Source: Chitinophagaceae bacterium (GTDB lineage Bacteria; Bacteroidota; Bacteroidia; Chitinophagales; Chitinophagaceae). From it: DNA of 64,000 nt. The notes beneath the pieces were generated by a model. It had not been told where the DNA came from. It saw only the letters and a list, made by a program, of their open reading frames with translations, and made no database searches. The position numbers and the translations under genes are program-made. Positions within the stretch are counted from its first letter, which is position 1. Every line of letters starts with the position of its first letter. The stretch is from positions 1 to 64,000 of the forward strand of contig CANGOX010000001.1 of NCBI GenBank assembly GCA_947455605.1, read 5' to 3'. Shown here piece by piece: positions 1 to 64,000 of the stretch.

Positions 1-1
1 C

Positions 2-607
2 ATACAACATATCCTTTCTGGAAAGAGCCAAGTTAAGCACCATCATCTTATCCAAGCAGCCTGCAGTTACCTTAAAGGAAGCCAAGGAACAAGCGCAATG
101 GCTAAAGACCAACAGCAGCTCAAAGAAGAAGAAACAAAGAGCCTAGTTCAATTTGCAGAAGACAATAATCTTTGGGTAGAGAATATCAATATAGATTTAT
201 ACGTTTCGGAAGGTGCCGAACAGAAGGTCTACTTAAAAGATGGCTCAACTGTTCTTAAATTGAATGATGCAATTTACTACGCAAGTTGGGTTGATTATTT
301 TCACAACCTCTTACTGAATAATTTATTTTTCCCTGATACGGCATATCAACTTTTGGGTTTTCACAAAGATTTGAATGTATTTTATGCTGTGGTTGAACAG
401 CCATTTGTAAAAGCAAATGAAAAAACAGATTTGAATATGGTAAAAGCATTTTTAGAAAATAATGGCTTTATAAATAAAAAGAACCACGACTATTATAATG
501 AGGAGCTAAGTTTGATTCTAGAAGATCTTCATGATGAAAATGTATTAACACAAAATGGTATGCTCTATTTTATAGATACTGTGTTTTATATTGTTGGTCC
601 CAAATAA
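2..607 (+). CDS. Kinase-like C-terminal region of a polyvalent-type protein, 5' end outside window
   Basis: The frame is open from base 2 without a stop, so the ATG at 98 is probably internal and the gene begins outside the window. The visible part resembles a reduced protein-kinase/phosphotransferase fold. From the ATG at 98 there is a glycine-loop-like SEGAEQKVY (about residue 37), a lysine strand VLKLND (about 52), a catalytic-loop-like EDLHDENVL (about 142) and a metal-loop-like FIDTVFY (about 159). Such domains are known as C-terminal parts of 'polyvalent' proteins of phages and conjugative elements. Assignment to that group is from memory of family features, not a search. A convergent hairpin follows the stop. 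Activity, substrate and membership in a mobile element are unproven. Confidence 0.55.
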   Translation: MQHILSGKSQVKHHHLIQAACSYLKGSQGTSAMAKDQQQLKEEETKSLVQFAEDNNLWVENINIDLYVSEGAEQKVYLKDGSTVLKLNDAIYYASWVDYFHNLLLNNLFFPDTAYQLLGFHKDLNVFYAVVEQPFVKANEKTDLNMVKAFLENNGFINKKNHDYYNEELSLILEDLHDENVLTQNGMLYFIDTVFYIVGPK

Positions 608-636
608 TCACGTTTCCCAAAAAGTTCCTTAAAAAC

Positions 637-665
637 AGAAAGTCGGCCCTTAAAGCCGACTTTCT
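637..665. terminator. Bidirectional hairpin after the kinase-like gene
   Basis: Perfect 11-bp stem (637-647 with 655-665), 7-nt loop, with A-rich sequence before and T-rich sequence after. It sits between a plus-strand gene ending at 607 and the minus-strand tRNA, so it can serve as a terminator for both. Confidence 0.7.
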
Positions 666-673
666 AAATTCGT

Positions 674-695
674 ATGTTATTCTCAAGAATAACAT
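674..695 (-). terminator. Hairpin just 3' of tRNA-Met
   Basis: Perfect 9-bp stem (674-682 with 687-695) and TCAA loop, beginning three bases beyond the tRNA 3' end. It could be the terminator or a processing hairpin of the tRNA transcript. Confidence 0.5.
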
Positions 696-697
696 TG

Positions 698-771
698 TAG
701 CGAGAACGAGATTTGAACTCGTGACCTCAGGGTTATGAATCCTGTGCTCTAACCAACTGAGCTACCTCGCC
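698..771 (-). tRNA. tRNA-Met (CAT), elongator type
   Basis: On the minus strand the 74-nt gene starts GGCGAGGTAGCTCAG and has anticodon loop TTCATAA (anticodon CAT). It has a T-arm with GTTCAAATC and a 7-bp acceptor stem with G-U pairs at both ends. The discriminator base is A and the CCA is not encoded. The D-arm and anticodon stem look like elongator tRNA-Met rather than the initiator, which usually has a mismatched first pair. The lysidine-type tRNA-Ile2 also reads CAT, but the acceptor and anticodon stems fit Met better. It stands alone. Confidence 0.93.
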
Positions 772-842
772 AAAAGTTAGTTGCGGTTACGGTTTTCCTT
801 AACGGGCTGCAAATATAGGAGGTTTGGGTAAAATGATACCCT

Positions 843-2954
843 TTAGTAGGCCAAAAGTTTGCGGATTCGTTCTATCACTTTGGCCGCGGTAGGCAACATA
901 GCCGCTTCCAGACCAATATTGATGGGCACTGCGGGCAGATTCAGGGCTCCCATCACTTCCACACGGGCATCCAGAAAATGGTAACAGTTATTGGAGATCC
1001 GGAGCGATAAAGCCTCGGCAAACGAATTATTCTGCTGTTCCTCACTCAAAACCAGCACTTTTCCATGCCTGCGCACCGCTTCAAACACTGCCTCCTCATC
1101 CAATGGGAATAAGGTCCGCAGGTCAATGATCTCTATCTGGCCTGGCATTTTTTCGGCAGCGGCCTTAGCCCAATACACGCCCATTCCATAGGTTATGATA
1201 CAAACGGTTTCACCTTTTCGCTGTTTATTCGGATCAGCTGCCAATACGGTATTGGCCTTACCAAGGGGTAATACATAATCCTTATCAGGCTCAATGGTAC
1301 GGGCATCATCCGTTCCGGGCACTTTGCTCCAGTATAGGCCTTTATGCTCCAGCATCACTACCGGATTGGGATCCAGAAAAGCGCCTTTCATCAGTCCCTT
1401 CATATCCGCAGCATTGGAAGGATATACCACTTTGATCCCTTTTACAGAAAGAAGCGTACTCTCAATACTTCCGCTATGATAAGGCCCACCCCCGCCATAA
1501 GCCCCGGTGGGCACACGTAATACCATCTGAACCGGAAATTTTCCATTAGAGAGGTAACAGGATTTAGAGATCTCTGTGATCAGCTGGTTCAGACCCGGAT
1601 AAATATAATCGGCAAACTGTATCTCTACCACCGGTTTCATACCCAGAGCAGACAAGCCGATGGTTGATCCAACTATATAAGCTTCCTGTATAGCTGTATT
1701 AAAAACCCTGTGGGCCCCGAATTTCTCTCCCAATGTTGCCGCTTCACGAAATACCCCACCCAATCTGGCTCCTACATCCTGTCCGTATAAAACCGCTTCG
1801 GGATATGCATCCATCAATTCTTCCACGGCATGTAAAGCAGCATCCACCATCATCACACGTTCACCGTTCTTAGGCGATCGTTGTCCTGCTTCTTCTTTAA
1901 CCGGTGTGGGTGCAAATACATGATCACTCACACTGTTTGCATCCGGTTCAGCAATGGCCTGTGCCAGTACAAAATCAGACAGTACTTTATCCAGGGCATC
2001 CGATTCCAGCTGATTGATCGCATGCTCACTGTATCCAACAGCATTTAACAATAACCTCAGTTTAGGTATCGGATCATATAATCCATGTTTCAGGAGGTCT
2101 TCACGGTTACGGTAAAACTCCTTGCGTACACCGCTGGTATGATGTCCAAGTAAAGGCACTTTGGCATGCACCAATACCGGTTTCCTTTCCATGCGTGCAT
2201 ATTCAATGGCCTGTTCCATGGTTTCATAACTGCGTATAAAATCACTGCCATCACATTGTAATCTTTTTAAGCCTTTAAACCCGGCTGCATATTCATATGC
2301 ATTCCCTGTTTTTATTTCTTCTGATGTAGCACTGATACTCCAGCTGTTATCCTGTACCAGGTAAATAATAGGCAATTGTTTCAAAGAAGCAAATTGTAAA
2401 GCTTCACTTACTTCACCTTCGGTTACACTTCCATCTCCCAATGAACAGATCACAACCGGCAATTCACCTTCCGAAGTTCTTCTTAACAGATCTGATCCCG
2501 TCTGTTCCATGAACTTGATACCTTGTGCAATACCGGTGGTAGGAATGGCCTGCATACCGGTTGCACTGCTTTGATGTATGATGGATGGGCGATGATGATC
2601 GCGGCTGCTGGGATGACAATAATAAGAACGGCCTCCTGAAAAAGGATCTTCTTTTTTGGCCAGTAACTGCAGCATTAATTCATAAGGACTAAAACCTGCA
2701 GATAACATGAGGCTGTCATCGCGGTAATAAGGGCTTACCCAATCGCAGGGAAGTAATTGTAAACCTGTTGCGATCTGAATGGCTTCATGCCCACGTGAAG
2801 TGGAATGCACATATTTACAAACTGTACGGTTGGCATCATAAGTTTCACACATCGACTTGGCAGTAACCATCAGCCGGTACGCATGCCATAACCTTTCGGC
2901 GGTTAATTTCCGGCCGATGGGTTGCGTATGTTTGTCAATAGCGCTTGTTTCCAT
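843..2954 (-). CDS. 2-oxoisovalerate (branched-chain 2-oxoacid) dehydrogenase E1, fused alpha and beta subunits
   Basis: This is a 703-residue fusion. The N-terminal half (about 1-340) is E1 alpha with the thiamine diphosphate motif starting GDGSVTEGE and ending DNSWSIS (about residues 173-208). The C-terminal half (about 365-700) is E1 beta with the transketolase-like pyrimidine domain (YGQDVG, IQEAYIVG, EIQFADY) and a C-terminal transketolase domain. E1 decarboxylates branched-chain 2-oxoacids and acylates the E2 lipoyl domain. E2 and E3 are not in this window. Fused E1 is common in Bacteroidota. Its ATG abuts the stop of the upstream FAH-family gene with no gap, so the two are probably co-transcribed. 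Pyruvate or other 2-oxoacids as substrate cannot be excluded. Confidence 0.9.
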   Translation of the reverse strand: METSAIDKHTQPIGRKLTAERLWHAYRLMVTAKSMCETYDANRTVCKYVHSTSRGHEAIQIATGLQLLPCDWVSPYYRDDSLMLSAGFSPYELMLQLLAKKEDPFSGGRSYYCHPSSRDHHRPSIIHQSSATGMQAIPTTGIAQGIKFMEQTGSDLLRRTSEGELPVVICSLGDGSVTEGEVSEALQFASLKQLPIIYLVQDNSWSISATSEEIKTGNAYEYAAGFKGLKRLQCDGSDFIRSYETMEQAIEYARMERKPVLVHAKVPLLGHHTSGVRKEFYRNREDLLKHGLYDPIPKLRLLLNAVGYSEHAINQLESDALDKVLSDFVLAQAIAEPDANSVSDHVFAPTPVKEEAGQRSPKNGERVMMVDAALHAVEELMDAYPEAVLYGQDVGARLGGVFREAATLGEKFGAHRVFNTAIQEAYIVGSTIGLSALGMKPVVEIQFADYIYPGLNQLITEISKSCYLSNGKFPVQMVLRVPTGAYGGGGPYHSGSIESTLLSVKGIKVVYPSNAADMKGLMKGAFLDPNPVVMLEHKGLYWSKVPGTDDARTIEPDKDYVLPLGKANTVLAADPNKQRKGETVCIITYGMGVYWAKAAAEKMPGQIEIIDLRTLFPLDEEAVFEAVRRHGKVLVLSEEQQNNSFAEALSLRISNNCYHFLDARVEVMGALNLPAVPINIGLEAAMLPTAAKVIERIRKLLAY

Positions 2955-3566
2955 TTATTTGATCTCGAGGAAAAACATTTTTTCTTTACCGTAATAGCCT
3001 TCCAGTATATCATCGGTTACGCATTCTCCAACACCGGCCGGTGTGCCCGTATAGATCAGGTCGCCGATATTGATCGAAAAATATTGTGAGATATGAGATA
3101 CGATCTCGTTGAAAGAAAAGATCATATCCTCTGTAGTTCCTACCTGAACGGTTTCTTTGTTCTTCTGTAAAGAAAAATGGATGGGGTTGGTCAGTATCTC
3201 CGGTGTAAGATCAACCCATTTACCAATCACAGCAGAATTGTCCCAGGCTTTGGCCTTTTCCCAGGGAAGCCCTTTCTTCTTCAGCTCTGCCTGTATATCG
3301 CGGGCTGTAAAATCGATTCCGATCGTAAAGGCATCGTAATACATCTCAGCATCGGCCTCACCAATATACCTGCCGTTCTTACATACACGTAGAACGATCT
3401 CTGCTTCGTAATGGAGTTCATTGGTGAATTCGGGGTAGTAGAAGGGAGCGTTCGAAGTCATCAAAGCCGTTTTAGGCTTCATAAATATGACCGGCTCTTC
3501 CGGAACAGCATTGCCCAGTTCTTTGGCATGATCGGCGTAATTACGGCCAACACAGAATATTTTCAT
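2955..3566 (-). CDS. Fumarylacetoacetate hydrolase family protein (acylpyruvase-like)
   Basis: The 203-residue protein starts MKIFCVGRNYADHAKELGN, typical of the short FAH-domain acylpyruvate hydrolases/oxaloacetate decarboxylases. The metal-binding acidic cluster includes HYEAEIVLRV (about 52-61) and DFTARDIQ (about 89-96). The GTPAGVG turn near residue 179 is also conserved. Such enzymes cleave C-C bonds in acylpyruvates or isomerise/decarboxylate small diacids with Mg2+. The exact substrate cannot be told. It is directly upstream of the BCKDH E1 gene without a gap, which hints at a shared role in 2-oxoacid metabolism, but that is inference. Confidence 0.88.
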   Translation of the reverse strand: MKIFCVGRNYADHAKELGNAVPEEPVIFMKPKTALMTSNAPFYYPEFTNELHYEAEIVLRVCKNGRYIGEADAEMYYDAFTIGIDFTARDIQAELKKKGLPWEKAKAWDNSAVIGKWVDLTPEILTNPIHFSLQKNKETVQVGTTEDMIFSFNEIVSHISQYFSINIGDLIYTGTPAGVGECVTDDILEGYYGKEKMFFLEIK

Positions 3567-3607
3567 GTTACAGGTGATTTTATGGATCAGGATCCGATAG
3601 CCATTTT

Positions 3608-3630
3608 AGGGGGCATTTTCAAAGCCCCCT
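3608..3630 (-). terminator. GC-rich hairpin between pth and the FAH-family gene
   Basis: Seven-bp stem AGGGGGC/GCCCCCT with a 9-nt loop, in the 126-nt gap between two minus-strand genes. There is no good T-run after it in that direction, so termination is uncertain. Confidence 0.35.
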
Positions 3631-3692
3631 GCATACTGCAGGCTAACTGCATCCTGTTTCCTTACCTAATAACTGAAAAAGGGTATGATTTA

Positions 3693-4268
3693 TTATTCAA
3701 AACCCAGACTGTTGGCCATATTCATGGTCTTATCCAGTCCGATAGCGGCAAAAGACTCAATGATCTCTGCGCATTTGGCGATTTTCTTTTCGATCAAGGG
3801 TACTTCAGATGGCTGCCATCTCCCTAAAACAAATTCTACCTGTCTGCCTTTCGGGAAATCATTCCCGATACCAAAACGTAGCTTGGGGTATTGATCTGTG
3901 CCTAAAGTAAGTTGAATATCTCGCAACCCATTATGCCCGGCATCACTACCCGAGCCGCGCATCCGGATCTTGTTTAGAGGCAAAGCCAGATCATCAACGA
4001 TGGTAAGGGTATTTTCAACGGCGATCTTTTCCTTATCCATCCAGTACTTAAATGCCTTACCGCTCAGGTTCATAAAAGTGGTGGGCTTGATACAGATAAA
4101 GATCTTCCCTTTCCACTTTAATTCGGCCACTTCCGCTAGCCTGTCTGTTTTAAAAAAACCTCCGTGTTTTAAAACAAAGGCGCTCACCACATCAAACCCG
4201 ATATTATGGCGCGTATGACGGTATTCATCTCCTATATTACCCAGGCCTATGATCAGAAATTTATTCAT
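3693..4268 (-). CDS. pth: Peptidyl-tRNA hydrolase
   Basis: This 191-residue Pth recycles peptidyl-tRNA dropped from ribosomes. Active-site features are visible: GLGNIGDEY near the N-terminus, the catalytic His in RHNIGFDVV, the FMNLSG segment, and DDLALPLNKIRMR followed by GHNGLRDI. An upstream ATG at 4322 would add 18 residues with no family counterpart. The start at 4268 (MNKFLIIGLGN) matches the family. In many bacteria pth lies next to rplY/ctc and prs. Here the same set is present but an opposing histidine kinase gene sits between pth and rplY. Confidence 0.95.
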   Translation of the reverse strand: MNKFLIIGLGNIGDEYRHTRHNIGFDVVSAFVLKHGGFFKTDRLAEVAELKWKGKIFICIKPTTFMNLSGKAFKYWMDKEKIAVENTLTIVDDLALPLNKIRMRGSGSDAGHNGLRDIQLTLGTDQYPKLRFGIGNDFPKGRQVEFVLGRWQPSEVPLIEKKIAKCAEIIESFAAIGLDKTMNMANSLGFE

Positions 4269-4345
4269 ATACGCATCAAAAATAAACGGTAAAACCTTAG
4301 AAAAAAGCTGAATCACCCACAATCCTACTGCATTTCTGCAAGAAT

Positions 4346-5707
4346 ATGATCATTTTATATACGTTAGGCAGTTTTTACGCTACAAAGCTTATTTTCGTTC
4401 AAGATCCAAAATCCCCCATGTTCCGAAATATCTACCATACAATATTCCGTTTTGGCGTAAAAGTGGCCAATATAGGTATTCGTCCCGGGCTTGGCTTTCA
4501 TGAGAAAAAGAAAACACAGCTTCTCAATATTATCGTAGCTGCCGGTATCCCTACCAATATCTTTTTTCTCATCAATAACCTGTTTCACGAAAAAATGATT
4601 CTGGCCCTGATCAATTTTCTACTGCTGGTGGGCGCTTTTCTTATTCTGCTGATCAATAGTTACCAGAAGTTTTTAGTAGGACAGCTGATCCTTACTTTTT
4701 GTTCCAGCGTACTATTTACAACAAGTGCCATTCTGTTCAGAAATGGGGGAGAATATTTCCTTATCGTTAACCTGATCATCCTGATCATTTATTTCAATGA
4801 GAAACGATTTCTCATTGCAATGAGTATTCTGAACTGTCTGTTGTTTATCGGTATCAAGATCTTCCTCGAATCGGATCATCAGTTTTTTACACCGGTAAGT
4901 TTCGGAAGGGTGATCTTTAATCTTACCTGGACCCTTGCCGCCCTGATGCTTGCCCTGCTGTACTTTAAAAAAGAGCAGCTCATTTACCAGGAAGAGATAG
5001 AAGAGAAGAACAAAGACCTACACCAGATGAATGAAACCAAAGAGAAATTATTCTCCATCATCTCTCACGATCTTCGATCACCCATCGGTCAGTTAAAGAA
5101 TTCGCTCGATCTGGTGAAAAAGGAATATATGAGCCCCGAAACCTTTCAGGAGGTATCGGCAAAACTTTCGTCAGAGGTAGACAGGTTACAAAGCACATTG
5201 GATAATCTTTTGCGATGGAGTATCAGTCAGCTCCAGGGCATCAAAGCCTCTCCGGAAATAATTGACCTGAATAACCTGCTCCAAAAAAAGCTATTGGTAT
5301 TTAAACAGATGGCCGAACAGAAAAACATCAAACTGGTACTGGAAAATGTAAACCACTTCGTATGGGCCGATCCTGATCATTTGTTACTGGTATTGCGTAA
5401 CCTGCTCTCCAATGCCATCAAATACAGTTTCCAGAACGGCGAGATCCTGATACGAAGCTATTCACATGATAACCGGGTGATCATAGAAGTGATTGATAAA
5501 GGAATAGGCATGTCACCGGAAGTAATGGCCTCCATCTTTCAGCACGATAATATCATCTCCAATACAGGAACGGCCAATGAGAAAGGAACCGGCTTAGGGT
5601 TAAAGCTCTGTAAAGAATTTATTGAAAAGAATAACGGAGAGATCCGAATAGAAAGTGCCGAAAATAAAGGAACTACTTTTTATATCTCGCTTCCTGAAGC
5701 AAAATAA
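4346..5707 (+). CDS. Membrane sensor histidine kinase, orphan
   Basis: This is a 453-residue kinase with five to six hydrophobic segments between about residues 58 and 206, then a short coiled-coil linker. The HisKA dimerisation domain carries the phospho-acceptor His241 in SHDLRSPIG. The HATPase domain shows an N-box NLLSNAIKYS, a G1 box VIDKGIGMS and a G2 box GKGTGLGL. It autophosphorylates and passes phosphate to a response regulator. No regulator gene adjoins it. There is no obvious extracellular sensor domain, so sensing may be within the membrane. A second start at 4418 (MFRNIYH) is possible. Its stop overlaps a terminator shared with rplY. It interrupts the usual prs-rplY-pth neighbourhood. 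Confidence 0.88.
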   Translation: MIILYTLGSFYATKLIFVQDPKSPMFRNIYHTIFRFGVKVANIGIRPGLGFHEKKKTQLLNIIVAAGIPTNIFFLINNLFHEKMILALINFLLLVGAFLILLINSYQKFLVGQLILTFCSSVLFTTSAILFRNGGEYFLIVNLIILIIYFNEKRFLIAMSILNCLLFIGIKIFLESDHQFFTPVSFGRVIFNLTWTLAALMLALLYFKKEQLIYQEEIEEKNKDLHQMNETKEKLFSIISHDLRSPIGQLKNSLDLVKKEYMSPETFQEVSAKLSSEVDRLQSTLDNLLRWSISQLQGIKASPEIIDLNNLLQKKLLVFKQMAEQKNIKLVLENVNHFVWADPDHLLLVLRNLLSNAIKYSFQNGEILIRSYSHDNRVIIEVIDKGIGMSPEVMASIFQHDNIISNTGTANEKGTGLGLKLCKEFIEKNNGEIRIESAENKGTTFYISLPEAK

Positions 5708-5733
5708 AAGCCCGGTAAAAAATACCGGGCTTT
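5707..5733. terminator. Bidirectional terminator between histidine kinase and rplY
   Basis: Perfect 11-bp stem AAAGCCCGGTA/TACCGGGCTTT with a 5-A loop. It begins within the kinase stop codon, and A- and T-runs on the two sides suit both converging genes. Confidence 0.85.
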
Positions 5734-5763
5734 ATATATATATCCTGTTTGTAAAAAACGGGA

Positions 5764-6399
5764 TTATTTTTTTGCGGCTGGAGCGGCTGCTTTTGCAGGA
5801 GCGGCTGCCGGTGCTTTGGCACCTGAAGTAGCAGCAGTTGCTTCTTCCTGCTTCAACTGACGTGTTAACACAACAGAAGCAATAGGAATACGTGGAGAGT
5901 TCAAGATCTCCATGCCATCCACTTTCACATCTTCCACACGGATATTTCCGTTAAGGTCAAGATTGGTAATATCAACAGAGATCGTTTCTCTTAAGTCTTT
6001 AGGCAGCGCCTTAACTTTCAATGCTTTGATCTTGGTGATCAGTTTACCACCACCTTTTACCCCTACAGAAACACCGGTAAATTTGATAGGCAGGGTAGCG
6101 ATCACTTTTTTGTCGCCAACCAGTTCCAGCAGATCTACGTGTATCAGTGAATCTTCTACTTTGTCAAATTGCAGATCTTTCAAAATGCATTTGTACGTTT
6201 TGCCGTCAACGGTAACATCGGCCAACTGAAATTCACCAGTGTACACTAAAGGCTTGAAAGCCTTTGCAGAAGCGTAAAAATTTACCTCCTGAGCACCCCC
6301 GTAAATTACACCCGGCACATTGTCCTGAGAGCGAATCTGGCGGGCGGCTTTTTTGCCATGCTCGGTCCTCAGGTGACCTTCGATTGTAATTGTTTTCAT
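5764..6399 (-). CDS. rplY: 50S ribosomal protein L25, long (Ctc/TL5) form
   Basis: This is a 211-residue member of the bL25/Ctc family, which binds 5S rRNA. The N-terminal L25 beta-barrel (about 1-90, beginning MKTITIEGHLRTEHGKKAAR) is followed by the TL5-type C-terminal beta domain (about 95-185). The last 25 residues are a low-complexity Ala/Pro/Lys tail, often seen in Bacteroidota L25. It lies downstream of prs on the same strand, separated by about 185 nt that contain a large inverted repeat. The two genes are usually linked. Confidence 0.95.
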   Translation of the reverse strand: MKTITIEGHLRTEHGKKAARQIRSQDNVPGVIYGGAQEVNFYASAKAFKPLVYTGEFQLADVTVDGKTYKCILKDLQFDKVEDSLIHVDLLELVGDKKVIATLPIKFTGVSVGVKGGGKLITKIKALKVKALPKDLRETISVDITNLDLNGNIRVEDVKVDGMEILNSPRIPIASVVLTRQLKQEEATAATSGAKAPAAAPAKAAAPAAKK

Positions 6400-6430
6400 A
6401 ATAAAATTTTAGGACGGCAAAGGTAGGGGA

Positions 6431-6586
6431 AAGTTTGGGGTTTGGGGTTTTGAGTTTGGAGTTATTTTCTAAAAAAAATCCGGTTCCTCATAAAAAAATA
6501 ATGAGTACATATAGTACTCATTATCAATTAATTACAAAATATTTAATTCATGCAACTCCAAACGCTAAACCCCAAACTCCAAACTT
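6431..6586. repeat. Heptamer-armed inverted repeat A with a central hairpin
   Basis: The left arm is 6431-6463 and the right arm 6554-6586. The arms match at 30 of 33 positions as inverted copies and are built of near-tandem heptamers of the type GTTTGGR. The 90-nt spacer holds a perfect 11-bp hairpin (6498-6508 with 6514-6524). The right arm reaches the stop codon of prs. It lies between prs and rplY on the same strand, so it could modulate rplY read-through. Confidence 0.85.
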
Positions 6587-7541
6587 ACTTATCTCTTCCT
6601 CTCAGCTGAGAGTGGATAAACAGGCTGGTAATGCTCTTGTTTTCGTAAGCATTTCGGATAGCAATGGCAAACAGATCGGCTACCGATATTGCCTTGATCT
6701 TTTTCGATTCTTTCATCAACGGAATGGTATCACAAACGATCAGCTCTTCCAGTACACTATTCTCGATATTCTCGTAGGCTTTTCCGCTTAAAACAGGGTG
6801 CGTAATGAGTGCACGTACACTTCTCGCTCCCTTATCCTTTAAAAGACCGGCTGCTTTGGCCAGGGTTCCACCGGTATCACAGATATCATCTACCAGTACA
6901 ATGTCTTTATCAGTTACATCCCCGATAACCACCATGCTGGCGATCTCGTTGGCACGTTTGCGGTGCTTATCGCAGATCACCATTTCTGCATTAAAATAGC
7001 TGGCGATCTCCCTAACACGGTTGGTACTGCCTACGTCCGGAGCCGCAAAAGAAAGATTAGGCAACTTTAATTGTTCAATATAAGGAATGAAAATTGCTGA
7101 ACTGTCGAGGTGGTCAACCGGCACATCAAAAAATCCCTGGATCTGGGGTGCGTGTAAATCCATCGTAATTACACGGTCCGCCCCTGCTGCTTCCAATAAG
7201 GTAGCGATCAGTTTTGCACCAATGGCCACACGGGGTTTGTCTTTTCTGTCCTGCCGGGCAAAACCATAATAAGGAATTACGGCAATGATCTTGTGCGCAC
7301 TGGCTCTCTTTGCCGCATCGATCATTAACAGCAACTCCATCAGGTTCTCTGTAGGAGCGTAAGTGCTTTGTACAAGAAAAACATAGTCGCCGCGGATACT
7401 CTCCAGAAAGATGGGTTGAAACTCCCCGTCGCTGAATTTTTGAATGTTGATCTTACCAATGGGGGCACCAAATCTTTGGGCAATTTTCTCAGCCAGTTTC
7501 TGCGAACCGGTGCCGGAAAATATCTTGACAGATGGGTTCAT
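6585..7541 (-). CDS. prs: Ribose-phosphate pyrophosphokinase
   Basis: The 318-residue PRPP synthase transfers pyrophosphate from ATP to ribose 5-phosphate for purine, pyrimidine, His, Trp and NAD synthesis. Signatures are KIFSGTGSQKLAE at the N-terminus, the ATP-binding RQDRKDKPR, the metal/catalytic region DLHAPQIQGFFD and the PRPP loop VLVDDICDTGGTL. A longer reading frame begins at 7646, but its first 35 residues are not family-like. The ATG at 7541 gives the usual length. It is divergent from radC. rplY lies downstream in the same direction. Confidence 0.95.
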   Translation of the reverse strand: MNPSVKIFSGTGSQKLAEKIAQRFGAPIGKINIQKFSDGEFQPIFLESIRGDYVFLVQSTYAPTENLMELLLMIDAAKRASAHKIIAVIPYYGFARQDRKDKPRVAIGAKLIATLLEAAGADRVITMDLHAPQIQGFFDVPVDHLDSSAIFIPYIEQLKLPNLSFAAPDVGSTNRVREIASYFNAEMVICDKHRKRANEIASMVVIGDVTDKDIVLVDDICDTGGTLAKAAGLLKDKGARSVRALITHPVLSGKAYENIENSVLEELIVCDTIPLMKESKKIKAISVADLFAIAIRNAYENKSITSLFIHSQLRGRDK

Positions 7542-7614
7542 AAATAGTGGGGTGTGCCGCGAAGATAGAGATAAGGTGAAGAAATAGTAATTTGATTTTG
7601 TCAATTTTTTTACT

Positions 7615-8304
7615 ATGCGCAAATTTTCTATTAAAGATTGGTCCACAGAAGATCAACCCAGAAAAAAATTAGTTCAGAACGGAGCCCATTCGTTGAGCAA
7701 TTCAGAATTACTGGCCATACTCATCAACAACGGTACAAAAGAGCATTCGGCCATCGATTTAGCCAAAATCCTCTTACAGGCCACAAATAACGATCTTCAG
7801 AAATTGGCAGGCAAATCTGTACAGGAGCTGGTAAACTGCCGTATTAAGGGCCTGGGTGAGGCCAAAGCGGTTACCATAGCCGCAGCACTGGAACTGGGTA
7901 TACGCCGCAATGCAGCAGGCAGGAAAAAGGATCTGATTACCAAAAGCGGAGATATTGCAGAATACCTGCGTGCCATGCTGGAATACAGGAAACAGGAGGT
8001 ATTTGCAGTCATATTTCTCAACAGGGGCAACCGGGTAACCCATTTTGAGATCGTAAGCGAAGGAGGCCTCACAGGCACCGTTGCAGACCCAAGGGTGATC
8101 CTGAAAAAAGCGCTGGAATACGAAGCCACTTCGCTGGTGCTCTGTCATAATCACCCCAGCGGCAACTTACATCCAAGTAAAGCAGATGAATTACTCACCC
8201 AAAAGATCAAACAGGCCGCATCTTTTATGGACATATCCGTAATGGACCATATTATCGTGAGCAATGAAGGGTATTTCAGTTTTGCAGATGAGGGAATGCT
8301 GTAG
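7615..8304 (+). CDS. radC: RadC family JAMM/MPN-domain protein
   Basis: This 229-residue RadC has an N-terminal helix-hairpin-helix-like part (about 1-100) and a C-terminal JAB1/MPN domain. The metal-binding motif HNHPSGNLHPSKAD (about 179-192) is complete. The family was named for DNA repair, but its true role is unsettled and the JAMM fold suggests a metalloprotease-like or nuclease activity. It is divergent from prs across 73 nt. A heptamer-armed repeat begins immediately after the stop codon. Confidence 0.93.
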   Translation: MRKFSIKDWSTEDQPRKKLVQNGAHSLSNSELLAILINNGTKEHSAIDLAKILLQATNNDLQKLAGKSVQELVNCRIKGLGEAKAVTIAAALELGIRRNAAGRKKDLITKSGDIAEYLRAMLEYRKQEVFAVIFLNRGNRVTHFEIVSEGGLTGTVADPRVILKKALEYEATSLVLCHNHPSGNLHPSKADELLTQKIKQAASFMDISVMDHIIVSNEGYFSFADEGML

Positions 8305-8305
8305 G

Positions 8306-8447
8306 TAATTAAAAATTAATAATTAGTAATTAATAATTGCGTTGCGGATTATGCAAGAGCCTCACAAATGGCAATCCTATAATTTTTAATTTTTAATTTT
8401 TAATTTTTAATTTTTAATTTTTAATTTTTAATTTTTAATTTTTAATT
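8306..8447. repeat. Heptamer-armed inverted repeat B, nine perfect AATTTTT copies
   Basis: Bases 8381-8443 are nine perfect tandem copies of AATTTTT, followed by AATT. The left arm 8306-8338, read on the other strand, is AATTATT, AATTACT, AATTATT, AATTTTT. The arms fill the space between the radC stop and the stop of the converging DUF3467 gene. The perfect array is prone to slippage. Confidence 0.9.
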
Positions 8448-8453
8448 CCCAAG

Positions 8454-8759
8454 CTACGCTTGGGCCGTTGGCCCGCCGAAATTCATCGGTATCTCAATAT
8501 GCTCAAGGTCCTTGATGGTTCCGTTGGCAGCTTCAAAACGTTCTATATTCTCTGCCAGGGCTTTCATAAAACGCTTGGCATGCATGGGGGTGAATATGAT
8601 CCTTGATTTTACTTTGCTCTTAGGTGTGCTGGGCATCACGTTCACAAAATCGATCACAAATTCTGCATTACTGTGGGTGATGATGGCCAGGTTGGCATAA
8701 CTGCCTTCTGCTGTTTCTTCACTGATCTCTATGTTTAACTGGGTTGGTTGCTGTTCCAT
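8454..8759 (-). CDS. DUF3467 family protein
   Basis: The 101-residue acidic protein begins MEQQPTQLNIEI and contains the DUF3467 pattern: YANLAIITHSNAEFVIDF, then RIIFTPMHAKRFMKALAENI. It has no signal peptide or membrane segment. Function is unknown; the family is small and widespread in Bacteroidota. An ATG at 8801 would add 14 non-conserved residues, so 8759 is preferred. It converges on radC across repeat B. The C-terminus is rich in Gly/Pro/Ala. Confidence 0.85.
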   Translation of the reverse strand: MEQQPTQLNIEISEETAEGSYANLAIITHSNAEFVIDFVNVMPSTPKSKVKSRIIFTPMHAKRFMKALAENIERFEAANGTIKDLEHIEIPMNFGGPTAQA

Positions 8760-8841
8760 ATTATTCGATTGTCTGCAAATGTATAAAAAAGCACCCCTCA
8801 AACATAGTTAACACAGATATATTCAATCGCATGATCGCATA

Positions 8842-8874
8842 AAAAGAGGCCGGCAAAATTTGCCGGCCTCTTTT
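8842..8874 (-). terminator. Terminator of the susC-susD unit
   Basis: Perfect 13-bp stem AAAAGAGGCCGGC/GCCGGCCTCTTTT with a 7-nt loop, 25 nt past the susD stop. On the minus strand it ends in a T-run. Confidence 0.9.
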
Positions 8875-8899
8875 CTATATTCTTAAACCTATTGGGAAA

Positions 8900-10426
8900 T
8901 TAGTTAACGTCCCAGAAGATTTTAGATTTAAACGGATCAATTGTTCCCTGTGCTTTTACATTATCGCCGTTAGAACCCAACTCAGATGCTGGATAATACA
9001 GACGTAATGGCTTGTCAGCAGTAACCACTTGTGGTGACTGTGGTGTTACAGGTAATCTTGTTCTTCTGTATTCTGTCCAGGCTTCAAAACCATTGAAGTT
9101 AGCCAGTGCAAACCATTTCTGTGTTGCAATAGCAGCCAGTTTATCAGTTGAAGCAGCCCAGTCGCAGTTAGCAATAGCACTTGAAGTAAGTGTATTAGCC
9201 TGTGCAGTAGTGCTACCAACCAGACGGAAAGCCTGTCTAACACCTTCTTCATAATATGATTGAGCGGTTCCTGGCAGAGTAACTGCTGGGTAACGCTGCT
9301 TCAATTCTGCTAAGCAAAACTGAACTTCAGCTGCACTCATGATCACATAAGGTCTGCCGAACTCACCTTTTACAAGCAAGCTTGGTCCGAGTGAAGAAGA
9401 AGCAGAAGGAAGGAATCCAGAGCTTACGCCAAATGGAGTACCTGTATAGTTAGAAGCGATTTCTGCAGCAGTACTTACACCAGGGTTAGCAGAGTTTTCA
9501 CCGCCATTAGCATAACCAAAACGCTTTAAACGGAAAGTATCGTTATTAGCTTTTAAGGTATTTACAAAATACGCGGTTAAACGAGGGTAGTTGTTCAAAG
9601 CCAGTTTAGCACCGGTAGAACTGTAACCCCATGTGTTATAAACCGGGTTTGTGTGTCCGGCAACTGCTTCAAAACCTGGGTTCATCGCTACTTCTGCACC
9701 GGTGATCCATCCACCAGCACCAGAAACGATCTTGTTTACCTCAGCAGTGATATAAGCATCTCTTCCGGTGATCTTAGCCTGGTGAACCAGGATACGCAGT
9801 TTCAATGAATTGGCAAACTGGATCCATTTGGCATTAGAACCTTTGAAATAGATATCAGAAGAAGCATAAGAACTTGCAAATGCATTGGCTTTCAGATCTG
9901 CGATAGCATCATCCAGCATAGTGATCAGTCCTTCATACACTGTTTTCTGATCATCAAATTTAGGTGCTAAAGAAGCTACCCCTTTTAATGCATCAGTGAA
10001 AGGCACGTTTCCGTACATATCAACCAGGTGCTGGAAAACAAAGGCTTTCATCACTTTTGCAGGTCCTTTCAGATAACTCTGTCCGGCAGCATCAGCTCCA
10101 CTGATTACGTATTGGTAGTCCTGGAGGTTATCATAAAACCCATCCCAATAGTTAAAATCACCATTGGTAAAGTTGTATGCAAAAATGGTGGTAGACAGGA
10201 TATAACCATTAGACTGGGTCCAATGTCCTGACCAGTATTCACCGATTTCATTAGGACCAACCATGTTGGTACCGGTTACGTTTAAGGCATTTGCAATTAC
10301 AAATGCAGGGGTTGCTGTTGGCAGAGAGTTCGGATTGGTATTAACGTCTAAGAAAGATTTCTTACAACCCGTACCAAGAACTGCCGCTAACCCGAGGATA
10401 TATAATGATTTAATTTTCATTGTCAT
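8900..10426 (-). CDS. SusD/RagB family outer-membrane nutrient-binding lipoprotein
   Basis: This is a 508-residue lipoprotein with signal peptide and lipobox LGTGC (Cys about residue 21), so it is expected on the outer-membrane surface. The start of the mature part (CKKSFLDVNTNPNS) and the TPR-like helical body fit the SusD-like group with the NPN motif. These proteins cap the SusC channel and bind the ligand. ATGs at 10426 and 10420 are both possible. It lies 25 nt downstream of susC and ends before a strong terminator. No glycoside hydrolase, peptidase or sigma/anti-sigma pair adjoins it, so the ligand cannot be named. Confidence 0.93.
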   Translation of the reverse strand: MTMKIKSLYILGLAAVLGTGCKKSFLDVNTNPNSLPTATPAFVIANALNVTGTNMVGPNEIGEYWSGHWTQSNGYILSTTIFAYNFTNGDFNYWDGFYDNLQDYQYVISGADAAGQSYLKGPAKVMKAFVFQHLVDMYGNVPFTDALKGVASLAPKFDDQKTVYEGLITMLDDAIADLKANAFASSYASSDIYFKGSNAKWIQFANSLKLRILVHQAKITGRDAYITAEVNKIVSGAGGWITGAEVAMNPGFEAVAGHTNPVYNTWGYSSTGAKLALNNYPRLTAYFVNTLKANNDTFRLKRFGYANGGENSANPGVSTAAEIASNYTGTPFGVSSGFLPSASSSLGPSLLVKGEFGRPYVIMSAAEVQFCLAELKQRYPAVTLPGTAQSYYEEGVRQAFRLVGSTTAQANTLTSSAIANCDWAASTDKLAAIATQKWFALANFNGFEAWTEYRRTRLPVTPQSPQVVTADKPLRLYYPASELGSNGDNVKAQGTIDPFKSKIFWDVN

Positions 10427-10451
10427 TCTATTTATTGGTTAGTGAGTGTTA

Positions 10452-13400
10452 TTAGAACGTAAGGTTTACATTAAAGCCATACTGACGAACAGGAGGTGTT
10501 TGGCCAGTATTGCTGATACCGATACCGTTACCTGTTGTAAAGCTGAACTCAGGATCTACGAACTGGTTCTTCTTGTCTAAGATGGCGAATAAGTTCCTTC
10601 CGAATAATGCAACACTTGCATTTGTGAATACTTTAGTTTTTCTAACCAGGTTATTAGGCACATTGTAAGTGATATTGATATCTCTCAGTTTGATGAACCA
10701 GGCTGGAACCACAAAGTTTTCAGAAATCAAACGGTAGTTGTTAACCCATAAAGCATACTCTGGTTCACGAACACCAACTGTAGTGTTTGGAACAATCTTA
10801 CCTGAAGCGTCTGTATAAGCAGAGTTAGGGAAGATCTGTGGAGCTCTGTTCTCAGTCCATTTACCAGAACCGGTAAAGGTCATCTGACGGCCTAAGTCGC
10901 TATATAATACGTTACCACCGCGATACTCGAAGTTAAAGGTGAAAGAGAAATCACCATAAGCAAGTCTGGATCCCAGACCGGCAATATGACGTGGTAAAGT
11001 ACCACCTCTCTGGCTAAGACCAGCATCTCTTAAAGGATAACCGGTTGTTGCATTAACCAGTCTCATACCAGATCCCTGACCACCGGCAACAGGATCGCTG
11101 TACACATAACCATCAGATTTCATGATTGGGTAGCGCAGACCTTTGATGATATTGGTGTTGGCATAAGAGTAACCACTTAACAGGAACTCGTTGATACCTG
11201 GATACAGATCAACCACTTTATTGTCGTTGAAAGAGTATTTCAGGTTAATATCCCATTTCAGTTTGCTTTTGCGCAGAACCTGAACTTTCAGGTCAGCTTC
11301 ATAACCCCAGTTTTTCGCTTCACCTACGTTGATCAGCAAGTTAGAGAAACCGGTTGTGTTGGGAACTTTAACGGTGATAACCTGACCTTTTGAGTTTTGG
11401 TTATAAGCAGTAACGTCCAGGTTAACACGGTTGTTGAACAATTGGAACTCACCACCTACTTCGTAAGAAGTTACAAACTCTGGTTTCAGGTTTGCATCAG
11501 GTAATACGTTACCAACAGTCAGACCAACGGTATTTCCGAAAGGAAAGTTAGCTCCGTTAGGGTAAGTCAGATCCAGGCCATATAAAGGCACGTTATCGTT
11601 ACCGTTCTTATTGTAGTTAACACGCAGTTTTGCGTAGTTCAAAGTTTTGCTCTTCAGAGAAGGAACGGCATCTGTTGCAATGAAAGACAAGGCCGCACCA
11701 TAGTAAGGATAAGAGTATAAGCTCACATCCCTGTCTGATTTGTAGAAACGTGAAGTTGCATCATAACGGAAAGTACCGTTCAGGATCAGGAATCCTTTGT
11801 AGTTAGTGGTCAAATCCGCATAAGCACCGTATTTACGTTCTTGTGTGGATGATTCACTACCTGCAACGTTACCCTGTCTGTTGGCGATGTTATAAACACC
11901 CGGTACAACGATAGAGCTTGAAGAAACGTTGATAGATTTAGTAGTTCTCTGGTAAACGCTGTAACCTAATACCAAAGCATTTGAGAACTGACCGAAGTCT
12001 TTTTTCAATTGCGCCTGGAATTCATTGTTAACTACGTTCTCAGTAGAAGAATAATCAGCAACAGAACCTAACTGATCGGAGATAGCACGGTAGATACCGG
12101 GATAGTCATCCGCATGTTGCCATGGAGCAGGAATGTAAGCTGTGTTTTTTGCGTAATCAGAATACAGGAATTGCTCAACAGTATTCTTACCGGTACGTGA
12201 GTTGTTCATCACACCCAGTTTGTTGGTAAAGCTCAACCATGGCAATGCACGGTAAGTAACATCAAAGTTACCTGAGATATTTGCATCCTTATAACGCTGA
12301 CGCTGAGCATCTGCATTAAAGTAAGGGTTGTTGTAATAGTCATTGAAATAACCGTTTGGATTTGCAAACTGGTTAGTTCTCCAGTCTCTCAACTGATCCA
12401 AAGGAATGTGAGAAGCTGTGTTAATTACGTCATTGTAAAAGTCAGAACCTGTTCTGTCGTAGTTAGCCTGAGTAAAGCTGGCATTGAAGCTGGTGCTTAC
12501 TTTGTTATACTCTTTAGAAGCAGACAAACGTACACCGGTACGCTGGCTGATATCGTTTGGAACGATACCGGCAATTTTCTGATTTTCAACAGACATATAA
12601 TAAGTACCGGTTTCATCACCACCCTGGAAACTAGCCTGGTTGTTAACAGAAACACCGGTATTGAAAGCTTTTCTACGTGAATTTGGGGCATCTGCATAAG
12701 GGATAACCATTTTATCACCGGCAGCGTTGATCACACGGCCAATGATACGCATGCTTCCATCATAAGCATCACCATATTGCTGGTTCTCATAAGGTCTCCA
12801 GTTTTCTTTCATCCTCACCAGATAGTCTGAGCTATAACCGGCAGAACCGAAAGTGTATGGATAGTACTGAGATCCATTACCAAAAGTGGTCTGGAAAGCA
12901 GGTAAGTATGCAATATTTTCAAAGTTGGTAGAGTTTGAATAATTCACTTTCAACTTTCCTTTAGCACCTTTTTTAGTAGTGATTACGATCGCACCATTGA
13001 TACCGGCAGAACCATACAGCGTAGCTGCCTGTCCACCTTTCAGGATGGTAACACCATCGATATCATTAGGGTTGATAGTAGCCAGAACGGTACTGGTGGT
13101 TTGCATACCATCCAATACAACCAGAGCTTCGTTGTTACCGGTTAAAGAACGGTAACCACGTAAAACGATTTTAACAGAAGGATCTACGCTGTTGTTTACA
13201 TTGTAAACAGCCAGACCGGATACTTTACCTGATAAGGCAGCAGCCAGTTGCGGAGAGTGACCATTGGTAACTTCTTCGTTAGACACTTTAGCATAAGAGT
13301 AACCGATCTCTTTGCTTTTCTTTTTGATACCCTGGGCGGTAACTACCACATTTTCCAGTTCATTTACTTTCTTGGTTAAAGAAACGTTCAGAACGGAAGC

Positions 13401-13658
13401 TTTGCCTACCTTTTGTTCGTAGTCATTAAAGCCAACAGCAGTAAACACCAAAACAGTTGTTTCTGATGCGCTGATACGGTATGAACCGTTTGCGTCACCT
13501 ACTGTTGCAGTGCTGCTACCCTTAACTTTAACTGAAACATTGGGAACAGGCGCCCCGGAGTCATCTTTTACGGTACCCGTAACCGGACGTACCTGTGCAG
13601 TGACAGCTACAGAGAAACATAGCAACATCACTACAAGTGTAGATACAATTTTCTTCAT
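10452..13658 (-). CDS. SusC/RagA family TonB-linked outer-membrane transporter
   Basis: The 1068-residue protein has a signal peptide (about 1-21, ending VTAQ). It continues with a carboxypeptidase-D-like regulatory domain (about 25-105), a plug domain (about 110-230, with VVTAQGIKKKSKEIGYS) and a 22-strand-type barrel ending in NLTF. It imports a substrate captured by the SusD partner using TonB energy. It is upstream of susD on the same strand. The 346-nt gap to the divergent folD is AT-rich and should hold its promoter. No adjacent FecI/FecR-type regulator is present. Confidence 0.95.
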   Translation of the reverse strand: MKKIVSTLVVMLLCFSVAVTAQVRPVTGTVKDDSGAPVPNVSVKVKGSSTATVGDANGSYRISASETTVLVFTAVGFNDYEQKVGKASVLNVSLTKKVNELENVVVTAQGIKKKSKEIGYSYAKVSNEEVTNGHSPQLAAALSGKVSGLAVYNVNNSVDPSVKIVLRGYRSLTGNNEALVVLDGMQTTSTVLATINPNDIDGVTILKGGQAATLYGSAGINGAIVITTKKGAKGKLKVNYSNSTNFENIAYLPAFQTTFGNGSQYYPYTFGSAGYSSDYLVRMKENWRPYENQQYGDAYDGSMRIIGRVINAAGDKMVIPYADAPNSRRKAFNTGVSVNNQASFQGGDETGTYYMSVENQKIAGIVPNDISQRTGVRLSASKEYNKVSTSFNASFTQANYDRTGSDFYNDVINTASHIPLDQLRDWRTNQFANPNGYFNDYYNNPYFNADAQRQRYKDANISGNFDVTYRALPWLSFTNKLGVMNNSRTGKNTVEQFLYSDYAKNTAYIPAPWQHADDYPGIYRAISDQLGSVADYSSTENVVNNEFQAQLKKDFGQFSNALVLGYSVYQRTTKSINVSSSSIVVPGVYNIANRQGNVAGSESSTQERKYGAYADLTTNYKGFLILNGTFRYDATSRFYKSDRDVSLYSYPYYGAALSFIATDAVPSLKSKTLNYAKLRVNYNKNGNDNVPLYGLDLTYPNGANFPFGNTVGLTVGNVLPDANLKPEFVTSYEVGGEFQLFNNRVNLDVTAYNQNSKGQVITVKVPNTTGFSNLLINVGEAKNWGYEADLKVQVLRKSKLKWDINLKYSFNDNKVVDLYPGINEFLLSGYSYANTNIIKGLRYPIMKSDGYVYSDPVAGGQGSGMRLVNATTGYPLRDAGLSQRGGTLPRHIAGLGSRLAYGDFSFTFNFEYRGGNVLYSDLGRQMTFTGSGKWTENRAPQIFPNSAYTDASGKIVPNTTVGVREPEYALWVNNYRLISENFVVPAWFIKLRDINITYNVPNNLVRKTKVFTNASVALFGRNLFAILDKKNQFVDPEFSFTTGNGIGISNTGQTPPVRQYGFNVNLTF

Positions 13659-14004
13659 GTTTTTTTAGTTTTAGGATAAACTTTGAGTTGGCGAATATAA
13701 CCAAAAGTGTTAAAAATGTTAAAAAAGATATAATTCAACAGATTTTACAATCAGTTAACAGGCCCAACCCAGTTTAGACCATCGCGTTATCCGGAATGCT
13801 GCGTAAAAACTAAAAAAAAAGTTAATTACACTTTTATTTAATATTTAATTCAGTTTATTTTCAATTCACATGATAAATATATAAATACTACTGTTTGTTT
13901 AATTTGGCAGACTGACCTTGCAAACACCGGTACAAGGTTTTACTTACTTATTGTGGCTAAAAATTTGAGCTTGGCAATGGCATTTCTGATACTTTTGCCA
14001 TCCT
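13659..14004. other. Divergent promoter region between susC and folD
   Basis: These 346 nt contain no credible gene. The middle (about 13800-13900) is very AT-rich. A folD promoter is recognisable at its right end. For susC I see only a weak -7-like CACTTTTG on the minus strand without a well-spaced -33 element. No heptamer repeat occurs here. Confidence 0.6.
13964..13997 (+). promoter_or_regulatory. Bacteroidota-type promoter of folD, near-leaderless
   Basis: TTTG at 13964-13967 is followed after 22 nt by TACTTTTG at 13990-13997, matching TAnnTTTG. The folD ATG is only 8 nt after the last G, so the transcript would have almost no leader. Confidence 0.5.
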
Positions 14005-14880
14005 ATGTTACTACTAGACGGAAAAATTGCTTCAGCAGCAGTAAAAGCAGCCTTACAGGCCGAAACGCAACTACTGGTTCAATCAGGAAAAAGGGCCCCA
14101 CACCTGGCAGCTATCCTGGTAGGTACCAACGGTGCCAGTGAAACCTATGTAGCCAGCAAGATCCGGAACTGTGAAGAAACAGGAATCCGGTCTACACTGG
14201 TAAGGCTTGAGAGCGATGTTCAGGAATCTGTTCTGCTTGCAGCCATCGATCAATTGAATAATGATCCCGGCGTAGATGGGATTCTGGTTCAGCTTCCCCT
14301 GCCTAAACAGATCAGTGAACAAAAAGTGATCGAAGCCATCAACCCCACCAAGGATGTGGATGGGTTTCATCCCAGCAGTGCCGGTAAACTGGTGCAGGGG
14401 TTATCTACTTTCATCCCCGCCACTCCTTACGGCATCATGTTGATGCTCGAGTATTTTAATATTGAAACAAAAGGCAAACATGCCGTGGTTATTGGCAGAA
14501 GTAATATTGTAGGAAGGCCCATGAGTATCCTGCTCAGCAGCAACCAGCAAAGAGGCAACTGCACCGTAACCATTTGCCATTCACAAACCCCCAATCTGAA
14601 AGAGATCTGTTTGCAGGCCGATATTCTGGTAGCCGCTTTGGGCCGCCCGGAATTTGTAAAAGCAGATATGGTAAAAGAAGGTGCTGTTGTGATCGATGTG
14701 GGCATTACCCGTGTGGATGACGCAACAGCTAAAAAAGGATTCCGCATTAAAGGAGACGTAGCTTTTGCAGAAGTAGCCCCCAAAACATCGGCCATTACCC
14801 CTGTACCGGGTGGTGTGGGATTAATGACCATAGCGGGATTATTGAAGAATACTTTACAGGCGTATAAGCAGAACGCGTAA
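14005..14880 (+). CDS. folD: Bifunctional methylenetetrahydrofolate dehydrogenase/cyclohydrolase
   Basis: The 291-residue FolD interconverts 5,10-methylene- and 10-formyl-tetrahydrofolate with NADP+. Visible signatures are the catalytic Tyr-x3-Lys in TYVASKIRNC (about 50-59), the conserved block DGILVQLPLP, KDVDGFHP and the NADP-binding GRSNIVGRPMS. The C-terminal block is TPVPGGVGLMT. The length is normal. With glyA elsewhere in this window it supplies one-carbon units for purines. Its start is fixed by the promoter position and the family N-terminus. Confidence 0.96.
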   Translation: MLLLDGKIASAAVKAALQAETQLLVQSGKRAPHLAAILVGTNGASETYVASKIRNCEETGIRSTLVRLESDVQESVLLAAIDQLNNDPGVDGILVQLPLPKQISEQKVIEAINPTKDVDGFHPSSAGKLVQGLSTFIPATPYGIMLMLEYFNIETKGKHAVVIGRSNIVGRPMSILLSSNQQRGNCTVTICHSQTPNLKEICLQADILVAALGRPEFVKADMVKEGAVVIDVGITRVDDATAKKGFRIKGDVAFAEVAPKTSAITPVPGGVGLMTIAGLLKNTLQAYKQNA

Positions 14881-14881
14881 C

Positions 14882-14987
14882 GCTTAACGCTGAAGGCAGA
14901 AGGCTGAACGCTTTCGTGAATGGTCAATGGTGAATGGTGAATATTAATTTGACCTCCCTTATTGACAATTCACCATTCACCATTGAC
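14882..14987. repeat. Heptamer-armed inverted repeat C
   Basis: Starting two bases after the folD stop, 14882-14942 reads as about nine consecutive 7-nt units in one phase (GCTTAAC, GCTGAAG, GCAGAAG, ... TGAATGG). Bases 14923-14942 pair perfectly (20/20) with 14968-14987. It separates folD from queE, which lie on the same strand. Confidence 0.88.
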
Positions 14988-15002
14988 TGATTTTACTTTT
15001 TT

Positions 15003-15620
15003 ATGACAACTACCTTACCCACTACCACCCTACCCGTAATGGAAGCATTCTACACCCTGCAGGGCGAAGGCTTTCACCAGGGGCGTGCCGCCTATTTTAT
15101 CAGGCTGGGCGGTTGTGATGTAGGTTGTTTCTGGTGTGATGTAAAAGACAGTTGGGACGCTTCAAAACATCCGCAATTATCGATTGAGGAAATTGTAAAA
15201 GAAGCGAAAAAGTTTCCCGGACGCCTTGCGGTAATTACAGGGGGTGAACCTTTACTGCATGAGCTTGCTGTATTGACCCAGGCATTGCATGAGGCGGGTT
15301 TTGAAACCAATATCGAAACATCGGGTTCCTCTCCATTTAGTGGCAGCTGGGACTGGATCTGCTTATCTCCCAAAAAATTCAAAGCACCTTTACCTGAAAT
15401 CATTCCATTAGCGAATGAATTGAAAGTGGTAGTATATAATAAACATGATTTTGAGTGGGCCGAAACTTATGCGGCACAAGTGAATGCCAAATGCAAATTA
15501 TACCTGCAGCCTGAGTGGGATAAAGCGTCTGAGGTAACCCCCTTACTCATTGATTATATTAAGGATCATCCGAAATGGGAGTTGAGTCTGCAGGTGCATA
15601 AATACATTAATGTTCCCTAG
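15003..15620 (+). CDS. queE: 7-carboxy-7-deazaguanine synthase
   Basis: This 205-residue radical-SAM enzyme makes 7-carboxy-7-deazaguanine from 6-carboxytetrahydropterin in queuosine/preQ1 synthesis. The cluster motif is Cx3Cx2C within GGCDVGCFWCD (about 37-47). The substrate loop FYTLQGEGFHQGR and the SAM motif ITGGEPLL are present. The family length is about 200-240. The other que genes are not in the window. It is flanked on both sides by heptamer-armed inverted repeats, with no neighbour in an obvious operon. Confidence 0.93.
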   Translation: MTTTLPTTTLPVMEAFYTLQGEGFHQGRAAYFIRLGGCDVGCFWCDVKDSWDASKHPQLSIEEIVKEAKKFPGRLAVITGGEPLLHELAVLTQALHEAGFETNIETSGSSPFSGSWDWICLSPKKFKAPLPEIIPLANELKVVVYNKHDFEWAETYAAQVNAKCKLYLQPEWDKASEVTPLLIDYIKDHPKWELSLQVHKYINVP

Positions 15621-15629
15621 GGAGGAAAT

Positions 15630-15712
15630 ATTGAATATTGAACAAGGAATATCGAATTACGAAGTTGGTAATTCATTTAACCTTCAATATACCTTGTTCG
15701 ATATGCTATATT
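15630..15712. repeat. Heptamer-armed inverted repeat D
   Basis: Bases 15630-15664 read as units ATTGAAT, ATTGAAC, AAGGAAT, ATCGAAT, TACGAAG. The right side (about 15673-15712) is an imperfect inverted copy in which 18 of 21 positions match around the GAACAAGG core. It lies between queE and the OmpA-family gene. Confidence 0.75.
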
Positions 15713-15785
15713 CAAAACTTCTTTACCCCTAATTTTAACATCCTTTTCTTTCCTTTTTATCGAACTTGTGTGCATTAGAGAGCAT

Positions 15786-17696
15786 ATGAAATTATCCCTT
15801 TTTATTACCGCATTGTTAAGTTGTGTACTGGGCTTTTCGCAGGTGTATGATCCGGAGCATGTGAAAGCAAAAGCCGTTACACTGTATGAAAAAGCATTGG
15901 ATCAATTAAAGGATGGGGACCTGAAAGAGGCTGTTCCGGTATTGGTTCAGTCTATCAAAGAAGATTCCAATTTTGTAGATGCCTATCTTTCTTTAGCGGG
16001 TGCACTGGGGCAATTGAAAAAATATGACCAGGCGGTAAAACTGTATGAGAAAGCCAGGGCAAAGGATACCACTTATTTTATTTTATATAATCTTCCGTAT
16101 TCGATCAATTTAGCCGGGCAGGGAAAATTTGAAGAAGCTTCCAGAGCAGTGGATGCTTTTATGACCTACCCAAAACTGAATGAGCGAAGCATCAAAAGTG
16201 CTCAATACCGAAAACGTTGTTATGCATTTGCCATTCAATATGCCTCCCAACACAAAGACACCCATTATGATTTTACACCGGTGAATCTTGGGGATAGTGT
16301 AAACACGGCACAATCGGAATATTATCCTTCCGTAACCGTTACGGATAGTATACTGGTGTATACCAGATTGGGGGAACATGGCCGTGAAGATTTCATTGAA
16401 AGCCGGATTGATAAAAAAGGATTTGGCCAATGGAAAACGATCGATGGTGATATCAATATCGAAACCAACAAAGGTGCTTTATCTGTTTCACAGGATGGTG
16501 AATGGATGGTATTTGCAGCCGATATGATCGACCAGGGACACAGAAGTTTTGATATTTATATTTCTTATTACACCCCGCAAGGATGGAGTGAACCGCAGAA
16601 TCTGGGGCCGAATATCAATACTGATTTTTATGAAAGCGGACCAACACTTAGTCCGGATAAAAGGGCTTTGTATTTTGTAAGTAACCGCCCCGGTGGTTAT
16701 GGCGGAAGGGATATTTATGTGAGCTATCGCCAGCCCAATGGTAAATGGGGGCCGGCAACCAATATGGGGCCGGATATCAATTCTGCCGGTGATGAGCAGG
16801 CACCATTTATACATGCAGATAACCAGACACTGTATTATACATCGGATGGATTGCCGGGTTATGGCGGTTCTGATCTGTTTGTGATACGCAAGGGCATGAA
16901 TGGAGAATGGAGTAAACCGGAGAACCTGGGCTATCCGATCAATACTATTGAAAACGAGGGAAGTCTCGCTGTTTCTGCAGATGGATTGGTTGCTTATTAT
17001 GCGAGTGACAGAAGCGATAGCAGGGGTGGATTGGATCTTTATAAGTTTGATCTGCGGCCGGATATCCGTCCATTCAGAACCTTATATGTAAAAGGGAAAG
17101 TGATTGATAAGAAAACAAACAAAACATTGCCTTCCTCCGTAGAATTAACAGATAACAGTAATAACAAAGCCCTGATGAAAGTGCAGACAGATGAAATGGG
17201 TGAATACTTCATCACTTTACCAACCGGCAAGGATTATACGTTTACTGTAAACCGGAAAGGCTATTTATTTTACAGCGAACAATATGAATTGAGTAAGAAA
17301 GATGCCGACAGCGTTTATAAAAAAGATATTTACCTGCAACCGGTTGAGTTGAATATTGTGACCACACTTAATAATATTCAGTTCACCACCAATTCATACG
17401 AACTGCCAAGATCTGCTTCAATAGAACTGGATAAACTCTTACAGGTATTAAACGAAAATCCATCTTTAAAAGTGGAGATCGGCGGACATACTGATAATGT
17501 GGGTAAGGCAGAAGACAATCTGTTGCTCTCATCCAGCCGTGCAAAAACGATTGTAGATTATCTGGTAAACAAAGGCATATCTCTCCAAAGGGTAAGTTAT
17601 AAAGGATTTGGTGCCACCCAGCCGATAGCGGATAACAATACAGAAGCCGGAAGGGCCAAAAACCGGAGAACTACGTTTACGATCATTGGTTTATAG
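15786..17696 (+). CDS. OmpA-family protein with TPR and PD40 beta-propeller repeats
   Basis: From the ATG at 15786 this is a 636-residue cell-envelope protein. It has a signal peptide (MKLSLFITALLSC... ending GFSQ), two to three TPR-like repeats (about 20-130) and WD40-like PD40 blades (about 155-425). The blades repeat SPDKRALYFVSNRPGGYGGRD-like elements. A carboxypeptidase-regulatory-like beta domain (about 435-505) follows, then an OmpA peptidoglycan-binding domain (about 520-636, with GGHTDNVG and NRRTTF). The architecture matches T9SS-associated PorE-like proteins, but no other secretion genes are nearby, so a general envelope role is safer. An upstream ATG at 15768 precedes the signal peptide by six residues. 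Confidence 0.9.
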   Translation: MKLSLFITALLSCVLGFSQVYDPEHVKAKAVTLYEKALDQLKDGDLKEAVPVLVQSIKEDSNFVDAYLSLAGALGQLKKYDQAVKLYEKARAKDTTYFILYNLPYSINLAGQGKFEEASRAVDAFMTYPKLNERSIKSAQYRKRCYAFAIQYASQHKDTHYDFTPVNLGDSVNTAQSEYYPSVTVTDSILVYTRLGEHGREDFIESRIDKKGFGQWKTIDGDINIETNKGALSVSQDGEWMVFAADMIDQGHRSFDIYISYYTPQGWSEPQNLGPNINTDFYESGPTLSPDKRALYFVSNRPGGYGGRDIYVSYRQPNGKWGPATNMGPDINSAGDEQAPFIHADNQTLYYTSDGLPGYGGSDLFVIRKGMNGEWSKPENLGYPINTIENEGSLAVSADGLVAYYASDRSDSRGGLDLYKFDLRPDIRPFRTLYVKGKVIDKKTNKTLPSSVELTDNSNNKALMKVQTDEMGEYFITLPTGKDYTFTVNRKGYLFYSEQYELSKKDADSVYKKDIYLQPVELNIVTTLNNIQFTTNSYELPRSASIELDKLLQVLNENPSLKVEIGGHTDNVGKAEDNLLLSSSRAKTIVDYLVNKGISLQRVSYKGFGATQPIADNNTEAGRAKNRRTTFTIIGL

Positions 17697-17769
17697 CGTA
17701 TAAATACCTGATCGCCGTTTTCATTTTTTCAGGAACATTGGAAAATGTTTTATTGAAGAATAGAAAACC

Positions 17770-18867
17770 ATGAAAGAAGAATTGATCTGCCGGCTGGCAT
17801 TAACTATGATTCCGGAACTGGGGCCTGTAAAAGCCCGTTTACTGATTGAGCAATTTGGCGATGCTGCGGCTGTATTTTCTGCTAAGAAAAAAGAACTCAG
17901 TTGTCTGGAAGGCATTGGTGAGCTCTGTGCAAAGCGTTTGAAAGAATGGGATAATTTCCGCGAGGCAGAAGAGGAAATTGTATTTGCGGAGAAACACCAA
18001 TTACAGATCCTATTCATTACAGACAAAGATTATCCCCAGCGTTTATTGCATTGCTATGATCCACCCACTGTTTTATTTTATCGTGGCAATGCCCCTCTAA
18101 ATCATAACCGCATCATCAGTATCATTGGAACAAGAAATCATACAGATTATGGCAGGCAGGTTACGGAGCAATTGATCACAGCCTTGGCATCACAAAATAT
18201 TCTGGTGGTGAGCGGGTTGGCATTTGGAATTGATGCGATCGCACATAAAGCCAGTCTTCAGCATCAGATACCTACCATTGGGGTATTGGCTCATGGCATG
18301 GATACATTGTATCCTTCACAGCATAAATCACTTGCAAAAGAAATGCTGCAACAGGGTGGTTTATTAACTGAATTCAGAAAGAGCACCAAGCCCGATAAAC
18401 ATAATTTTCCTAAACGAAATCGCATTGTAGCGGGTATGGCGGATGCAACGATCGTAGTTGAAACTGCAGTAAAAGGTGGTAGTATGATCACTGCAGAGCT
18501 TGCGTATAATTATAACCGTGATCTGTTTGCAGTTCCGGGAAAGATCACTGACAGTAAGAGCTGTGGTTGTTTAAAACTGATCAGGCAGAATAAAGCCACG
18601 CTTCTTACCGATGCCGAACAACTGATCGAAACCATGGGCTGGGAGGAAAAGAAAAAGATCATCAAAAAACAAAAGGAACTGTTCATTGAATTGAGTGTAG
18701 ATGAACGGATCATTTTCAATCTGCTAAATGAAACAGAAGCTACCCCCGTAGATGTTTTATATGTAAAAAGCGGTTTAAGCAGCAGCACGGTTGCGGCAGT
18801 GATCTTAAGTCTGGAGTTGCAGAATGTGATCTGTTCTTTGCCGGGGAAGATGTATAGATTATTATAG
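17770..18867 (+). CDS. dprA: DNA-processing protein DprA (Smf)
   Basis: This 365-residue DprA loads RecA on incoming single-stranded DNA during natural transformation. An N-terminal HhH/SAM-like domain (about 1-75) precedes the Rossmann-type DprA domain (about 80-290) with SGLAFGIDAIAHKASL, FPKRNRIVAG and FAVPGKITD. A C-terminal winged helix (about 305-365) completes the usual architecture. No other competence gene is present in the window. It converges with an MFS gene across a short repeat arm. Confidence 0.95.
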   Translation: MKEELICRLALTMIPELGPVKARLLIEQFGDAAAVFSAKKKELSCLEGIGELCAKRLKEWDNFREAEEEIVFAEKHQLQILFITDKDYPQRLLHCYDPPTVLFYRGNAPLNHNRIISIIGTRNHTDYGRQVTEQLITALASQNILVVSGLAFGIDAIAHKASLQHQIPTIGVLAHGMDTLYPSQHKSLAKEMLQQGGLLTEFRKSTKPDKHNFPKRNRIVAGMADATIVVETAVKGGSMITAELAYNYNRDLFAVPGKITDSKSCGCLKLIRQNKATLLTDAEQLIETMGWEEKKKIIKKQKELFIELSVDERIIFNLLNETEATPVDVLYVKSGLSSSTVAAVILSLELQNVICSLPGKMYRLL

Positions 18868-18899
18868 CATGGCAATTCATGTTCACCCGTTTCTTTGTG

Positions 18900-18955
18900 T
18901 TTTTGCTGTTAATGCATCTTAACCGCGAAGACGCAAGGGCGCAAAGGAACGCAAG
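18900..18955. repeat. Single repeat arm R between dprA and the MFS gene
   Basis: About 18918-18955 holds a GACGCAAGGGCGCAAAGG-type run of 7-8-nt units, resembling the arms at 39120 and 55302. No clear inverted partner is found, so it looks like one arm or a decayed copy. It extends to the stop of the MFS gene. Confidence 0.55.
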
Positions 18956-18956
18956 G

Positions 18957-20180
18957 TTACTCGCTGAAATCGAAGAGTGCCTCTTCGTTATCGGAATGCC
19001 GTTTCTTTTCATTTTTCCGCCAGATAAGGAGCAGCAACATGGCAATAAATGCGAGTACGGCTGTGAACAGAAAGGCGTATTTAAGATTTTCCAAACGGTT
19101 TTGATAGATCCATCCCGATAATAAGGCACCACTGCCAATACCCAGTTCCAGTGCAATGTATACGGATGCTACCGCTCGTCCGCGGTTTTCCGGTTTACAG
19201 AGATCTACCGTCCATGCCATAATTGTGGGGCCATTCATGCCCACACTAAAGCCTAATACAGAAGCACTGACAATGACCATAGTTATGGTATGTGCGTATG
19301 ATAAAAGCACCATGGAAAGGATCATAGTAATGGAAGAAAAGATCAATACAATGATCCGCCCGTATTTATCTGAAGCCTTACCCGCAACTAACCGGATCAA
19401 TAATGAGGCGATCGTATAACAGGCATAAAAGAAACCTTTATTATGCAGTCCAACAGATTCGCTGAGATCGGGTGTAAGTGTGATCACACAACCGATCGAA
19501 AAACAGAGCAGCAGCATAGTTATTGCCGGGCGGATAGCTGTTCTTTCAAATATTTCCGTTCTTTTGATCAGTAAGAATCTGGGTGAAAATTTCTGTGGAT
19601 TTGCCAGGGTTTCTTTTACATTATATAAGATAGCAACAGACCCCAATGCACAAGCAGAAGACACCAGGAACATGGTGTTATAGGAAAAATTCATCACAAG
19701 ATAGCTGCCGAATAAAGGGCCGATAGAAGAGCCCAGCGAATACCCGATTGCCAATGCCCCCAATGCTTCTCCCCTTCTTGATTCGTGCACCACATCTGCA
19801 CCATAGGCAGAAGTAGCCGTAGGTTTAAAACCGGTAGAGAACCCATGAAAAAAGCGCAATATTAAAAATCCGGTAACGGTTGTCAATACTGGATAGAGCA
19901 AACTGCATACCACACACACAAGCGAACCAAAGATCATCACCGGTACCCGTCCGATGGTATCCGTCAGTTTTCCACTGAAGGGACGGGAGATCCCGGCCAT
20001 CAGAGTAAACAGGGCAATGATCAATCCGATATATTTTGCACCACCCATTCTTGTGAGATAACCCGGCAGTTCGGGTATCATCATGCTGAAACTGTTGCTG
20101 AACAAAAAGTTACTGGTACATAATAATCCAAACTGGAAATTAAAGAAAGGAGTATCTGCAGTGGGTGAAGGCCTCGTCAT
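18957..20180 (-). CDS. MFS family transporter
   Basis: The 407-residue protein has about twelve hydrophobic segments. The loop 2-3 motif GKLTDTIGRVPVM (about 70-82) and its equivalent in the second half (GKASDKYGRIIVL, about 266) are typical of the major facilitator superfamily. It most resembles the drug/sugar efflux group. The substrate is unknown. The last 18 residues are charged and cytoplasmic. It is divergent from guaB and converges with dprA. Confidence 0.88.
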   Translation of the reverse strand: MTRPSPTADTPFFNFQFGLLCTSNFLFSNSFSMMIPELPGYLTRMGGAKYIGLIIALFTLMAGISRPFSGKLTDTIGRVPVMIFGSLVCVVCSLLYPVLTTVTGFLILRFFHGFSTGFKPTATSAYGADVVHESRRGEALGALAIGYSLGSSIGPLFGSYLVMNFSYNTMFLVSSACALGSVAILYNVKETLANPQKFSPRFLLIKRTEIFERTAIRPAITMLLLCFSIGCVITLTPDLSESVGLHNKGFFYACYTIASLLIRLVAGKASDKYGRIIVLIFSSITMILSMVLLSYAHTITMVIVSASVLGFSVGMNGPTIMAWTVDLCKPENRGRAVASVYIALELGIGSGALLSGWIYQNRLENLKYAFLFTAVLAFIAMLLLLIWRKNEKKRHSDNEEALFDFSE

Positions 20181-20275
20181 TACTCAAAAGTAAAGACTAT
20201 TCTTATGAACTGGTATAGCAGTTGTTTATCTGTTCATAATCTATGATAAGAGGCTTTGATGGCCCGGATAAAAAA

Positions 20276-20309
20276 TTTTGGAGCGAATTTACCTGTCGCA
20301 CTATCTTTG
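20276..20309 (+). promoter_or_regulatory. Promoter of guaB, predicted leaderless
   Basis: TTTTG at 20276-20280 and TATCTTTG at 20302-20309 are 21 nt apart and match the Bacteroidota -33/-7 pattern. The ATG at 20313 lies at the expected transcription start. This also argues against the longer frame starting at 20256. Confidence 0.6.
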
Positions 20310-20312
20310 CAC

Positions 20313-21812
20313 ATGGCAACAAGAAATACTTCTCCCCGCACCCCATCTGCACAATCAAGATTTTTCGGTGAAGGCCTCACGTTCGACGATGTACTGTTAG
20401 TTCCTGCTTTCAGCGAGATCCTGCCCCGTGAAACAGATATCCGTTCCCATCTCACAAAAAATATTATCCTCAATGTTCCCATGCTGTCTGCAGCGATGGA
20501 CACCGTTACGGAAGCCAGCCTAGCCATTGCCCTTGCCAGGGAAGGCGGATTGGGTATTCTGCACAAGAACATGAGTATTGAACGCCAGGCCGAACAGGTA
20601 AGAAGGGTAAAAAGAAGTGAAAGCGGCATGATCATCGATCCGATCACTTTATTGATAGACGCTACTATTGGCGATGCATTAAAGCTGATGAAGGATAACA
20701 AAATTGGCGGTATACCCATTGTAGATGCCAAACAGAAACTGGTGGGCATCCTTACGAACCGTGATCTCCGTTTTGAACATGATAAGAGCCGTAAAGTAAA
20801 TGAGGTGATGACCAAGGAAAACCTCATTACTGCTCCCGAAGGTACCGATCTGAAAAAAGCAGAAAAGATCCTGCGTCAATATAAAATTGAAAAATTACCT
20901 GTAGTAAACAAGCAGGGAAAACTGATCGGGTTGATCACTTATCGAGATATTCTGCAGATCAGAAATTATCCAAATGCCGTAAAAGATAATCTCGGAAGAC
21001 TACTGGTAGGTGCCGCATTGGGTATTACCAAGGACCTGATGGACAGGGCTGCTGCCTTACAAACCGTAGGTGTGGATGTGGTTACTTTAGACAGTGCCCA
21101 TGGCCATAGCAAAGGGGTAATACAGGCATTGAAAGCTTTGAGAAAGAATTTCAAACATTTACAGATCATCGCCGGAAATGTGGGAACGGCCGCAGGTGCC
21201 CTAGCATTGGCAGAAGCCGGCGCCGATTGTGTGAAAGTGGGTATTGGCCCGGGCTCTATCTGTACAACAAGGATCGTTGCCGGTGCCGGTGTACCACAAC
21301 TTACAGCCATTATAGAAGCCAGTAATGCATTAAAAGCAAAAGGCATTCCTGTGATTGCAGATGGCGGGATCCGTTATACGGGTGATATGGTGAAAGCGCT
21401 GGCCGCAGGTGCCAATGTAGTAATGATGGGTAGTGTGTTTGCGGGCGTTGAAGAAAGTCCGGGCGAAACCATTATTTATGAAGGCCGTAAATTCAAAGAA
21501 TACCGCGGCATGGGCAGTATGGGTGCCATGAGCCAGGGCAGCGGCGACCGTTATTTTCAGGATGTGGAAGAAGATGTAAAAAAATATGTACCTGAAGGTA
21601 TTGAGGGCCGTGTGGCGTATAAAGGAAACCTGAGTGAGATCGTTTATCAATATGTTGGCGGATTAAGAGCCGGCATGGGGTATTGCGGCGCCAAAGATAT
21701 TCTGGCACTTCAAAAAGCCACATTTGTAAAGATCACGAATGCCGGTATGAATGAGAGCCATGCGCATGATGTGCATATTACCAAAGAATCTCCAAACTAT
21801 AGCAGGAAGTAA
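20313..21812 (+). CDS. guaB: Inosine-5'-monophosphate dehydrogenase
   Basis: The 499-residue IMPDH oxidises IMP to XMP with NAD+, the committed step of GMP synthesis. Domains in order are a TIM-barrel start with [11 protein letters not shown], two CBS domains (about 105-215), and the catalytic loop GPGSICTTR with its Cys. These are followed by the IMP-binding [10 protein letters not shown] and the flap region [11 protein letters not shown] start at 20256 would add 19 residues upstream of the promoter, so 20313 is preferred. A strong terminator follows. purQ, prs, folD and glyA in the window belong to the same purine supply. Confidence 0.96.
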
Positions 21813-21844
21813 AAGTTAAACGTTGTAAGTAATTTAAGATAAGT

Positions 21845-21873
21845 AAAAGGTGGTTATTGTTTAACCACCTTTT
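21845..21873 (+). terminator. Terminator of guaB
   Basis: Perfect 12-bp stem AAAAGGTGGTTA/TAACCACCTTTT with a TTGTT loop, ending in a T-run, 32 nt after the guaB stop. Confidence 0.88.
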
Positions 21874-21975
21874 GTTGTAAAACCCCTACCTGAGTAAGTT
21901 TGAGAAGTACCTTTGTTTTGTGGTTTCACACTATTCTGATAGTGAATTCTATGTAACTTCCCTAAAATAATACAA

Positions 21976-23124
21976 GTGAAAAAAACAGGAACTCTTTTTC
22001 TTTTGTTTGCCTGCATGTGCTGTACCCATATCATGGCACAAACAGATAGCTCTCATCTGCGTATCAGTTTGCTAACCTGTGCACCCGGTGATGAATTGTA
22101 TTCTACGTTTGGTCATACGGCTCTGCGGGTAGTAGACAGCAACAAACAAACAGATATCATTTACAATTACGGAACTTTTGATTTTAATGATCCTGATTTT
22201 TATGTAAAATTTACGCGTGGCAAACTGGATTATTTTTTATCGGTAGAAAGCCTGCCGCAATTCATGTATGAATACCAGGAAGAGAAAAGAATGGTAACAG
22301 AGCAGGAACTGAATTTGCCTCCTTCCGCCAAAACAGCTATCACCAATGCACTAACCGAGAATCTGGCTGGAGCCAATCGTTATTATAAATATGATTTTCT
22401 CTACAATAACTGTACATCAAGGATCCGTGATATCATTCAGAAATATGCCGGTCTTTCTGTACCCCGCCTACTGGTGCCAGAGAAAACCACGTTCAGAAAT
22501 ATGTTGCACGAGTACCTGGATAGGGGTGGTAAACCCTGGAGTAAACTGGGTATCGATCTGTTACTGGCCAGTCCGATAGATAAAAAAGTGAACATCAGCC
22601 AATCCATGTTCCTGCCCGATTATTTAATGAAAGGAATTGATAGTGCAGCACCCGGCAAAGAAGGTGGTTTTATCAAAAGCAGAACAGTGATCAATGCCGG
22701 CTCACCAGTAGCGCCGGGAAGTAATTATTGGCCCTTACTTACTATAAGTGCCATATGTATTGCGATCGCATGTATCTCATTTCTCAAAAATAAAACAGCA
22801 CAAACGCTTACCCGATTCTTTGATGTAGTGTTATTTTTAAAAACAGGTTTGATCGGTTGTTTGCTATTGTTTATGTGGTTTGGTACCGATCATAAATCCT
22901 GTGCAGTGAACTACAATCTTCTCTGGGCCCTGCCAACAAATCTGATTGCATCATTTACCGTTTGGAAAAGACCCAAAGGACTTTCACAATATTTTACTGC
23001 TTCCGCAATACTCTATAGCATATTATTGATTACCTGGTACTTTTTGCCCCAACAATTGAACCCAGCTTTTATTCCGGTTGTTATGTTGTTATTATTCAGA
23101 TCTGTGCAGTTACGAAATGTATAA
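21976..23124 (+). CDS. DUF4105 (Lnb-like) membrane protein
   Basis: This 382-residue protein uses a GTG start. A signal peptide (ending HIMAQ) leads into a DUF4105 domain (about 25-190) with CAPGDELYSTFGHTALR and YNYGTFDF. The domain family includes lipoprotein N-acyltransferase Lnb, and the papain-like-fold His (FGH) and Cys (NNCTSR, about 145-150) are present. The C-terminal third has four to five membrane helices. A role in lipoprotein or cell-wall acyl transfer is possible but unproven. A TAnnTTTG box (TACCTTTG, 21908-21915) lies upstream without a well-spaced -33. The following hydrolase starts 3 nt after the stop. Confidence 0.85.
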   Translation: MKKTGTLFLLFACMCCTHIMAQTDSSHLRISLLTCAPGDELYSTFGHTALRVVDSNKQTDIIYNYGTFDFNDPDFYVKFTRGKLDYFLSVESLPQFMYEYQEEKRMVTEQELNLPPSAKTAITNALTENLAGANRYYKYDFLYNNCTSRIRDIIQKYAGLSVPRLLVPEKTTFRNMLHEYLDRGGKPWSKLGIDLLLASPIDKKVNISQSMFLPDYLMKGIDSAAPGKEGGFIKSRTVINAGSPVAPGSNYWPLLTISAICIAIACISFLKNKTAQTLTRFFDVVLFLKTGLIGCLLLFMWFGTDHKSCAVNYNLLWALPTNLIASFTVWKRPKGLSQYFTASAILYSILLITWYFLPQQLNPAFIPVVMLLLFRSVQLRNV

Positions 23125-23127
23125 ACA

Positions 23128-24033
23128 ATGAAAAAATCCTTCCCATATCAAAACGCAAACATTTCATACAGGATAGAAGGCAAAGGAAAGCCGGTAGTAT
23201 TGTTGCATGGTTTTGGGGAAGACTGTCATATCTGGGATGCGCAGGTTTCATTTCTGAAAGACTACTGCTTGTTGATTATTCCGGATTTACCCGGAACCGG
23301 GGAATCCTCTTTATTAAGTTGGGAGTCAGAAGTCAGAAGTCGGGAGTCTGTTAAAAAAAATACGCCCAACTCCCGACTCCAGACTCCAGACTCCCGACTC
23401 CAGACTCCAGACTCCCGACTCCAGACTCCCAACTATATTACAATAGAGGATTACGCAGATTGCATTCTTGCAATACTGAAACATGAGCAAATCGAAACCT
23501 GTACCATGCTGGGCCATAGTATGGGTGGATATATTACACTTGCTTTTGCTGAAAAATATCCATTGCAGTTAAGGGCATTCGGCCTGGTACATTCAACCGC
23601 TTATGCTGATAGCGATGAGAAGAAAAAGAACCGCGAAAAAAGCATTGCCATGATCGGAGAATATGGTCCTTATGCATTTTTAAAAACAACGATTCCCAAT
23701 CTATTTGGTACGATTTTTAAAGAAAAGCATCCGGAAAAAGTAGCCGAATTGGTGCTTGCATCGCAGGCATTTTCAAAAGAAGCTTTGCAGCAATATACCC
23801 GAGCCATGATGAACAGGCCGGATATGACCGGTGTGTTAAAAAGCAACCGCCTGCCTGTTCTCTTCGTAATTGGAACAGAAGACATTGCGGCTCCAATGAA
23901 GGATATGCTGGAGCAAACAGAGCTGACCACACAACCCTATATACATATATTGCAAAATGTTGGCCATATGGGTATGTGGGAAGCAACAAATGAAATGAAC
24001 GAATACTTATTGGCGTTTATAAACAAGACCTAA
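23128..24033 (+). CDS. Alpha/beta hydrolase with a heptamer-repeat insertion
   Basis: This is a 301-residue alpha/beta-fold hydrolase with an oxyanion segment LLHGFGEDCHIWD (about 26-38), nucleophile elbow GHSMGG (about 129-134), acid in FVIGTEDIAAP and a C-terminal His in VGHMGMW. Residues about 64-102 are an insertion with the tandem peptide TPDSRLQ, encoded by repeat E. It follows PDLPGTGESS and precedes TIEDYADCIL, so it lies on the loop after strand 4 and away from the core. The frame is intact. The substrate is unknown. It starts 3 nt after the DUF4105 gene and 11 nt before the first surface-protein gene, suggesting one transcript. Confidence 0.88.
   Translation: MKKSFPYQNANISYRIEGKGKPVVLLHGFGEDCHIWDAQVSFLKDYCLLIIPDLPGTGESSLLSWESEVRSRESVKKNTPNSRLQTPDSRLQTPDSRLQTPNYITIEDYADCILAILKHEQIETCTMLGHSMGGYITLAFAEKYPLQLRAFGLVHSTAYADSDEKKKNREKSIAMIGEYGPYAFLKTTIPNLFGTIFKEKHPEKVAELVLASQAFSKEALQQYTRAMMNRPDMTGVLKSNRLPVLFVIGTEDIAAPMKDMLEQTELTTQPYIHILQNVGHMGMWEATNEMNEYLLAFINKT
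23318..23434. repeat. Heptamer-armed inverted repeat E inside a coding region
   Basis: The left arm 23318-23352 reads GTTGGGA, GTCAGAA, GTCAGAA, GTCGGGA, GTCTGTT. The right arm 23369-23434 has nine units of ACTCCMR type plus ACT. The arms are inverse-complementary in unit sequence. Translation of the right arm gives the 7-residue repeat TPDSRLQ, because 21 nt is three heptamers. Confidence 0.92.
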
Positions 24034-24044
24034 TCCCCCAACTG

Positions 24045-26645
24045 ATGAAGAAGATCTTCTTCATAGTACTTTTTTTTCTTTGCCTGTTTCCGGCAATGGC
24101 CCGGCATGTGGCGGGGGGTGAATTGTATTATAACTATATGGGGCCTGGTACTACTTCGGGAACCAGTGTATACAGAATATCGCTTCGTTTATTCCGTGAT
24201 TGTTTATCCAACGGACCCTTGCTCGAGAACGAATCCGTAATCGTTGGGATCTATGCCGATAATGTGATTGCTGCCAGCCTACGCCTCGACCTGGAAGGAT
24301 CTATCAATACCATCTCACTCAATACGGCCTCCTTTCCTTGTTTGGTAGGCAATGTAAATGTCTGTTACCAGTATGGCACATGGGCATCGGTGATAACTCT
24401 CGCAGATAATAACCAGGGATATACATTATCCAGAACCGGTTGTTGCCGGGTAGATAATATTTCGAACCTTGCCGTAAAGACCAGCGTGGGCAGTAATTAT
24501 GTAACCCGGATCCCGGGAAGAAATACATTGGCTTCGGGACATAACAGCAGTCCGCAGTTTCTCATCAAAGACACAGCCCTGGTATGTGCCAACAAATCTT
24601 TTAAACTAGATTTTGGTGCGATTGACCCGGATGGTGATGTACTCACATTTAACTTATGCGATGCTTACACAGCCAGCAGTGGCAGCAATAATACGCCACC
24701 TTCTTCCGGGCTAAGTCTTCTGCCCTTACCCTATGCCTCTCCTTTTAACGGAAGTTTTCCGTTGGGATCAAAAGTTACGATCAATCCTACTACCGGTATC
24801 ATCAGCGGCATTGCACCGGATGAAGGAAGTTATGTTGTGAATGTATGCATCACTGAATGGAGAAATGGAAAAGCATTTTCAGAACACCGGAAAGACTTTA
24901 TTTTAAAAGTGCAAAACTGCGATATCATTGAAGCGGTATTACCGGAAAAAATTATTCAATGCAATGATTTCAAAGTTCATTTCGAAAATCTTTCTACTTC
25001 TTCTTCCATCACTTCCTATGAATGGCGGATGGGTGATACTTCTTCAAAAGTATTTACAGACCCAACCGTAGATTATACCTATGCTGATACCGGTACGTTT
25101 AGAGCCACCCTGAATGTGACCGGACCAAAAGGTTGTTTGGGCGCAGCCAATACAACGGTAATCGTATACCCGGGATTTAAACCTGCCTTCAATATTGTGG
25201 GAAGCTGTATTTTAAATCCCTTTCAATTTACAGACGCCACCACCACCAAATATGGTACCGTAAACAGTTGGCTTTGGGACCTGGGTGAACAGGGAACAAG
25301 TGCCGATACCTTCTCCATCAAAAATCCAAAATATCAGTACCTGACAGCAGCAACCAAAACAGTAAACCTGGTAGTTACCAGCAGCAAAGGTTGTATCGAC
25401 AGTTTGCAAAAAGACCTTGCAGTGAGTGATAAACCTACTTTGCAATTACCTTTCAGGGATACCTTGATCTGTAATATAGATACACTGGCCATTCCTGTAT
25501 TAAATTCAGGTAATTTTTTGTGGACATCCACTGATAAGAATATTCTTTTTGCCAATACTGCAAAGCCATTGGTGTTCCCCAAAACCACATCCAAATATTA
25601 TGTTTCGCTAAGTGATAATGGCTGTTCAAATAACGATTCGGTAACCGTGAATGTGTTACCATTTATTAAAGTGGATCTGGGTGCCGATACCCTTATCTGC
25701 AAAACAGATACGATCCGTTTACGACCATTCAGTCAGGCATTAGGTTATCAATGGAAAAGCAGTTCCGGTGAACTAGTGGCATCAGAAAAATTTCCACTTG
25801 TACAGCCATTGGTGAATACAAAATATATTGTTACAGCCAATCTGGGTAAATGTCAGGATAAAGATTCGATATTGATAAAAGTAGTTCCCTTACCCACTGC
25901 CATGGCGGGGCCGGATACAACCATTTGTTTTGGCAATCGTTTTCAATTGAAGGGAGCGATGATCGGCTCTAAAGTATTCTGGACACCTTCCAATAGCCTC
26001 ATCAATTTCAATACGCTTACCCCTATTGCGGGTCCTTCGGGTACTACGAAATATATTATGACGGTGAGTGATACACTCGGTTGCCCCAAGACCATGAGTG
26101 ATACTTTATTGGTGGTAGTTATTCCGCCAGTGATCGCAAATGCGGGAAGAGATACTTCGGCGGTTCCCGGACAGGGCATCCAATTGATTGCAAGTGGCGG
26201 ACAAAACTATATCTGGAGCCCCGAAACTTTTTTGAATGATCCGTCCATTTTTAATCCGGTGGCCACGATCGGCGAAGGAGTAGATTCGATCAGGTATGTG
26301 GTAAGGGTATATAACGGCCAGTTCTGTTATGCAGAAGATGATGTGGTGATCAGGATCTACCGGAACGGGCCTGATATTTTGGTTCCTTCTGGCTTTACAC
26401 CCAATGCGGATGGCAAAAATGATATCCTGCGCCCGATAACCATTGGCATAGCCAAACTGCATTATTTCAGTGTATACAACCGTTGGGGGCAACTCATGTT
26501 TACCACTAGTGAGTTTGGAAAGGGATGGGATGGGATCTATGGAGGTGCCGCACAACCTGCTGCCACCTATGTTTTTGCCACAGAAGGAACCGACTATCTG
26601 GGTAAAACAGTGTACCGGAAGGGCACTTCTGTGCTGATTCGTTAA
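24045..26645 (+). CDS. PKD-repeat surface protein with T9SS type B (gliding-motility-associated) sorting domain
   Basis: The 866-residue secreted protein has a signal peptide (about 1-19) and a conserved N-terminal block starting RHVAGGELYYNYMG. A cadherin/PKD-like region follows (about 190-290), then two PKD domains (about 300-460, with YEWRMGDTSS and SWLWDLGEQG). Several Ig-like beta repeats with the ADTLICKTD theme come next. The C-terminal type B sorting domain (about 780-866) contains VYNRWGQLMF and GWDGIYGG. It is expected to be exported by type IX secretion and attached to the surface. The next gene is a clear paralogue. Confidence 0.9.
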   Translation: MKKIFFIVLFFLCLFPAMARHVAGGELYYNYMGPGTTSGTSVYRISLRLFRDCLSNGPLLENESVIVGIYADNVIAASLRLDLEGSINTISLNTASFPCLVGNVNVCYQYGTWASVITLADNNQGYTLSRTGCCRVDNISNLAVKTSVGSNYVTRIPGRNTLASGHNSSPQFLIKDTALVCANKSFKLDFGAIDPDGDVLTFNLCDAYTASSGSNNTPPSSGLSLLPLPYASPFNGSFPLGSKVTINPTTGIISGIAPDEGSYVVNVCITEWRNGKAFSEHRKDFILKVQNCDIIEAVLPEKIIQCNDFKVHFENLSTSSSITSYEWRMGDTSSKVFTDPTVDYTYADTGTFRATLNVTGPKGCLGAANTTVIVYPGFKPAFNIVGSCILNPFQFTDATTTKYGTVNSWLWDLGEQGTSADTFSIKNPKYQYLTAATKTVNLVVTSSKGCIDSLQKDLAVSDKPTLQLPFRDTLICNIDTLAIPVLNSGNFLWTSTDKNILFANTAKPLVFPKTTSKYYVSLSDNGCSNNDSVTVNVLPFIKVDLGADTLICKTDTIRLRPFSQALGYQWKSSSGELVASEKFPLVQPLVNTKYIVTANLGKCQDKDSILIKVVPLPTAMAGPDTTICFGNRFQLKGAMIGSKVFWTPSNSLINFNTLTPIAGPSGTTKYIMTVSDTLGCPKTMSDTLLVVVIPPVIANAGRDTSAVPGQGIQLIASGGQNYIWSPETFLNDPSIFNPVATIGEGVDSIRYVVRVYNGQFCYAEDDVVIRIYRNGPDILVPSGFTPNADGKNDILRPITIGIAKLHYFSVYNRWGQLMFTTSEFGKGWDGIYGGAAQPAATYVFATEGTDYLGKTVYRKGTSVLIR

Positions 26646-26813
26646 AATTCGTAAATTCTCCTTTCATCAGGCAGCAAACAGGGCAGGGATACTATCTATC
26701 GCTAAGTTGTTGAAACTCCGTTAAATAATGATTTACAAGATGTTAAATAATAGCACAAATTGTACATTCACGGTTCGTTAACCATTTGAGAGCGAAACTG
26801 TGTTTTGAGAGGC

Positions 26814-29459
26814 ATGAAAAAAATCATTTACATAATAGCATTCTGTTTCTTTACGCTTCCCTCTTTTGGTAAGCATATTACCGGGGGTGAGATCTATTAT
26901 ACTTACTTAGGCGCATCAACATCAAGCCCTGGCAAACTCTCTTATAAGATCACATTATTATTATACAAGGACACTACTGTAACAGGCGTTGGAGTAGCAT
27001 CACTCGGAATCTCATATCCCATTTCAATTTACAGGGGAGATAATAACGGCTTATTGACCACTCTAAATGCATTAAGAACCAAGTATGAGTACATGAATCT
27101 TAGCTACTACAATCCATGTCTCAATACGAAACCTCCTGTAAAGTATGCTGTAGCTACTTATGAAGTAAACATTGATCTTGACCCTTTGGCAGCCGGATAT
27201 TATGTTAGTCATTCACAATGTTGCCGTATCGATGGAATCAATAATATCAATTCAACTAATATAGGTGCTACTTACTGGGTAAAGATCCCCGGAACCAATG
27301 ATAATCCATTTGCCCCTTTGAATTCAAATGCGGTTTTCAATAAAAGAGATACCATATTGGTTTGTAAGAGTTCTCCACTCAACATAGATTTCTCTGCTGT
27401 TGATCCGGATAATGATGTACTTGTATACAAACTAACTAATGGTTATGTTGGTGCAAGCAGTACAACACCTATCCCAGCAAATTCAGATGCACCCCCGTAT
27501 GCATCGGTAAATTATATCGGTAATTATTCCTCAACCCTTCCCCTCGATGCCGGAGTAACCATCAACTCCAGTACAGGATTAGTAACAGGTATAGCACCAG
27601 CAACAACAGGTGTATATCTGATTGCGGTATTAGTTGAAGAATATAGGAACGGAATCAAAATATCTGAACACAGAAAAGACTTTCAGATAAGGGTTGATGA
27701 TTGCACACTTACCGGTGCAGTATTAAAACCGTCTTATATTACCTGCAATGGAACCACACTGAGTTTTCAGAATGAATCTACCAGCTCAAATATCAGTTCC
27801 TATTTATGGGATTTTGGTGTGCCCTCACTGAAGAGTGATACTTCTACCAGTCCTACTCCTACATATGATTTTTTACAGAGTGGAAAAGACAGCGGTACGT
27901 ATACGGTAAAATTGAAAGTTACTGCAGTTGGTGGATGTCAGGATTCTGCTACTTCTGTGGTTAAAGTTTACCCCGGGTTCACCCCCAACTTTACCATTAA
28001 CGGCACCTGTTATATCAACAGTTATAAATTCTTCGATGCCACTACTACCAAATATGGTTCTGTAAGCAGTTGGACATGGGATTTTGGAGACAACAGTACG
28101 CTTGCAGATTCTGCACATAATAAAGATTCTTCGTGGAAATATCCGGCCCCTACAAATGCACAGGTAAAATTGACGGTTACCAATACCAAGGGCTGTGTAG
28201 ATACCATTACCAAATCGCTGCAGGTACTGAACAAGCCATCACTCAATCTTCCTTTTAAAGATACCTTGATATGCAGCAATGATACCTTGACCTTGAAAGC
28301 CAATATCAGCAGCGGAACTGTTTTATGGACGCCGGTTAACGGTCCTAACAGGTTTCGGATTCTGAACGCCAACACCACTTCACCTTTGGTGTTTCCGAAA
28401 GACACCACACAATATTATGTTTCGGTGAATGACAATGGCTGCATCAATACCGATACGGTAAATGTGAATGTATTACAATTCATTTCCGTAAAAGCGGGCT
28501 TGGATACCGGTATCTGTAAAACGGATACTTTTCGGTTACGGCCGGTGAGCGATGCGTTGAGTTATCTATGGACCGCTTCCACCGGTGAAAAATTGCAGAA
28601 TACTAAAAATCCTTTGGTGCAGCCTTTATCGCTTACTAAATATATTGTTTTAGCCAACCTGGGCAAATGTCAGGCAAAAGATTCTTTTACGGTAAAAGTT
28701 GCCCCTTATCCGAATGCCAATGCAGGTGCAGATTTGAGTATTTGTTTTGGATCACGCGTGCAGATAAACGGTATAGGAACCGGCTCCGTTTTTTCGTGGA
28801 GCCCAACCAATACACTGCTTAATGATAAGACCTTAACCCCAATTGCCGGGCCAACAAAAACGACCACTTATATTCTAACAGCAACAGATACGGTTGGATG
28901 TCCTAAACCCAAATCTGATACGATCGTGGTTACGGTAATACAACCTATCAGTGCCTATGCTGGCGCTGATACTGCTGTAGTTCCAGGGCAACCCTTGCAG
29001 TTAAACGCAAGTGGTGGCACCAGTTATGTATGGACGCCTGCCAGTTTCTTAAGCGACCCAAATATTGCTAATCCGATTGCTATTTTCGATGAAAGTGTAG
29101 ATTCTCTTACCTATACCGTGAAAGTAAGTGAAGGTTCTTGCACAGCCACGGATCAGATTACTATTAGGGTTTACAAGAACGGGCCGGATATTTTAGTGCC
29201 CTCTGCTTTTACACCCAATGCAGATGGAAGGAATGATGTGATGCGACCTATTTTATATGGCATCACCAAACTCAATTATTTTTCTTTGTATAACCGATAC
29301 GGGCAATTGTTATTCAGTACAACAGAGCCAAATAAAGGATGGGATGGAAATTTTGGTGGAACCGCTCAGCCGGCTGGCACTTATGTTTACCAGACAGAAG
29401 GTCTTGACTATACAGGGAAATCTGTTTTCAGAAAAGGAACGGTGGTGTTGATCAGGTGA
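26814..29459 (+). CDS. Second PKD-repeat surface protein with T9SS type B sorting domain
   Basis: From the ATG at 26814 this is 881 residues. The layout equals that of the preceding gene: signal peptide, N-terminal block KHITGGEIYYTYLG, PKD domains (YLWDFGVPSLKSD, SWTWDFGDNSTLADS) and repeated Ig-like modules. The C-terminal sorting domain has LYNRYGQLLF and GWDGNFGG. The C-terminal halves are much more alike than the N-terminal parts, consistent with tandem duplication followed by diversification of the exposed region. A TTG at 26805 would add three residues. The gap between the paralogues is 168 nt. The ligand is unknown. Confidence 0.9.
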   Translation: MKKIIYIIAFCFFTLPSFGKHITGGEIYYTYLGASTSSPGKLSYKITLLLYKDTTVTGVGVASLGISYPISIYRGDNNGLLTTLNALRTKYEYMNLSYYNPCLNTKPPVKYAVATYEVNIDLDPLAAGYYVSHSQCCRIDGINNINSTNIGATYWVKIPGTNDNPFAPLNSNAVFNKRDTILVCKSSPLNIDFSAVDPDNDVLVYKLTNGYVGASSTTPIPANSDAPPYASVNYIGNYSSTLPLDAGVTINSSTGLVTGIAPATTGVYLIAVLVEEYRNGIKISEHRKDFQIRVDDCTLTGAVLKPSYITCNGTTLSFQNESTSSNISSYLWDFGVPSLKSDTSTSPTPTYDFLQSGKDSGTYTVKLKVTAVGGCQDSATSVVKVYPGFTPNFTINGTCYINSYKFFDATTTKYGSVSSWTWDFGDNSTLADSAHNKDSSWKYPAPTNAQVKLTVTNTKGCVDTITKSLQVLNKPSLNLPFKDTLICSNDTLTLKANISSGTVLWTPVNGPNRFRILNANTTSPLVFPKDTTQYYVSVNDNGCINTDTVNVNVLQFISVKAGLDTGICKTDTFRLRPVSDALSYLWTASTGEKLQNTKNPLVQPLSLTKYIVLANLGKCQAKDSFTVKVAPYPNANAGADLSICFGSRVQINGIGTGSVFSWSPTNTLLNDKTLTPIAGPTKTTTYILTATDTVGCPKPKSDTIVVTVIQPISAYAGADTAVVPGQPLQLNASGGTSYVWTPASFLSDPNIANPIAIFDESVDSLTYTVKVSEGSCTATDQITIRVYKNGPDILVPSAFTPNADGRNDVMRPILYGITKLNYFSLYNRYGQLLFSTTEPNKGWDGNFGGTAQPAGTYVYQTEGLDYTGKSVFRKGTVVLIR

Positions 29460-29462
29460 TAG

Positions 29463-29531
29463 CGTGAATCGTGAGACGTCTGTCGTGAGTGATAGGAAGT
29501 CATACTCACGACTGGCGTCTCACGATTCACG
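29463..29531. repeat. Heptamer-armed inverted repeat F
   Basis: Arms 29463-29490 and 29504-29531 match at 26 of 28 positions, with a 13-nt loop. Units are of the GTGAATC/GTGAGAC type. It starts right after the stop of the second surface-protein gene. The same heptamers recur inside metG at 61090. Confidence 0.88.
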
Positions 29532-29581
29532 AATAACGAACATTTACATTATTTCCTCCCCCTCACATCGCCCCATTACCA

Positions 29582-29589
29582 TAAATTTG
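29582..29589 (+). promoter_or_regulatory. Candidate -7 element of the SDR gene
   Basis: TAAATTTG matches TAnnTTTG and lies 17 nt before the ATG. No TTG was found at the right distance upstream, so the call is tentative. Confidence 0.35.
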
Positions 29590-29606
29590 CAATTCATTAT
29601 TCAGCT

Positions 29607-30362
29607 ATGAACAAGATCATATTGATTACAGGTGCCACTTCCGGATTTGGAAAAGCGATCGCAGAAAAATTTGCAGCCGGTGGCTGGGATTGTATTATCA
29701 CCGGAAGAAGGGCCGACAGACTGGGATTATTGGCCAATACTTTACAAACCCAATATGGTGTTCAGGCACTTCCGCTTGTATTTGATGTACAGAAGCGTGA
29801 AGAAGTGTTTGCCGTGCTTGAAAAAATACCCGAACAATGGCGGAATATAGATGTGCTGGTGAATAATGCAGGACTTGCCTTGGGCCGCGACAGTTTTGAG
29901 AATGCCAATCTTGACGACTGGGATACCATGATCGACACAAATGTAAAAGGAGTGATGTATGTAACGAAAGCGGTACTTCCGTATATGACCGCCAGAAAGA
30001 AAGGCCATATCATCAACATGGGTTCAGTAGCTGCCAAACTGGTTTATAAAGAAGGCAACGGTTACTGCGCCAGCAAACATGCACTGGATGCTTTGAGTAA
30101 AGCTATGCGCATCGATCTGTTACCGCAAAGGATCAAAGTAACGGCTATACACCCCGGTGCCGCAGAAACCGAATTTTCAATGGTTCGTTTTAAAGGAGAT
30201 GAAACAAAAGCAAAACAGGTATATGATGGCTTCACTCCTTTATATGCGGAGGATATTGCTGATATCGCTTTTTATTGTGCAAGCCTTCCAGAGAATGTAT
30301 GTATCAATGATCTCACCGTTTCAAGTATTTCGCAGGCAGACGGTGTTTACATTCATAAATAA
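29607..30362 (+). CDS. Short-chain dehydrogenase/reductase (YdfG-like)
   Basis: This 251-residue classical SDR has the cofactor motif TGATSGFGKAIA (about 7-18) with a following basic GRRADR that favours NADP(H). It also has NNAG (about 87-90), catalytic Ser in MGSVAAK and the Tyr-x3-Lys in YCASK (about 152-156). The closest type is the 3-hydroxy acid/serine dehydrogenase group (YdfG), which oxidises Ser and other 3-hydroxy acids, but the substrate is not proven. It stands alone between repeat F and the opposing nitronate monooxygenase. Confidence 0.9.
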   Translation: MNKIILITGATSGFGKAIAEKFAAGGWDCIITGRRADRLGLLANTLQTQYGVQALPLVFDVQKREEVFAVLEKIPEQWRNIDVLVNNAGLALGRDSFENANLDDWDTMIDTNVKGVMYVTKAVLPYMTARKKGHIINMGSVAAKLVYKEGNGYCASKHALDALSKAMRIDLLPQRIKVTAIHPGAAETEFSMVRFKGDETKAKQVYDGFTPLYAEDIADIAFYCASLPENVCINDLTVSSISQADGVYIHK

Positions 30363-30410
30363 GGTGGAGTTTTGAGTGTAAAGTTTTGGATTAACGCAAA
30401 ACAGTAAATT

Positions 30411-31364
30411 TTACATCCTCAACTCCTTTAAAGCGGCTTCATAATCATCCCAGATCTCTTTCACAACATCCGCCGCGGGTATTATTTCGTGGATCATGGC
30501 GCTCACCTGTCCTATTTCGAGTTCACCTTCGGTAAGGTCTCCTTCAAACATTCCTTTTTTGGCACGGGCGCGGCCGAGGATCTGTTTGAGTTCTTCTTCA
30601 TCGGCTCCCGCTAATTCTGCAGAACGTACAATATCAAAAAAAGGGTTTTTTAATAAGCGCACCGGCATCAGTTTTTTCATGCTCAATAAAGTGTCGCCTT
30701 CTTCTGCCTTGATCACGGCTTCTTTAAAAGCCACATGAGATGAAGCTTCCGGCGTGCAAACAAAACGGCTGCCTATCTGCACCCCATCTGCACCCAAAAC
30801 CATCGCAGCAAGCATCTGTCTACCGGTAGCAATACCTCCGGCTGCTATCAAAGGAATTTTTATCGCATCCTTTACAACCGGCACCAGAACCATAGTTGTG
30901 GTTTCTTCTCTTCCGTTATGTCCGCCGGCTTCGAAGCCTTCTGCTACTACTGCATCGCATCCTGCATCTTCTGCTTTCTTTGCAAATCTGCTGCTGCTAA
31001 CTACATGCACTACCGTAATTCCCTGTTCTTTTAAATACCCGGTCCATGCTTTTGGATTACCCGCACTGGTAAAAACGATGGGCACTTTTTCTTCCACAAT
31101 GATCTTCATGATCTCTTCGATATTCGGATACATTAAAGGCACATTCACTCCAAAGGGCTGATCCGTTGCTGCTTTGCATTGCCGGATATGTTCACGCAAA
31201 ACATCCGGATACATACTACCCGCACCAATCAACCCCAATCCACCTGCATTGCTCACCGCACTGGCCAATTTCCAACCGCTGGCCCATACCATGCCGGCTT
31301 GTATAATGGGGTATTTAATCTTGAATAAGGATGTTATCCGGTTAGTCCATAGTCCATGGTCCAT
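30411..31364 (-). CDS. Nitronate monooxygenase family protein with a repeat-derived N-terminus
   Basis: This 317-residue FMN TIM-barrel protein of the nitronate monooxygenase/2-nitropropane dioxygenase family has KYPIIQAGM (about 18-26), GLGLIGAGSMYP, the active-site segment GFEAGGHNGRE (about 142-152), AAGGIATGRQ and GVQIGSRF. It oxidises nitronates or acts in a related flavin-dependent step. The first seven residues (MDHGLWT) are encoded by the heptamer arm at 31345-31373. Homologues usually begin close to NRIT, so the arm appears to supply the start codon. The S23-type gene ends 9 nt upstream on the same strand. Confidence 0.9.
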   Translation of the reverse strand: MDHGLWTNRITSLFKIKYPIIQAGMVWASGWKLASAVSNAGGLGLIGAGSMYPDVLREHIRQCKAATDQPFGVNVPLMYPNIEEIMKIIVEEKVPIVFTSAGNPKAWTGYLKEQGITVVHVVSSSRFAKKAEDAGCDAVVAEGFEAGGHNGREETTTMVLVPVVKDAIKIPLIAAGGIATGRQMLAAMVLGADGVQIGSRFVCTPEASSHVAFKEAVIKAEEGDTLLSMKKLMPVRLLKNPFFDIVRSAELAGADEEELKQILGRARAKKGMFEGDLTEGELEIGQVSAMIHEIIPAADVVKEIWDDYEAALKELRM

Positions 31365-31373
31365 AGTCCATAG
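31345..31373. repeat. Heptamer arm G1 (GTCCATA units) at the nitronate monooxygenase start
   Basis: Units GTCCATA, GTCCATG, GTCCATA, GTCCATA run from 31345 to 31372. The arm covers the nitronate monooxygenase start codon and touches the stop codon of the S23-type gene at 31374. Confidence 0.9.
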
Positions 31374-31727
31374 TTATTTAAGTGATTCGTTGAGTTTAGA
31401 GATCATTTTACAAAGATGTTCATACTCCTCATAATATTTAGTAAAGATATCTATTGAAATGTAGGTTTTCTTTTTTGCAATAAATAAACAAGAGACAACC
31501 TCTACTGCTGAACGCAAAGAATAACGGAGAAACCTGGCAAACTCAAGATTTGTCTGCCCCGTACATCCTTCTGCAATATTTAATACAACCGAATCGGCAG
31601 CTCTTCTGATTTGATTTGATAAGCTATATAATTCGAAAGCAGGAAATGAAGAAGCTACTTCACTGATCTCCACACTAAGGTCGAGTGCCTTATGCCAAAC
31701 ATTTAGTTTTTCAAATTTGAAGGACAT
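31374..31727 (-). CDS. Four-helix-bundle protein (S23/23S rRNA intervening-sequence protein family)
   Basis: From the ATG at 31727 this is a 117-residue all-helical protein starting MSFKFEKLNVWHKALDL. It has the family signature LSNQIRRAADSVVLNIAEG (about 45-63) and a second conserved helix FARFLRYSLRSAVEVVSCL. The fold is shared with the Avd accessory protein of diversity-generating retroelements. Members occur as ORFs inside stem-loop intervening sequences of 23S rRNA, but most have no known role. A longer frame from 31760 runs into repeat sequence and is not preferred. It is enclosed by GTCCATA arms on both sides, and its stop abuts arm G1. No reverse transcriptase is nearby. Confidence 0.88.
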   Translation of the reverse strand: MSFKFEKLNVWHKALDLSVEISEVASSFPAFELYSLSNQIRRAADSVVLNIAEGCTGQTNLEFARFLRYSLRSAVEVVSCLFIAKKKTYISIDIFTKYYEEYEHLCKMISKLNESLK

Positions 31728-31748
31728 GGGTAAATGTAGAGAAGAGTG

Positions 31749-31854
31749 ACCATAGTCCATAGACCATTGTCCATAGCAGGAACAAAAAAGGTATAAATAC
31801 TTAGTGTATATGCCTGAGTTAAATACTATGGACTATCGACCATGGACAATGGAC
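31749..31854. repeat. Heptamer-armed inverted repeat G2/G3 upstream of the S23-type gene
   Basis: Arm 31749-31777 is in the same orientation as arm G1 and has the same GTCCATA unit theme. Arm 31826-31854 is the inverted form (TATGGAC units), 23 of 29 positions pairing. With G1 these bracket the S23-type gene in a segment of about 510 nt. Confidence 0.85.
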
Positions 31855-31860
31855 AAAACT

Positions 31861-32853
31861 CTACCCAAAATCGATCTCCGTATTATCTCCAATATTCAGA
31901 CTGCGGCTCAACCCTTTTACCGAAGCATCACTGCCGATCAGGGAATTGTCGAGTACCACTTCGTAGAGGCTGGTGTAGGAACCGATGATACTGTCGCGGA
32001 TGATGGAATGTTTGATGGTGGTATTGGCGCCAATGGCCACATGCGGCCCAATGATGGCGTTTGAGATATCGCAACCCGCGGCAATGCTTACCGGTGGGAT
32101 GATGATGGTGTCTTTGAATTCGTGGTTGCTGCTCACATTGCCACCGAATTTTTTCAGCAGGGTAGCATTGCTTTCCAGCAGGGTCTCTTTCTTTCCGCAG
32201 TCAAACCAGTTCTTTACTTTAAAAGCCTGGAACCTGGCTCCGCGTTTGATCATGCAATCCAGGGCATCGGTCAGATTATATTCACCAAAGGTTTTAATAT
32301 CCTGGGCAAAAATATGTTGAAGACATTCGTATAGAAACTGTGTTTCTTTGATCTTATATAAACCCACCAATGCCATATTGCTTTTGGGGATCGCAGGCTT
32401 CTCAACCACCTGATCTATAAACCCATCTTCACCCACAGATGCAACCCCAAAATTTCTGGGATCGTCTACTTTCTTAATGCCTAACATGCTGTAAGGACTG
32501 TTCACCACTTCCTTTACATCATATTCGCAAATGGTATCGCCTAATGCTACGAACACTTCATCATCGCCTACAATATTGCGGGTGAGTTCGATGGCATGTC
32601 CGGTACCCTGGCGCTCATTCTGAAATACAAAATGGGTGGTAAGATCGGGATAGGTTTGTTTTACATAGTCCTGGATCTTCTCACCCAGATAACCTACAAT
32701 AAAAATAAATTCGTTGATTCCGGCTTCGTGTAACTGATCCACTATAAAACTGAGGATGGTTTTACCGGCTATCGGTATCAATGCCTTGGGTTGGGTATAG
32801 GTATGGGGCCTTAATTTGGTACCTGCTCCGGCCACGGGAATGATCGCTTTCAT
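31861..32853 (-). CDS. Sugar-phosphate nucleotidyltransferase
   Basis: The 330-residue protein starts at the ATG at 32853. The N-terminal Rossmann-like domain (about 1-240) shows MKAIIPVAGAGTKLRPHT, the Lys in QPKALIPIAGK, and GDTICEY with the catalytic Asp. The C-terminal part (about 250-330) is a left-handed beta-helix of hexapeptide repeats. The overall type is glucose-1-phosphate thymidylyl- or mannose-1-phosphate guanylyl-transferase, supplying NDP-sugars for the envelope. The exact sugar and nucleotide cannot be told. The usual GxGTRL signature reads GAGTKL. The upstream frame from 32937 adds 28 non-conserved residues. Confidence 0.88.
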   Translation of the reverse strand: MKAIIPVAGAGTKLRPHTYTQPKALIPIAGKTILSFIVDQLHEAGINEFIFIVGYLGEKIQDYVKQTYPDLTTHFVFQNERQGTGHAIELTRNIVGDDEVFVALGDTICEYDVKEVVNSPYSMLGIKKVDDPRNFGVASVGEDGFIDQVVEKPAIPKSNMALVGLYKIKETQFLYECLQHIFAQDIKTFGEYNLTDALDCMIKRGARFQAFKVKNWFDCGKKETLLESNATLLKKFGGNVSSNHEFKDTIIIPPVSIAAGCDISNAIIGPHVAIGANTTIKHSIIRDSIIGSYTSLYEVVLDNSLIGSDASVKGLSRSLNIGDNTEIDFG

Positions 32854-32984
32854 GGGGGTCTTTGATTTTGGAAATAGTGCCGGTTCCTTATTCACATTGT
32901 CTTTGCGTCTGTCAGACACATTTCCGCGAGGGCACAAAATAGGAAAATCTGCTTAGAGGGCAAGGTTTGGGGAAAAGAAAGAAG

Positions 32985-33229
32985 AATCAAGGGGCAAGAT
33001 CCAAGACTCAAGAATCAAGGGTTAAGGATTTAGGGAACAAGATTCAGGAATCGTGGAATAGGAAATAAGACAAGGGGCATAAGAATTGAGAATCCGGGGG
33101 TTAGCGTGTGATTGTTTTTAAGTATTATAAATAATTTTATATGAACTGCCCCCCTGTATCCTTGCCTCTTGATCCTTGATTCTTGACACTTGACCCCTGT
33201 TTCTTGAACCTTGATTCTTGAACCTTGCC
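32985..33229. repeat. Heptamer-armed inverted repeat H, longest in the window
   Basis: The left arm 32985-33096 reads as sixteen consecutive 7-nt units in one phase (AATCAAG, GGGCAAG, ATCCAAG, ACTCAAG, ...). The right arm 33160-33229 is ten units of CCTTGAT/TCTTGAA type, inverse to the first part of the left arm. About 60 nt of AT-rich DNA separate them. This copy lies between divergent genes, so it is not a shared 3' terminator. Confidence 0.92.
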
Positions 33230-33247
33230 TTCCGGCACTTATCTTTG
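33218..33247 (+). promoter_or_regulatory. Promoter of glyA with -33 element inside repeat H
   Basis: TTG at 33218-33220, exactly 19 nt, then TATCTTTG at 33240-33247: an ideal Bacteroidota promoter. The TTG belongs to the heptamer TCTTGAA of the right arm. The ATG follows at 33265. Confidence 0.65.
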
Positions 33248-33264
33248 CGGCAAAATCAACAGAA

Positions 33265-34545
33265 ATGCAAAGAGATACCCTGGTTTTTGACCTGATCAAA
33301 CAGGAACTGGAAAGACAACGTCATGGAATTGAACTGATTGCCTCAGAAAACTTTACCAGTTTGCAGGTAATGCAGGCCATGGGTGGAGTGATGACCAATA
33401 AATATGCAGAAGGATACCCCGGCCGCCGTTATTATGCCGGTTGTGAGATCGTAGACCAGACCGAACAGCTGGCGATAGACCGTTTAAAACAGATCTTCAA
33501 TATAGAATATGCCAACGTACAGCCCCATAGTGGTGCACAGGCCAATGCAGCCGTGGCATTAGCAGTATTACAACCCGGTGATGCGATCCTTGGTCTGGAC
33601 CTAAGCATGGGCGGGCATCTTACCCATGGCTCTGCGGTTAACTACAGCGGCAAATTATACAAGCCTAATTTTTACGGTGTAACCCGCGATGGCGGATTGG
33701 TGGATTATGAAATGCTGGAAGCCAAAGCCCGTGAGGTAAAACCCAAAATGATCATCTGCGGTGCGAGTGCTTATAGCCGCGATTGGGATTATGCACGCAT
33801 TCGTAAAGTAGCTGATGAAGTAGGTGCATTGGTAATGGCAGATATTGCACACCCTGCAGGTCTGATCGCTAAGAAATTATTGAATGATCCTTTTGATCAT
33901 TGCCATTTTGTTACCTCTACTACCCATAAAACTTTGCGCGGCCCACGTGGCGGTATCATAATGATGCGCAAAGATTTTGAAAATCCATTTGGACTGAAAG
34001 ATGTGAAAGGCAATATCCGTATGATGAGTAACCTGATGGATATGGCCGTTTTCCCAGGTATACAAGGTGGACCACTGGAACACGTGATCGCTGCAAAAGC
34101 GATCGCCTTTGGTGAGATCCTGACAGACGAATACACTGATTACGCCAACCAGGTGATCAAAAATTCACAGGCATTGGCCAAAGCGCTGGTAGCAAAAGAT
34201 TATCAGATCATCAGTGGCGGAACCGATAACCATTTGGTGCTGATAGATCTGCGCAATAAAAATATCAGTGGTAAAAAAGCAGAGCAGGCATTGGTACTGG
34301 CCGATATTACTGCCAATAAGAATATGGTGCCTTATGATGACAAGAGTGCATTCGTTACCTCAGGGATCCGCTTAGGTGTTCCTGCGATCACTACCCGTGG
34401 CATGAAAGAAGCACATATGGATTTTGTGGTGAATGCGATTGATAAAGTATTGATGAACGCAGACGATACCAACATACTGAACGCGGTAAAGAAAGATGTG
34501 AATGATTTTATGACGCAGTTTGTTTTATATCCTGAGCTTGGATAA
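33265..34545 (+). CDS. glyA: Serine hydroxymethyltransferase
   Basis: The 426-residue PLP enzyme converts serine and tetrahydrofolate to glycine and 5,10-methylene-THF. It shows [11 protein letters not shown] at the N-terminus, [13 protein letters not shown], and the HSGAQAN region. The PLP lysine lies in [13 protein letters not shown] (about residue 228). The frame open from 33211 would start upstream of the promoter, so the ATG at 33265 ([11 protein letters not shown]) is used. It feeds folD with one-carbon units. Repeats lie on both sides. Confidence 0.96.
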
Positions 34546-34550
34546 AAAAA

Positions 34551-34660
34551 TCTGTGTACCTCTGTTCCTCTGTGATCTCTGTGTTGAGAAATTAAAAACG
34601 GTGTCTCAAGGTGTTTTTTTCAACACAGAGGCCGCAGAGACTGGGAGTTACACGGAGGGA
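34551..34660. repeat. Inverted repeat I (CTCTGTG/CACAGAG type)
   Basis: Left arm 34551-34588 and right arm 34621-34660 are imperfect inverted copies of CTCTGT-type units of 7-9 nt; the inner GTGTTG/CAACAC ends pair exactly. It follows the glyA stop and precedes the DUF4293 gene. The right arm closely resembles that of repeat P at 58260. Confidence 0.78.
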
Positions 34661-34683
34661 TTTACTAAATTAAAAATGATCGT

Positions 34684-35106
34684 ATGATACAAAGATTGCA
34701 GACACTTTGGTTGCTGGTTGCTTCACTACTGGCTTTTGCCGGTTTGAAACTGTCTTTTTTCAGCGGCAATATTTTGGTGGAGAATGTTAAGCAATACCAG
34801 CGGTTTACAGCTATGAGCAGTATCATGATCATGATCCTTACCGTAGCGGTTGCTATCGCTTCACTGATCGTTATCTTTTTATTTAAGGATAGAAAACTAC
34901 AACTCAAAATTGCATCCGCTGTTCTTTTTGTTTCGCTATTCAACCTTCTTTTATATTATTTACAAACAAAAAATTATGTTCCCGGCGAATGGTCTTTTGA
35001 TCTGACCAGTTTGCTTTCTGTTGCGATTCCTTTTGTATTGTTATTAGCGATCAGAGGGATTTATACAGATGAGAAACTAGTGAAGAGCGTAGATAGATTG
35101 AGATAA
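34684..35106 (+). CDS. DUF4293 family membrane protein
   Basis: The 140-residue protein starts MIQRLQTLWLLVASLLAFAG, the hallmark of this Bacteroidota family. Four hydrophobic segments are visible (about 7-25, 42-65, 72-94, 110-128), with a short charged C-terminus. Function is unknown. It is downstream of glyA on the same strand, separated by repeat I, and is followed by a terminator-like hairpin and repeat J. Confidence 0.85.
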   Translation: MIQRLQTLWLLVASLLAFAGLKLSFFSGNILVENVKQYQRFTAMSSIMIMILTVAVAIASLIVIFLFKDRKLQLKIASAVLFVSLFNLLLYYLQTKNYVPGEWSFDLTSLLSVAIPFVLLLAIRGIYTDEKLVKSVDRLR

Positions 35107-35142
35107 TTTTTTGCTACAGAATACACATATTGACTCTGATAA

Positions 35143-35190
35143 AAGCCGCAGATACGCAGATTGATTTACTCATCTATGAATCTGCGGCTT
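35143..35190 (+). terminator. Hairpin terminator after the DUF4293 gene
   Basis: Stem AAGCCGCAGAT/ATCTGCGGCTT (11 bp) with a 26-nt loop, followed by ATTTATTTT. It lies 36 nt after the stop. Confidence 0.65.
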
Positions 35191-35221
35191 ATTTATTTTC
35201 ATCACCGTAATTGTTCAGGGT

Positions 35222-35378
35222 ACAGATGAACAAGGAACAGATGAACAAGGAACAAGGGACAAGGAACAAGGAACAGATGATCGGAATACTTTAGGTTAGC
35301 TCAAAAAACAATTCAGAAAATTTCACTTTCCCCCGTTCCTTGTTCATCGGTTCCTTGCTCATCTGTTCATCTGTTCTC
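35222..35378. repeat. Heptamer-armed inverted repeat J (GAACAAG units)
   Basis: The left arm 35222-35280 contains GAACAAG/GAACAGA units, mostly 7 nt apart with one 8-nt step. The right arm 35335-35378 is the inverted form. It lies between the converging DUF4293 and uvrA genes. Confidence 0.85.
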
Positions 35379-35389
35379 TCATCATTGTC

Positions 35390-38239
35390 TTAAAGAAATT
35401 TTCCAGTATAACTCTCCTTCACTTTCTTTATTCCTGCCGGCACACCAGCATACACAAGGTTTCCTCCGGCATCGCCTGCTTCAGGGCCGAGGTCGATGAT
35501 CCAGTCGGCAGATTTGATCACATCGGTGTTATGTTCAATAACGATCAATGAATGTCCCTGTTCGATCAATGCATTGAAAGAAGCGAGTAATTTTTTGATA
35601 TCATGAAAATGGAGACCTGTGGTGGGTTCATCAAAAATGAACAGCATATGACCGATGCCCTTTCCTTTTCCGAGGAAGCTGGCGAGTTTTACACGCTGGG
35701 CCTCACCACCGCTTAAGGTATCGCTGCTTTGTCCGAGTTTGATATAACCCAACCCTACATCCTGCAAAGGTTGTATGGCATTTTTGATCGGTTTTTCATC
35801 GGCAAAGAATTCAATCGCTTCATCCACACTCATCTCTAATACATCAAAAACAGATTTGCCATTGTATTGCACTTCCAGAACTTCTTCTTTAAAGCGTTTA
35901 CCACCGCAGGATTCGCAGGTAAGGTGTACATCTGCGAGGAATTGCATCTCAACTACCTGTTCACCTTCACCCTTACAGGTATCGCAGCGGCCGCCATCTA
36001 CATTGAAAGAAAAATGTTTGGGTTGAAAGCCACGGGTCTTTGATAAATTCTGTTTGGCAAACAGATCGCGGATATGATCGTAGGCTTTTATATAAGTTAC
36101 CGGATTACTGCGTGATGATTTACCGATCGGGTTCTGGTCAACCATTTCTATCTGCGAGATATAATCGATATCCCCTGTTACATTTTTATGCAGCCCCACT
36201 TTTTCCGAGAACTCACCTTTGATCTTTCGTAAAGCCGGAACCAGGATCTGTTTGATCAATGTGGTCTTTCCACTTCCACTCACACCACTTACTACGCATA
36301 AAGTATTCAATGGAAACTCTACTGTTATATCTTTCAGGTTATTCTGCCGGGCTCCTTCCACTTTCAGACTCCGGTTCCACTTGCGAACGGTCTTGGGTGC
36401 ATCAATGCTGAGTTTGCCTGTTAAGTATTTTCCGGTCAGACTTTCGGGATTGGCAACGATCTCATCATAGTTACCTACTGCCACTACTTCGCCACCTAAA
36501 TGAGAAGCCAGCGGGCCCATATCAATAATATAGTCTGCTTCGCGCATCATCATCTCATCATGTTCTACTACAACAACTGTATTACCCAGATCACGTAAGG
36601 ATTTTAAAACAGCGATCAGACGAACGGTATCGCGGGAATGCAAACCAATCGAAGGCTCATCCAATATATATAATGAGTTGGTAAGGTTACTACCCAGACT
36701 TCTTGTTAATTGTATACGCTGACTTTCACCACCACTTAATGAATTGGCCAAACGGCTTAAGGTAAGGTAGCCCAGCCCCACATCTATCAAAGTTTGCAAA
36801 CGCTGGTGAATCTCAATCATGATCCTTTTCGCAACTTGCTTATCGTGTTCTGATAATTTTAATTCATCAAACCATGTTTTCAGATCTCTTACCGGCAATT
36901 CACATAATTCACCAATATGTTTACCGGCCACTTTTACATATAAAGCTTCTTTGCGTAAACGATAGCCTTTGCAATCAGGGCAGTTGGTTCTTCCGCGATA
37001 GCGGCTTAACAGTACCCGGTATTGTACCTTATATAAATTCTGTTCTACTTCTTTAAAGAAATCATCGATACCCTGCACATTGCCTTCTCCGCTCCATAAC
37101 TGCGCATATTGTTCTTTGCTAAGATCAATAACAGGTTTATGAATGGGGAAGCCAAACTTACCTGCACTTTTCACAAACTGCTCGCGCCACCAGCCAAGCT
37201 TCTCCCCTTTCCAGGGGGCTACAGCACCTTCATAAACACTCAGTCGTTTATCAGGAATCACCAAATCTGCATCAATGCCTAACACCTGGCTAAAACCTTC
37301 GCAGGTAGGACAGGCACCAAAGGGATTATTAAATGAAAACAAATTCGGAACCGGTTCTTCAAACTGGATCCCATCGAGTTCAAACTTATTGCTGAAGTGC
37401 ATCAGTTTATTTCCGTCCACTTCTATATACATTTCTCCTTCCCCTTCATAAAAAGCTGTGCCGATAGAATCGGATAAGCGGTGGAGATCATCTTCTTCGA
37501 AGGATTTGGTAACTATTCGATCAATGAGAACATAAGTTTGGAGTTTGGCGTTTGGCGTTTGGAGTTGCTTTTTAAGTTCTTTGTCAGGCAGTTCGAGCAA
37601 TTCTTCAATCCTCGAAATAACTCCAGACCCGATACTCCCAACTCCAGACTGTCTTACATACATTCTGGAAAACCCTTTCTGCATCAATATATTCAGCTCT
37701 TCTCTTGTTTCGCGTTTGGCATGTTGTTTAAAAGGAACAATGATGACCACTTTGGTTCCTTCTTTCATTTTCTGAATGGCCTGCACCACATCGGCCACAT
37801 CATCCTTTTTTACTTCTTTGCCACTGATGGGTGAAATGGTTTTACCGGCACGGGCAAAGAGGAGACGTAAGTAATCATAGATCTCCGTCATACTACCCAC
37901 CGTACTGCGTGGTGTGCGGGTGATTACTTTCTGTTCGATGGCAATGGCAGGACAAAGCCCTTTGATATAATCCACATCAGGCTTCACCATCCTCGCCATA
38001 AACTGGCGGGCGTAGGCGCTGAGGCTTTCTGCATAACGGCGCTGGCCTTCGGCAAAAAGGGTATCTATGGTAAGAGATGATTTACCACTGCCTGATACGC
38101 CGGTAACCACGATGAATTTATTTCTGGGAAAGCTAACGGTAACATTCTTGAGATTGTGTACCCTTGCGCCTTTCACTACTATATCACCACCCGATTCGAT
38201 CACGGGTTCTAATTTGGGAGTCTTTGTTTTCGTTGCCAT
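35390..38239 (-). CDS. uvrA: Excinuclease ABC subunit UvrA
   Basis: The 949-residue UvrA is the damage-sensing ATPase of nucleotide excision repair. Two ABC modules carry Walker A GVSGSGKSS (about 46-54) and GVSGSGKTT (about 640), with the signature/Walker B blocks SLSGGESQRIQL and TLSGGEAQRVKL. Zn-finger cysteines occur in NCPDCKGYR and CDTCKGEGEQ. The frame open from 38452 adds 71 non-conserved residues, so the ATG at 38239 (MATKTKTPK) is chosen. Residues about 196-235 are encoded by repeat K, which lies in frame in the first nucleotide-binding region. The sequence otherwise looks intact. Confidence 0.95.
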   Translation of the reverse strand: MATKTKTPKLEPVIESGGDIVVKGARVHNLKNVTVSFPRNKFIVVTGVSGSGKSSLTIDTLFAEGQRRYAESLSAYARQFMARMVKPDVDYIKGLCPAIAIEQKVITRTPRSTVGSMTEIYDYLRLLFARAGKTISPISGKEVKKDDVADVVQAIQKMKEGTKVVIIVPFKQHAKRETREELNILMQKGFSRMYVRQSGVGSIGSGVISRIEELLELPDKELKKQLQTPNAKLQTYVLIDRIVTKSFEEDDLHRLSDSIGTAFYEGEGEMYIEVDGNKLMHFSNKFELDGIQFEEPVPNLFSFNNPFGACPTCEGFSQVLGIDADLVIPDKRLSVYEGAVAPWKGEKLGWWREQFVKSAGKFGFPIHKPVIDLSKEQYAQLWSGEGNVQGIDDFFKEVEQNLYKVQYRVLLSRYRGRTNCPDCKGYRLRKEALYVKVAGKHIGELCELPVRDLKTWFDELKLSEHDKQVAKRIMIEIHQRLQTLIDVGLGYLTLSRLANSLSGGESQRIQLTRSLGSNLTNSLYILDEPSIGLHSRDTVRLIAVLKSLRDLGNTVVVVEHDEMMMREADYIIDMGPLASHLGGEVVAVGNYDEIVANPESLTGKYLTGKLSIDAPKTVRKWNRSLKVEGARQNNLKDITVEFPLNTLCVVSGVSGSGKTTLIKQILVPALRKIKGEFSEKVGLHKNVTGDIDYISQIEMVDQNPIGKSSRSNPVTYIKAYDHIRDLFAKQNLSKTRGFQPKHFSFNVDGGRCDTCKGEGEQVVEMQFLADVHLTCESCGGKRFKEEVLEVQYNGKSVFDVLEMSVDEAIEFFADEKPIKNAIQPLQDVGLGYIKLGQSSDTLSGGEAQRVKLASFLGKGKGIGHMLFIFDEPTTGLHFHDIKKLLASFNALIEQGHSLIVIEHNTDVIKSADWIIDLGPEAGDAGGNLVYAGVPAGIKKVKESYTGKFL
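37536..37650. repeat. Heptamer-armed inverted repeat K inside uvrA
   Basis: The plus-strand left arm 37536-37566 reads GTTTGGA, GTTTGGC, GTTTGGC, GTTTGGA, GTT. The right arm 37619-37650 is an imperfect inverse (AACTCCA, GACCCGA, TACTCCC, AACTCCA). The left arm is almost identical in theme to repeat A. In the uvrA frame it encodes QTPNAKLQT, resembling TPDSRLQ of repeat E. Confidence 0.85.
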
Positions 38240-38507
38240 ACTGTTAAGCAAGTTAAACACATTATTGACGGTTAAGTTTAGAAACCTGAACGATAGAACG
38301 GTTTTTTCCCTGCACCGATAGCGGAACATGGAAAACAAAAAAATGTGCATAACCCCAACCCCCGAAAACCATCTTTTCCACAAAAAAGTACAGATATGAA
38401 AAGATGTATAATTTGTTGTTGAATTATAATGAGTTAGTGCATAGACACTCAACCAAAAGTTCTATCCAAATCCTGATTTTGCTGAATTCTGACTCAAAAA
38501 AGTTGTT

Positions 38508-39089
38508 ATGAGAACATTAGACCAGGCGTCTGATACAGATTTGATACGGGCCTTCCAGGACGGCGACACTGCTGCCTTTGAAACCCTAATCTACCGCTAT
38601 AAGGATAAGGTATTTTCATCTATCCTGTTTTTTGTAAAGGATAGTTATCTGGCTGAAGACCTTTTCCAGGATGTTTTCATTAAGATCATTGATACCTTAA
38701 AGAATAAGCGATATACAGAAGAAGGAAAATTCCTTCCCTGGGCCCTGCGCATTGCCCATAACCTTTGTGTGGATTATTTCAGGAAGGTGAAACGTACCCC
38801 CGCCATCAAGACCAGCGACAACCAGGATATTTTTGAACTGCTGAATGTATATGAGGAAGGCCCTGACAGTAAGATCATGCAGGGACAGAGTCATGAACGA
38901 GTACGCAAAATGCTGGACCTCTTACCGGAAGAGCAGCGCGAGATCATTGTACTACGCCATTTTGCCAACCTTAGTTTTAAAGAGATCGCTCTCATCACCA
39001 ATTGCAGCATCAATACTGCTTTGGGTCGTATGCGGTATGGCCTGATCAATCTGCGGAAGATGATGGTGGAAAAGCAGATCGCTTTGTAA
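38508..39089 (+). CDS. RNA polymerase ECF sigma factor
   Basis: This 193-residue sigma-70 family protein of the ECF type has region 2 (about 20-90) with FETLIYRYKDKVF and AEDLFQDVFIKI. Region 4 (about 125-185) contains LPEEQREIIVLRHFANLSFKEIA and the recognition helix NTALGRMRYGLI. No anti-sigma gene is adjacent, unlike FecI/FecR-type units. The regulon is unknown. It is divergent from uvrA over 268 nt and converges with the dsbD-like gene across repeat L. Confidence 0.9.
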   Translation: MRTLDQASDTDLIRAFQDGDTAAFETLIYRYKDKVFSSILFFVKDSYLAEDLFQDVFIKIIDTLKNKRYTEEGKFLPWALRIAHNLCVDYFRKVKRTPAIKTSDNQDIFELLNVYEEGPDSKIMQGQSHERVRKMLDLLPEEQREIIVLRHFANLSFKEIALITNCSINTALGRMRYGLINLRKMMVEKQIAL

Positions 39090-39116
39090 TATATTACGCT
39101 TATAAAAAAATCAAGA

Positions 39117-39178
39117 ATTGCGCCTTTGCGCCTTTGCGCCTTTGCGAGAAATTTTCACGCAGAGGCGCAAAGGCGCAG
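39117..39178. repeat. Inverted repeat L (GCGCCTTT units), probable shared terminator
   Basis: Three tandem GCGCCTTT octamers at 39120-39143 pair with 39157-39176 (CGCAGAGGCGCAAAGGCGCA). The hairpin is flanked by a T-run at 39179-39184 and A-rich sequence on the other side, between the converging sigma factor and DsbD genes. It fits a bidirectional terminator. Confidence 0.85.
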
Positions 39179-39182
39179 TTTT

Positions 39183-41132
39183 TTATTTACCGGAAGAGAA
39201 GGCTTCTTTACCGCACTTCAACCATTCCAGATACTCTTTTACATCCGGCGTGTAACCAACCGGATTATTCATCAGCTTTTCACTGTTGTTGAGGATCACA
39301 TATAAGGGTTGGGTAGACTGTCCAAAATTTTCTGTCTGAAAAGTGGCCCATTTATCGCCGATGCTGATGATGTCTTTGGTATTATTATCTTTTAGTGTAT
39401 AGGTAAAGCGTTGATCGGCCGGTAATTTTTCTTTATCATCTACATATAAGGAAACAAGAATGAAATTTTCTTTTATGTAATTATAAACAGAAGGATCGGT
39501 CCATACATTCTCTTCCATCTTACGGCAGTTTACACAGGCCCAACCGGTAAAGTCGATCAATAAAGGTTTATGCTGGTCTTTGGACAACTGCAAAGCTCTT
39601 GCATAATCGTTGATCACATTGGCTTCCAATCCTTTGCCATGCACATTGTCTTTTCCATAAATACTGTAACTGAACGGTGGCGGAAAACCGCTGAGTAATT
39701 GCAGGTTGGCATATTTGGTTTGTGTAACTCCAGGTATCAGATAAAGTGTGAACAGCAAGGCAATGCCTCCCAATACTTTTCTTCCTGTGCCGATCTTCAT
39801 TCCTTTATAATCATGCGGCAGACGTATGATACCAAACAGATAGAGGGTTAAGCCGCTGCCAATAAGGATCCAGATGCCAATAAACACTTCGCGTTTTACC
39901 AGACCCCAGTGCATCACCAGGTCTGCGTTGGATAAGAATTTTAAAGCCAGAGCAAGTTCTAAAAATGCCAGTACTTTTTTCACAGTATCTAACCATCCGC
40001 CTGATTTTGGCAACGAGTGTAACCAGTTTGGAAATATGGCAAACAAAGCAAAAGGCAAGGCCAGTGCTAAACCAAAGCCTGCTAATCCTGAGGTTAACTG
40101 CCAGGCACCACCACTGATCGATCCTACCAATAAGGAACCCAGAATGGGTCCTGTGCAGGAGAAAGAAACAATTGCAAGCGTAACCGCCATAAAGAAGATG
40201 CCCACCACACTTCCCAATCCACTTTTCGAATCTGCTTTGCTCGCTATATTACTTGGGAGTGTGATCTCAAAATAGCCAAAGAAGGAAAAAGCAAAGAAGA
40301 TGAAGATGATAAAGAATACCAGGTTCAGCCATGAATTGGTGGAGATATTATTAAAGATCTCAGGCTGTACATTGCCCAGAATATGAAAGGGCACACTGGC
40401 CAGTAAATAAATTAAGAAGATAAAGAAGCCATACAATGCCCCGTTCTTTATAGCCTGTTTCCGGTTGCTTGCTTTTTTGGTAAAGAAGGAAACGGTAACC
40501 GGTATCATAGGAAACACGCATGGGGTAAGCAATGCGATCAATCCGCCTAAGAATCCTAAAAAGAAAATAGATAACCAGCCACTGCTTACAATATCATTTT
40601 TCTTACCACAATCTTTTGTTGGATTAACAAGATCGATACTGGTTAATTTGATTTTTTTACTATCTGCCGAAACAGCGGCACCACCTTCGAGGCTTACTTC
40701 AAATACCTGGTCCTGGGGTGCAAACTCTTCTGCTTTTCCGAGGTTGGCGGTAAGGTTACCTTTCAAAGTACCGGGAATAAAACCATCAATTTTTACCTGC
40801 TGTTTTATTTCTATCTCACCGGTAAAAACGTTTACTTTCTTTTTTTCAAACAAGCCGTCCGTAATGATCTCTGCAGCTTTGTTATACAATATGCTTGCCT
40901 GGGGTATTGCTTTTTCGTAGTTGGGGCTGAACTTTGGTGATTCCAGGCCTTCCACCAACGGATTGGTTCCGTACAAATGCCAGCCTGCAGGAATGGTTGT
41001 TTTGGCCGTTAGTTCATACAAACCAGTACCGATCTTCTTAGACTGTACCTGCCATTTTAATAAACTGTCTGTTTGTGCAGACACCAACAGGCATGAGAGT
41101 ACCGCTAAAAAAGAGAAGAGTATTTTTTTCAT
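39183..41132 (-). CDS. DsbD-family thiol:disulfide interchange protein
   Basis: The 649-residue inner-membrane protein carries electrons from cytoplasmic thioredoxin to the periplasm. It has a signal peptide (ending VSAQ) and an N-terminal DsbD-alpha-like domain (about 25-150). The CcdA-like membrane domain (about 188-440, about eight helices) has conserved LTPCVFPMIPV and FSCTGPILG, each with one Cys. A C-terminal thioredoxin-like domain (about 510-640) contains the CVNC active site. Eleven nt upstream lies a stand-alone DsbD-alpha-like gene, so the two likely work together. Confidence 0.92.
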   Translation of the reverse strand: MKKILFSFLAVLSCLLVSAQTDSLLKWQVQSKKIGTGLYELTAKTTIPAGWHLYGTNPLVEGLESPKFSPNYEKAIPQASILYNKAAEIITDGLFEKKKVNVFTGEIEIKQQVKIDGFIPGTLKGNLTANLGKAEEFAPQDQVFEVSLEGGAAVSADSKKIKLTSIDLVNPTKDCGKKNDIVSSGWLSIFFLGFLGGLIALLTPCVFPMIPVTVSFFTKKASNRKQAIKNGALYGFFIFLIYLLASVPFHILGNVQPEIFNNISTNSWLNLVFFIIFIFFAFSFFGYFEITLPSNIASKADSKSGLGSVVGIFFMAVTLAIVSFSCTGPILGSLLVGSISGGAWQLTSGLAGFGLALALPFALFAIFPNWLHSLPKSGGWLDTVKKVLAFLELALALKFLSNADLVMHWGLVKREVFIGIWILIGSGLTLYLFGIIRLPHDYKGMKIGTGRKVLGGIALLFTLYLIPGVTQTKYANLQLLSGFPPPFSYSIYGKDNVHGKGLEANVINDYARALQLSKDQHKPLLIDFTGWACVNCRKMEENVWTDPSVYNYIKENFILVSLYVDDKEKLPADQRFTYTLKDNNTKDIISIGDKWATFQTENFGQSTQPLYVILNNSEKLMNNPVGYTPDVKEYLEWLKCGKEAFSSGK

Positions 41133-41143
41133 GTGAACCCGGA

Positions 41144-41596
41144 TTATTGAAGTTTCAGATCGAAGGATTTCTTAACCGGGGGCAGGCATTGGCTGTCATC
41201 GCAAACCATGTATTCAACCGTACCGCTTATACTGGTCTTTACATTGCCTTTTACTTTTACGGTTTGAACAAACACCACTTTGTCTGAATAGTAAAGAACA
41301 TTGGTATTAAAATTTTTGTCGAACACTTTCTCCAGCTTTCCCTGTTCTTTTATGGTACCTGTTTTTGTAACCAAAGGATTGGCTTTAAAACTGATGGTAG
41401 TTGGTATAGGACCGCCTTTACCGGTATTCTGCGAGTAGATATGCCATGGGCTTTCTACGGTTGCCGTAAGGGTTACTTCATAGGTATCAGCGGTTTTCTT
41501 TTTGGCCGCATAATCCCAACTTACCGGGTTCTTCATCTGGCTAAAAGAAACAATAGATATACAGGCAGCTAAAAAACCAAGAACAATTCTTTTCAT
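41144..41596 (-). CDS. Secreted stand-alone DsbD-alpha-like protein
   Basis: The 150-residue protein has a signal peptide (about 1-19, ending VSFSQ) and an immunoglobulin-like DsbD N-terminal domain. A C-terminal cysteine pair lies in CDDSQCLPPV, matching the redox pair of DsbD alpha. It could take electrons from the adjacent membrane DsbD and pass them to a periplasmic partner. The next gene on the strand encodes a full DsbD with its own alpha domain, so this is a second alpha domain and may serve a different target. Confidence 0.85.
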   Translation of the reverse strand: MKRIVLGFLAACISIVSFSQMKNPVSWDYAAKKKTADTYEVTLTATVESPWHIYSQNTGKGGPIPTTISFKANPLVTKTGTIKEQGKLEKVFDKNFNTNVLYYSDKVVFVQTVKVKGNVKTSISGTVEYMVCDDSQCLPPVKKSFDLKLQ

Positions 41597-41654
41597 ACGA
41601 ACATTTCAATTTAAGAGATAGACGTAAAGCATTGTGCTGCCTTACAAAATAGCT

Positions 41655-42314
41655 TTAACTCAAACCTAACAACTCAAATACTTTCTTCCCGTCGAGATTG
41701 CTCATGGCTTCTGAAGAAGCACGCTCAGGGTGTGGCATCATGCCAAATACATTATTTGTTTTATTGCGGATCCCGGCGATATGGCGGATAGCTCCATTGG
41801 GATTGGCTGTTTCACTAAGGCTTCCATCTTCATTACAGTAACGGAAGATCACCTGACCATTGGCTTCAAGTTCGTTTAACGTTGCTTCATCAGCATGATA
41901 TCTTCCTTCTCCATGGGCTACGGGTACTTTCAATGCTTTGCCGTTCTCGTTTTTTATAAACACATTCTTACACACAAATTGCTGGTTAGCATTCTGCAAT
42001 AAAACACCGGGTAACAAACCGCTTTCGCATAAGATCTGGAAACCATTACATACACCCAATACTTTACCGCCTCTATTGGCAAATTCAATCACACTTTGCA
42101 TCATCGGGCTAAAACGGGCAATGGCGCCGCAACGGAGATAATCGCCATAAGAAAAACCACCCGGTAATACAATACAATCGTCTGTGGAAAACATACTCAG
42201 GTCTTTGTCTTTGTGCCAGAGCATGATCACTTCTTTACCCAGATCCTGCTGAAGGGCATCCTGCATATCTCTATCGCAGTTAGACCCAGGAAAAACAACA
42301 ACGCCAAACTTCAT
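41655..42314 (-). CDS. purQ: Phosphoribosylformylglycinamidine synthase glutaminase subunit PurQ
   Basis: The 219-residue class I glutamine amidotransferase supplies ammonia for step 4 of purine synthesis. Signatures are VVVFPGSNCDRD, the Cys nucleophile in GVCNGFQIL (about 84-92) and the His-x-Glu pair in MMPHPERAS near the C-terminus. PurL and PurS are not in the window. Nothing nearby belongs to the same pathway on this strand. Confidence 0.95.
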   Translation of the reverse strand: MKFGVVVFPGSNCDRDMQDALQQDLGKEVIMLWHKDKDLSMFSTDDCIVLPGGFSYGDYLRCGAIARFSPMMQSVIEFANRGGKVLGVCNGFQILCESGLLPGVLLQNANQQFVCKNVFIKNENGKALKVPVAHGEGRYHADEATLNELEANGQVIFRYCNEDGSLSETANPNGAIRHIAGIRNKTNNVFGMMPHPERASSEAMSNLDGKKVFELLGLS

Positions 42315-42389
42315 ATAATTATTTTTTGTATTGGATAGGCAAGCAACCGATATGAGCCCAAAGATAATATCTGACCCGTTAACGCATGG

Positions 42390-43373
42390 CTAATTTCTCA
42401 GAAACACCCAGTTATTATAGGCTATTACCAGTATAGCCAGCCAGAACAGGATATTGGGCAGTATTAATTTCCGCGGATAGGAAAACACATTCCCCGCAAA
42501 TGCGCCCAAAGGTACCAGGGCCATCAGGGCCGATTCCAGGCCGGCATGCAGGAAAATAAAGGGTATGGGTAACAGAATGAACAGCATTACCGCCATCACC
42601 CCCCAGTTCTTTCTGATCTGGATTACCATTCGTTTATTGGATAGTTGCCAGTAATACAGTCCGGTTAGCAGCACCAGACCCAGAATGGATAAACCGGCAA
42701 TCAACGGGGCACTCCATTGTGTTGCCGGCAGGTTGATCTGCAGCGAGGGCAGGAAGGAGGAAAAGGTTTTGGTCTGGTCGCTAATAAACAACCATGAGAA
42801 TAAAAAATAGTAAGGTACCAATACACCCATCAGCAATACCAGCCATTCTGCCAGGCTGAATGGTCTTACCACAGCCAACGCAAATAAAACCACCAATATC
42901 AATATGGCGGTTGGATGATAACAAACCACCGATAAGCCTACGATCAACCCGGTATTGAATAATAAGGTTTTTGGGGAAGGATGATTATACAGCCGACTGA
43001 GTTTGATGAAGATCCAGATCAACAGAAAATTAGCCAGCAGGGCCGAAGAAATACTGCCCCATTGGGCAATAATGCCTGTTAACAGCACATAAGCCATTGC
43101 TGTTGTATAGTTGTTCTGCTGAAACATACGCAGATCGTTCAAAACCATATTCAATCGTATGGCCTGGATCAACACGGTCATGTGATAAAAAAGAAACAAA
43201 ACCGTTTGTGGCTGGCCGGAGATATAATTATGGAGCAGAACAGATAAGACACCGTCGTTACTATTGGAAATTACCAGGGGTGCATTCACAAAAAAGTGCA
43301 GGTGCACAACAATGCTCAGAATTACCAGGAAAAAAATATTGATGATCGATTTATCTCTGAAAAGGAAGACCAC
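42390..43373 (-). CDS. DUF6427 family multi-pass membrane protein
   Basis: The 327-residue protein has about nine to ten hydrophobic segments, beginning MVFLFRDKSIINIFFLVIL. The arrangement (short polar N-terminus, then alternating helices and Arg/Ser loops) fits DUF6427, a Bacteroidota-specific group of unknown function that looks glycosyltransferase-like in topology. No catalytic motif is visible. It starts 10 nt after the stop of the upstream secreted-protein gene, so they probably form an operon. Confidence 0.75.
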   Translation of the reverse strand: MVFLFRDKSIINIFFLVILSIVVHLHFFVNAPLVISNSNDGVLSVLLHNYISGQPQTVLFLFYHMTVLIQAIRLNMVLNDLRMFQQNNYTTAMAYVLLTGIIAQWGSISSALLANFLLIWIFIKLSRLYNHPSPKTLLFNTGLIVGLSVVCYHPTAILILVVLFALAVVRPFSLAEWLVLLMGVLVPYYFLFSWLFISDQTKTFSSFLPSLQINLPATQWSAPLIAGLSILGLVLLTGLYYWQLSNKRMVIQIRKNWGVMAVMLFILLPIPFIFLHAGLESALMALVPLGAFAGNVFSYPRKLILPNILFWLAILVIAYNNWVFLRN

Positions 43374-43383
43374 GTGTTAGGAA

Positions 43384-44913
43384 TTAAAATTCGAGTTTGG
43401 CAAAACAGGTGAACCCGCGGTATTGACAGGGTACGATGGCCTGACGTGAGCCGATCTGCTTGGCATGTCTTGGCATAAAATCGTATCCCTTATCGAGGTT
43501 CTTAAAAGTAGGTGTTCTGTCTACCTGCCCTGACGGTGAAAGGGTTTGATCTGAAAGGATCATGGTCCTTTTTTCCTGCACATTAAAAATAAAATGAAGC
43601 TGATCGCCGGTGTTGAACATACCAAACCCGATATAGTTATCCGTATTATCGTCGTATTGAGATTTGCGGATCACATTACTCCATTCCATTTTACCTGCAG
43701 GGTCAAAAGAGATAATAGCTACATTATCCGCGAAATAACGGGTAAGTGTATTGGGATTGTTATAAATATTCGATCTCCACCATGGGTAATAACCTACCGG
43801 ACTGTTCCAGGTATAATAATCAACCGGTGACCAGTAGGGCGAGCCATACAGATAATCCCATCGGTTTAATGTATTACCTCTTGAGCTGGTGTAGGCAGAT
43901 TCGGCAGTGATCAAAAAACCACCATCACGGCGCATCACCAGGTTCTTTAAAAAATAATCATTGAAAGCTGATTTACTGCCCCCTTCTCCTTTGGCATCTT
44001 CTCTGAACTCATCAGAAAAAATAGTCGTTGCACTCAGCATTTCCTTGTTTTGCAGTTTATCCCAGAGCACATAGTACAAGCCTTCAATATTGCCACGGCG
44101 CTGTTTGCTGATAAAGGAAGTGATCACAAAATGTTTATTGATATTATCCGCTTTAATACGGATATCGTCTAAAAAGATATTGCCCACTTTCAGATCGGTC
44201 ATCCCAAAATTATCGGCTTTGGCAGGTTTGATCAGCAGACTTACTTTATTGATATTATCATTGGAAGCTGTACCCGATGCCCGCACGCAACACATGTCAC
44301 CCTCATTATCCAGGGTAAACTCCGACAGGAAATCATTTCGTTGAGGCATGTTGACCGCAACACGGGATTTCTTTACCAGGCTAAGATCTTTGTTAAATAG
44401 ACAGGTGGTGAGAATATGTGCTTTATCATTACGTGTGTTGATTTTGAACACCATGAATTTCTGCTTGTCATCGCTGTTGATAAAGGAATATATTTTGTTG
44501 GAAGCCGAAAAATGGATCTCTTCTGTTGAATCGAGCAGTACCGGTTCCCCAACTTTTTTCCCGGATGCATCCAGTTTTACTGCCATACAAAAAATGGCAC
44601 TTCTTTTCTGGAACTGATAGATCATGTAAGCGAAGTCGGGATAAACGAGAAAGTCGGTGCTTAAGATCCGATTATTGATAAAATCGAGGCGGGTCTTTTC
44701 TATCAGCCGCATATCAGCATCATAAGTAGAGATATAGTTCCAGTCGCGGTAACTCTTATACACCAGGATATTCCCGTTTATCTTACCTAATACCTCAAAA
44801 TTCAGGGTACGGGGATCGTCCTTATCGGGCTCAGAATAGGTTATTTTCTGGGCGGAACCATGTAAAAAGGCAAGCAGGAAGCAGGCGATCAGTACCGGTA
44901 TTGTTTTTTTCAT
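43384..44913 (-). CDS. Secreted protein of unknown function
   Basis: I do not recognise this 509-residue protein. It has a signal peptide (MKKTIPVLIACFLLAF... ending GSAQ) and a body of alternating beta strands with recurrent hydrophobic/aromatic patterns. Examples are ILVYKSYRDWNYIS, HFVITSFISKQRRGN and GGFLITAESAYTSS. These suggest a beta-propeller, but no named repeat is clear. A Trp/Tyr-rich stretch (WDYLYGSPYWSPVDYYTW, about 368-385) stands out. There is no lipobox or T9SS sorting domain, so it is likely periplasmic. It is upstream of the DUF6427 gene by 10 nt and divergent from kup. Confidence 0.7.
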   Translation of the reverse strand: MKKTIPVLIACFLLAFLHGSAQKITYSEPDKDDPRTLNFEVLGKINGNILVYKSYRDWNYISTYDADMRLIEKTRLDFINNRILSTDFLVYPDFAYMIYQFQKRSAIFCMAVKLDASGKKVGEPVLLDSTEEIHFSASNKIYSFINSDDKQKFMVFKINTRNDKAHILTTCLFNKDLSLVKKSRVAVNMPQRNDFLSEFTLDNEGDMCCVRASGTASNDNINKVSLLIKPAKADNFGMTDLKVGNIFLDDIRIKADNINKHFVITSFISKQRRGNIEGLYYVLWDKLQNKEMLSATTIFSDEFREDAKGEGGSKSAFNDYFLKNLVMRRDGGFLITAESAYTSSRGNTLNRWDYLYGSPYWSPVDYYTWNSPVGYYPWWRSNIYNNPNTLTRYFADNVAIISFDPAGKMEWSNVIRKSQYDDNTDNYIGFGMFNTGDQLHFIFNVQEKRTMILSDQTLSPSGQVDRTPTFKNLDKGYDFMPRHAKQIGSRQAIVPCQYRGFTCFAKLEF

Positions 44914-45010
44914 TTCCTGGTCAACATTTATAGCTCAAATGTAAGGTAACTGGGGCTTAAGAATCCCTAAATTAACAGTAAAAGCACAACAAATGGCCCC
45001 TGCAGCAATA

Positions 45011-45045
45011 TTTGTAAGGGGTGATTGATTTTACTTATACATTTG
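45011..45045 (+). promoter_or_regulatory. Candidate promoter of kup
   Basis: TTTG at 45011-45014 and TACATTTG at 45038-45045 are 23 nt apart. The spacing is slightly long. It lies 37 nt before the GTG start favoured for kup. Confidence 0.4.
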
Positions 45046-45081
45046 TCAGATAATTTCTGCCTTAATCGTAATTACCTCTTT

Positions 45082-47085
45082 GTGAGCAAGAATTTCAACA
45101 AGGTTACCACTGCCGGTCTGATCATCGCTTTGGGAATCATTTACGGAGACATCGGTACCTCTCCCCTCTACGTTTTGAATGAGATCATAACTGGGCGGGC
45201 GATCACTGAAGAATTGATACTCGGATCCCTATCCTGTGTGATCTGGACACTTACCCTGCAAACCACTGTTAAGTATGTGATCTTAACCCTTAAGGCAGAT
45301 AATAAAGGGGAAGGTGGCATATTCAGTCTTTATGCATTGGTGCGGAGAAGAAAGAAATGGCTGGTGGTTCCCGCTATGATTGGCGGAGCTGCATTACTCG
45401 CCGATGGGATCATCACACCCCCTATCTCTATTACTTCAGCAATTGAAGGTTTGCGCCAGATCCCGAGTTTCAAGGATATTGAGCAAAGCACGATCGTAGC
45501 TATTGTAATTGCAATCATCAGCCTTCTCTTCTTTATGCAGCAGTTTGGTACTGCTTCTATCGGAAAACTTTTCGGACCCATTATGGGTGTATGGTTTGCG
45601 ATGCTGGCTGTGTTAGGCTGTTCGCATCTGATGGATGATATCAGTATTTTCAAAGCCCTCAGTCCGCATTATGCCATTGAATTATTAACCAAGTACCCGA
45701 AAGGATTCTGGCTATTGGGTTCAGTCTTTCTCTGTACCACGGGTGCCGAAGCCTTGTATAGTGATCTGGGGCATTGCGGCCGAGGCAATATCCGCATTTC
45801 CTGGATCTTTGTGAAAACCTGTCTGATCCTGAATTACCTCGGGCAAGGTGCCTGGCTGCTGGCCAATCACCAGAACCAGATCATCCCGCATGAAATGATG
45901 GAAGCCGGGTTCAACCCATTTATCGGCACTATGCCGCAATGGTTTAAACTGGCCGGTATCATTATTGCCACCACGGCAGCTATTATTGCGAGCCAGGCAT
46001 TGATCTCGGGTTCATTTACCTTGATCAGTGAAGCACTTCGTCTGAACCTCTGGCCTAAGATGAAGATCAATTATCCTACCGAAGAAAAAGGTCAATTATA
46101 TATTCCGGGAATCAGTTTGTTATTGTTCATCGGTTGTGTAGGTATCGTACTCTTCTTCCAGAAATCGGCCAATATGGGCGCGGCGTATGGATTGGCGATC
46201 ACGATGTGTATGATCAGTACCTCCATTCTCTTTGCCAACTTCCTGGTAAGCCGGCGCACTTTTTCTTTCTGGATCTATCTCTACCTGATCGTTTACCTTA
46301 CCATTGAAGTATCCTTCCTGGTTGCCAATCTGGAAAAATTCCTGCATGGTGGTTATGTAACCCTGATCGTAGGTGGCGGTTTGTTTGCGGTGATGTATGT
46401 ATGGTTCCGCAGCCGTAAGATCAAGAACCGGTATGTTGAGTTTGTGCGTATGGAACATTATATACCCATGATCCAGGAACTGAGTAATGATAAGACCATT
46501 GCCAAATATGCAACACACCTGGTTTATATGACCAGTGCCAATAACCCGAAAGAAATCGAGCATAAGATCATCTATTCTATCCTGAATAAGAAACCCAAAC
46601 GTGCGGATATTTATTGGTTTGTTCACGTGGATGTATTGGATGACCCGTATACATGCGAATACTCAGTAGAACATATTATCCCTAACGACATCATCCGTGT
46701 GGAATTCAGATTAGGGTTCCGTGTGGAGCAACGTATTAACCTCATGTTCCGAAGAGTGGTGGAAGAGCTGGTGAACAATAAGGAAGTGAATATTACCAGC
46801 CGTTACGAAAGCCTGGAAAGAAATAATGTAGTAGGTGATTTCCAGTTCATTGTATTGGAAAAATACCTGAGTCAGGATAATGAACTGCCTTTCTTTGAGC
46901 GTATTGTGATGAAGCTTTATTTCTGGCTAAAAGAGATCAGCCTTGGTGAAGAGCGTGGCTTTGGGCTTGACCCCAGCAATGTGACCATTGAGAAATTCCC
47001 GCTGATCGTGGCGCCGGTTTCTAAACTTAATCTGCACCGTGTGTATCACGACGGGACTGAAGATATAGAAATGACCATTGATTAA
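45082..47085 (+). CDS. kup: Low-affinity potassium transporter Kup
   Basis: The 667-residue K+/H+ symporter has about twelve membrane segments in residues 1-440 and a cytoplasmic C-terminal domain. The family hallmark IIYGDIGTSPLYVLNEI is near the N-terminus, and GGEFALY-like features correspond to GEGGIFSLYAL here. The frame is open from a TTG at 45025, but the GTG at 45082 (MSKNFNKVTTAGL) puts the hallmark at the normal distance and lies downstream of the candidate promoter. A canonical terminator follows. Confidence 0.92.
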   Translation: MSKNFNKVTTAGLIIALGIIYGDIGTSPLYVLNEIITGRAITEELILGSLSCVIWTLTLQTTVKYVILTLKADNKGEGGIFSLYALVRRRKKWLVVPAMIGGAALLADGIITPPISITSAIEGLRQIPSFKDIEQSTIVAIVIAIISLLFFMQQFGTASIGKLFGPIMGVWFAMLAVLGCSHLMDDISIFKALSPHYAIELLTKYPKGFWLLGSVFLCTTGAEALYSDLGHCGRGNIRISWIFVKTCLILNYLGQGAWLLANHQNQIIPHEMMEAGFNPFIGTMPQWFKLAGIIIATTAAIIASQALISGSFTLISEALRLNLWPKMKINYPTEEKGQLYIPGISLLLFIGCVGIVLFFQKSANMGAAYGLAITMCMISTSILFANFLVSRRTFSFWIYLYLIVYLTIEVSFLVANLEKFLHGGYVTLIVGGGLFAVMYVWFRSRKIKNRYVEFVRMEHYIPMIQELSNDKTIAKYATHLVYMTSANNPKEIEHKIIYSILNKKPKRADIYWFVHVDVLDDPYTCEYSVEHIIPNDIIRVEFRLGFRVEQRINLMFRRVVEELVNNKEVNITSRYESLERNNVVGDFQFIVLEKYLSQDNELPFFERIVMKLYFWLKEISLGEERGFGLDPSNVTIEKFPLIVAPVSKLNLHRVYHDGTEDIEMTID

Positions 47086-47093
47086 ACCTTTTT

Positions 47094-47118
47094 AACACCC
47101 CCGAAAGGGGGTGTTTTT
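47094..47118 (+). terminator. Intrinsic terminator of kup
   Basis: Perfect 9-bp stem AACACCCCC/GGGGGTGTT with a GAAA tetraloop and a following T-run, 8 nt after the kup stop. Confidence 0.93.
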
Positions 47119-47171
47119 ATTTCTACACTTATTCATGTAAAAAGCAGAACTTAGGAAATCAAAACCTGAGC

Positions 47172-47960
47172 TTGTTTGCTGTGATCCTTTATATCATCAT
47201 TGGCTACCTTGTTGTAGCAACTGCCGTTTACCTCGTGCAGGAAAAATTTATTTTCAAGCCAGAGAAATTACCGCAGGATTTTGCTTATAAATACGATGCT
47301 CCTTTTGAGGAACTTTTTTTCAATATAGCACCCGGCGTAAGTATTAACGGTTTGCATTTCTACTGTAAAGAACCCAAGGGACTGATCTTATATTTTCATG
47401 GCAATTCAAGAAGCATTAAAGGATGGGCAAAATACGCGCGTGATTTTTACCGCTATGGGTATGATGTGGTGCTGGTAGATTATCGTGGCTTTGGTAAGAG
47501 CACCGGTAAACGAACGGAAAAGGACATGCTGTCTGATATGCAATTCGTTTATGACCGGCTGAAAGAGAAATATGAAGAACATCATATCCTTGTTTACGGC
47601 AGAAGCCTAGGAAGTGGTTTTGCCACCAAGATCGCAGCAGATAATACACCCCGTTACCTGATACTGGATGCGCCCTATTTCAGTTTTATTAAACTGATGG
47701 AAAGGTTTACGCCTTTTCTGCCACATCGTTTGTTCTTACGGTATCATCTCCGCACCGACCACTGGATCAGGAAAGTGAATTGCCATACCTATATCATTCA
47801 CGGTACCCGCGACAGGTTGATACCCATCCGGCATAGTGAGAAACTGCAGCAGATCAGTCCGCATAAGATCACGTTGATAAGGATCCATGGCGGGGGGCAT
47901 AATAACCTGCCTTCCTTTAATGAGTACCATAACTTCATCAGGGATATTTTAAAGTACTGA
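47172..47960 (+). CDS. Membrane-anchored alpha/beta hydrolase (BEM46-like), first of a pair
   Basis: The 262-residue protein has an N-terminal membrane anchor (about 3-22) followed by an alpha/beta hydrolase domain. LYFHGNSRSIKGW is the oxyanion segment and YGRSLGSG holds the nucleophile Ser (about 142). HGTRDRLIP supplies the acid and HGGGHNNLP the His. The start is a TTG at 47172 or a GTG nine bases later; no ATG suits. The family acts on acyl or peptide esters with unknown substrates. The next gene encodes a paralogue with the same topology, starting 25 nt after the stop. Confidence 0.85.
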   Translation: MFAVILYIIIGYLVVATAVYLVQEKFIFKPEKLPQDFAYKYDAPFEELFFNIAPGVSINGLHFYCKEPKGLILYFHGNSRSIKGWAKYARDFYRYGYDVVLVDYRGFGKSTGKRTEKDMLSDMQFVYDRLKEKYEEHHILVYGRSLGSGFATKIAADNTPRYLILDAPYFSFIKLMERFTPFLPHRLFLRYHLRTDHWIRKVNCHTYIIHGTRDRLIPIRHSEKLQQISPHKITLIRIHGGGHNNLPSFNEYHNFIRDILKY

Positions 47961-47971
47961 TATTTCGGTCC

Positions 47972-47979
47972 TACCTTTG
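47972..47979 (+). promoter_or_regulatory. -7-like element before the second hydrolase
   Basis: TACCTTTG matches TAnnTTTG and lies 6 nt before the ATG at 47986. No clear -33 TTG is at the right spacing, so an internal promoter is only possible. Confidence 0.35.
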
Positions 47980-47985
47980 CGCAGC

Positions 47986-48795
47986 ATGGATAAGAAAAAA
48001 CGCTTTCGCTGGATCAAGCTCATTATTGTGGTGTACTGTCTGCTGGGTACGGCATTGTTCTATCTGCAGGATCTATTGATCCTTCGCCCAAAAGCGCTGG
48101 CTGCCGATAGTGTGTATTCTTTGAACCAACCCTTTACTGAGATCAATATTGACAGGGATGCAGAAACCCGTTTTAATATTATTCAGTTCACTGTTCCGGA
48201 TTCTTTGCGGAAAGGGATCGTATTATATTTTCATGGCAACAAAGAGAATGTGAACCATTATGCGCAGTTTGCTTCCAGGTTTACAGGCAATGGATATGAA
48301 GTCTGGATGCCCGATTATCCCGGTTTTGGAAAATCAACAGGCAAACTCACGGAGCCCATCGTATACGAAGAGGCATTGCAGGTGTATAAAATGGCCAGGA
48401 TAAAATATACGCCACAACAAATTCTCATCTACGGAAAATCATTCGGCACCGGTGTGGCTGCACAGCTGGCTTCAGTGCGTGATTGTAAGAAACTGATCCT
48501 GGAAACACCTTATTACAGTTTTACTTCTTTGGCCCGGCTTTTATGCTGGATGTATCCGATAGAGATGCTCACACATTTCAAACTGCCTACGCATGAGTAC
48601 CTTACAAAGGTAACAGCGCCGGTAAGCATTTTTCATGGCACATCAGATGGTGTGATCCCGTATTTCAATGCGAAAAGATTAAAGCAGGTTTTAAAACCAA
48701 CGGATGAATTCATTACCATTGAAGGTGGAAGCCATAACGATCTGACTACATTCCCCCTGATGCAGAAAAAATTAGATAGTTTATTAATGCATTAG
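47986..48795 (+). CDS. Membrane-anchored alpha/beta hydrolase (BEM46-like), second of a pair
   Basis: The 269-residue paralogue of the preceding protein starts at the ATG at 47986 (MDKKKRFRWIK). It has a basic N-terminus, one membrane anchor (about 11-29) and the hydrolase domain. The oxyanion segment is LYFHGNKENVNHY, the nucleophile Ser is in YGKSFGTG, the acid in HGTSDGVIP and the His in EGGSHNDLT. A TTG at 47977 would add three residues inside the -7-like element and is not favoured. The tandem arrangement suggests duplication. The substrate is unknown. Confidence 0.87.
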   Translation: MDKKKRFRWIKLIIVVYCLLGTALFYLQDLLILRPKALAADSVYSLNQPFTEINIDRDAETRFNIIQFTVPDSLRKGIVLYFHGNKENVNHYAQFASRFTGNGYEVWMPDYPGFGKSTGKLTEPIVYEEALQVYKMARIKYTPQQILIYGKSFGTGVAAQLASVRDCKKLILETPYYSFTSLARLLCWMYPIEMLTHFKLPTHEYLTKVTAPVSIFHGTSDGVIPYFNAKRLKQVLKPTDEFITIEGGSHNDLTTFPLMQKKLDSLLMH

Positions 48796-48831
48796 AATAC
48801 AAATAGTATACTACTGGCTTTATCGATTGAT

Positions 48832-51558
48832 TTATCGAACATTGATCAAAGTAAAAATTCTGTTCTGCAACTTTATGGTTCCTGCATCAATTTTCATTCT
48901 GATATCGATGGCTTCACCAGAAGCAACCGTGGCGATGCCTTGAAGTGATACCTCACCTAAATTCAAAGTGCTGACTCTTGATCTTTCTGAGAAAGGTAGT
49001 AAAACACCGTTTTGATAAATACCAAAGACCGCTGTTGTACTGCTTGCCACATTACTTGGCGGATAAATGTTTCCGTTCACAGTAGATGTTTCAAAGCCTG
49101 AAATGGTTCCGGAATTAGTTCCTATGTCACCGTTTATATTTGACACACCAAGGTTCGTTACATTTCCCATAGAAGTAAATATTGCAAAGGTTGAAATTGT
49201 GTTTAAAATAGAGGAGCAACCTGTTGGTATTATCATGACAGATGCTCCCAAAGAAATTGCTCCTACATTAGACAATAATCTTCCTTCGAGGTTGGTATTA
49301 TCAATGGTAACGGCTCCATTATTAGACAGCAGGGTTCCTTTTATTATTGAAGCAGCACCTGTAGATATTGCACCTTCAGCTACCCAATAAACATTACATA
49401 CAGAAGCTCTATTTATTAATGTAATATTAGTACTAACCGCTGTACTAAATGCACCTCCAAATCTGAAAACAAATTCAGCATTGGGATTACCTTCTCCATC
49501 CAATATCAGATTGCCTCCGGCAGTACATGCACCTGCGTTGGAATAAACCCCTGCAGTAAGTGTTTCACCTCCACCAAAAGCCGGCACATGTGAAGCGTTA
49601 GTGACAGTTTTAGCCATCAATTGATTATACGCTGTTCTCAAATCTATTTTAGCCTGTCCGGTTCGATCAGAAGCTGAAAGTGTATACTGACTATTAAATG
49701 ATACTGCATATTTTCCTGCCGGAGGTGATAAAGTCATGCCGGTAGCCACTACCGCTGTGGCAGACGTAGTAGTTATTTCTGTACCTGCAGAAATTGATTG
49801 TGATGCACTTGGGTTTGCTAATACAAATTCAGTAGTAGCCAATTGTGTTGTATTGTTTCCAATCGCTGCCGTTGGTGCCAATGGGATATCTGTGAATCGG
49901 GGCGATGCAGAAAACACAGCACTACCAGTGCCTGATCCATCTGTTAATGATTGCAATAATTGTGCGGAGCTGATACTTGCAGCAGCTGTGCCATATAAGG
50001 TTCCGACTGCCGGTAACGTTACTGATGTTGCTGCAGTTGTAATTAATGTTGCTGAGAAAGGGCCTGGCAAATTAATTGATGCAGCATTATTATTGGCAAC
50101 TCCCGTTCCTCCGTTCATTGGCAAAATGATTCCTGAAACATTCAAAGCCGATCCGGTGGTATTTTGATTTAAGACAGGAAAATCGCTTGCAACGGCAATA
50201 GAAGGTATACCTGTTAGTGTAGTGTTTTTTAAGACACCGGATATTAATGACGATAAGGATATGCCATTAATTTTATCTACTACCGTTGCATTTTGATTTC
50301 CGGTTACATCTCCAGAAAAAGTTCCGGTAAATGATCCGGCTGCACCGGTAAGTCCTGTTAATCCTATCGCTCCATTCAATCCATCAACACCATTTATCCC
50401 ATTCGTCCCTGTCAGTCCATTCGTTCCCGCTAAACCTGTTAGTCCTATCACTCCATTCAATCCATCAACACCATTGATCCCATTCGTTCCTGTCAGTCCA
50501 TTCGTTCCCGCTAAACCTGTTAGTCCTATCACTCCATTCAATCCATCAACACCATTGATCCCATTCGTTCCTGTCAGTCCATTCGTTCCCGCTAAACCTG
50601 TTAATCCTATCGCTCCATTCAATCCATCAACACCATTGTTTCCATTGATCCCATTCGTTCCTGTCAGTCCATTCGTTCCCGCTAAACCTGTTAACCCTAT
50701 CGCTCCATTCAATCCATCAACACCATTGTTTCCATTGATCCCATTCGTTCCTGTCAGTCCATTCGTTCCCGCTAAACCTGTTAATCCAATCGCTCCACTG
50801 GGTCCATCGATTCCTTTTGCTCCATTATTGCCAATCCCGCCAGACAAACCAATATCGCCTTGTAAACCTTTCAATCCCTGCTCACCTAAATTACCTTTGG
50901 ATGCATCAAGTCTTATTTCCCAATAGGAAGAAGAACTGCTACCATTAATTTCATTAATAGACAGCTCCAATGAACCTGTTTCTTTATTATAAGCAATCAT
51001 TCTTCCATGAAAATGATTACCGGTACTATTCGAAACAATCAGATAACCCAGGGTTGCAAAAGATAAATCTTTGGTCATGCTGATAGAAATATTACTCCCT
51101 AGTACTAAAGTTGACAAGTTGATCATGTCATTAGAACTGCCCAAAAAATCGTTTACCACTCCGTTTAACGCAAATAATGCATAAGGCACACTCAACATTT
51201 CGCTGGTGCCTACTATTGTGTAATCCGTTCCGCCATTGGGATCGGTTTCAATTTTAATAAAGTATGGGCCGTTTGACCAATCTATTTGTATGAAACTACC
51301 TGCTACTGCGATACCTGCCCCTATTTGCATACTCACCAAACCATTGGCATTCGTGGTTCTGTTTTGCTTTTCAACATAAACCGCCACACCCGTTGAAAAA
51401 CCCTGCAGAATACTAACCTGCATACTAACCGGTTTTAAACCAACTAAAGAATTATCACTATTTCGGATAACTGCCTGATAACTCATTTTTTGGGGCACTT
51501 GTGCAAACGCAGGATGTGATAGAAATACAACAAATCCGATGCAGAATAATATTTTCAT
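48832..51558 (-). CDS. Secreted collagen-like protein with DUF3494 (ice-binding-like) domain
   Basis: The 908-residue protein has a signal peptide (about 1-19) and a Bacteroidota adhesin-type N-terminal domain (about 20-135, QKMSYQAVIRNSDNSL... SVPYALFAL). A collagen-like Gly-x-y tract (about 226-405) is followed by a spacer and a DUF3494 domain (about 586-783) with TAYNQLMAK, GGETLTAGVY and NVYWVAEGAIS. A further stretch (about 790-845) resembles the N-terminal half of DUF3494, so the domain order looks permuted. DUF3494 proteins include ice-binding and adhesion proteins. Ice binding here is unproven. No T9SS sorting domain is seen at the C-terminus. The upstream T9SS type A gene ends 2 nt before it. 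Confidence 0.85.
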   Translation of the reverse strand: MKILFCIGFVVFLSHPAFAQVPQKMSYQAVIRNSDNSLVGLKPVSMQVSILQGFSTGVAVYVEKQNRTTNANGLVSMQIGAGIAVAGSFIQIDWSNGPYFIKIETDPNGGTDYTIVGTSEMLSVPYALFALNGVVNDFLGSSNDMINLSTLVLGSNISISMTKDLSFATLGYLIVSNSTGNHFHGRMIAYNKETGSLELSINEINGSSSSSYWEIRLDASKGNLGEQGLKGLQGDIGLSGGIGNNGAKGIDGPSGAIGLTGLAGTNGLTGTNGINGNNGVDGLNGAIGLTGLAGTNGLTGTNGINGNNGVDGLNGAIGLTGLAGTNGLTGTNGINGVDGLNGVIGLTGLAGTNGLTGTNGINGVDGLNGVIGLTGLAGTNGLTGTNGINGVDGLNGAIGLTGLTGAAGSFTGTFSGDVTGNQNATVVDKINGISLSSLISGVLKNTTLTGIPSIAVASDFPVLNQNTTGSALNVSGIILPMNGGTGVANNNAASINLPGPFSATLITTAATSVTLPAVGTLYGTAAASISSAQLLQSLTDGSGTGSAVFSASPRFTDIPLAPTAAIGNNTTQLATTEFVLANPSASQSISAGTEITTTSATAVVATGMTLSPPAGKYAVSFNSQYTLSASDRTGQAKIDLRTAYNQLMAKTVTNASHVPAFGGGETLTAGVYSNAGACTAGGNLILDGEGNPNAEFVFRFGGAFSTAVSTNITLINRASVCNVYWVAEGAISTGAASIIKGTLLSNNGAVTIDNTNLEGRLLSNVGAISLGASVMIIPTGCSSILNTISTFAIFTSMGNVTNLGVSNINGDIGTNSGTISGFETSTVNGNIYPPSNVASSTTAVFGIYQNGVLLPFSERSRVSTLNLGEVSLQGIATVASGEAIDIRMKIDAGTIKLQNRIFTLINVR
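50351..50800 (-). repeat. Minisatellite encoding the collagen-like tract
   Basis: Five to six tandem units of 81 or 90 nt encode a 27- or 30-residue block of Gly-x-y triplets; the 90-nt units carry an extra GNN triplet. Units are nearly identical in DNA, so copy number can change by recombination or slippage in frame. Confidence 0.93.
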
Positions 51559-51560
51559 TT

Positions 51561-52028
51561 TCAGTTAATTTTTATGGTTTTGAAGGATACTGTTTTCTTC
51601 ACATGTGTAACTCTTAATATATACATGGCGGCAGCATATTTTTTCATTCCTATTACTATCTGGTTACCGGAAGTAATGCTGCTTTCAAGCAGCATTCCAT
51701 CAATAGTGAATAATTGAAACATTATTCCCGATCCTACCGGATCCATTACCTGAATATGAAGTTGATTCATTACAGGATTTGGCCAAATAGTAATACTGAT
51801 CTTATCATCAACTATGTCGATCAACTTATCATATACCTGTTGCAGGCCTTCGGATATATTCATGGTATTTCCGAAACTGATATAATCGATCTGGCCAATT
51901 GTGAAACTAACACTACCGGAAATACCCGAAATGTCACCGCCTGTGACAACCTCACCTTGTTGTGAAAAAGCAGATTGGCTTTGAAGGAGAAGAAAGCAAA
52001 AGAGCAATATGACAATATTACTTCTCAT
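51561..52028 (-). CDS. Small T9SS type A sorting-domain protein
   Basis: From the ATG at 52028 this is 155 residues with a signal peptide (ending SAFSQ). A short beta segment common in T9SS cargo follows (GGDISGISGSVSFTIGQIDY). The C-terminal type A sorting domain has WPNPVMNQLHIQV, GMLLESS and YILRV near the end. It is expected to cross the outer membrane by the Por system. There is almost no other domain, so it may be a minimal cargo or a surface partner of the collagen-like protein encoded 2 nt downstream. The upstream ATG at 52073 gives a signal peptide with an unlikely 15-residue extension. Confidence 0.85.
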   Translation of the reverse strand: MRSNIVILLFCFLLLQSQSAFSQQGEVVTGGDISGISGSVSFTIGQIDYISFGNTMNISEGLQQVYDKLIDIVDDKISITIWPNPVMNQLHIQVMDPVGSGIMFQLFTIDGMLLESSITSGNQIVIGMKKYAAAMYILRVTHVKKTVSFKTIKIN

Positions 52029-52307
52029 ATTAATTTTAACTAATTGATTACCGAAGAGTATATTGGAATACAATCCACATAATACATGGCCATATCCCGA
52101 ACTGAGAAAAGTAAATACTTATGATTGCTTAAAAAGAGTTTCCTGATAAACAAGAAAAAACAGGATCATTTGATACAAAGAATGCAGTAGTAGTCTTTAT
52201 TTTCCGTAAAGTAGTCTTTAAATTCAGCGAAGTATATGACCATGGTCATGTTTCCGCTTCTACATAATCAATTCGTTCAATTAATCGGTGAATACAGCTC
52301 TGATATA

Positions 52308-52793
52308 TTAAAATATGAGAGGTGCAGTAATTCCAACCCAGAATTGAAAATATTCTTCCACCCGGCAACTTACCGGGATACCATTTTGCAAAGCCGGTTT
52401 CCAGAAACCCATTTTACGAAGCATTTGTTTGATGGCTTTTTCGTAATACCATTCATCCTGTAAAAAATAATTGACCGTTTTGGCATTACGGCTTTGTGCA
52501 TAACGGGTGGTAGCGATCCGGATAAAATGAGGTTCTGTGATCAATCCATACTTATCAATCACAAAAGAAAAATAGACACGGAAGTATTTTAAAGTATCTC
52601 CGTTCGAAATGGCTTTGGGTAACAGGCTGTCCATACCCGGAAAATGATGGAAATAATACCGGCCGGCAGAATCATCACCCATTGGATAAACGGGTGGTTT
52701 CTGTACATAGCGGGCTTCAAAAACGTGGTCGTTTCTCTGTCCGAAAACAGTTGATGATGTACTCAGTATCAGCATGATCACAAAGAGTTTCAT
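52308..52793 (-). CDS. Secreted TonB C-terminal-domain-like protein
   Basis: The protein is about 161 residues from the ATG at 52793 (MKLFVIMLILSTSSTVFGQ, signal peptide). The C-terminal part fits a TonB_C-like beta-alpha-beta pattern: VYFSFVIDKYGLITEPHFIRI, then a helix and MGFWKPALQNGIPVSCRVE. There is no N-terminal membrane anchor or Pro-rich spacer, so it is not a classical energy transducer. Such short forms are frequent in Bacteroidota and of unknown role. ATGs at 52799 and 52838 are possible. It does not form an obvious operon. Confidence 0.65.
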   Translation of the reverse strand: MKLFVIMLILSTSSTVFGQRNDHVFEARYVQKPPVYPMGDDSAGRYYFHHFPGMDSLLPKAISNGDTLKYFRVYFSFVIDKYGLITEPHFIRIATTRYAQSRNAKTVNYFLQDEWYYEKAIKQMLRKMGFWKPALQNGIPVSCRVEEYFQFWVGITAPLIF

Positions 52794-52852
52794 ATACATG
52801 CATGTTGAATATGCAAGTACAGAAATACCGGAATCCAAAAATCAGGTATTTA

Positions 52853-53788
52853 TCACACGGGTATCACGTATTTGTTTTTGTTGGCAAGGGTCTTTTCGGG
52901 GATGGAGGCGATGATCTCTTCTCTGAGGATCTCGATCAGACGCTTTTTTACAAAATCGCGATGCACCACAATACTTACTTCGCGCATGGGTGCGGGGCGT
53001 TTAAAATAACGGATCTGGTTCAGCTGTTTTTGCGTCATACCCAGGGTAGCCAGTTCAGGAAGGATAGTAATACCATCGTTCATATCCACCATTCTGCGGA
53101 GTGTTTCAATACTGCCCGCTTCATATTCAAAATGCCCCGATTCTTTTCCGGCTTTCCGCAATTCGCATAAGTTTACGATCTGGCTGCGAAAACAATGCCC
53201 TTCTTCCAGGAGCCATAATTTATCCGGGTCAATATCCTGGGGCAGCATATAGGTCTTTTTATAAGCAGCATTCTTTTTAGATACATAAGCCAGTAATTCC
53301 TCGTAAAACAACACGTGTTCTTTGATACCCGGTTCCAGTAAAGGCGTAACCAGTATGGCCATATCTACTTTACCGGAGCGCAGTTGTGCCAAAATATGCT
53401 CGGTGGTCAGTTCATTGATCACCAATCGCACTAAAGGATATTTATCAGTGAATTGCTGCACAAACAAGGGCAGAAGATAAGGTGCCAATGTAGGAATGAT
53501 CGCGATCTTAAGCTCACCGGTGATCATTCCTTTTTTGCGATGCACCATTTCATCCAGCACATTTTTTTCGGCAATGATCTTTCTGGCCTGCTCTATCAGT
53601 TCTGCCCCCAGCTCGGTGGCAATTACGGGTTGTTTACTCCGGTCGAATATTTTCACACCCAGTTCCTCCTCGGCTTTATGGATCTGCATACTCAATGTAG
53701 GCTGCGATACAAAACAATGCTTGGCAGCAGATGCGAAGTGCCTGAATGTGTCTACAGCAATGATATATTGTAACTGAACAAAGGTCAT
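52853..53788 (-). CDS. oxyR: Peroxide-sensing LysR-type regulator OxyR
   Basis: The 311-residue LysR regulator has an N-terminal winged HTH (about 1-60, with HFASAAKHCFVSQPTLSMQI) and a C-terminal sensor domain. The redox pair is visible: LLEEGHCFRSQIVNLC has two Cys separated by eight residues, as in E. coli OxyR Cys199/Cys208. The following SIETLRRMVDMNDGITILP also matches. It should activate catalase/peroxidase genes when oxidised. No such gene is adjacent. It is divergent from the GntP permease gene over 129 nt, so it could regulate it, but this is not shown. Confidence 0.92.
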   Translation of the reverse strand: MTFVQLQYIIAVDTFRHFASAAKHCFVSQPTLSMQIHKAEEELGVKIFDRSKQPVIATELGAELIEQARKIIAEKNVLDEMVHRKKGMITGELKIAIIPTLAPYLLPLFVQQFTDKYPLVRLVINELTTEHILAQLRSGKVDMAILVTPLLEPGIKEHVLFYEELLAYVSKKNAAYKKTYMLPQDIDPDKLWLLEEGHCFRSQIVNLCELRKAGKESGHFEYEAGSIETLRRMVDMNDGITILPELATLGMTQKQLNQIRYFKRPAPMREVSIVVHRDFVKKRLIEILREEIIASIPEKTLANKNKYVIPV

Positions 53789-53917
53789 GTTGATAGATTT
53801 TATCTATAGGAGTGTAAATTTAATCAGTTTGGCTGATGATGTGAAATGAACCCGTTTTCCGGCCTTCCGGGAATTCCCAAACCAGCTGTTTTTGGGTGAT
53901 TTTTTCATTTATCTTTA

Positions 53918-55252
53918 ATGTCTAACGCTTATAATGCCATGACATTGATCATCCTATTGCTTGCTGTTCTTGGATTGGTGCTGCTGATCACCGCAGTAAA
54001 ACTTCATCCATTCATTGCATTTTTGATTGTATGTATCCTTACGGGGTTAAGCCGGGGGATGGAGATCAGTAAGATCGTTGTTTCCATTCAAAAAGGTATT
54101 GGCGACCTGATGGGGTCATTAATGATCATCTTATGCATCGGTGCCATGCTGGGTAAATTGGTTGCCGATAGCGGTGCGGCCAATAAGATTGCTTCGGGAT
54201 TGATCAAGGGATTTGGTGTGAAATATATTCAATGGGCCCTGGTACTCACAGCTTTTATTGTGGGCATCCCCTTATTTTATGGAGTAGGATTTGTATTGCT
54301 GATACCGCTGATCTTTGCGGTTGCCGAAAAATATAAGATCCCTGTTGTGTACCTGGGCCTGCCTACACTGGCAGCGCTTTCTGTAACTCATGGTTATCTC
54401 CCCCCCCATCCATCACCTGTGGCTTTAGCCCAGCAGTTTCATGCAGATATGGGAATGATCCTGTTCTATGGCATACTCATTGCCATTCCCGCTATTATCA
54501 TTGCTGGGCCCATATTTTCGGTTACACTAAAAAAGTATAATCCCAAACCGCTGGCAATTTTCGCAACACATACTGTGCCCGAAGCAGAACAGCCCGGTAT
54601 GTTGGCCAGTATGTTTGCCGCTTTTATGCCTGTTCTATTTATTGCTACAGATACGATTGTACGGATCCTTTTCCCTCAGAAAAATATAATTACGGATATC
54701 GTTCACACGTTTGGTGAACCTTCTATTGCCATGCTGGCTTCTTTGCTGATTGCAATTTATACACTGGGCATAAGGCAGAAGAAAAAGATCAAGACCATTA
54801 TGGCGCCTATGGGTGATGCGGTTAAGGATATTTCATCCATCCTGCTGATCATTTCCGGAGCTGGGGCTTTTAAACAGATCCTTACCGATACCCATATCAG
54901 CAGTGAACTGGTGCAGCCTCTAACCCATTTAGCGATACATCCTTTATTACTTGCCTGGACCATTGCGGCCATCATCCGCGTAAGTATCGGTTCGGCAACG
55001 GTAGCAGGTTTAACCGCTGCGGGTATCATGGCACCCATGATTGCAGCTTCGGGTGTGAACCCCGCTTTGATGGTTTTGTCTACCGGAGCCGGCAGTCTCA
55101 TGTTTTCGCATGTAAATGATCCGGGATTCTGGATGTTCAAAGAATATTTTAATCTTTCTGTGAGAGATACAATCAAAACATGGAGTATCATGGAAACCAT
55201 TGTTTCGGTTGTGGGATTGATCGGGGTTTTTATAATTGATTATTTTATATAA
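53918..55252 (+). CDS. GntP-family permease (gluconate/D-serine type)
   Basis: The 444-residue protein has about twelve hydrophobic segments and GntP signatures: GAMLGKLVADSGAANKIA (about 70-87), THGYLPPHPSPVALA (about 155-169), ISGAGAFKQIL and the C-terminal HVNDPGFWMFKEYF. GntP carriers import gluconate or related sugar acids, and a branch (DsdX) imports D-serine. The following genes favour an amino-acid-type substrate, which is inference. A -7-like TATCTTTA lies immediately before the ATG. It heads the run ridA-like, D-threonine-aldolase-like and M19 dipeptidase genes. Confidence 0.9.
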   Translation: MSNAYNAMTLIILLLAVLGLVLLITAVKLHPFIAFLIVCILTGLSRGMEISKIVVSIQKGIGDLMGSLMIILCIGAMLGKLVADSGAANKIASGLIKGFGVKYIQWALVLTAFIVGIPLFYGVGFVLLIPLIFAVAEKYKIPVVYLGLPTLAALSVTHGYLPPHPSPVALAQQFHADMGMILFYGILIAIPAIIIAGPIFSVTLKKYNPKPLAIFATHTVPEAEQPGMLASMFAAFMPVLFIATDTIVRILFPQKNIITDIVHTFGEPSIAMLASLLIAIYTLGIRQKKKIKTIMAPMGDAVKDISSILLIISGAGAFKQILTDTHISSELVQPLTHLAIHPLLLAWTIAAIIRVSIGSATVAGLTAAGIMAPMIAASGVNPALMVLSTGAGSLMFSHVNDPGFWMFKEYFNLSVRDTIKTWSIMETIVSVVGLIGVFIIDYFI

Positions 55253-55275
55253 TACCTGTTTCAACCGTGCATTTG

Positions 55276-55318
55276 GCCTCTTTGTGCAAATTGATTTCCC
55301 TCACAAAGGCACAAAGGC
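55276..55318. repeat. Inverted repeat M (CACAAAGG type), first junction of the D-amino-acid cluster
   Basis: GCCTCTTTGTG at 55276-55286 pairs imperfectly with the tandem CACAAAGGC/ACAAAGGC at 55302-55318. It is short and lies between the GntP and RidA genes. Confidence 0.6.
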
Positions 55319-55374
55319 TTGCTTTGATTCTGTTTATTTTAATACCTTAAGACCTCATAATTAATTTACATTGT

Positions 55375-55836
55375 ATGACTCCCGAAGAAAATTTCGCCAA
55401 ACTCGGCCTCGAACTGCCACCCGCACCTAAACCATTAGGCGTATATAAACCCTTATTGATCGATGGTAATCATTGCCTGGTATCCGGCCATGGAACGGTT
55501 AAGAACGACGGAGGTCTTATCATTGGCCGCGTTGGAAAAGACATGGATATGGATGAAGCCAAATTAGCCGCCAGACAGGTAGGTCTGGCTATCCTCGCCA
55601 CCATTAAAGCCAATCTCGGATCACTGGATAAAGTAAAACGGGTGATCAAAGTATTGGGTATGGTAAACTGTACAGCCGATTTTGAAAAACATCCTTATGT
55701 GATCAACGGCTGCAGCGAATTATTTGCAGCGGTTTGGGGACCTGATAATGGTGTAGGTGTAAGAAGTGCAGTAGGCATGGGTTCTTTGCCAAATAATATT
55801 CCGGTAGAGATCGAAGCCATGTTTGAACTGAACTAA
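55375..55836 (+). CDS. RidA/YjgF family protein
   Basis: The 153-residue protein belongs to the Rid superfamily, whose RidA members hydrolyse reactive 2-aminoacrylate and other enamines released by PLP-dependent Ser/Thr dehydratases. The catalytic-type Arg is in GVRSAVGMGSLP (about 130) and the Glu pair in VEIEAMFEL. The longer form with an N-terminal extension matches the UK114-like subgroup that often sits in catabolic operons. Placement just before a D-serine/D-threonine PLP enzyme fits enamine clearance. Confidence 0.88.
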   Translation: MTPEENFAKLGLELPPAPKPLGVYKPLLIDGNHCLVSGHGTVKNDGGLIIGRVGKDMDMDEAKLAARQVGLAILATIKANLGSLDKVKRVIKVLGMVNCTADFEKHPYVINGCSELFAAVWGPDNGVGVRSAVGMGSLPNNIPVEIEAMFELN

Positions 55837-55850
55837 TCAGTGAAAAAATA

Positions 55851-55903
55851 ATAGTTAAAAGTTAATAATGACTTTTAACTATTCGCTATCAACTTTTAAC
55901 TAC
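55851..55903. repeat. Inverted repeat N (GTTAAAA heptamers), second junction of the cluster
   Basis: ATAGTTAAAAGT (55851-55862) pairs perfectly with 55871-55882, and a further ACTTTTAAC copy follows at 55892. It lies between the RidA and D-threonine-aldolase-like genes and ends 6 nt before the start codon of the latter. Confidence 0.8.
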
Positions 55904-55908
55904 ACTCC

Positions 55909-57009
55909 ATGGATTGGTATCAAATAAAAAATGTTGAAAAAATAGATTCTCCCTCTCTCATCGTTTACCCCGAAAGAGTAAATGAAAATATAGACCGGTT
56001 TTTACAGATGGCCGGTGGGGCTGAAAATGTTCGTCCGCATGTAAAGACCAATAAAATGGCCGAAGTCTGTTCACTGATGATGCTGGCCGGTATCAATAAA
56101 TTCAAATGCGCCACCATTGCAGAAGCAGAAATGCTGGGCATGGTTAAAGCACCGGATGTATTACTTGCTCATCAGCCGGTTGGCCCCAAACAGGAAAGAT
56201 TAATGAAACTGGTCACAACATTTCCGGCTACCCATTTTTCCTGCATCATTGATAATTTTTCAACCGCCAAAGAACTGTCTGATTTATTTACTGCAAAAGG
56301 ACAATATATTGAAGCTTATATCGATTTAAATATCGGCATGAACCGTTCGGGTATTATACCGGAAAACGCATTACAGCTATTTATTGATTCTCAATCATTG
56401 TCGGGTATCCGCATCATAGGCTTACATGCTTATGATGGCCATATCCGCGATACAGATGTAGTAACCCGCAACCAACGTTCAGACGAAGCTTTTGCCAGCG
56501 TAGAAAAATTGAAAACGGCTATTGAATCCATTGCAGGAAGAAATATGCAGATCGTGATCGGCGGTTCTCCTTCTTTCCCAACGCATACCAAACGCAAAGG
56601 TGTTCATTATAGTCCGGGTACTTTTGTATTCTGGGATTGGGGCTACAAACATATTGTTCCCGATGAGCCTTTTGAATATGCCGCATTGGTGATCACAAGA
56701 ATTATTTCTGTGATCGATGAACAAACCGTTTGTACAGATCTGGGACATAAATCCGTTGCCGCCGAAAATCCTTTACCCCGTGTTCATTTTCTAAATGCAG
56801 CCGATGCTTCACCCATTTCTCAGAGCGAAGAACATCTCGTTTTAAAATTCCCCGGTAAACATCATTGGAAAGTTGGTGACGTGTTGTATGGTGTACCTGT
56901 GCATATTTGTCCTACGGTGGCCTTATATGATACAGCAGTTATTGTAGAAGACAATGAAGTAGTAGACAACTGGAAAGTGATTGCCCGGGCAAGAAAAATT
57001 ACCATCTAA
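55909..57009 (+). CDS. D-threonine aldolase/D-serine dehydratase-like PLP enzyme
   Basis: The 366-residue fold-type III PLP enzyme has an N-terminal alanine-racemase-like barrel (about 1-240) with the PLP lysine in HVKTNKMAEV (about 44-53). The C-terminal DSD-type domain has a likely metal site HICPTVALYD (about 335). The family cleaves D-threonine to glycine and acetaldehyde or dehydrates D-serine to pyruvate, the latter through an enamine that RidA handles. Which reaction occurs cannot be decided from sequence alone. It sits between ridA-like and dipeptidase genes, each junction marked by a repeat. Confidence 0.88.
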   Translation: MDWYQIKNVEKIDSPSLIVYPERVNENIDRFLQMAGGAENVRPHVKTNKMAEVCSLMMLAGINKFKCATIAEAEMLGMVKAPDVLLAHQPVGPKQERLMKLVTTFPATHFSCIIDNFSTAKELSDLFTAKGQYIEAYIDLNIGMNRSGIIPENALQLFIDSQSLSGIRIIGLHAYDGHIRDTDVVTRNQRSDEAFASVEKLKTAIESIAGRNMQIVIGGSPSFPTHTKRKGVHYSPGTFVFWDWGYKHIVPDEPFEYAALVITRIISVIDEQTVCTDLGHKSVAAENPLPRVHFLNAADASPISQSEEHLVLKFPGKHHWKVGDVLYGVPVHICPTVALYDTAVIVEDNEVVDNWKVIARARKITI

Positions 57010-57018
57010 CGCTGCGTC

Positions 57019-57089
57019 AACTCTGCCCCTCTTTGCCTCTGCGGTGAATGAATTCAATATCACCGCAGAGTCGCAGAGAGCAGAGAGTT
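57019..57089. repeat. Inverted repeat O (GCAGAG type), third junction of the cluster
   Basis: Arms 57019-57047 and 57060-57089 have perfectly paired inner (CTCTGCGGTGA/TCACCGCAGAG) and outer (AACTCT/AGAGTT) ends, with a less matched middle. The loop is 12 nt. Units of CAGAG type repeat every 7-10 nt. Confidence 0.8.
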
Positions 57090-57111
57090 TTCGCAGAGAA
57101 AAAATATACGA

Positions 57112-58182
57112 ATGTTCATCATCGACGCCCATCTCGACCTTAGCATGAATGCCATGGAATGGAACCGCGATCTGCGGCTACCGGTTCATGCCATACGTGA
57201 AACAGAGATAGGAATGACGGATAAACCCGATCGTGGCAGCGGCACTGTTGCTTTCCCCGAATTACGAAAAGGAAATATCGGATTGGTTGTGGCAACCCAA
57301 ATAGGTCGTGTCGTAAAACCCGGTGGTACTTACAAAGGATGGCATTCCCCCGAACAGGCATGGGCACAAACACAGGGCCAATTGCAATGGTATCGGTCCA
57401 TGGAAGAAGTGGGTGAAATGATACAGATCTGCAACCTTGACCAACTCGAAAAACATCTCACACTTTGGAGTGACGAATCTACCCATGATAAAAAACCAAT
57501 AGGTTATATTTTAAGTTTAGAGGGTGCCGATTCATTGATCACCGTTGATCACCTGCATCGTGCCTTTGCATATGGTTTGCGTGCGGTAGGCCCGGGTCAT
57601 TATGGTCCTGGCCGATATGCCAACGGAACCGATGCTACGGGAAGATTGAATCAGATGGGCAAGGATTTACTGAAAGAAATGGAACAACTAAACATGATCC
57701 TTGATGCCACCCATTTGTGTGATGATGCTTTCTGGGATGCCATGGAATTGTTTAACGGAACCGTATGGGCCAGTCATAATAATTGTCGTGCTTTGGTTGA
57801 TCATAACCGACAGTTTAGTGATGAGATGATCAAGGCTCTCATACAAAAAGATGCCGTGATCGGTGGATCACTTGATGCATGGATGATGGTTCCGGGTTGG
57901 CAAAAAAAAATATCACAGCCCAAAGAAATGGATTGTGATCTGGAAAAAATGATCAATCATATGGATCATATCTGCCAACTGGCAGGCAATACCAACCATA
58001 TCGGCATCGGCACCGACCTCGATGGAGCTTACGGAAAAGAACAATGCCCCTATGATCTCGAAACAATTGCCGATATGCAGAAAGTACCGGCATTACTACA
58101 AAAAAGGGGCTATACTGCTGCCGACTGTGAAAAGATCATGCACGGAAACTGGCTGCGCTTATTAAGAAACACCTGGCACTAA
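57112..58182 (+). CDS. Membrane-dipeptidase family protein (peptidase M19)
   Basis: The 356-residue metal-dependent amidohydrolase has visible binuclear zinc ligands: His-x-Asp in DAHLDLS (about 5-11), Glu in LSLEGAD (about 139-145), and His in LDATHLC and WASHNNC. A C-terminal Asp lies in GIGTDLDGAYG. M19 enzymes cleave dipeptides including those with C-terminal D-residues. There is no signal peptide, so it is predicted to be cytoplasmic. Location after a D-amino-acid PLP enzyme and beside an LD-carboxypeptidase suggests use of wall-derived or D-containing peptides. Confidence 0.9.
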   Translation: MFIIDAHLDLSMNAMEWNRDLRLPVHAIRETEIGMTDKPDRGSGTVAFPELRKGNIGLVVATQIGRVVKPGGTYKGWHSPEQAWAQTQGQLQWYRSMEEVGEMIQICNLDQLEKHLTLWSDESTHDKKPIGYILSLEGADSLITVDHLHRAFAYGLRAVGPGHYGPGRYANGTDATGRLNQMGKDLLKEMEQLNMILDATHLCDDAFWDAMELFNGTVWASHNNCRALVDHNRQFSDEMIKALIQKDAVIGGSLDAWMMVPGWQKKISQPKEMDCDLEKMINHMDHICQLAGNTNHIGIGTDLDGAYGKEQCPYDLETIADMQKVPALLQKRGYTAADCEKIMHGNWLRLLRNTWH

Positions 58183-58187
58183 GGCTG

Positions 58188-58296
58188 TTAACCTCTATTC
58201 CTTCGTGTTCTCTGTATTGAAAAAAATGATCGTAGTACTCCGAAATAATATTTTTTTTCAACACAGAGCACACAGAGATCGGGAGTTAATCAGAGG
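58188..58296. repeat. Inverted repeat P (CACAGAG type), last junction of the cluster
   Basis: Left arm 58188-58226 and right arm 58251-58296 pair imperfectly, with matching poly-A/poly-T next to GTATTG/CAACAC. The right arm, with CAACACAGAG and a GGGAGTTA block, resembles that of repeat I at 34621. It lies between the converging dipeptidase and LD-carboxypeptidase genes and could terminate both. It covers the carboxypeptidase stop. Confidence 0.78.
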
Positions 58297-59206
58297 GGTT
58301 TACTTCTTTCAGGGTTACCTTGTTTTTGGTAACACTCAGGTGATGCTTCACCCCAACTTTTAAAGCATAATTATTCTTATCATGACTTACCGGAAAATCA
58401 AAACAAACCGGGTAGCCATATTCTTCCACATGAGAGTGAATGATCGAAAACACATCTGAGCCAAAAGGCGTGGTCGTATCCTTCATTTCGGTGAAGCCAC
58501 CAATCACCAGTCCGGCAAGGTTTTGCAGCATTCCGCTTCTTTTCAGTTGTATCATCATGCGGTCAACATTGTAAATGTATTCGCCCACATCTTCCAGAAA
58601 CAGGATCCTCCCTTTTGTTTTAAAGGAAGACAAGCTGCCTACCAGATGTGCCACCAAAGAAAGATTACCGCCGATCAATTCTCCTTCTGCTTTACCCAAT
58701 CTGTTCAATTGATTGGATGCACATGCATAGTTGGCACTCATCCCTTTCAATGCCTTTCGTAAAGACTGAACATATTCTTCCGCGTATTCTCCATCATTAA
58801 AAGCCGCTGCCATCGGCGCATGCAGGGTTGCGATATTGAATTGTTGATACACGTGCGCATGCAAAACTGTGATATCACTAAACCCGATCAGCCATTTCGG
58901 ATGTTTTTTGAATTGCTTAAAGTTAAGCCCGTCAATGATCCGGCTCATCCCATAACCACCGCGGCCACAGAGGATGGCTTTTACTTCTTTATCATCCAGC
59001 ATAGCCTGCATATCGGCCAGGCGCTCTGCATCTGTACCGGAAAAATAATGGAACTGGTTACCTAAAGTTTTCCCGGTTTTAACCTGATAGCCCCATTCCT
59101 GTAAAACACCAATACAGGTTTCTGCTTTGTCTTTTGGCATATAACCAGATGGGCAAACGATACCTATCATATCGCCTTTTTTGAGGTAGGGAGGGATCTT
59201 GATCAT
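58286..59206 (-). CDS. LD-carboxypeptidase (S66, LdcA-like)
   Basis: From the ATG at 59206 (MIKIPPYLKKGDMIGIVCPSG) this is 306 residues. Catalytic elements of S66 are present: Ser in LIGFSDITVLH (about 108-118), GGNLSLVAHLVGS, Glu in FLEDVGEYIYN and His in FPVSHDKNNY near the C-terminus. The enzyme removes D-Ala from L,D-linked tetrapeptides during murein recycling. A longer frame to 59344 overlaps the metG promoter and adds 46 non-conserved residues. It converges on the M19 dipeptidase gene, whose activity could follow in muropeptide breakdown. Confidence 0.9.
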   Translation of the reverse strand: MIKIPPYLKKGDMIGIVCPSGYMPKDKAETCIGVLQEWGYQVKTGKTLGNQFHYFSGTDAERLADMQAMLDDKEVKAILCGRGGYGMSRIIDGLNFKQFKKHPKWLIGFSDITVLHAHVYQQFNIATLHAPMAAAFNDGEYAEEYVQSLRKALKGMSANYACASNQLNRLGKAEGELIGGNLSLVAHLVGSLSSFKTKGRILFLEDVGEYIYNVDRMMIQLKRSGMLQNLAGLVIGGFTEMKDTTTPFGSDVFSIIHSHVEEYGYPVCFDFPVSHDKNNYALKVGVKHHLSVTKNKVTLKEVNPSD

Positions 59207-59283
59207 ACGCAATATTACTGAACTGTATTTATATGCCGTTAACGGCAGAAAACCATTGCCGGTAAAGGGCTTGGGGGCCATAA

Positions 59284-59313
59284 TTGCCTTCTTACAAGGA
59301 TTGCTTACTTTTG
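59284..59313 (+). promoter_or_regulatory. Promoter of metG
   Basis: TTG at 59284-59286, exactly 19 nt, then TACTTTTG at 59306-59313. The ATG follows at 59344, giving a leader of about 25-30 nt. Confidence 0.65.
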
Positions 59314-59343
59314 CAGACTTTCCAAACAAGGAATAACTAAACA

Positions 59344-61491
59344 ATGAAGCAACCCAAACGATATTTAATTACCTCAGCCCTTCCCTATGCCAATGGGCTG
59401 AAACATATTGGTCACCTGGCAGGCGCATACCTGCCTGCTGACATTTATGTACGCTACCTGAAAGCCCAGAAAAGGGATGTGGTATTTGTATGCGGCAGTG
59501 ATGAACATGGCACTGCCATTCCTATCCAGGCCACCAAGGAAGGAACCACCGCCCGTGCCATCATTGATAAGTATCACCCCATCATGAAGCAGAATTTTAA
59601 GGACCTGGGAATCGATTTCGATATCTATCACCGCACCAGCGATCCTTTACACCATGAAACCGCAAAGGAGTTCTTTACCAAACTGAATGATAACGGCGAT
59701 CTTGAAATAAAAGAGACAGAACAATATTTTGATGAACAGGCCAATAGTTTTCTGGCCGATCGTTATATCAAAGGCACTTGTCCTAATTGCTCCTACGATA
59801 GTGCTTATGGCGATCAGTGTGAGCGTTGTGGTAAGAGTTTGAGTCCGGATGAATTGATCAATCCGGTAAGTACCTTAAGTGGTAACAAACCGATTAAAAA
59901 ATCTACGAAACATTGGTACCTGCCCCTGAACAGGCATGAAGATTTTCTGCGCGACTGGATTTTAAAAGAGCATGCCAATGATTGGCGAAGTACGGTAGTA
60001 GGGCAATGTAAAAGCTGGATCGATGGTGGCCTTCAACCCCGCGCCGTAACACGTGACCTTGATTGGGGTGTAACCCTGCCCGAATCGGTTGACGGTGGTA
60101 AGGGCAAAGTATTATATGTATGGTTTGATGCCCCTGTCGGATATATCAGTGCTACCAAACAATGGGCATTGAATAATGATAAGGACTGGAAACCCTACTG
60201 GCAGGATAAAGACACCAAGCTGGTTCATTTTATTGGTAAGGATAATATTGTATTCCATTGCATCATCTTCCCTATCATGCTGAAACTGCATGGAGATATT
60301 TTGCCGGATAATGTGCCTGCCAATGAGTTTATGAATTTAGAAGGAGATAAGATGAGCACCAGCCGCAACTGGAAAGTGGAGATGCAGGATTATGTGGATG
60401 ATTTCATCAACAAAGAAAATGGCGGAAGCCAGATGGCGGATGTATTGCGTTACTATTTAACCCTGATCGCACCCGAAACCAAAGACAGTGAATTTACCTG
60501 GCAGGGATTTCAGGATGCGAATAACAGTGAGCTGGTAAGCATCTTTGGAAACTTTGTAAACCGTTCATTGGTATTGATGCACAAGCTCTGCAAAGGCAAA
60601 GTACCCCCTCTGCATGCAGAAGCATTGACCGATCTTGACAGAACGGTTGTTGCTGATATACAGGCAGCCAAAGAAAAAGTAGAAGCGCTTCTTGAACAGT
60701 ATAAATTCCGTGATGCCTTATTTGAAGTGATCAACCTGGCAAGAACAGGTAATCAATACATGCAGAAGAAAGAACCCTGGATCGTTGTGAAACAATTGAG
60801 TGAAGATGGACAACCTACTGCTGAAGCACAGGCATCGATTGATAATACATTACATATCTGTTTACAGTTATGTGCCAACCTGGCTGTGCTGATCAATCCT
60901 TTCCTTCCTTTCACTGCCAGAAAAATGTGTTACCTGATGAAGGTGGTGGATAAAATGCTGGATTGGGAAAATGCGGGTAAAATGAAATTATTGAGTACCG
61001 GATATTCACTTCGTCCGCCTGAATTATTGTTCAGGAAGATCGAAGACAGTGAGATTGCGGAACAATTAGAAAAATTAAAAGCGGCGGTCGTGAATCGTGA
61101 AGCGTCAGTTGTTAGTAAAGACAGTACTATGGAAGAGATCAATCCAAAATTTGCTGATGTAAAATCAGAGATCGTATTTGATGATTTTGCAAAGATCGAC
61201 CTGCGGGTAGGTAAGATCATAAGTGCAGAGAAAGTTGAAAAAGCCGATAAGCTATTAAAACTTTCCGTAGACCTTGGATTTGAAACCAGAACCATTGTAT
61301 CAGGGATTGCCCTGCACTTCAAACCCGAAGACATTGTTGGCAAACAGGTTACGGTTGTGGTAAACCTTGCCCCTCGCAAAATGCGCGGCATTGAAAGCAA
61401 TGGTATGATCTTAATGGCAGAGGATGCCAATGGAAAGCTTCATTTTATGAATCCGGAAGCAGAGATCAATCCGGGAGCCGGGGTTAGCTAG
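59344..61491 (+). CDS. metG: Methionyl-tRNA synthetase with C-terminal tRNA-binding domain
   Basis: The 715-residue class I synthetase charges tRNA-Met. The HIGH element reads HIGHLAGAYL (about 19-28), and the zinc knuckle has CPNCSYDSAYGDQCERC (about 145-161). The KMSKS element reads KMSTS (about 338) and an anticodon-binding helical domain follows. The C-terminal EMAP/Arc1p-like domain (about 605-715, FAKIDLRVGKI) improves tRNA affinity. The linker at about 582-591 is encoded by a short heptamer arm (VVNREASVV). The start is supported by an upstream promoter. Confidence 0.96.
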   Translation: MKQPKRYLITSALPYANGLKHIGHLAGAYLPADIYVRYLKAQKRDVVFVCGSDEHGTAIPIQATKEGTTARAIIDKYHPIMKQNFKDLGIDFDIYHRTSDPLHHETAKEFFTKLNDNGDLEIKETEQYFDEQANSFLADRYIKGTCPNCSYDSAYGDQCERCGKSLSPDELINPVSTLSGNKPIKKSTKHWYLPLNRHEDFLRDWILKEHANDWRSTVVGQCKSWIDGGLQPRAVTRDLDWGVTLPESVDGGKGKVLYVWFDAPVGYISATKQWALNNDKDWKPYWQDKDTKLVHFIGKDNIVFHCIIFPIMLKLHGDILPDNVPANEFMNLEGDKMSTSRNWKVEMQDYVDDFINKENGGSQMADVLRYYLTLIAPETKDSEFTWQGFQDANNSELVSIFGNFVNRSLVLMHKLCKGKVPPLHAEALTDLDRTVVADIQAAKEKVEALLEQYKFRDALFEVINLARTGNQYMQKKEPWIVVKQLSEDGQPTAEAQASIDNTLHICLQLCANLAVLINPFLPFTARKMCYLMKVVDKMLDWENAGKMKLLSTGYSLRPPELLFRKIEDSEIAEQLEKLKAAVVNREASVVSKDSTMEEINPKFADVKSEIVFDDFAKIDLRVGKIISAEKVEKADKLLKLSVDLGFETRTIVSGIALHFKPEDIVGKQVTVVVNLAPRKMRGIESNGMILMAEDANGKLHFMNPEAEINPGAGVS
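61090..61117. repeat. Short heptamer arm V inside the metG linker
   Basis: GTGAATC, GTGAAGC, GTCAGTT, GTTAGTA are four 7-nt units in one phase. The first two nearly equal the units of repeat F at 29464. No inverted partner is evident nearby, so this may be a decayed copy or chance. Confidence 0.5.
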
Positions 61492-61497
61492 ATATAG

Positions 61498-61585
61498 GCT
61501 GAATGCAGAACGCTAAACGCCAAACGCTTTTACTAAGCATCAGGCGTTTTGCGTTTTGCATTTTGCGTTTAGCGTTCTGCGTTTA
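61498..61585. repeat. Heptamer-armed inverted repeat Q (GCTAAAC/GCGTTTT units)
   Basis: The left arm 61498-61532 reads GCTGAAT, GCAGAAC, GCTAAAC, GCCAAAC, GCTTTTA. The right arm 61544-61585 has six units (GCGTTTT, GCGTTTT, GCATTTT, GCGTTTA, GCGTTCT, GCGTTTA). It lies between the converging metG and DUF779 genes. The unit family resembles those at 6431, 14882 and 37536. Confidence 0.9.
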
Positions 61586-61587
61586 GC

Positions 61588-61962
61588 TTATTCATTCATT
61601 TTTTCTAAAAGAGCATTCTCCTCTTCAGTAAATAATCGCGACTGTATAAAAAATCTGACTCCCAAAGGGATTTCCAAAGAGAAACTGCTTCCTCTACCTG
61701 GTGTTACATCCAATATCAGTTGCGTATGTTTCCAATAGGTAAACTGATCAGCTGACATATAAAATTTACAGCCGGATACTTCACCAAGGCAAACATCATT
61801 GCCACCGATCTTAAATTCACCTTCTGTAAAACACATAGGCTGTGATCCATCGCAACAACCGCCACTCTGATGAAACATGAGTGGTCCGTTCTTTTGTTTT
61901 AACAACCCAATAAGATCAAGGGCTTTGGAGGTTGCAATAATTCTTTGTACTTCCATATTCAT
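61588..61962 (-). CDS. DUF779 family protein
   Basis: The 124-residue protein has the DUF779 signature: HQSGGCCDGSQPMCF (about 31-45), GGNDVCLGEVSGCKFYM (about 53-69) and TPGRGSSFSLE. Several Cys could bind a metal or a cofactor. The family is regularly found next to ExaC/AcoD-type aldehyde dehydrogenases, as here, but its role is not established. It is 55 nt downstream of the aldehyde dehydrogenase gene, with a strong palindrome between. Start at 61962 or 61956. Confidence 0.88.
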   Translation of the reverse strand: MNMEVQRIIATSKALDLIGLLKQKNGPLMFHQSGGCCDGSQPMCFTEGEFKIGGNDVCLGEVSGCKFYMSADQFTYWKHTQLILDVTPGRGSSFSLEIPLGVRFFIQSRLFTEEENALLEKMNE

Positions 61963-61973
61963 TCAATAAAAAG

Positions 61974-62001
61974 AAAAACGGCGGAATATTCCGCCGTTTT
62001 T
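61974..62001 (-). terminator. Perfect palindrome between aldehyde dehydrogenase and DUF779 genes
   Basis: The 28-nt palindrome AAAAACGGCGGAAT/ATTCCGCCGTTTTT lies 15 nt past the aldehyde dehydrogenase stop. It should terminate or partly attenuate transcription, lowering DUF779 expression relative to the dehydrogenase. Confidence 0.8.
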
Positions 62002-62016
62002 GATAAGGGTTGCAAG

Positions 62017-63549
62017 TTAAAAGAAACCGAGTTTAGACTGACTATAAGACACCAGCATATTTTTAGTTTGCCTATAATGATTCAACATCATTTTATGCGT
62101 CTCCCTTCCAAATCCTGATTTTTTATAGCCCCCAAACGGAGCATGAGCCGGATACGCATGGTAGCAGTTTACCCATACACGCCCGGCCTGAATAGCTCTT
62201 GGCACCTGATACAGTTGATGGGCATCTCTTGTCCAAACACCGGCCCCCAATCCATATAAAGTATCATTAGCAATTTCGATAGCTTCCTCAGTAGTTTTAA
62301 AGGTTGTAACACAAACCACCGGTCCAAAGATCTCTTCCTGAAATACACGCATTTTATTATGTCCTTTCAGAATGGTTGGTTTAATATAATAGCCATGCTC
62401 CAATCCGCTATTCTGCTGAAAAGCTTCGCCACCACAAAGTACCTGTACGCCTTCCTGTTTGCCAATATCAAGATAACTCAGAATTTTATGATACTGGTCT
62501 TCGCTGGCTTGTGCACCCATCATTACCGTTCCGTCTAGTGGATTGCCAAGTTTGATGGCTTTTGTACGCTGGATCACACGTTCCATGAATTTTTCATAGA
62601 TATTTTCATGAACAAGTATCCGGCTTGGGCAGGTACAAACTTCTCCCTGGTTAAGGGCAAACATAACGGCACCTTCTACTGCTTTATCAAAGAAATCATC
62701 ATCTGCGTCACCTACACTTTCAAAGAAGATATTCGGACTTTTTCCGCCAAGTTCCATTGTAACCGGGATCAGGTTCTCAGACGCATATTGCATAATCAAA
62801 CGTCCGGTTGTGGTTTCTCCTGTAAACGCTACCTTATTGATTTTTGGAGAAGTAGCCAAAGGCTTTCCTGCTTCTACACCAAATCCGGTAACAATATTCA
62901 ATACTCCTTTAGGTAAAATATCACCCACCTGTTCCATCAGACACATAATGCTAGTAGGAGTTTGTTCTGCCGGCTTTACAACCACGCAACAACCCGCCGC
63001 CAGAGCCGGTGCAATTTTCCAGGCAGCCATTAATAATGGAAAATTCCATGGGATAATTTGTCCTACCACACCAATCGGCTCATGCAGATTAATGCTAACA
63101 GTTGTTTCATCATGTTCACTAATCGTACCTTCTTCACTGCGCAAAACGCCTGCAAAATATCTGAAATGGTCTACTACCAAAGGCAGATCAGCGGCCCTTG
63201 TTTCGCGCAGTGCTTTACCGTTGTCAATGGTTTCTACAATAGACAGGTATTCCAGATTGTCTTCTATCACCTGTGCAATTTTCAAAAGCAGGTTACTTCG
63301 GTAAGCAGCGCCTGATTTACCCCATGTTTTAAAAGCTTCTAATGCAGCGTCAATCGCTTTATCGATATCCTTTGCATTTCCGCGGGCGGCCTGTGTAAAT
63401 ACCTTGCCATCGATAGGAGAAACATTATCGAAATACTCTCCACTATCCGGTGCTGTCCATTGACCGTTTATGAAATGATCGTATTTCTGTTTGAAATCGG
63501 GTCTGGCCACAAGATTTGTTGTAGGCTTAGATTGGGTAATTGTACTCAT
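62017..63549 (-). CDS. NAD-dependent aldehyde dehydrogenase (ExaC/AcoD type)
   Basis: The 510-residue ALDH has the cofactor and active-site features [20 protein letters not shown] (about 148-167), Glu in [12 protein letters not shown] (about 267), the catalytic Cys in NQGEVCTC (about 303) and EIFGPVVCV. The N-terminal block and the [18 protein letters not shown] end fit the acetaldehyde/chloroacetaldehyde dehydrogenase group. It oxidises short aldehydes to acids. If the D-threonine-aldolase-like enzyme releases acetaldehyde, this enzyme could oxidise it, but that is speculative. An AraC-type gene is divergent. Confidence 0.93.
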
Positions 63550-63700
63550 AGTGCAAGCAATTTTCGTTAAAGAATAGCTCTAAGTTTTAAAATTATTCTA
63601 TCCTATTTGGGTCATTTTTGTATTTTTTTATAGCACAATCGTACCCTGAGTTTGGGCTTTTTGGAAAATACAGGTAGATTTAAGTTGCCAAACGATCGCT

Positions 63701-64000
63701 TTGCCTACACGCAATTATATAAAGAAAATAGGGCTCACCCATCCCAAACAACTAAAGACCTTAGTTGAGAATCGGCGTATTTTTAACCTTGATAATTGTG
63801 AGCTGAATATTTTTGAAACCCACGAACAAACCTATCATGTACCCCTTACCTTTTCAGACTTTGTGATCACAAGTATGGTTAGGGGTAAGAAGGTGATGCA
63901 TTTATTTGACAAGCCCGCTTTTGATTATATGCCCGGAGAAACAGTGATTGTTCCCTCTTGTGAAACAATGATCATTGACTTTCCCGAGGCCAGAATGGAT
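63701..64000 (+). CDS. AraC-family regulator, N-terminal part, cut by window edge; possible frameshift
   Basis: An open frame runs to the right edge. It encodes IGLTHPKQLKTLVENRRIFN, then NIFETHEQTYHVPLTFSDF, ITSMVRGKKVMHLFDKP and PGETVIVPS, a cupin-like sensor domain of the AraC-type regulators often found beside ExaC-type aldehyde dehydrogenases. The HTH would be off the window. The first possible start is TTG at 63701. In the neighbouring frame 63661-63722 encodes FKLPNDRFAYTQLYK, which looks like the natural N-terminus, so one base near 63722-63728 (AAGAAAAT) may be inserted. Alternatively the short TTG start is real. Confidence 0.6.
   Translation, partial: MPTRNYIKKIGLTHPKQLKTLVENRRIFNLDNCELNIFETHEQTYHVPLTFSDFVITSMVRGKKVMHLFDKPAFDYMPGETVIVPSCETMIIDFPEARMD

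Follow-up and report, generated by a model that had tools for sequence, protein, structure and literature searches.

We propose that the S23 locus described here is probably the coding half of a selfish element in two parts: copies that encode S23, and hairpin copies without a gene. The S23 protein would recognise the arms cognate to it. The coding copy would be a hairpin with tandem-heptamer arms whose "loop" is a single gene, S23, and the gene-free copies would be short hairpins with arms alike those of the coding copies. The locus lies in the window, the whole stretch of 64,000 nucleotides from a Chitinophagaceae bacterium that was analysed, and its features are as follows.

30411..31364, minus strand: nitronate monooxygenase (NMO) family gene (PF03060), downstream neighbour, codirectional with S23
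31342..31374: outer arm on the 3′ side of the S23 gene, four GTCCATA-type heptamers, sense on the plus strand
31374..31727, minus strand: S23 / 23S_rRNA_IVP four-helix-bundle gene, 117 aa from the ATG at 31727
31748..31777: third arm, in the S23 leader; local hairpin possible with 31824-31857
31791..31800: palindrome GTATAAATAC, between the 5′ arm and the S23 start codon
31824..31857: outer arm on the 5′ side of the S23 gene, inverted partner of 31342-31374
31861..32937, minus strand: nucleotidyltransferase gene (PF00483), upstream neighbour, codirectional with S23

The earlier note had described an S23-type gene enclosed by GTCCATA arms, with its stop codon touching the left arm and a fold common to S23 and Avd, and these readings were borne out. 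The window ORF matched PF05635 (E 1.2e-32, 112.7 bits, curated cut-off 33.8), the outer arms (31342-31374 / 31825-31857) are 91% complementary over 33 nt, and the left arm meets the stop codon at 31374-31376. Translation could also start at the in-frame ATG at 31760 (128 aa), and by reading, the neighbouring NMO ORF has its start codon inside arm 31342-31374. Folding of the minus-strand RNA of 31335-31865 gave a z of −5.0, with the outer arms paired around the ORF. The third arm (31750-31776) is a direct copy of the left arm (89%), so that the right side can form its own small hairpin (31748-31777 / 31824-31857), and the leader allows the three arms to pair in alternative ways. The GTCCATA heptamer alone is not unusual in the window (12 occurrences vs 7.5 expected; 12 was reached in 10 of 100 shuffles), unlike arms of four units, whose genome-wide count is given below. 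The element is located between two protein genes, not in a 23S rRNA gene, and its locus (L003) had no Rfam match at the gathering score.

PF05635 was the sole Pfam match of the window S23 gene at E <= 0.001, and no Y1 (HUH) transposase of the REPIN/RAYT type was found in it. The AlphaFold2 model (pLDDT 95.8) consists of four helices, and the Foldseek comparisons of the fold gave a TM of 0.94 to the structure 2gsc and of 0.79-0.85 (E 0.11) to the Avd structure 4dwl_D. We know of no catalytic activity or site in S23. The charge of the S23 proteins gave no hint (median pI 6.9). The family is widespread, and PMC4990558 describes its function as not known. One S23 protein (L018), used as the query, had no match in 50,697 phage records at E <= 1e-5. 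The dN/dS values of 0.17-0.44 in four pairs, with few changes, look like purifying selection.

The likeness of PF05635 and Avd has been pointed out before (PMC10053308, seen in part), and the similar fold of the window S23 would suit a DGR-related retroelement in which S23 is the Avd-like partner of a reverse transcriptase. This origin is very improbable in our view, since RVT_1 (PF00078) had no match in the own genome (G000) or in G192, unlike G010, G017 and G062, where some matches exist, and since paired arms are missing (score 9) from the annotated avd gene on the Anabaena plasmid pANA02, whose S23 gene is armed. S23 as part of a DGR was rejected on these grounds.

The earlier note had proposed to check whether S23 genes lie nearer to paired arms than other ORFs, which they do. 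All 15 S23 genes of the own genome were found between paired arms with scores of 15-29, whereas 210 cross-paired S23 flanks had a mean of 8.4 and a maximum of 15, and paired arms occurred at 4 of 363 control ORFs at a score of at least 15 and at 6 of 363 at a score of at least 13. By eye, the arm units (7, 8 or 9 nt) differ among all 15 genes. Elsewhere, arms scoring at least 13 were present at 13 of 27 S23 loci in one set, at 46 of the best 80 of 541 relatives, at 12/29 and 22/29 loci of two further sets (among the matches listed) and at 11 of 16 plasmid loci, the plasmid analysis covering 16 of the 25 records that contain S23. On cyanobacterial plasmids, 9 of 14 S23 genes had paired short-period arms at this threshold, one of them with 8-nt units. 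Overall, 77 of 196 loci were without paired arms at the threshold used. Cross-paired controls reached 13 in 186/1500 cases in one clade, 135/812 in another and 12/90 for plasmids, in part because some units are common to several loci. The S23 rows do not include L123 and L153, which duplicate the window gene and L009, respectively. The same-genus S23 genes L026 and L027 are armless and lie at one shared site. A palindrome, GTATNNATAC, is found exactly upstream of 8 of the 15 own-genome S23 genes; as a part of the element class it was rejected, since it is exact at 0 of 165 S23 loci elsewhere in Bacteroidota, and it appears to be a feature of this lineage.

The repeat unit follows the clade of the S23 protein throughout the phylum, also where the sites are unrelated. 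Arm similarity at unrelated sites was 0.38 within S23 clades (990 pairs) vs 0.27 between them (1828 pairs), a difference reached in 0 of 2000 label permutations, and the Mantel correlation over 74 loci was 0.45 for sense arms and 0.11 for antisense arms, both kinds of statistic ignoring descent. With the own loci and their order relatives (28 loci), r was 0.18 (9/2000 permutations), and with the 15 own loci alone it was 0.13 and not significant (204/2000 permutations reached it).

The positions of the S23 genes could also be read in terms of a host regulator, in which S23 would be an RNA-binding protein with its own regulon of intergenic mRNA hairpins, the flanking arms would be autoregulatory and nothing would move. 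In its favour, 106 of 116 Bacteroidota S23 loci lie between codirectional ORFs, the gene looks to be under purifying selection (few changes), the three arms of the window leader could pair alternatively, and one site, read as fadB-fadA, holds S23 in about 30 loci across the phylum (site names such as fadB-fadA and ffh are readings of translated flanks). The last pattern resembles that of a gene inherited vertically for a long time, possibly because it serves the host. At this site the own arms pair better on average than cross-paired arms (13.3 vs 9.6), but only 34% of 32 loci have arms that outscore 90% of the cross pairs, which points weakly to maintained pairing. Against this alternative, the S23 genes L364, L365 and L371 of cyanobacterial plasmids run antisense to the neighbour on either side, and the differences between relatives in S23 genes and hairpin families reported below make it unlikely.

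Besides the S23 element, the window contains the following solitary, gene-free hairpins. The first six have units of other S23 genes of the genome; the last four are orphans, whose units match the arms of none of its S23 genes.

6431..6586: heptamers of GTTTGGG type, as in S23 gene L004
8304..8450: heptamers of AATTAAA type, as in S23 gene L007
15627..15712: units of GAATATTGAACAAGG type, as in S23 gene L014
23317..23434: heptamers of GGAGTC type, as in S23 gene L009
29463..29531: units of CGTGAGT type, by eye as in S23 gene L005, missed by the hairpin detector
32969..33227: units of CTTGATT/AATCAAG type, by eye as in S23 gene L015, missed by the hairpin detector
14916..14987: units of GTGAATG type (orphan)
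35216..35366: units of CAAGGAACAGATGAA type (orphan)
39108..39188: octamers of CGCCTTTG type (orphan)
61494..61591: units of AACGCTA type (orphan)

Thus, among the eight other hairpins detected in the window, four match the arms of other own-genome S23 genes and four match none. The suggestion that they are the window structure without its ORF did not hold, because they are built from other units. The broader relation between coding and gene-free copies was upheld, as the two share units, period and polarity, and in one family a similar inner boundary was seen in three of the four copies read. Of 36 solitary hairpins sampled, 26 matched own-genome S23 arms (controls: mean 7.5, maximum 16 of 36), a count slightly inflated since three of them (L192: 41, 82, 129) are probably one compound place, and 10 had no matching S23 in the genome.

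The unit of the window element is itself dispersed. A 27-nt four-unit GTCCATA pattern, searched with up to 3 mismatches, gave 71 matches at 46 places in the own genome, 44 of these places lying outside the window element, whereas the reversed pattern had 0 genome matches and no GTCCATA arm was found in 26 other same-genus genomes. This family has 18 paired places; at six of them the arms overlap because GTCCATGGAC is itself palindromic, and the remaining 12 of 12 are all sense-left, so the polarity is fixed. The L014 family gave 64 matches at 46 places, with 14 of 17 paired places spaced 46-52 nt, and likewise had 0 matches in the 26 same-genus relatives. The detector found 28 hairpins in 400 kb of the own genome and 9 in the window. 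In 150 kb of cyanobacterial plasmid it found only three, one of them the S23 element. The detector does not treat the two strands alike (two runs on 5 x 80 kb of genus g67 yielded 10 and 8 hairpins), and some of its matches look incidental (e.g. L186:7430 and a few in G062). Some of the hairpins detected in genus g67 are S23 elements.

The dispersal of hairpins allows another reading, homing, according to which slippage and snap-back replication give rise to hairpins that S23 cassettes then enter, the hairpin being the target and not the element. A non-S23 ORF (138 aa) enclosed by L006-type octamer arms fits this, as does genome G003, which carries two GGTCCAT units without S23 at the empty window site. 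On the other hand, 400 kb samples of two same-genus relatives, one S23-free and one with a single armless S23, contained 1 and 0 hairpins, respectively, so hairpins hardly pre-exist there; in addition, the repeat unit follows the S23 clade and the L014-family hairpins are mostly uniform in size. We therefore regard homing as quite improbable, less so than the retroelement origin.

Comparison with relatives revealed differences in element content. An empty counterpart of 31345-31854, which the earlier note had proposed to look for, exists in other species of the genus: the window site is empty in seven relatives read in letters and in an eighth by coordinates, and in same-genus genomes without the element the nucleotidyltransferase gene adjoins the NMO gene. 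There are 15 S23 genes in the own genome and none in a same-genus genome, and one site holds two S23 types among five near relatives. These differences, together with the two solitary families present in one species and missing from 26 same-genus genomes, speak against a host regulator. No target-site duplication was evident at the closer sites read, and no jump at the level of strains was observed; at the window site the relatives are 66-81% identical. The other own coding copies share 14-55% identity with the window copy (13 aligned; L014, with an in-frame stop, was left out of the protein alignment), and no pair among the 15 exceeds 60%; being so diverged, they make no recent copying of coding elements visible.

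Returning to the selfish element, the S23 ring, a pentamer in a solved homologue, may recognise the cognate arm in single-stranded or hairpin form, each S23 clade having its own unit (7, 8 or 9 nt in the own genome). The element would be mobile, and its copying would fall to host enzymes, since it has no other gene and RVT_1 has no match in the genome. Coding copies may come to lie at places where little harm would follow from an added RNA hairpin or from cutting by RNase III, namely between neighbouring genes and in 23S rRNA. A bolder version, which we offer tentatively and hold to be somewhat less probable than its opposite, is that S23 elements form a phylum-spanning mobile class without transposase or reverse transcriptase, in which the five-membered ring reads the tandem units of a single-stranded arm, about five of them at most, clades own their units and copying of the hairpin falls to host enzymes. 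S23-bearing 23S intervening sequences, Bacteroidota short-period hairpins and cyanobacterial STRR would then all be explained by this one class.

From these data the S23 proteins gain a specific candidate partner, the repeat unit enclosing each gene, which makes a direct binding test feasible. Should the elements be mobile, a single small protein without known enzymatic activity would serve for their movement, which is not known of any bacterial element class. Relatives of the element may account for repeats that have been a riddle to biologists for decades, and would link 23S rRNA intervening sequences, Bacteroidota intergenic short-period hairpins and cyanobacterial heptamers, which the literature, as far as covered, has treated separately. 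By titles and abstract openings, with subscription literature mostly outside the scope, no paper joining S23/IVP genes with heptamer arms was found, which is weak evidence of novelty.

Among known systems, the 23S rRNA intervening sequences come closest. According to parts of PMC4990558, they carry an S23 ORF in a stem-loop with terminal inverted repeats, the stem having 28 bp in that paper's case, and are sporadically distributed. The window S23 ORF is likewise enclosed by terminal inverted repeats, and the Azospirillum S23 element L377 lies inside a 23S rRNA gene with heptamer-type arms (score 21); unlike the intervening sequences, the present elements are intergenic and occur several times in a genome, their units are specific to clades, and they have gene-free counterparts at dispersed places. 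The S23 arms on cyanobacterial plasmids resemble the STRR heptamers of filamentous cyanobacteria and may belong to the named STRR classes. STRR are usually 7-bp repeats forming intergenic hairpins of function not known, and passages of PMC2670836 draw no link to S23. Both share tandem 7-bp intergenic hairpin units, although the window element itself is not cyanobacterial. The TAACTGA repeats of Beggiatoaceae are also intergenic tandem heptamers and occur in five Bacteroidetes, but they are almost solely direct (169 sets and one inverted case in that paper's genome), as parts of PMC4679880 report, and S23 is mentioned 0 times there. DGR Avd shares the fold, and differs in that the own genome has no reverse transcriptase match and one avd gene has no paired arms. 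In REPIN/RAYT systems, one protein gene is flanked by its own repeats, many dispersed gene-free hairpins are alike in sequence, and RAYT is a Y1-type transposase. The S23 gene similarly lies between repeats that also occur on their own throughout the genome, whereas S23 is a four-helix bundle and not a Y1 (HUH) protein, and its arms are tandem 7-9-mers. The element appears to be related to 23S rRNA intervening sequences, in a REPIN/RAYT-like arrangement with an unrelated protein.

A profile search assigned the window ORF at 31374-31727 (minus strand) to PF05635 (23S_rRNA_IVP; E 1.2e-32), the family of small four-helix-bundle S23 proteins. Three arms were found around it:

31342-31374: first arm, touched by the S23 stop codon
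31748-31777: third arm, a direct copy of 31342-31374
31825-31857: inverted partner arm, 33 nt, 91% complementary to 31342-31374

The results bore out the earlier note, which had described an S23-type gene enclosed by heptamer arms with its stop codon touching the left one; the finding is real and of wider reach than first supposed. The RNA of 31335-31865 (minus strand) has a predicted fold of -147 kcal/mol, versus -117 (sd 6.1) for shuffles, in which paired outer arms enclose the S23 gene. The neighbours, an NMO-family gene and a nucleotidyltransferase gene, are both codirectional with S23. Elsewhere in the window, repeats at 81- and 9-nt spacing were observed at 50273-50850 within a 908-aa ORF (48832-51558).

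The genome holding the window (4.1 Mb, 214 contigs, assembly 99.4% complete) has 15 S23 matches, and all 15 loci showed a strong inverted repeat between the 250-nt upstream and downstream flanks (score 15-29). Cross-paired flanks of these loci (n=210) gave a mean score of 8.4 and a maximum of 15, so that the weakest locus (L008, score 15) touches the control. By strongest lag, the unit was 7 nt long in eight loci, 8 nt in six (L001, L006, L008, L010, L012, L013) and 9 nt in one (L002); no unit common to two of the 15 loci was seen by eye. Among 363 mechanically chosen control ORFs, six scored at least 13 and four at least 15, compared with at least 15 in every S23 locus, so S23 genes lie nearer to paired arms than other ORFs do. 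One high-scoring control is a 138-aa ORF between L006-type arms, and another adjoins an L014-type hairpin; the 138-aa ORF at L184:3218-3801, within octamer arms of that L006 type and by reading between ffh and the ribosomal S16 gene, is perhaps a cargo gene. The palindrome GTATNNATAC (window 31791-31800) occurred exactly, at most 250 nt upstream, at eight of the 15 S23 genes (by eye L002-L007, L009 and L014), against a background of 0.01 per 250 nt, and at 0 of 165 S23 loci elsewhere; it may be an operator or promoter peculiar to this lineage.

A scan for hairpins with paired arms of short period (score at least 14), which gave none in shuffled sequence, returned nine in the window, one being the S23 element, and 28 in a further 400 kb of this genome. 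Over 400 kb each, one hairpin was found in G010 (same genus, no S23), none in G017 (same genus, one S23 gene without paired arms, score 8) and 11, a few of which look incidental, in G062 (same family, 14 S23 genes). Arms of the genome's own 15 S23 genes were matched by 26 of the 36 solitary hairpins, 8- and 9-nt periods included; 15 random arms drawn 2000 times from 93 other S23 loci matched a mean of 7.5 and a maximum of 16. The other window hairpins are not, as the earlier note proposed, the window structure without its ORF: they consist of different units, and of the eight detected four match arms of other S23 genes in the genome and four match none. Octamer hairpins of the CACGCAGAGGCGCAAAG type, observed at L201:15416, L202:6476, L196:16587 and window 39108-39188, had no matching arm among the 15 S23 loci.

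Two hairpin families were counted genome-wide. A 27-nt GTCCATA arm pattern (up to 3 mismatches) matched 71 times, at 46 places of which the window element accounts for two, and a 25-nt L014-type pattern gave 64 matches at 46 places, one being the coding copy; both reversed patterns gave 0, as did both families in 26 other same-genus genomes. Within this genus sample, the two families are confined to the S23-bearing species. Both GTCCATA arms occurred at 18 places, with the sense arm left in 18/18 (six ambiguous through overlapping arms, the other 12/12 clear), and both L014-type arms at 17, sense-left in 17/17 and with start-to-start spacing of 46-52 nt in 14. The four readable solitary L014 copies have loops of 24 nt (three) or 148 nt (one); GAAGT lies near the start of the three 24-nt loops and in the inner end of the coding left arm (GTTGAAGT), and the sequence of these few copies fits internal deletion of a coding copy; the L014 coding copy itself carries an in-frame stop. 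Gene-free copies are dispersed with the unit of a resident S23. We consider it most likely that these loci represent a selfish element existing in a coding and a gene-free form; the chief alternative is that S23 serves the host as a regulator, with the hairpins as its regulon.

Paired arms were also scored at S23 loci of other genomes. The score reached at least 13 in 13 of 27 loci drawn from two genomes of the genus and from the order's other families (cross pairs, n=702: 99th percentile 12, maximum 17), and in 46 of 80 named records of one S23 clade (the best 80 of 541 relatives; by title nearly all Bacteroidota), where 186 of 1500 cross pairs also reached 13, a number raised by the sharing of the unit among loci. 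Among the matches listed, it did so in 12 of 29 relatives of the window gene (cross pairs 21/812) and 22 of 29 relatives of L009 (135/812). Both neighbouring ORFs were codirectional with S23 in 106 of the 116 loci having both (of 122), a count of non-independent loci since about 30 share one site. Units in the 80-record clade were mostly of the AGTATTG, AGATTTG or AGTACCA kind, across hosts of several classes; window-gene relatives had GACCATA, GACCAAT, GACGGAT and similar units at many loci, and L009 relatives AATTAAG, AATTAGG and similar. When only pairs whose neighbours are unrelated both upstream and downstream were counted (80 of 138 loci, score at least 13), sense arm similarity was 0.38 within clades (990 pairs) versus 0.27 between (1828 pairs), a difference reached by 0 of 2000 label permutations in a test that ignores descent; antisense values were 0.25 and 0.22. 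A Mantel test on 74 loci, which likewise ignores descent, gave r 0.45 for sense (0/2000) and 0.11 for antisense (71/2000), and was not significant on the 15 own loci alone. These comparisons indicate that the repeat unit follows the S23 protein clade, an association that is mainly strand-specific.

Several S23 loci were unusual. L033 and L040 are flanked by arrays with 8-nt (CATGCAAC) and 6-nt (CTCACT) periods, longer than usual arms. The same-genus genomes G011 and G017 have no S23 matches apart from L026 and L027, which are diverged, lack paired arms, occupy one common site and are perhaps domesticated. Four S23 genes lie at G083:C14:220758-226839 and three at G094:C1:1665224-1671196, about 1.6-3.1 kb apart, and G282, with 16 matches, several short or with internal stops, appears rich in decayed copies.

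Empty sites, for which the earlier note had advised a search, were present in relatives. Of 25 other genomes of the genus, eight have the window neighbours adjacent on one strand, with 33-110 nt between aligned parts; in three further ones the NMO gene lies beside the nucleotidyltransferase gene but in the opposite orientation. Seven of these eight sites were read: none of the spacers (35-125 nt) has room for an S23 gene, no paired arms were seen in them by reading, and the empty site of G003 holds two GGTCCAT units. By reading, the window NMO ATG falls within the arm, and the N-terminus is MDHGLWTNRIT there and MPFTNRIT in a relative (L259). At one site in another genus (flanks 92.6-96.9% identical), two genomes hold an L009-kind S23 gene and three others an L014-kind gene with its own arms by a leftover L009-type arm; the more distant G098 (flanks 75-77% identical) has the leftover arm only. 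Of five near relatives, two carry a 119-nt hairpin-like insert that the other three lack. No target-site duplication was established among the empty and reused sites compared. Anatomy, unit-to-clade specificity, the dispersed gene-free copies, the confinement of two families and empty sites are observed steps of the selfish-element reading; S23 would further bind its unit and be needed for spread, and copying would fall to host enzymes, since this 99.4% complete assembly has no reverse transcriptase match.

An AlphaFold2 model of the window S23 has four helices (pLDDT 95.8) and best matched 2gsc (TM 0.94), then 2rld; Avd (4dwl_D; TM 0.79-0.85, E 0.11) ranked after both. A Xanthomonas homologue is described as a toroidal homopentamer (excerpt of PMC4990558). 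The dN/dS of four S23 pairs from near relatives was 0.17 to 0.44, with few changes, and a fifth pair was saturated. The lengths of arms at score at least 13 (108 loci; median 25.5 nt, 90th percentile 34 nt) correspond to up to about five 7-nt units. It is an attractive idea that an S23 ring might read one unit per protomer, for which the TRAP protein is an analogue.

On plasmids (16 loci out of 25 S23-bearing records), 11 loci scored at least 13, namely 9 of 14 cyanobacterial, one Gemmatimonadota and one Azospirillum, and five fell below (L365, L373, L374, L378, L379); cross pairs among the first ten reached 13 in 12 of 90. Cyanobacterial arms included GGGAGTA, AGGGAAC, AGGTGAC and TTAGCTT. 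The S23 gene accounts for 7/7 strong heptamer tracts in the 50 kb read of Anabaena plasmid pANA02, whose annotated DGR avd gene had no paired arms. Three cyanobacterial plasmid S23 genes (L367, L369, L375) were observed inside CRISPR operons, in the orders cas6-S23-cas4 (two genera) and cas10-S23-cmr3. Hairpins of 7-bp repeats between cyanobacterial genes, their function stated as not known (excerpt of PMC2670836), and a Nostoc intron in which heptanucleotide repeats form a hairpin (excerpt of PMC3488679) have been described; the plasmid arms resemble cyanobacterial STRR heptamers by description and may be STRR in the strict published sense. The Azospirillum S23, with GACGGAT-type arms, lies within a 23S rRNA gene (Rfam RF02541 covers the entire locus), a position like that of classical intervening sequences. 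S23-bearing 23S rRNA intervening sequences are the nearest known kind, of which the elements would be an intergenic, multi-family form; the likeness to REPIN/RAYT is one of arrangement, and there is a fair chance that S23 elements prove a class of their own.
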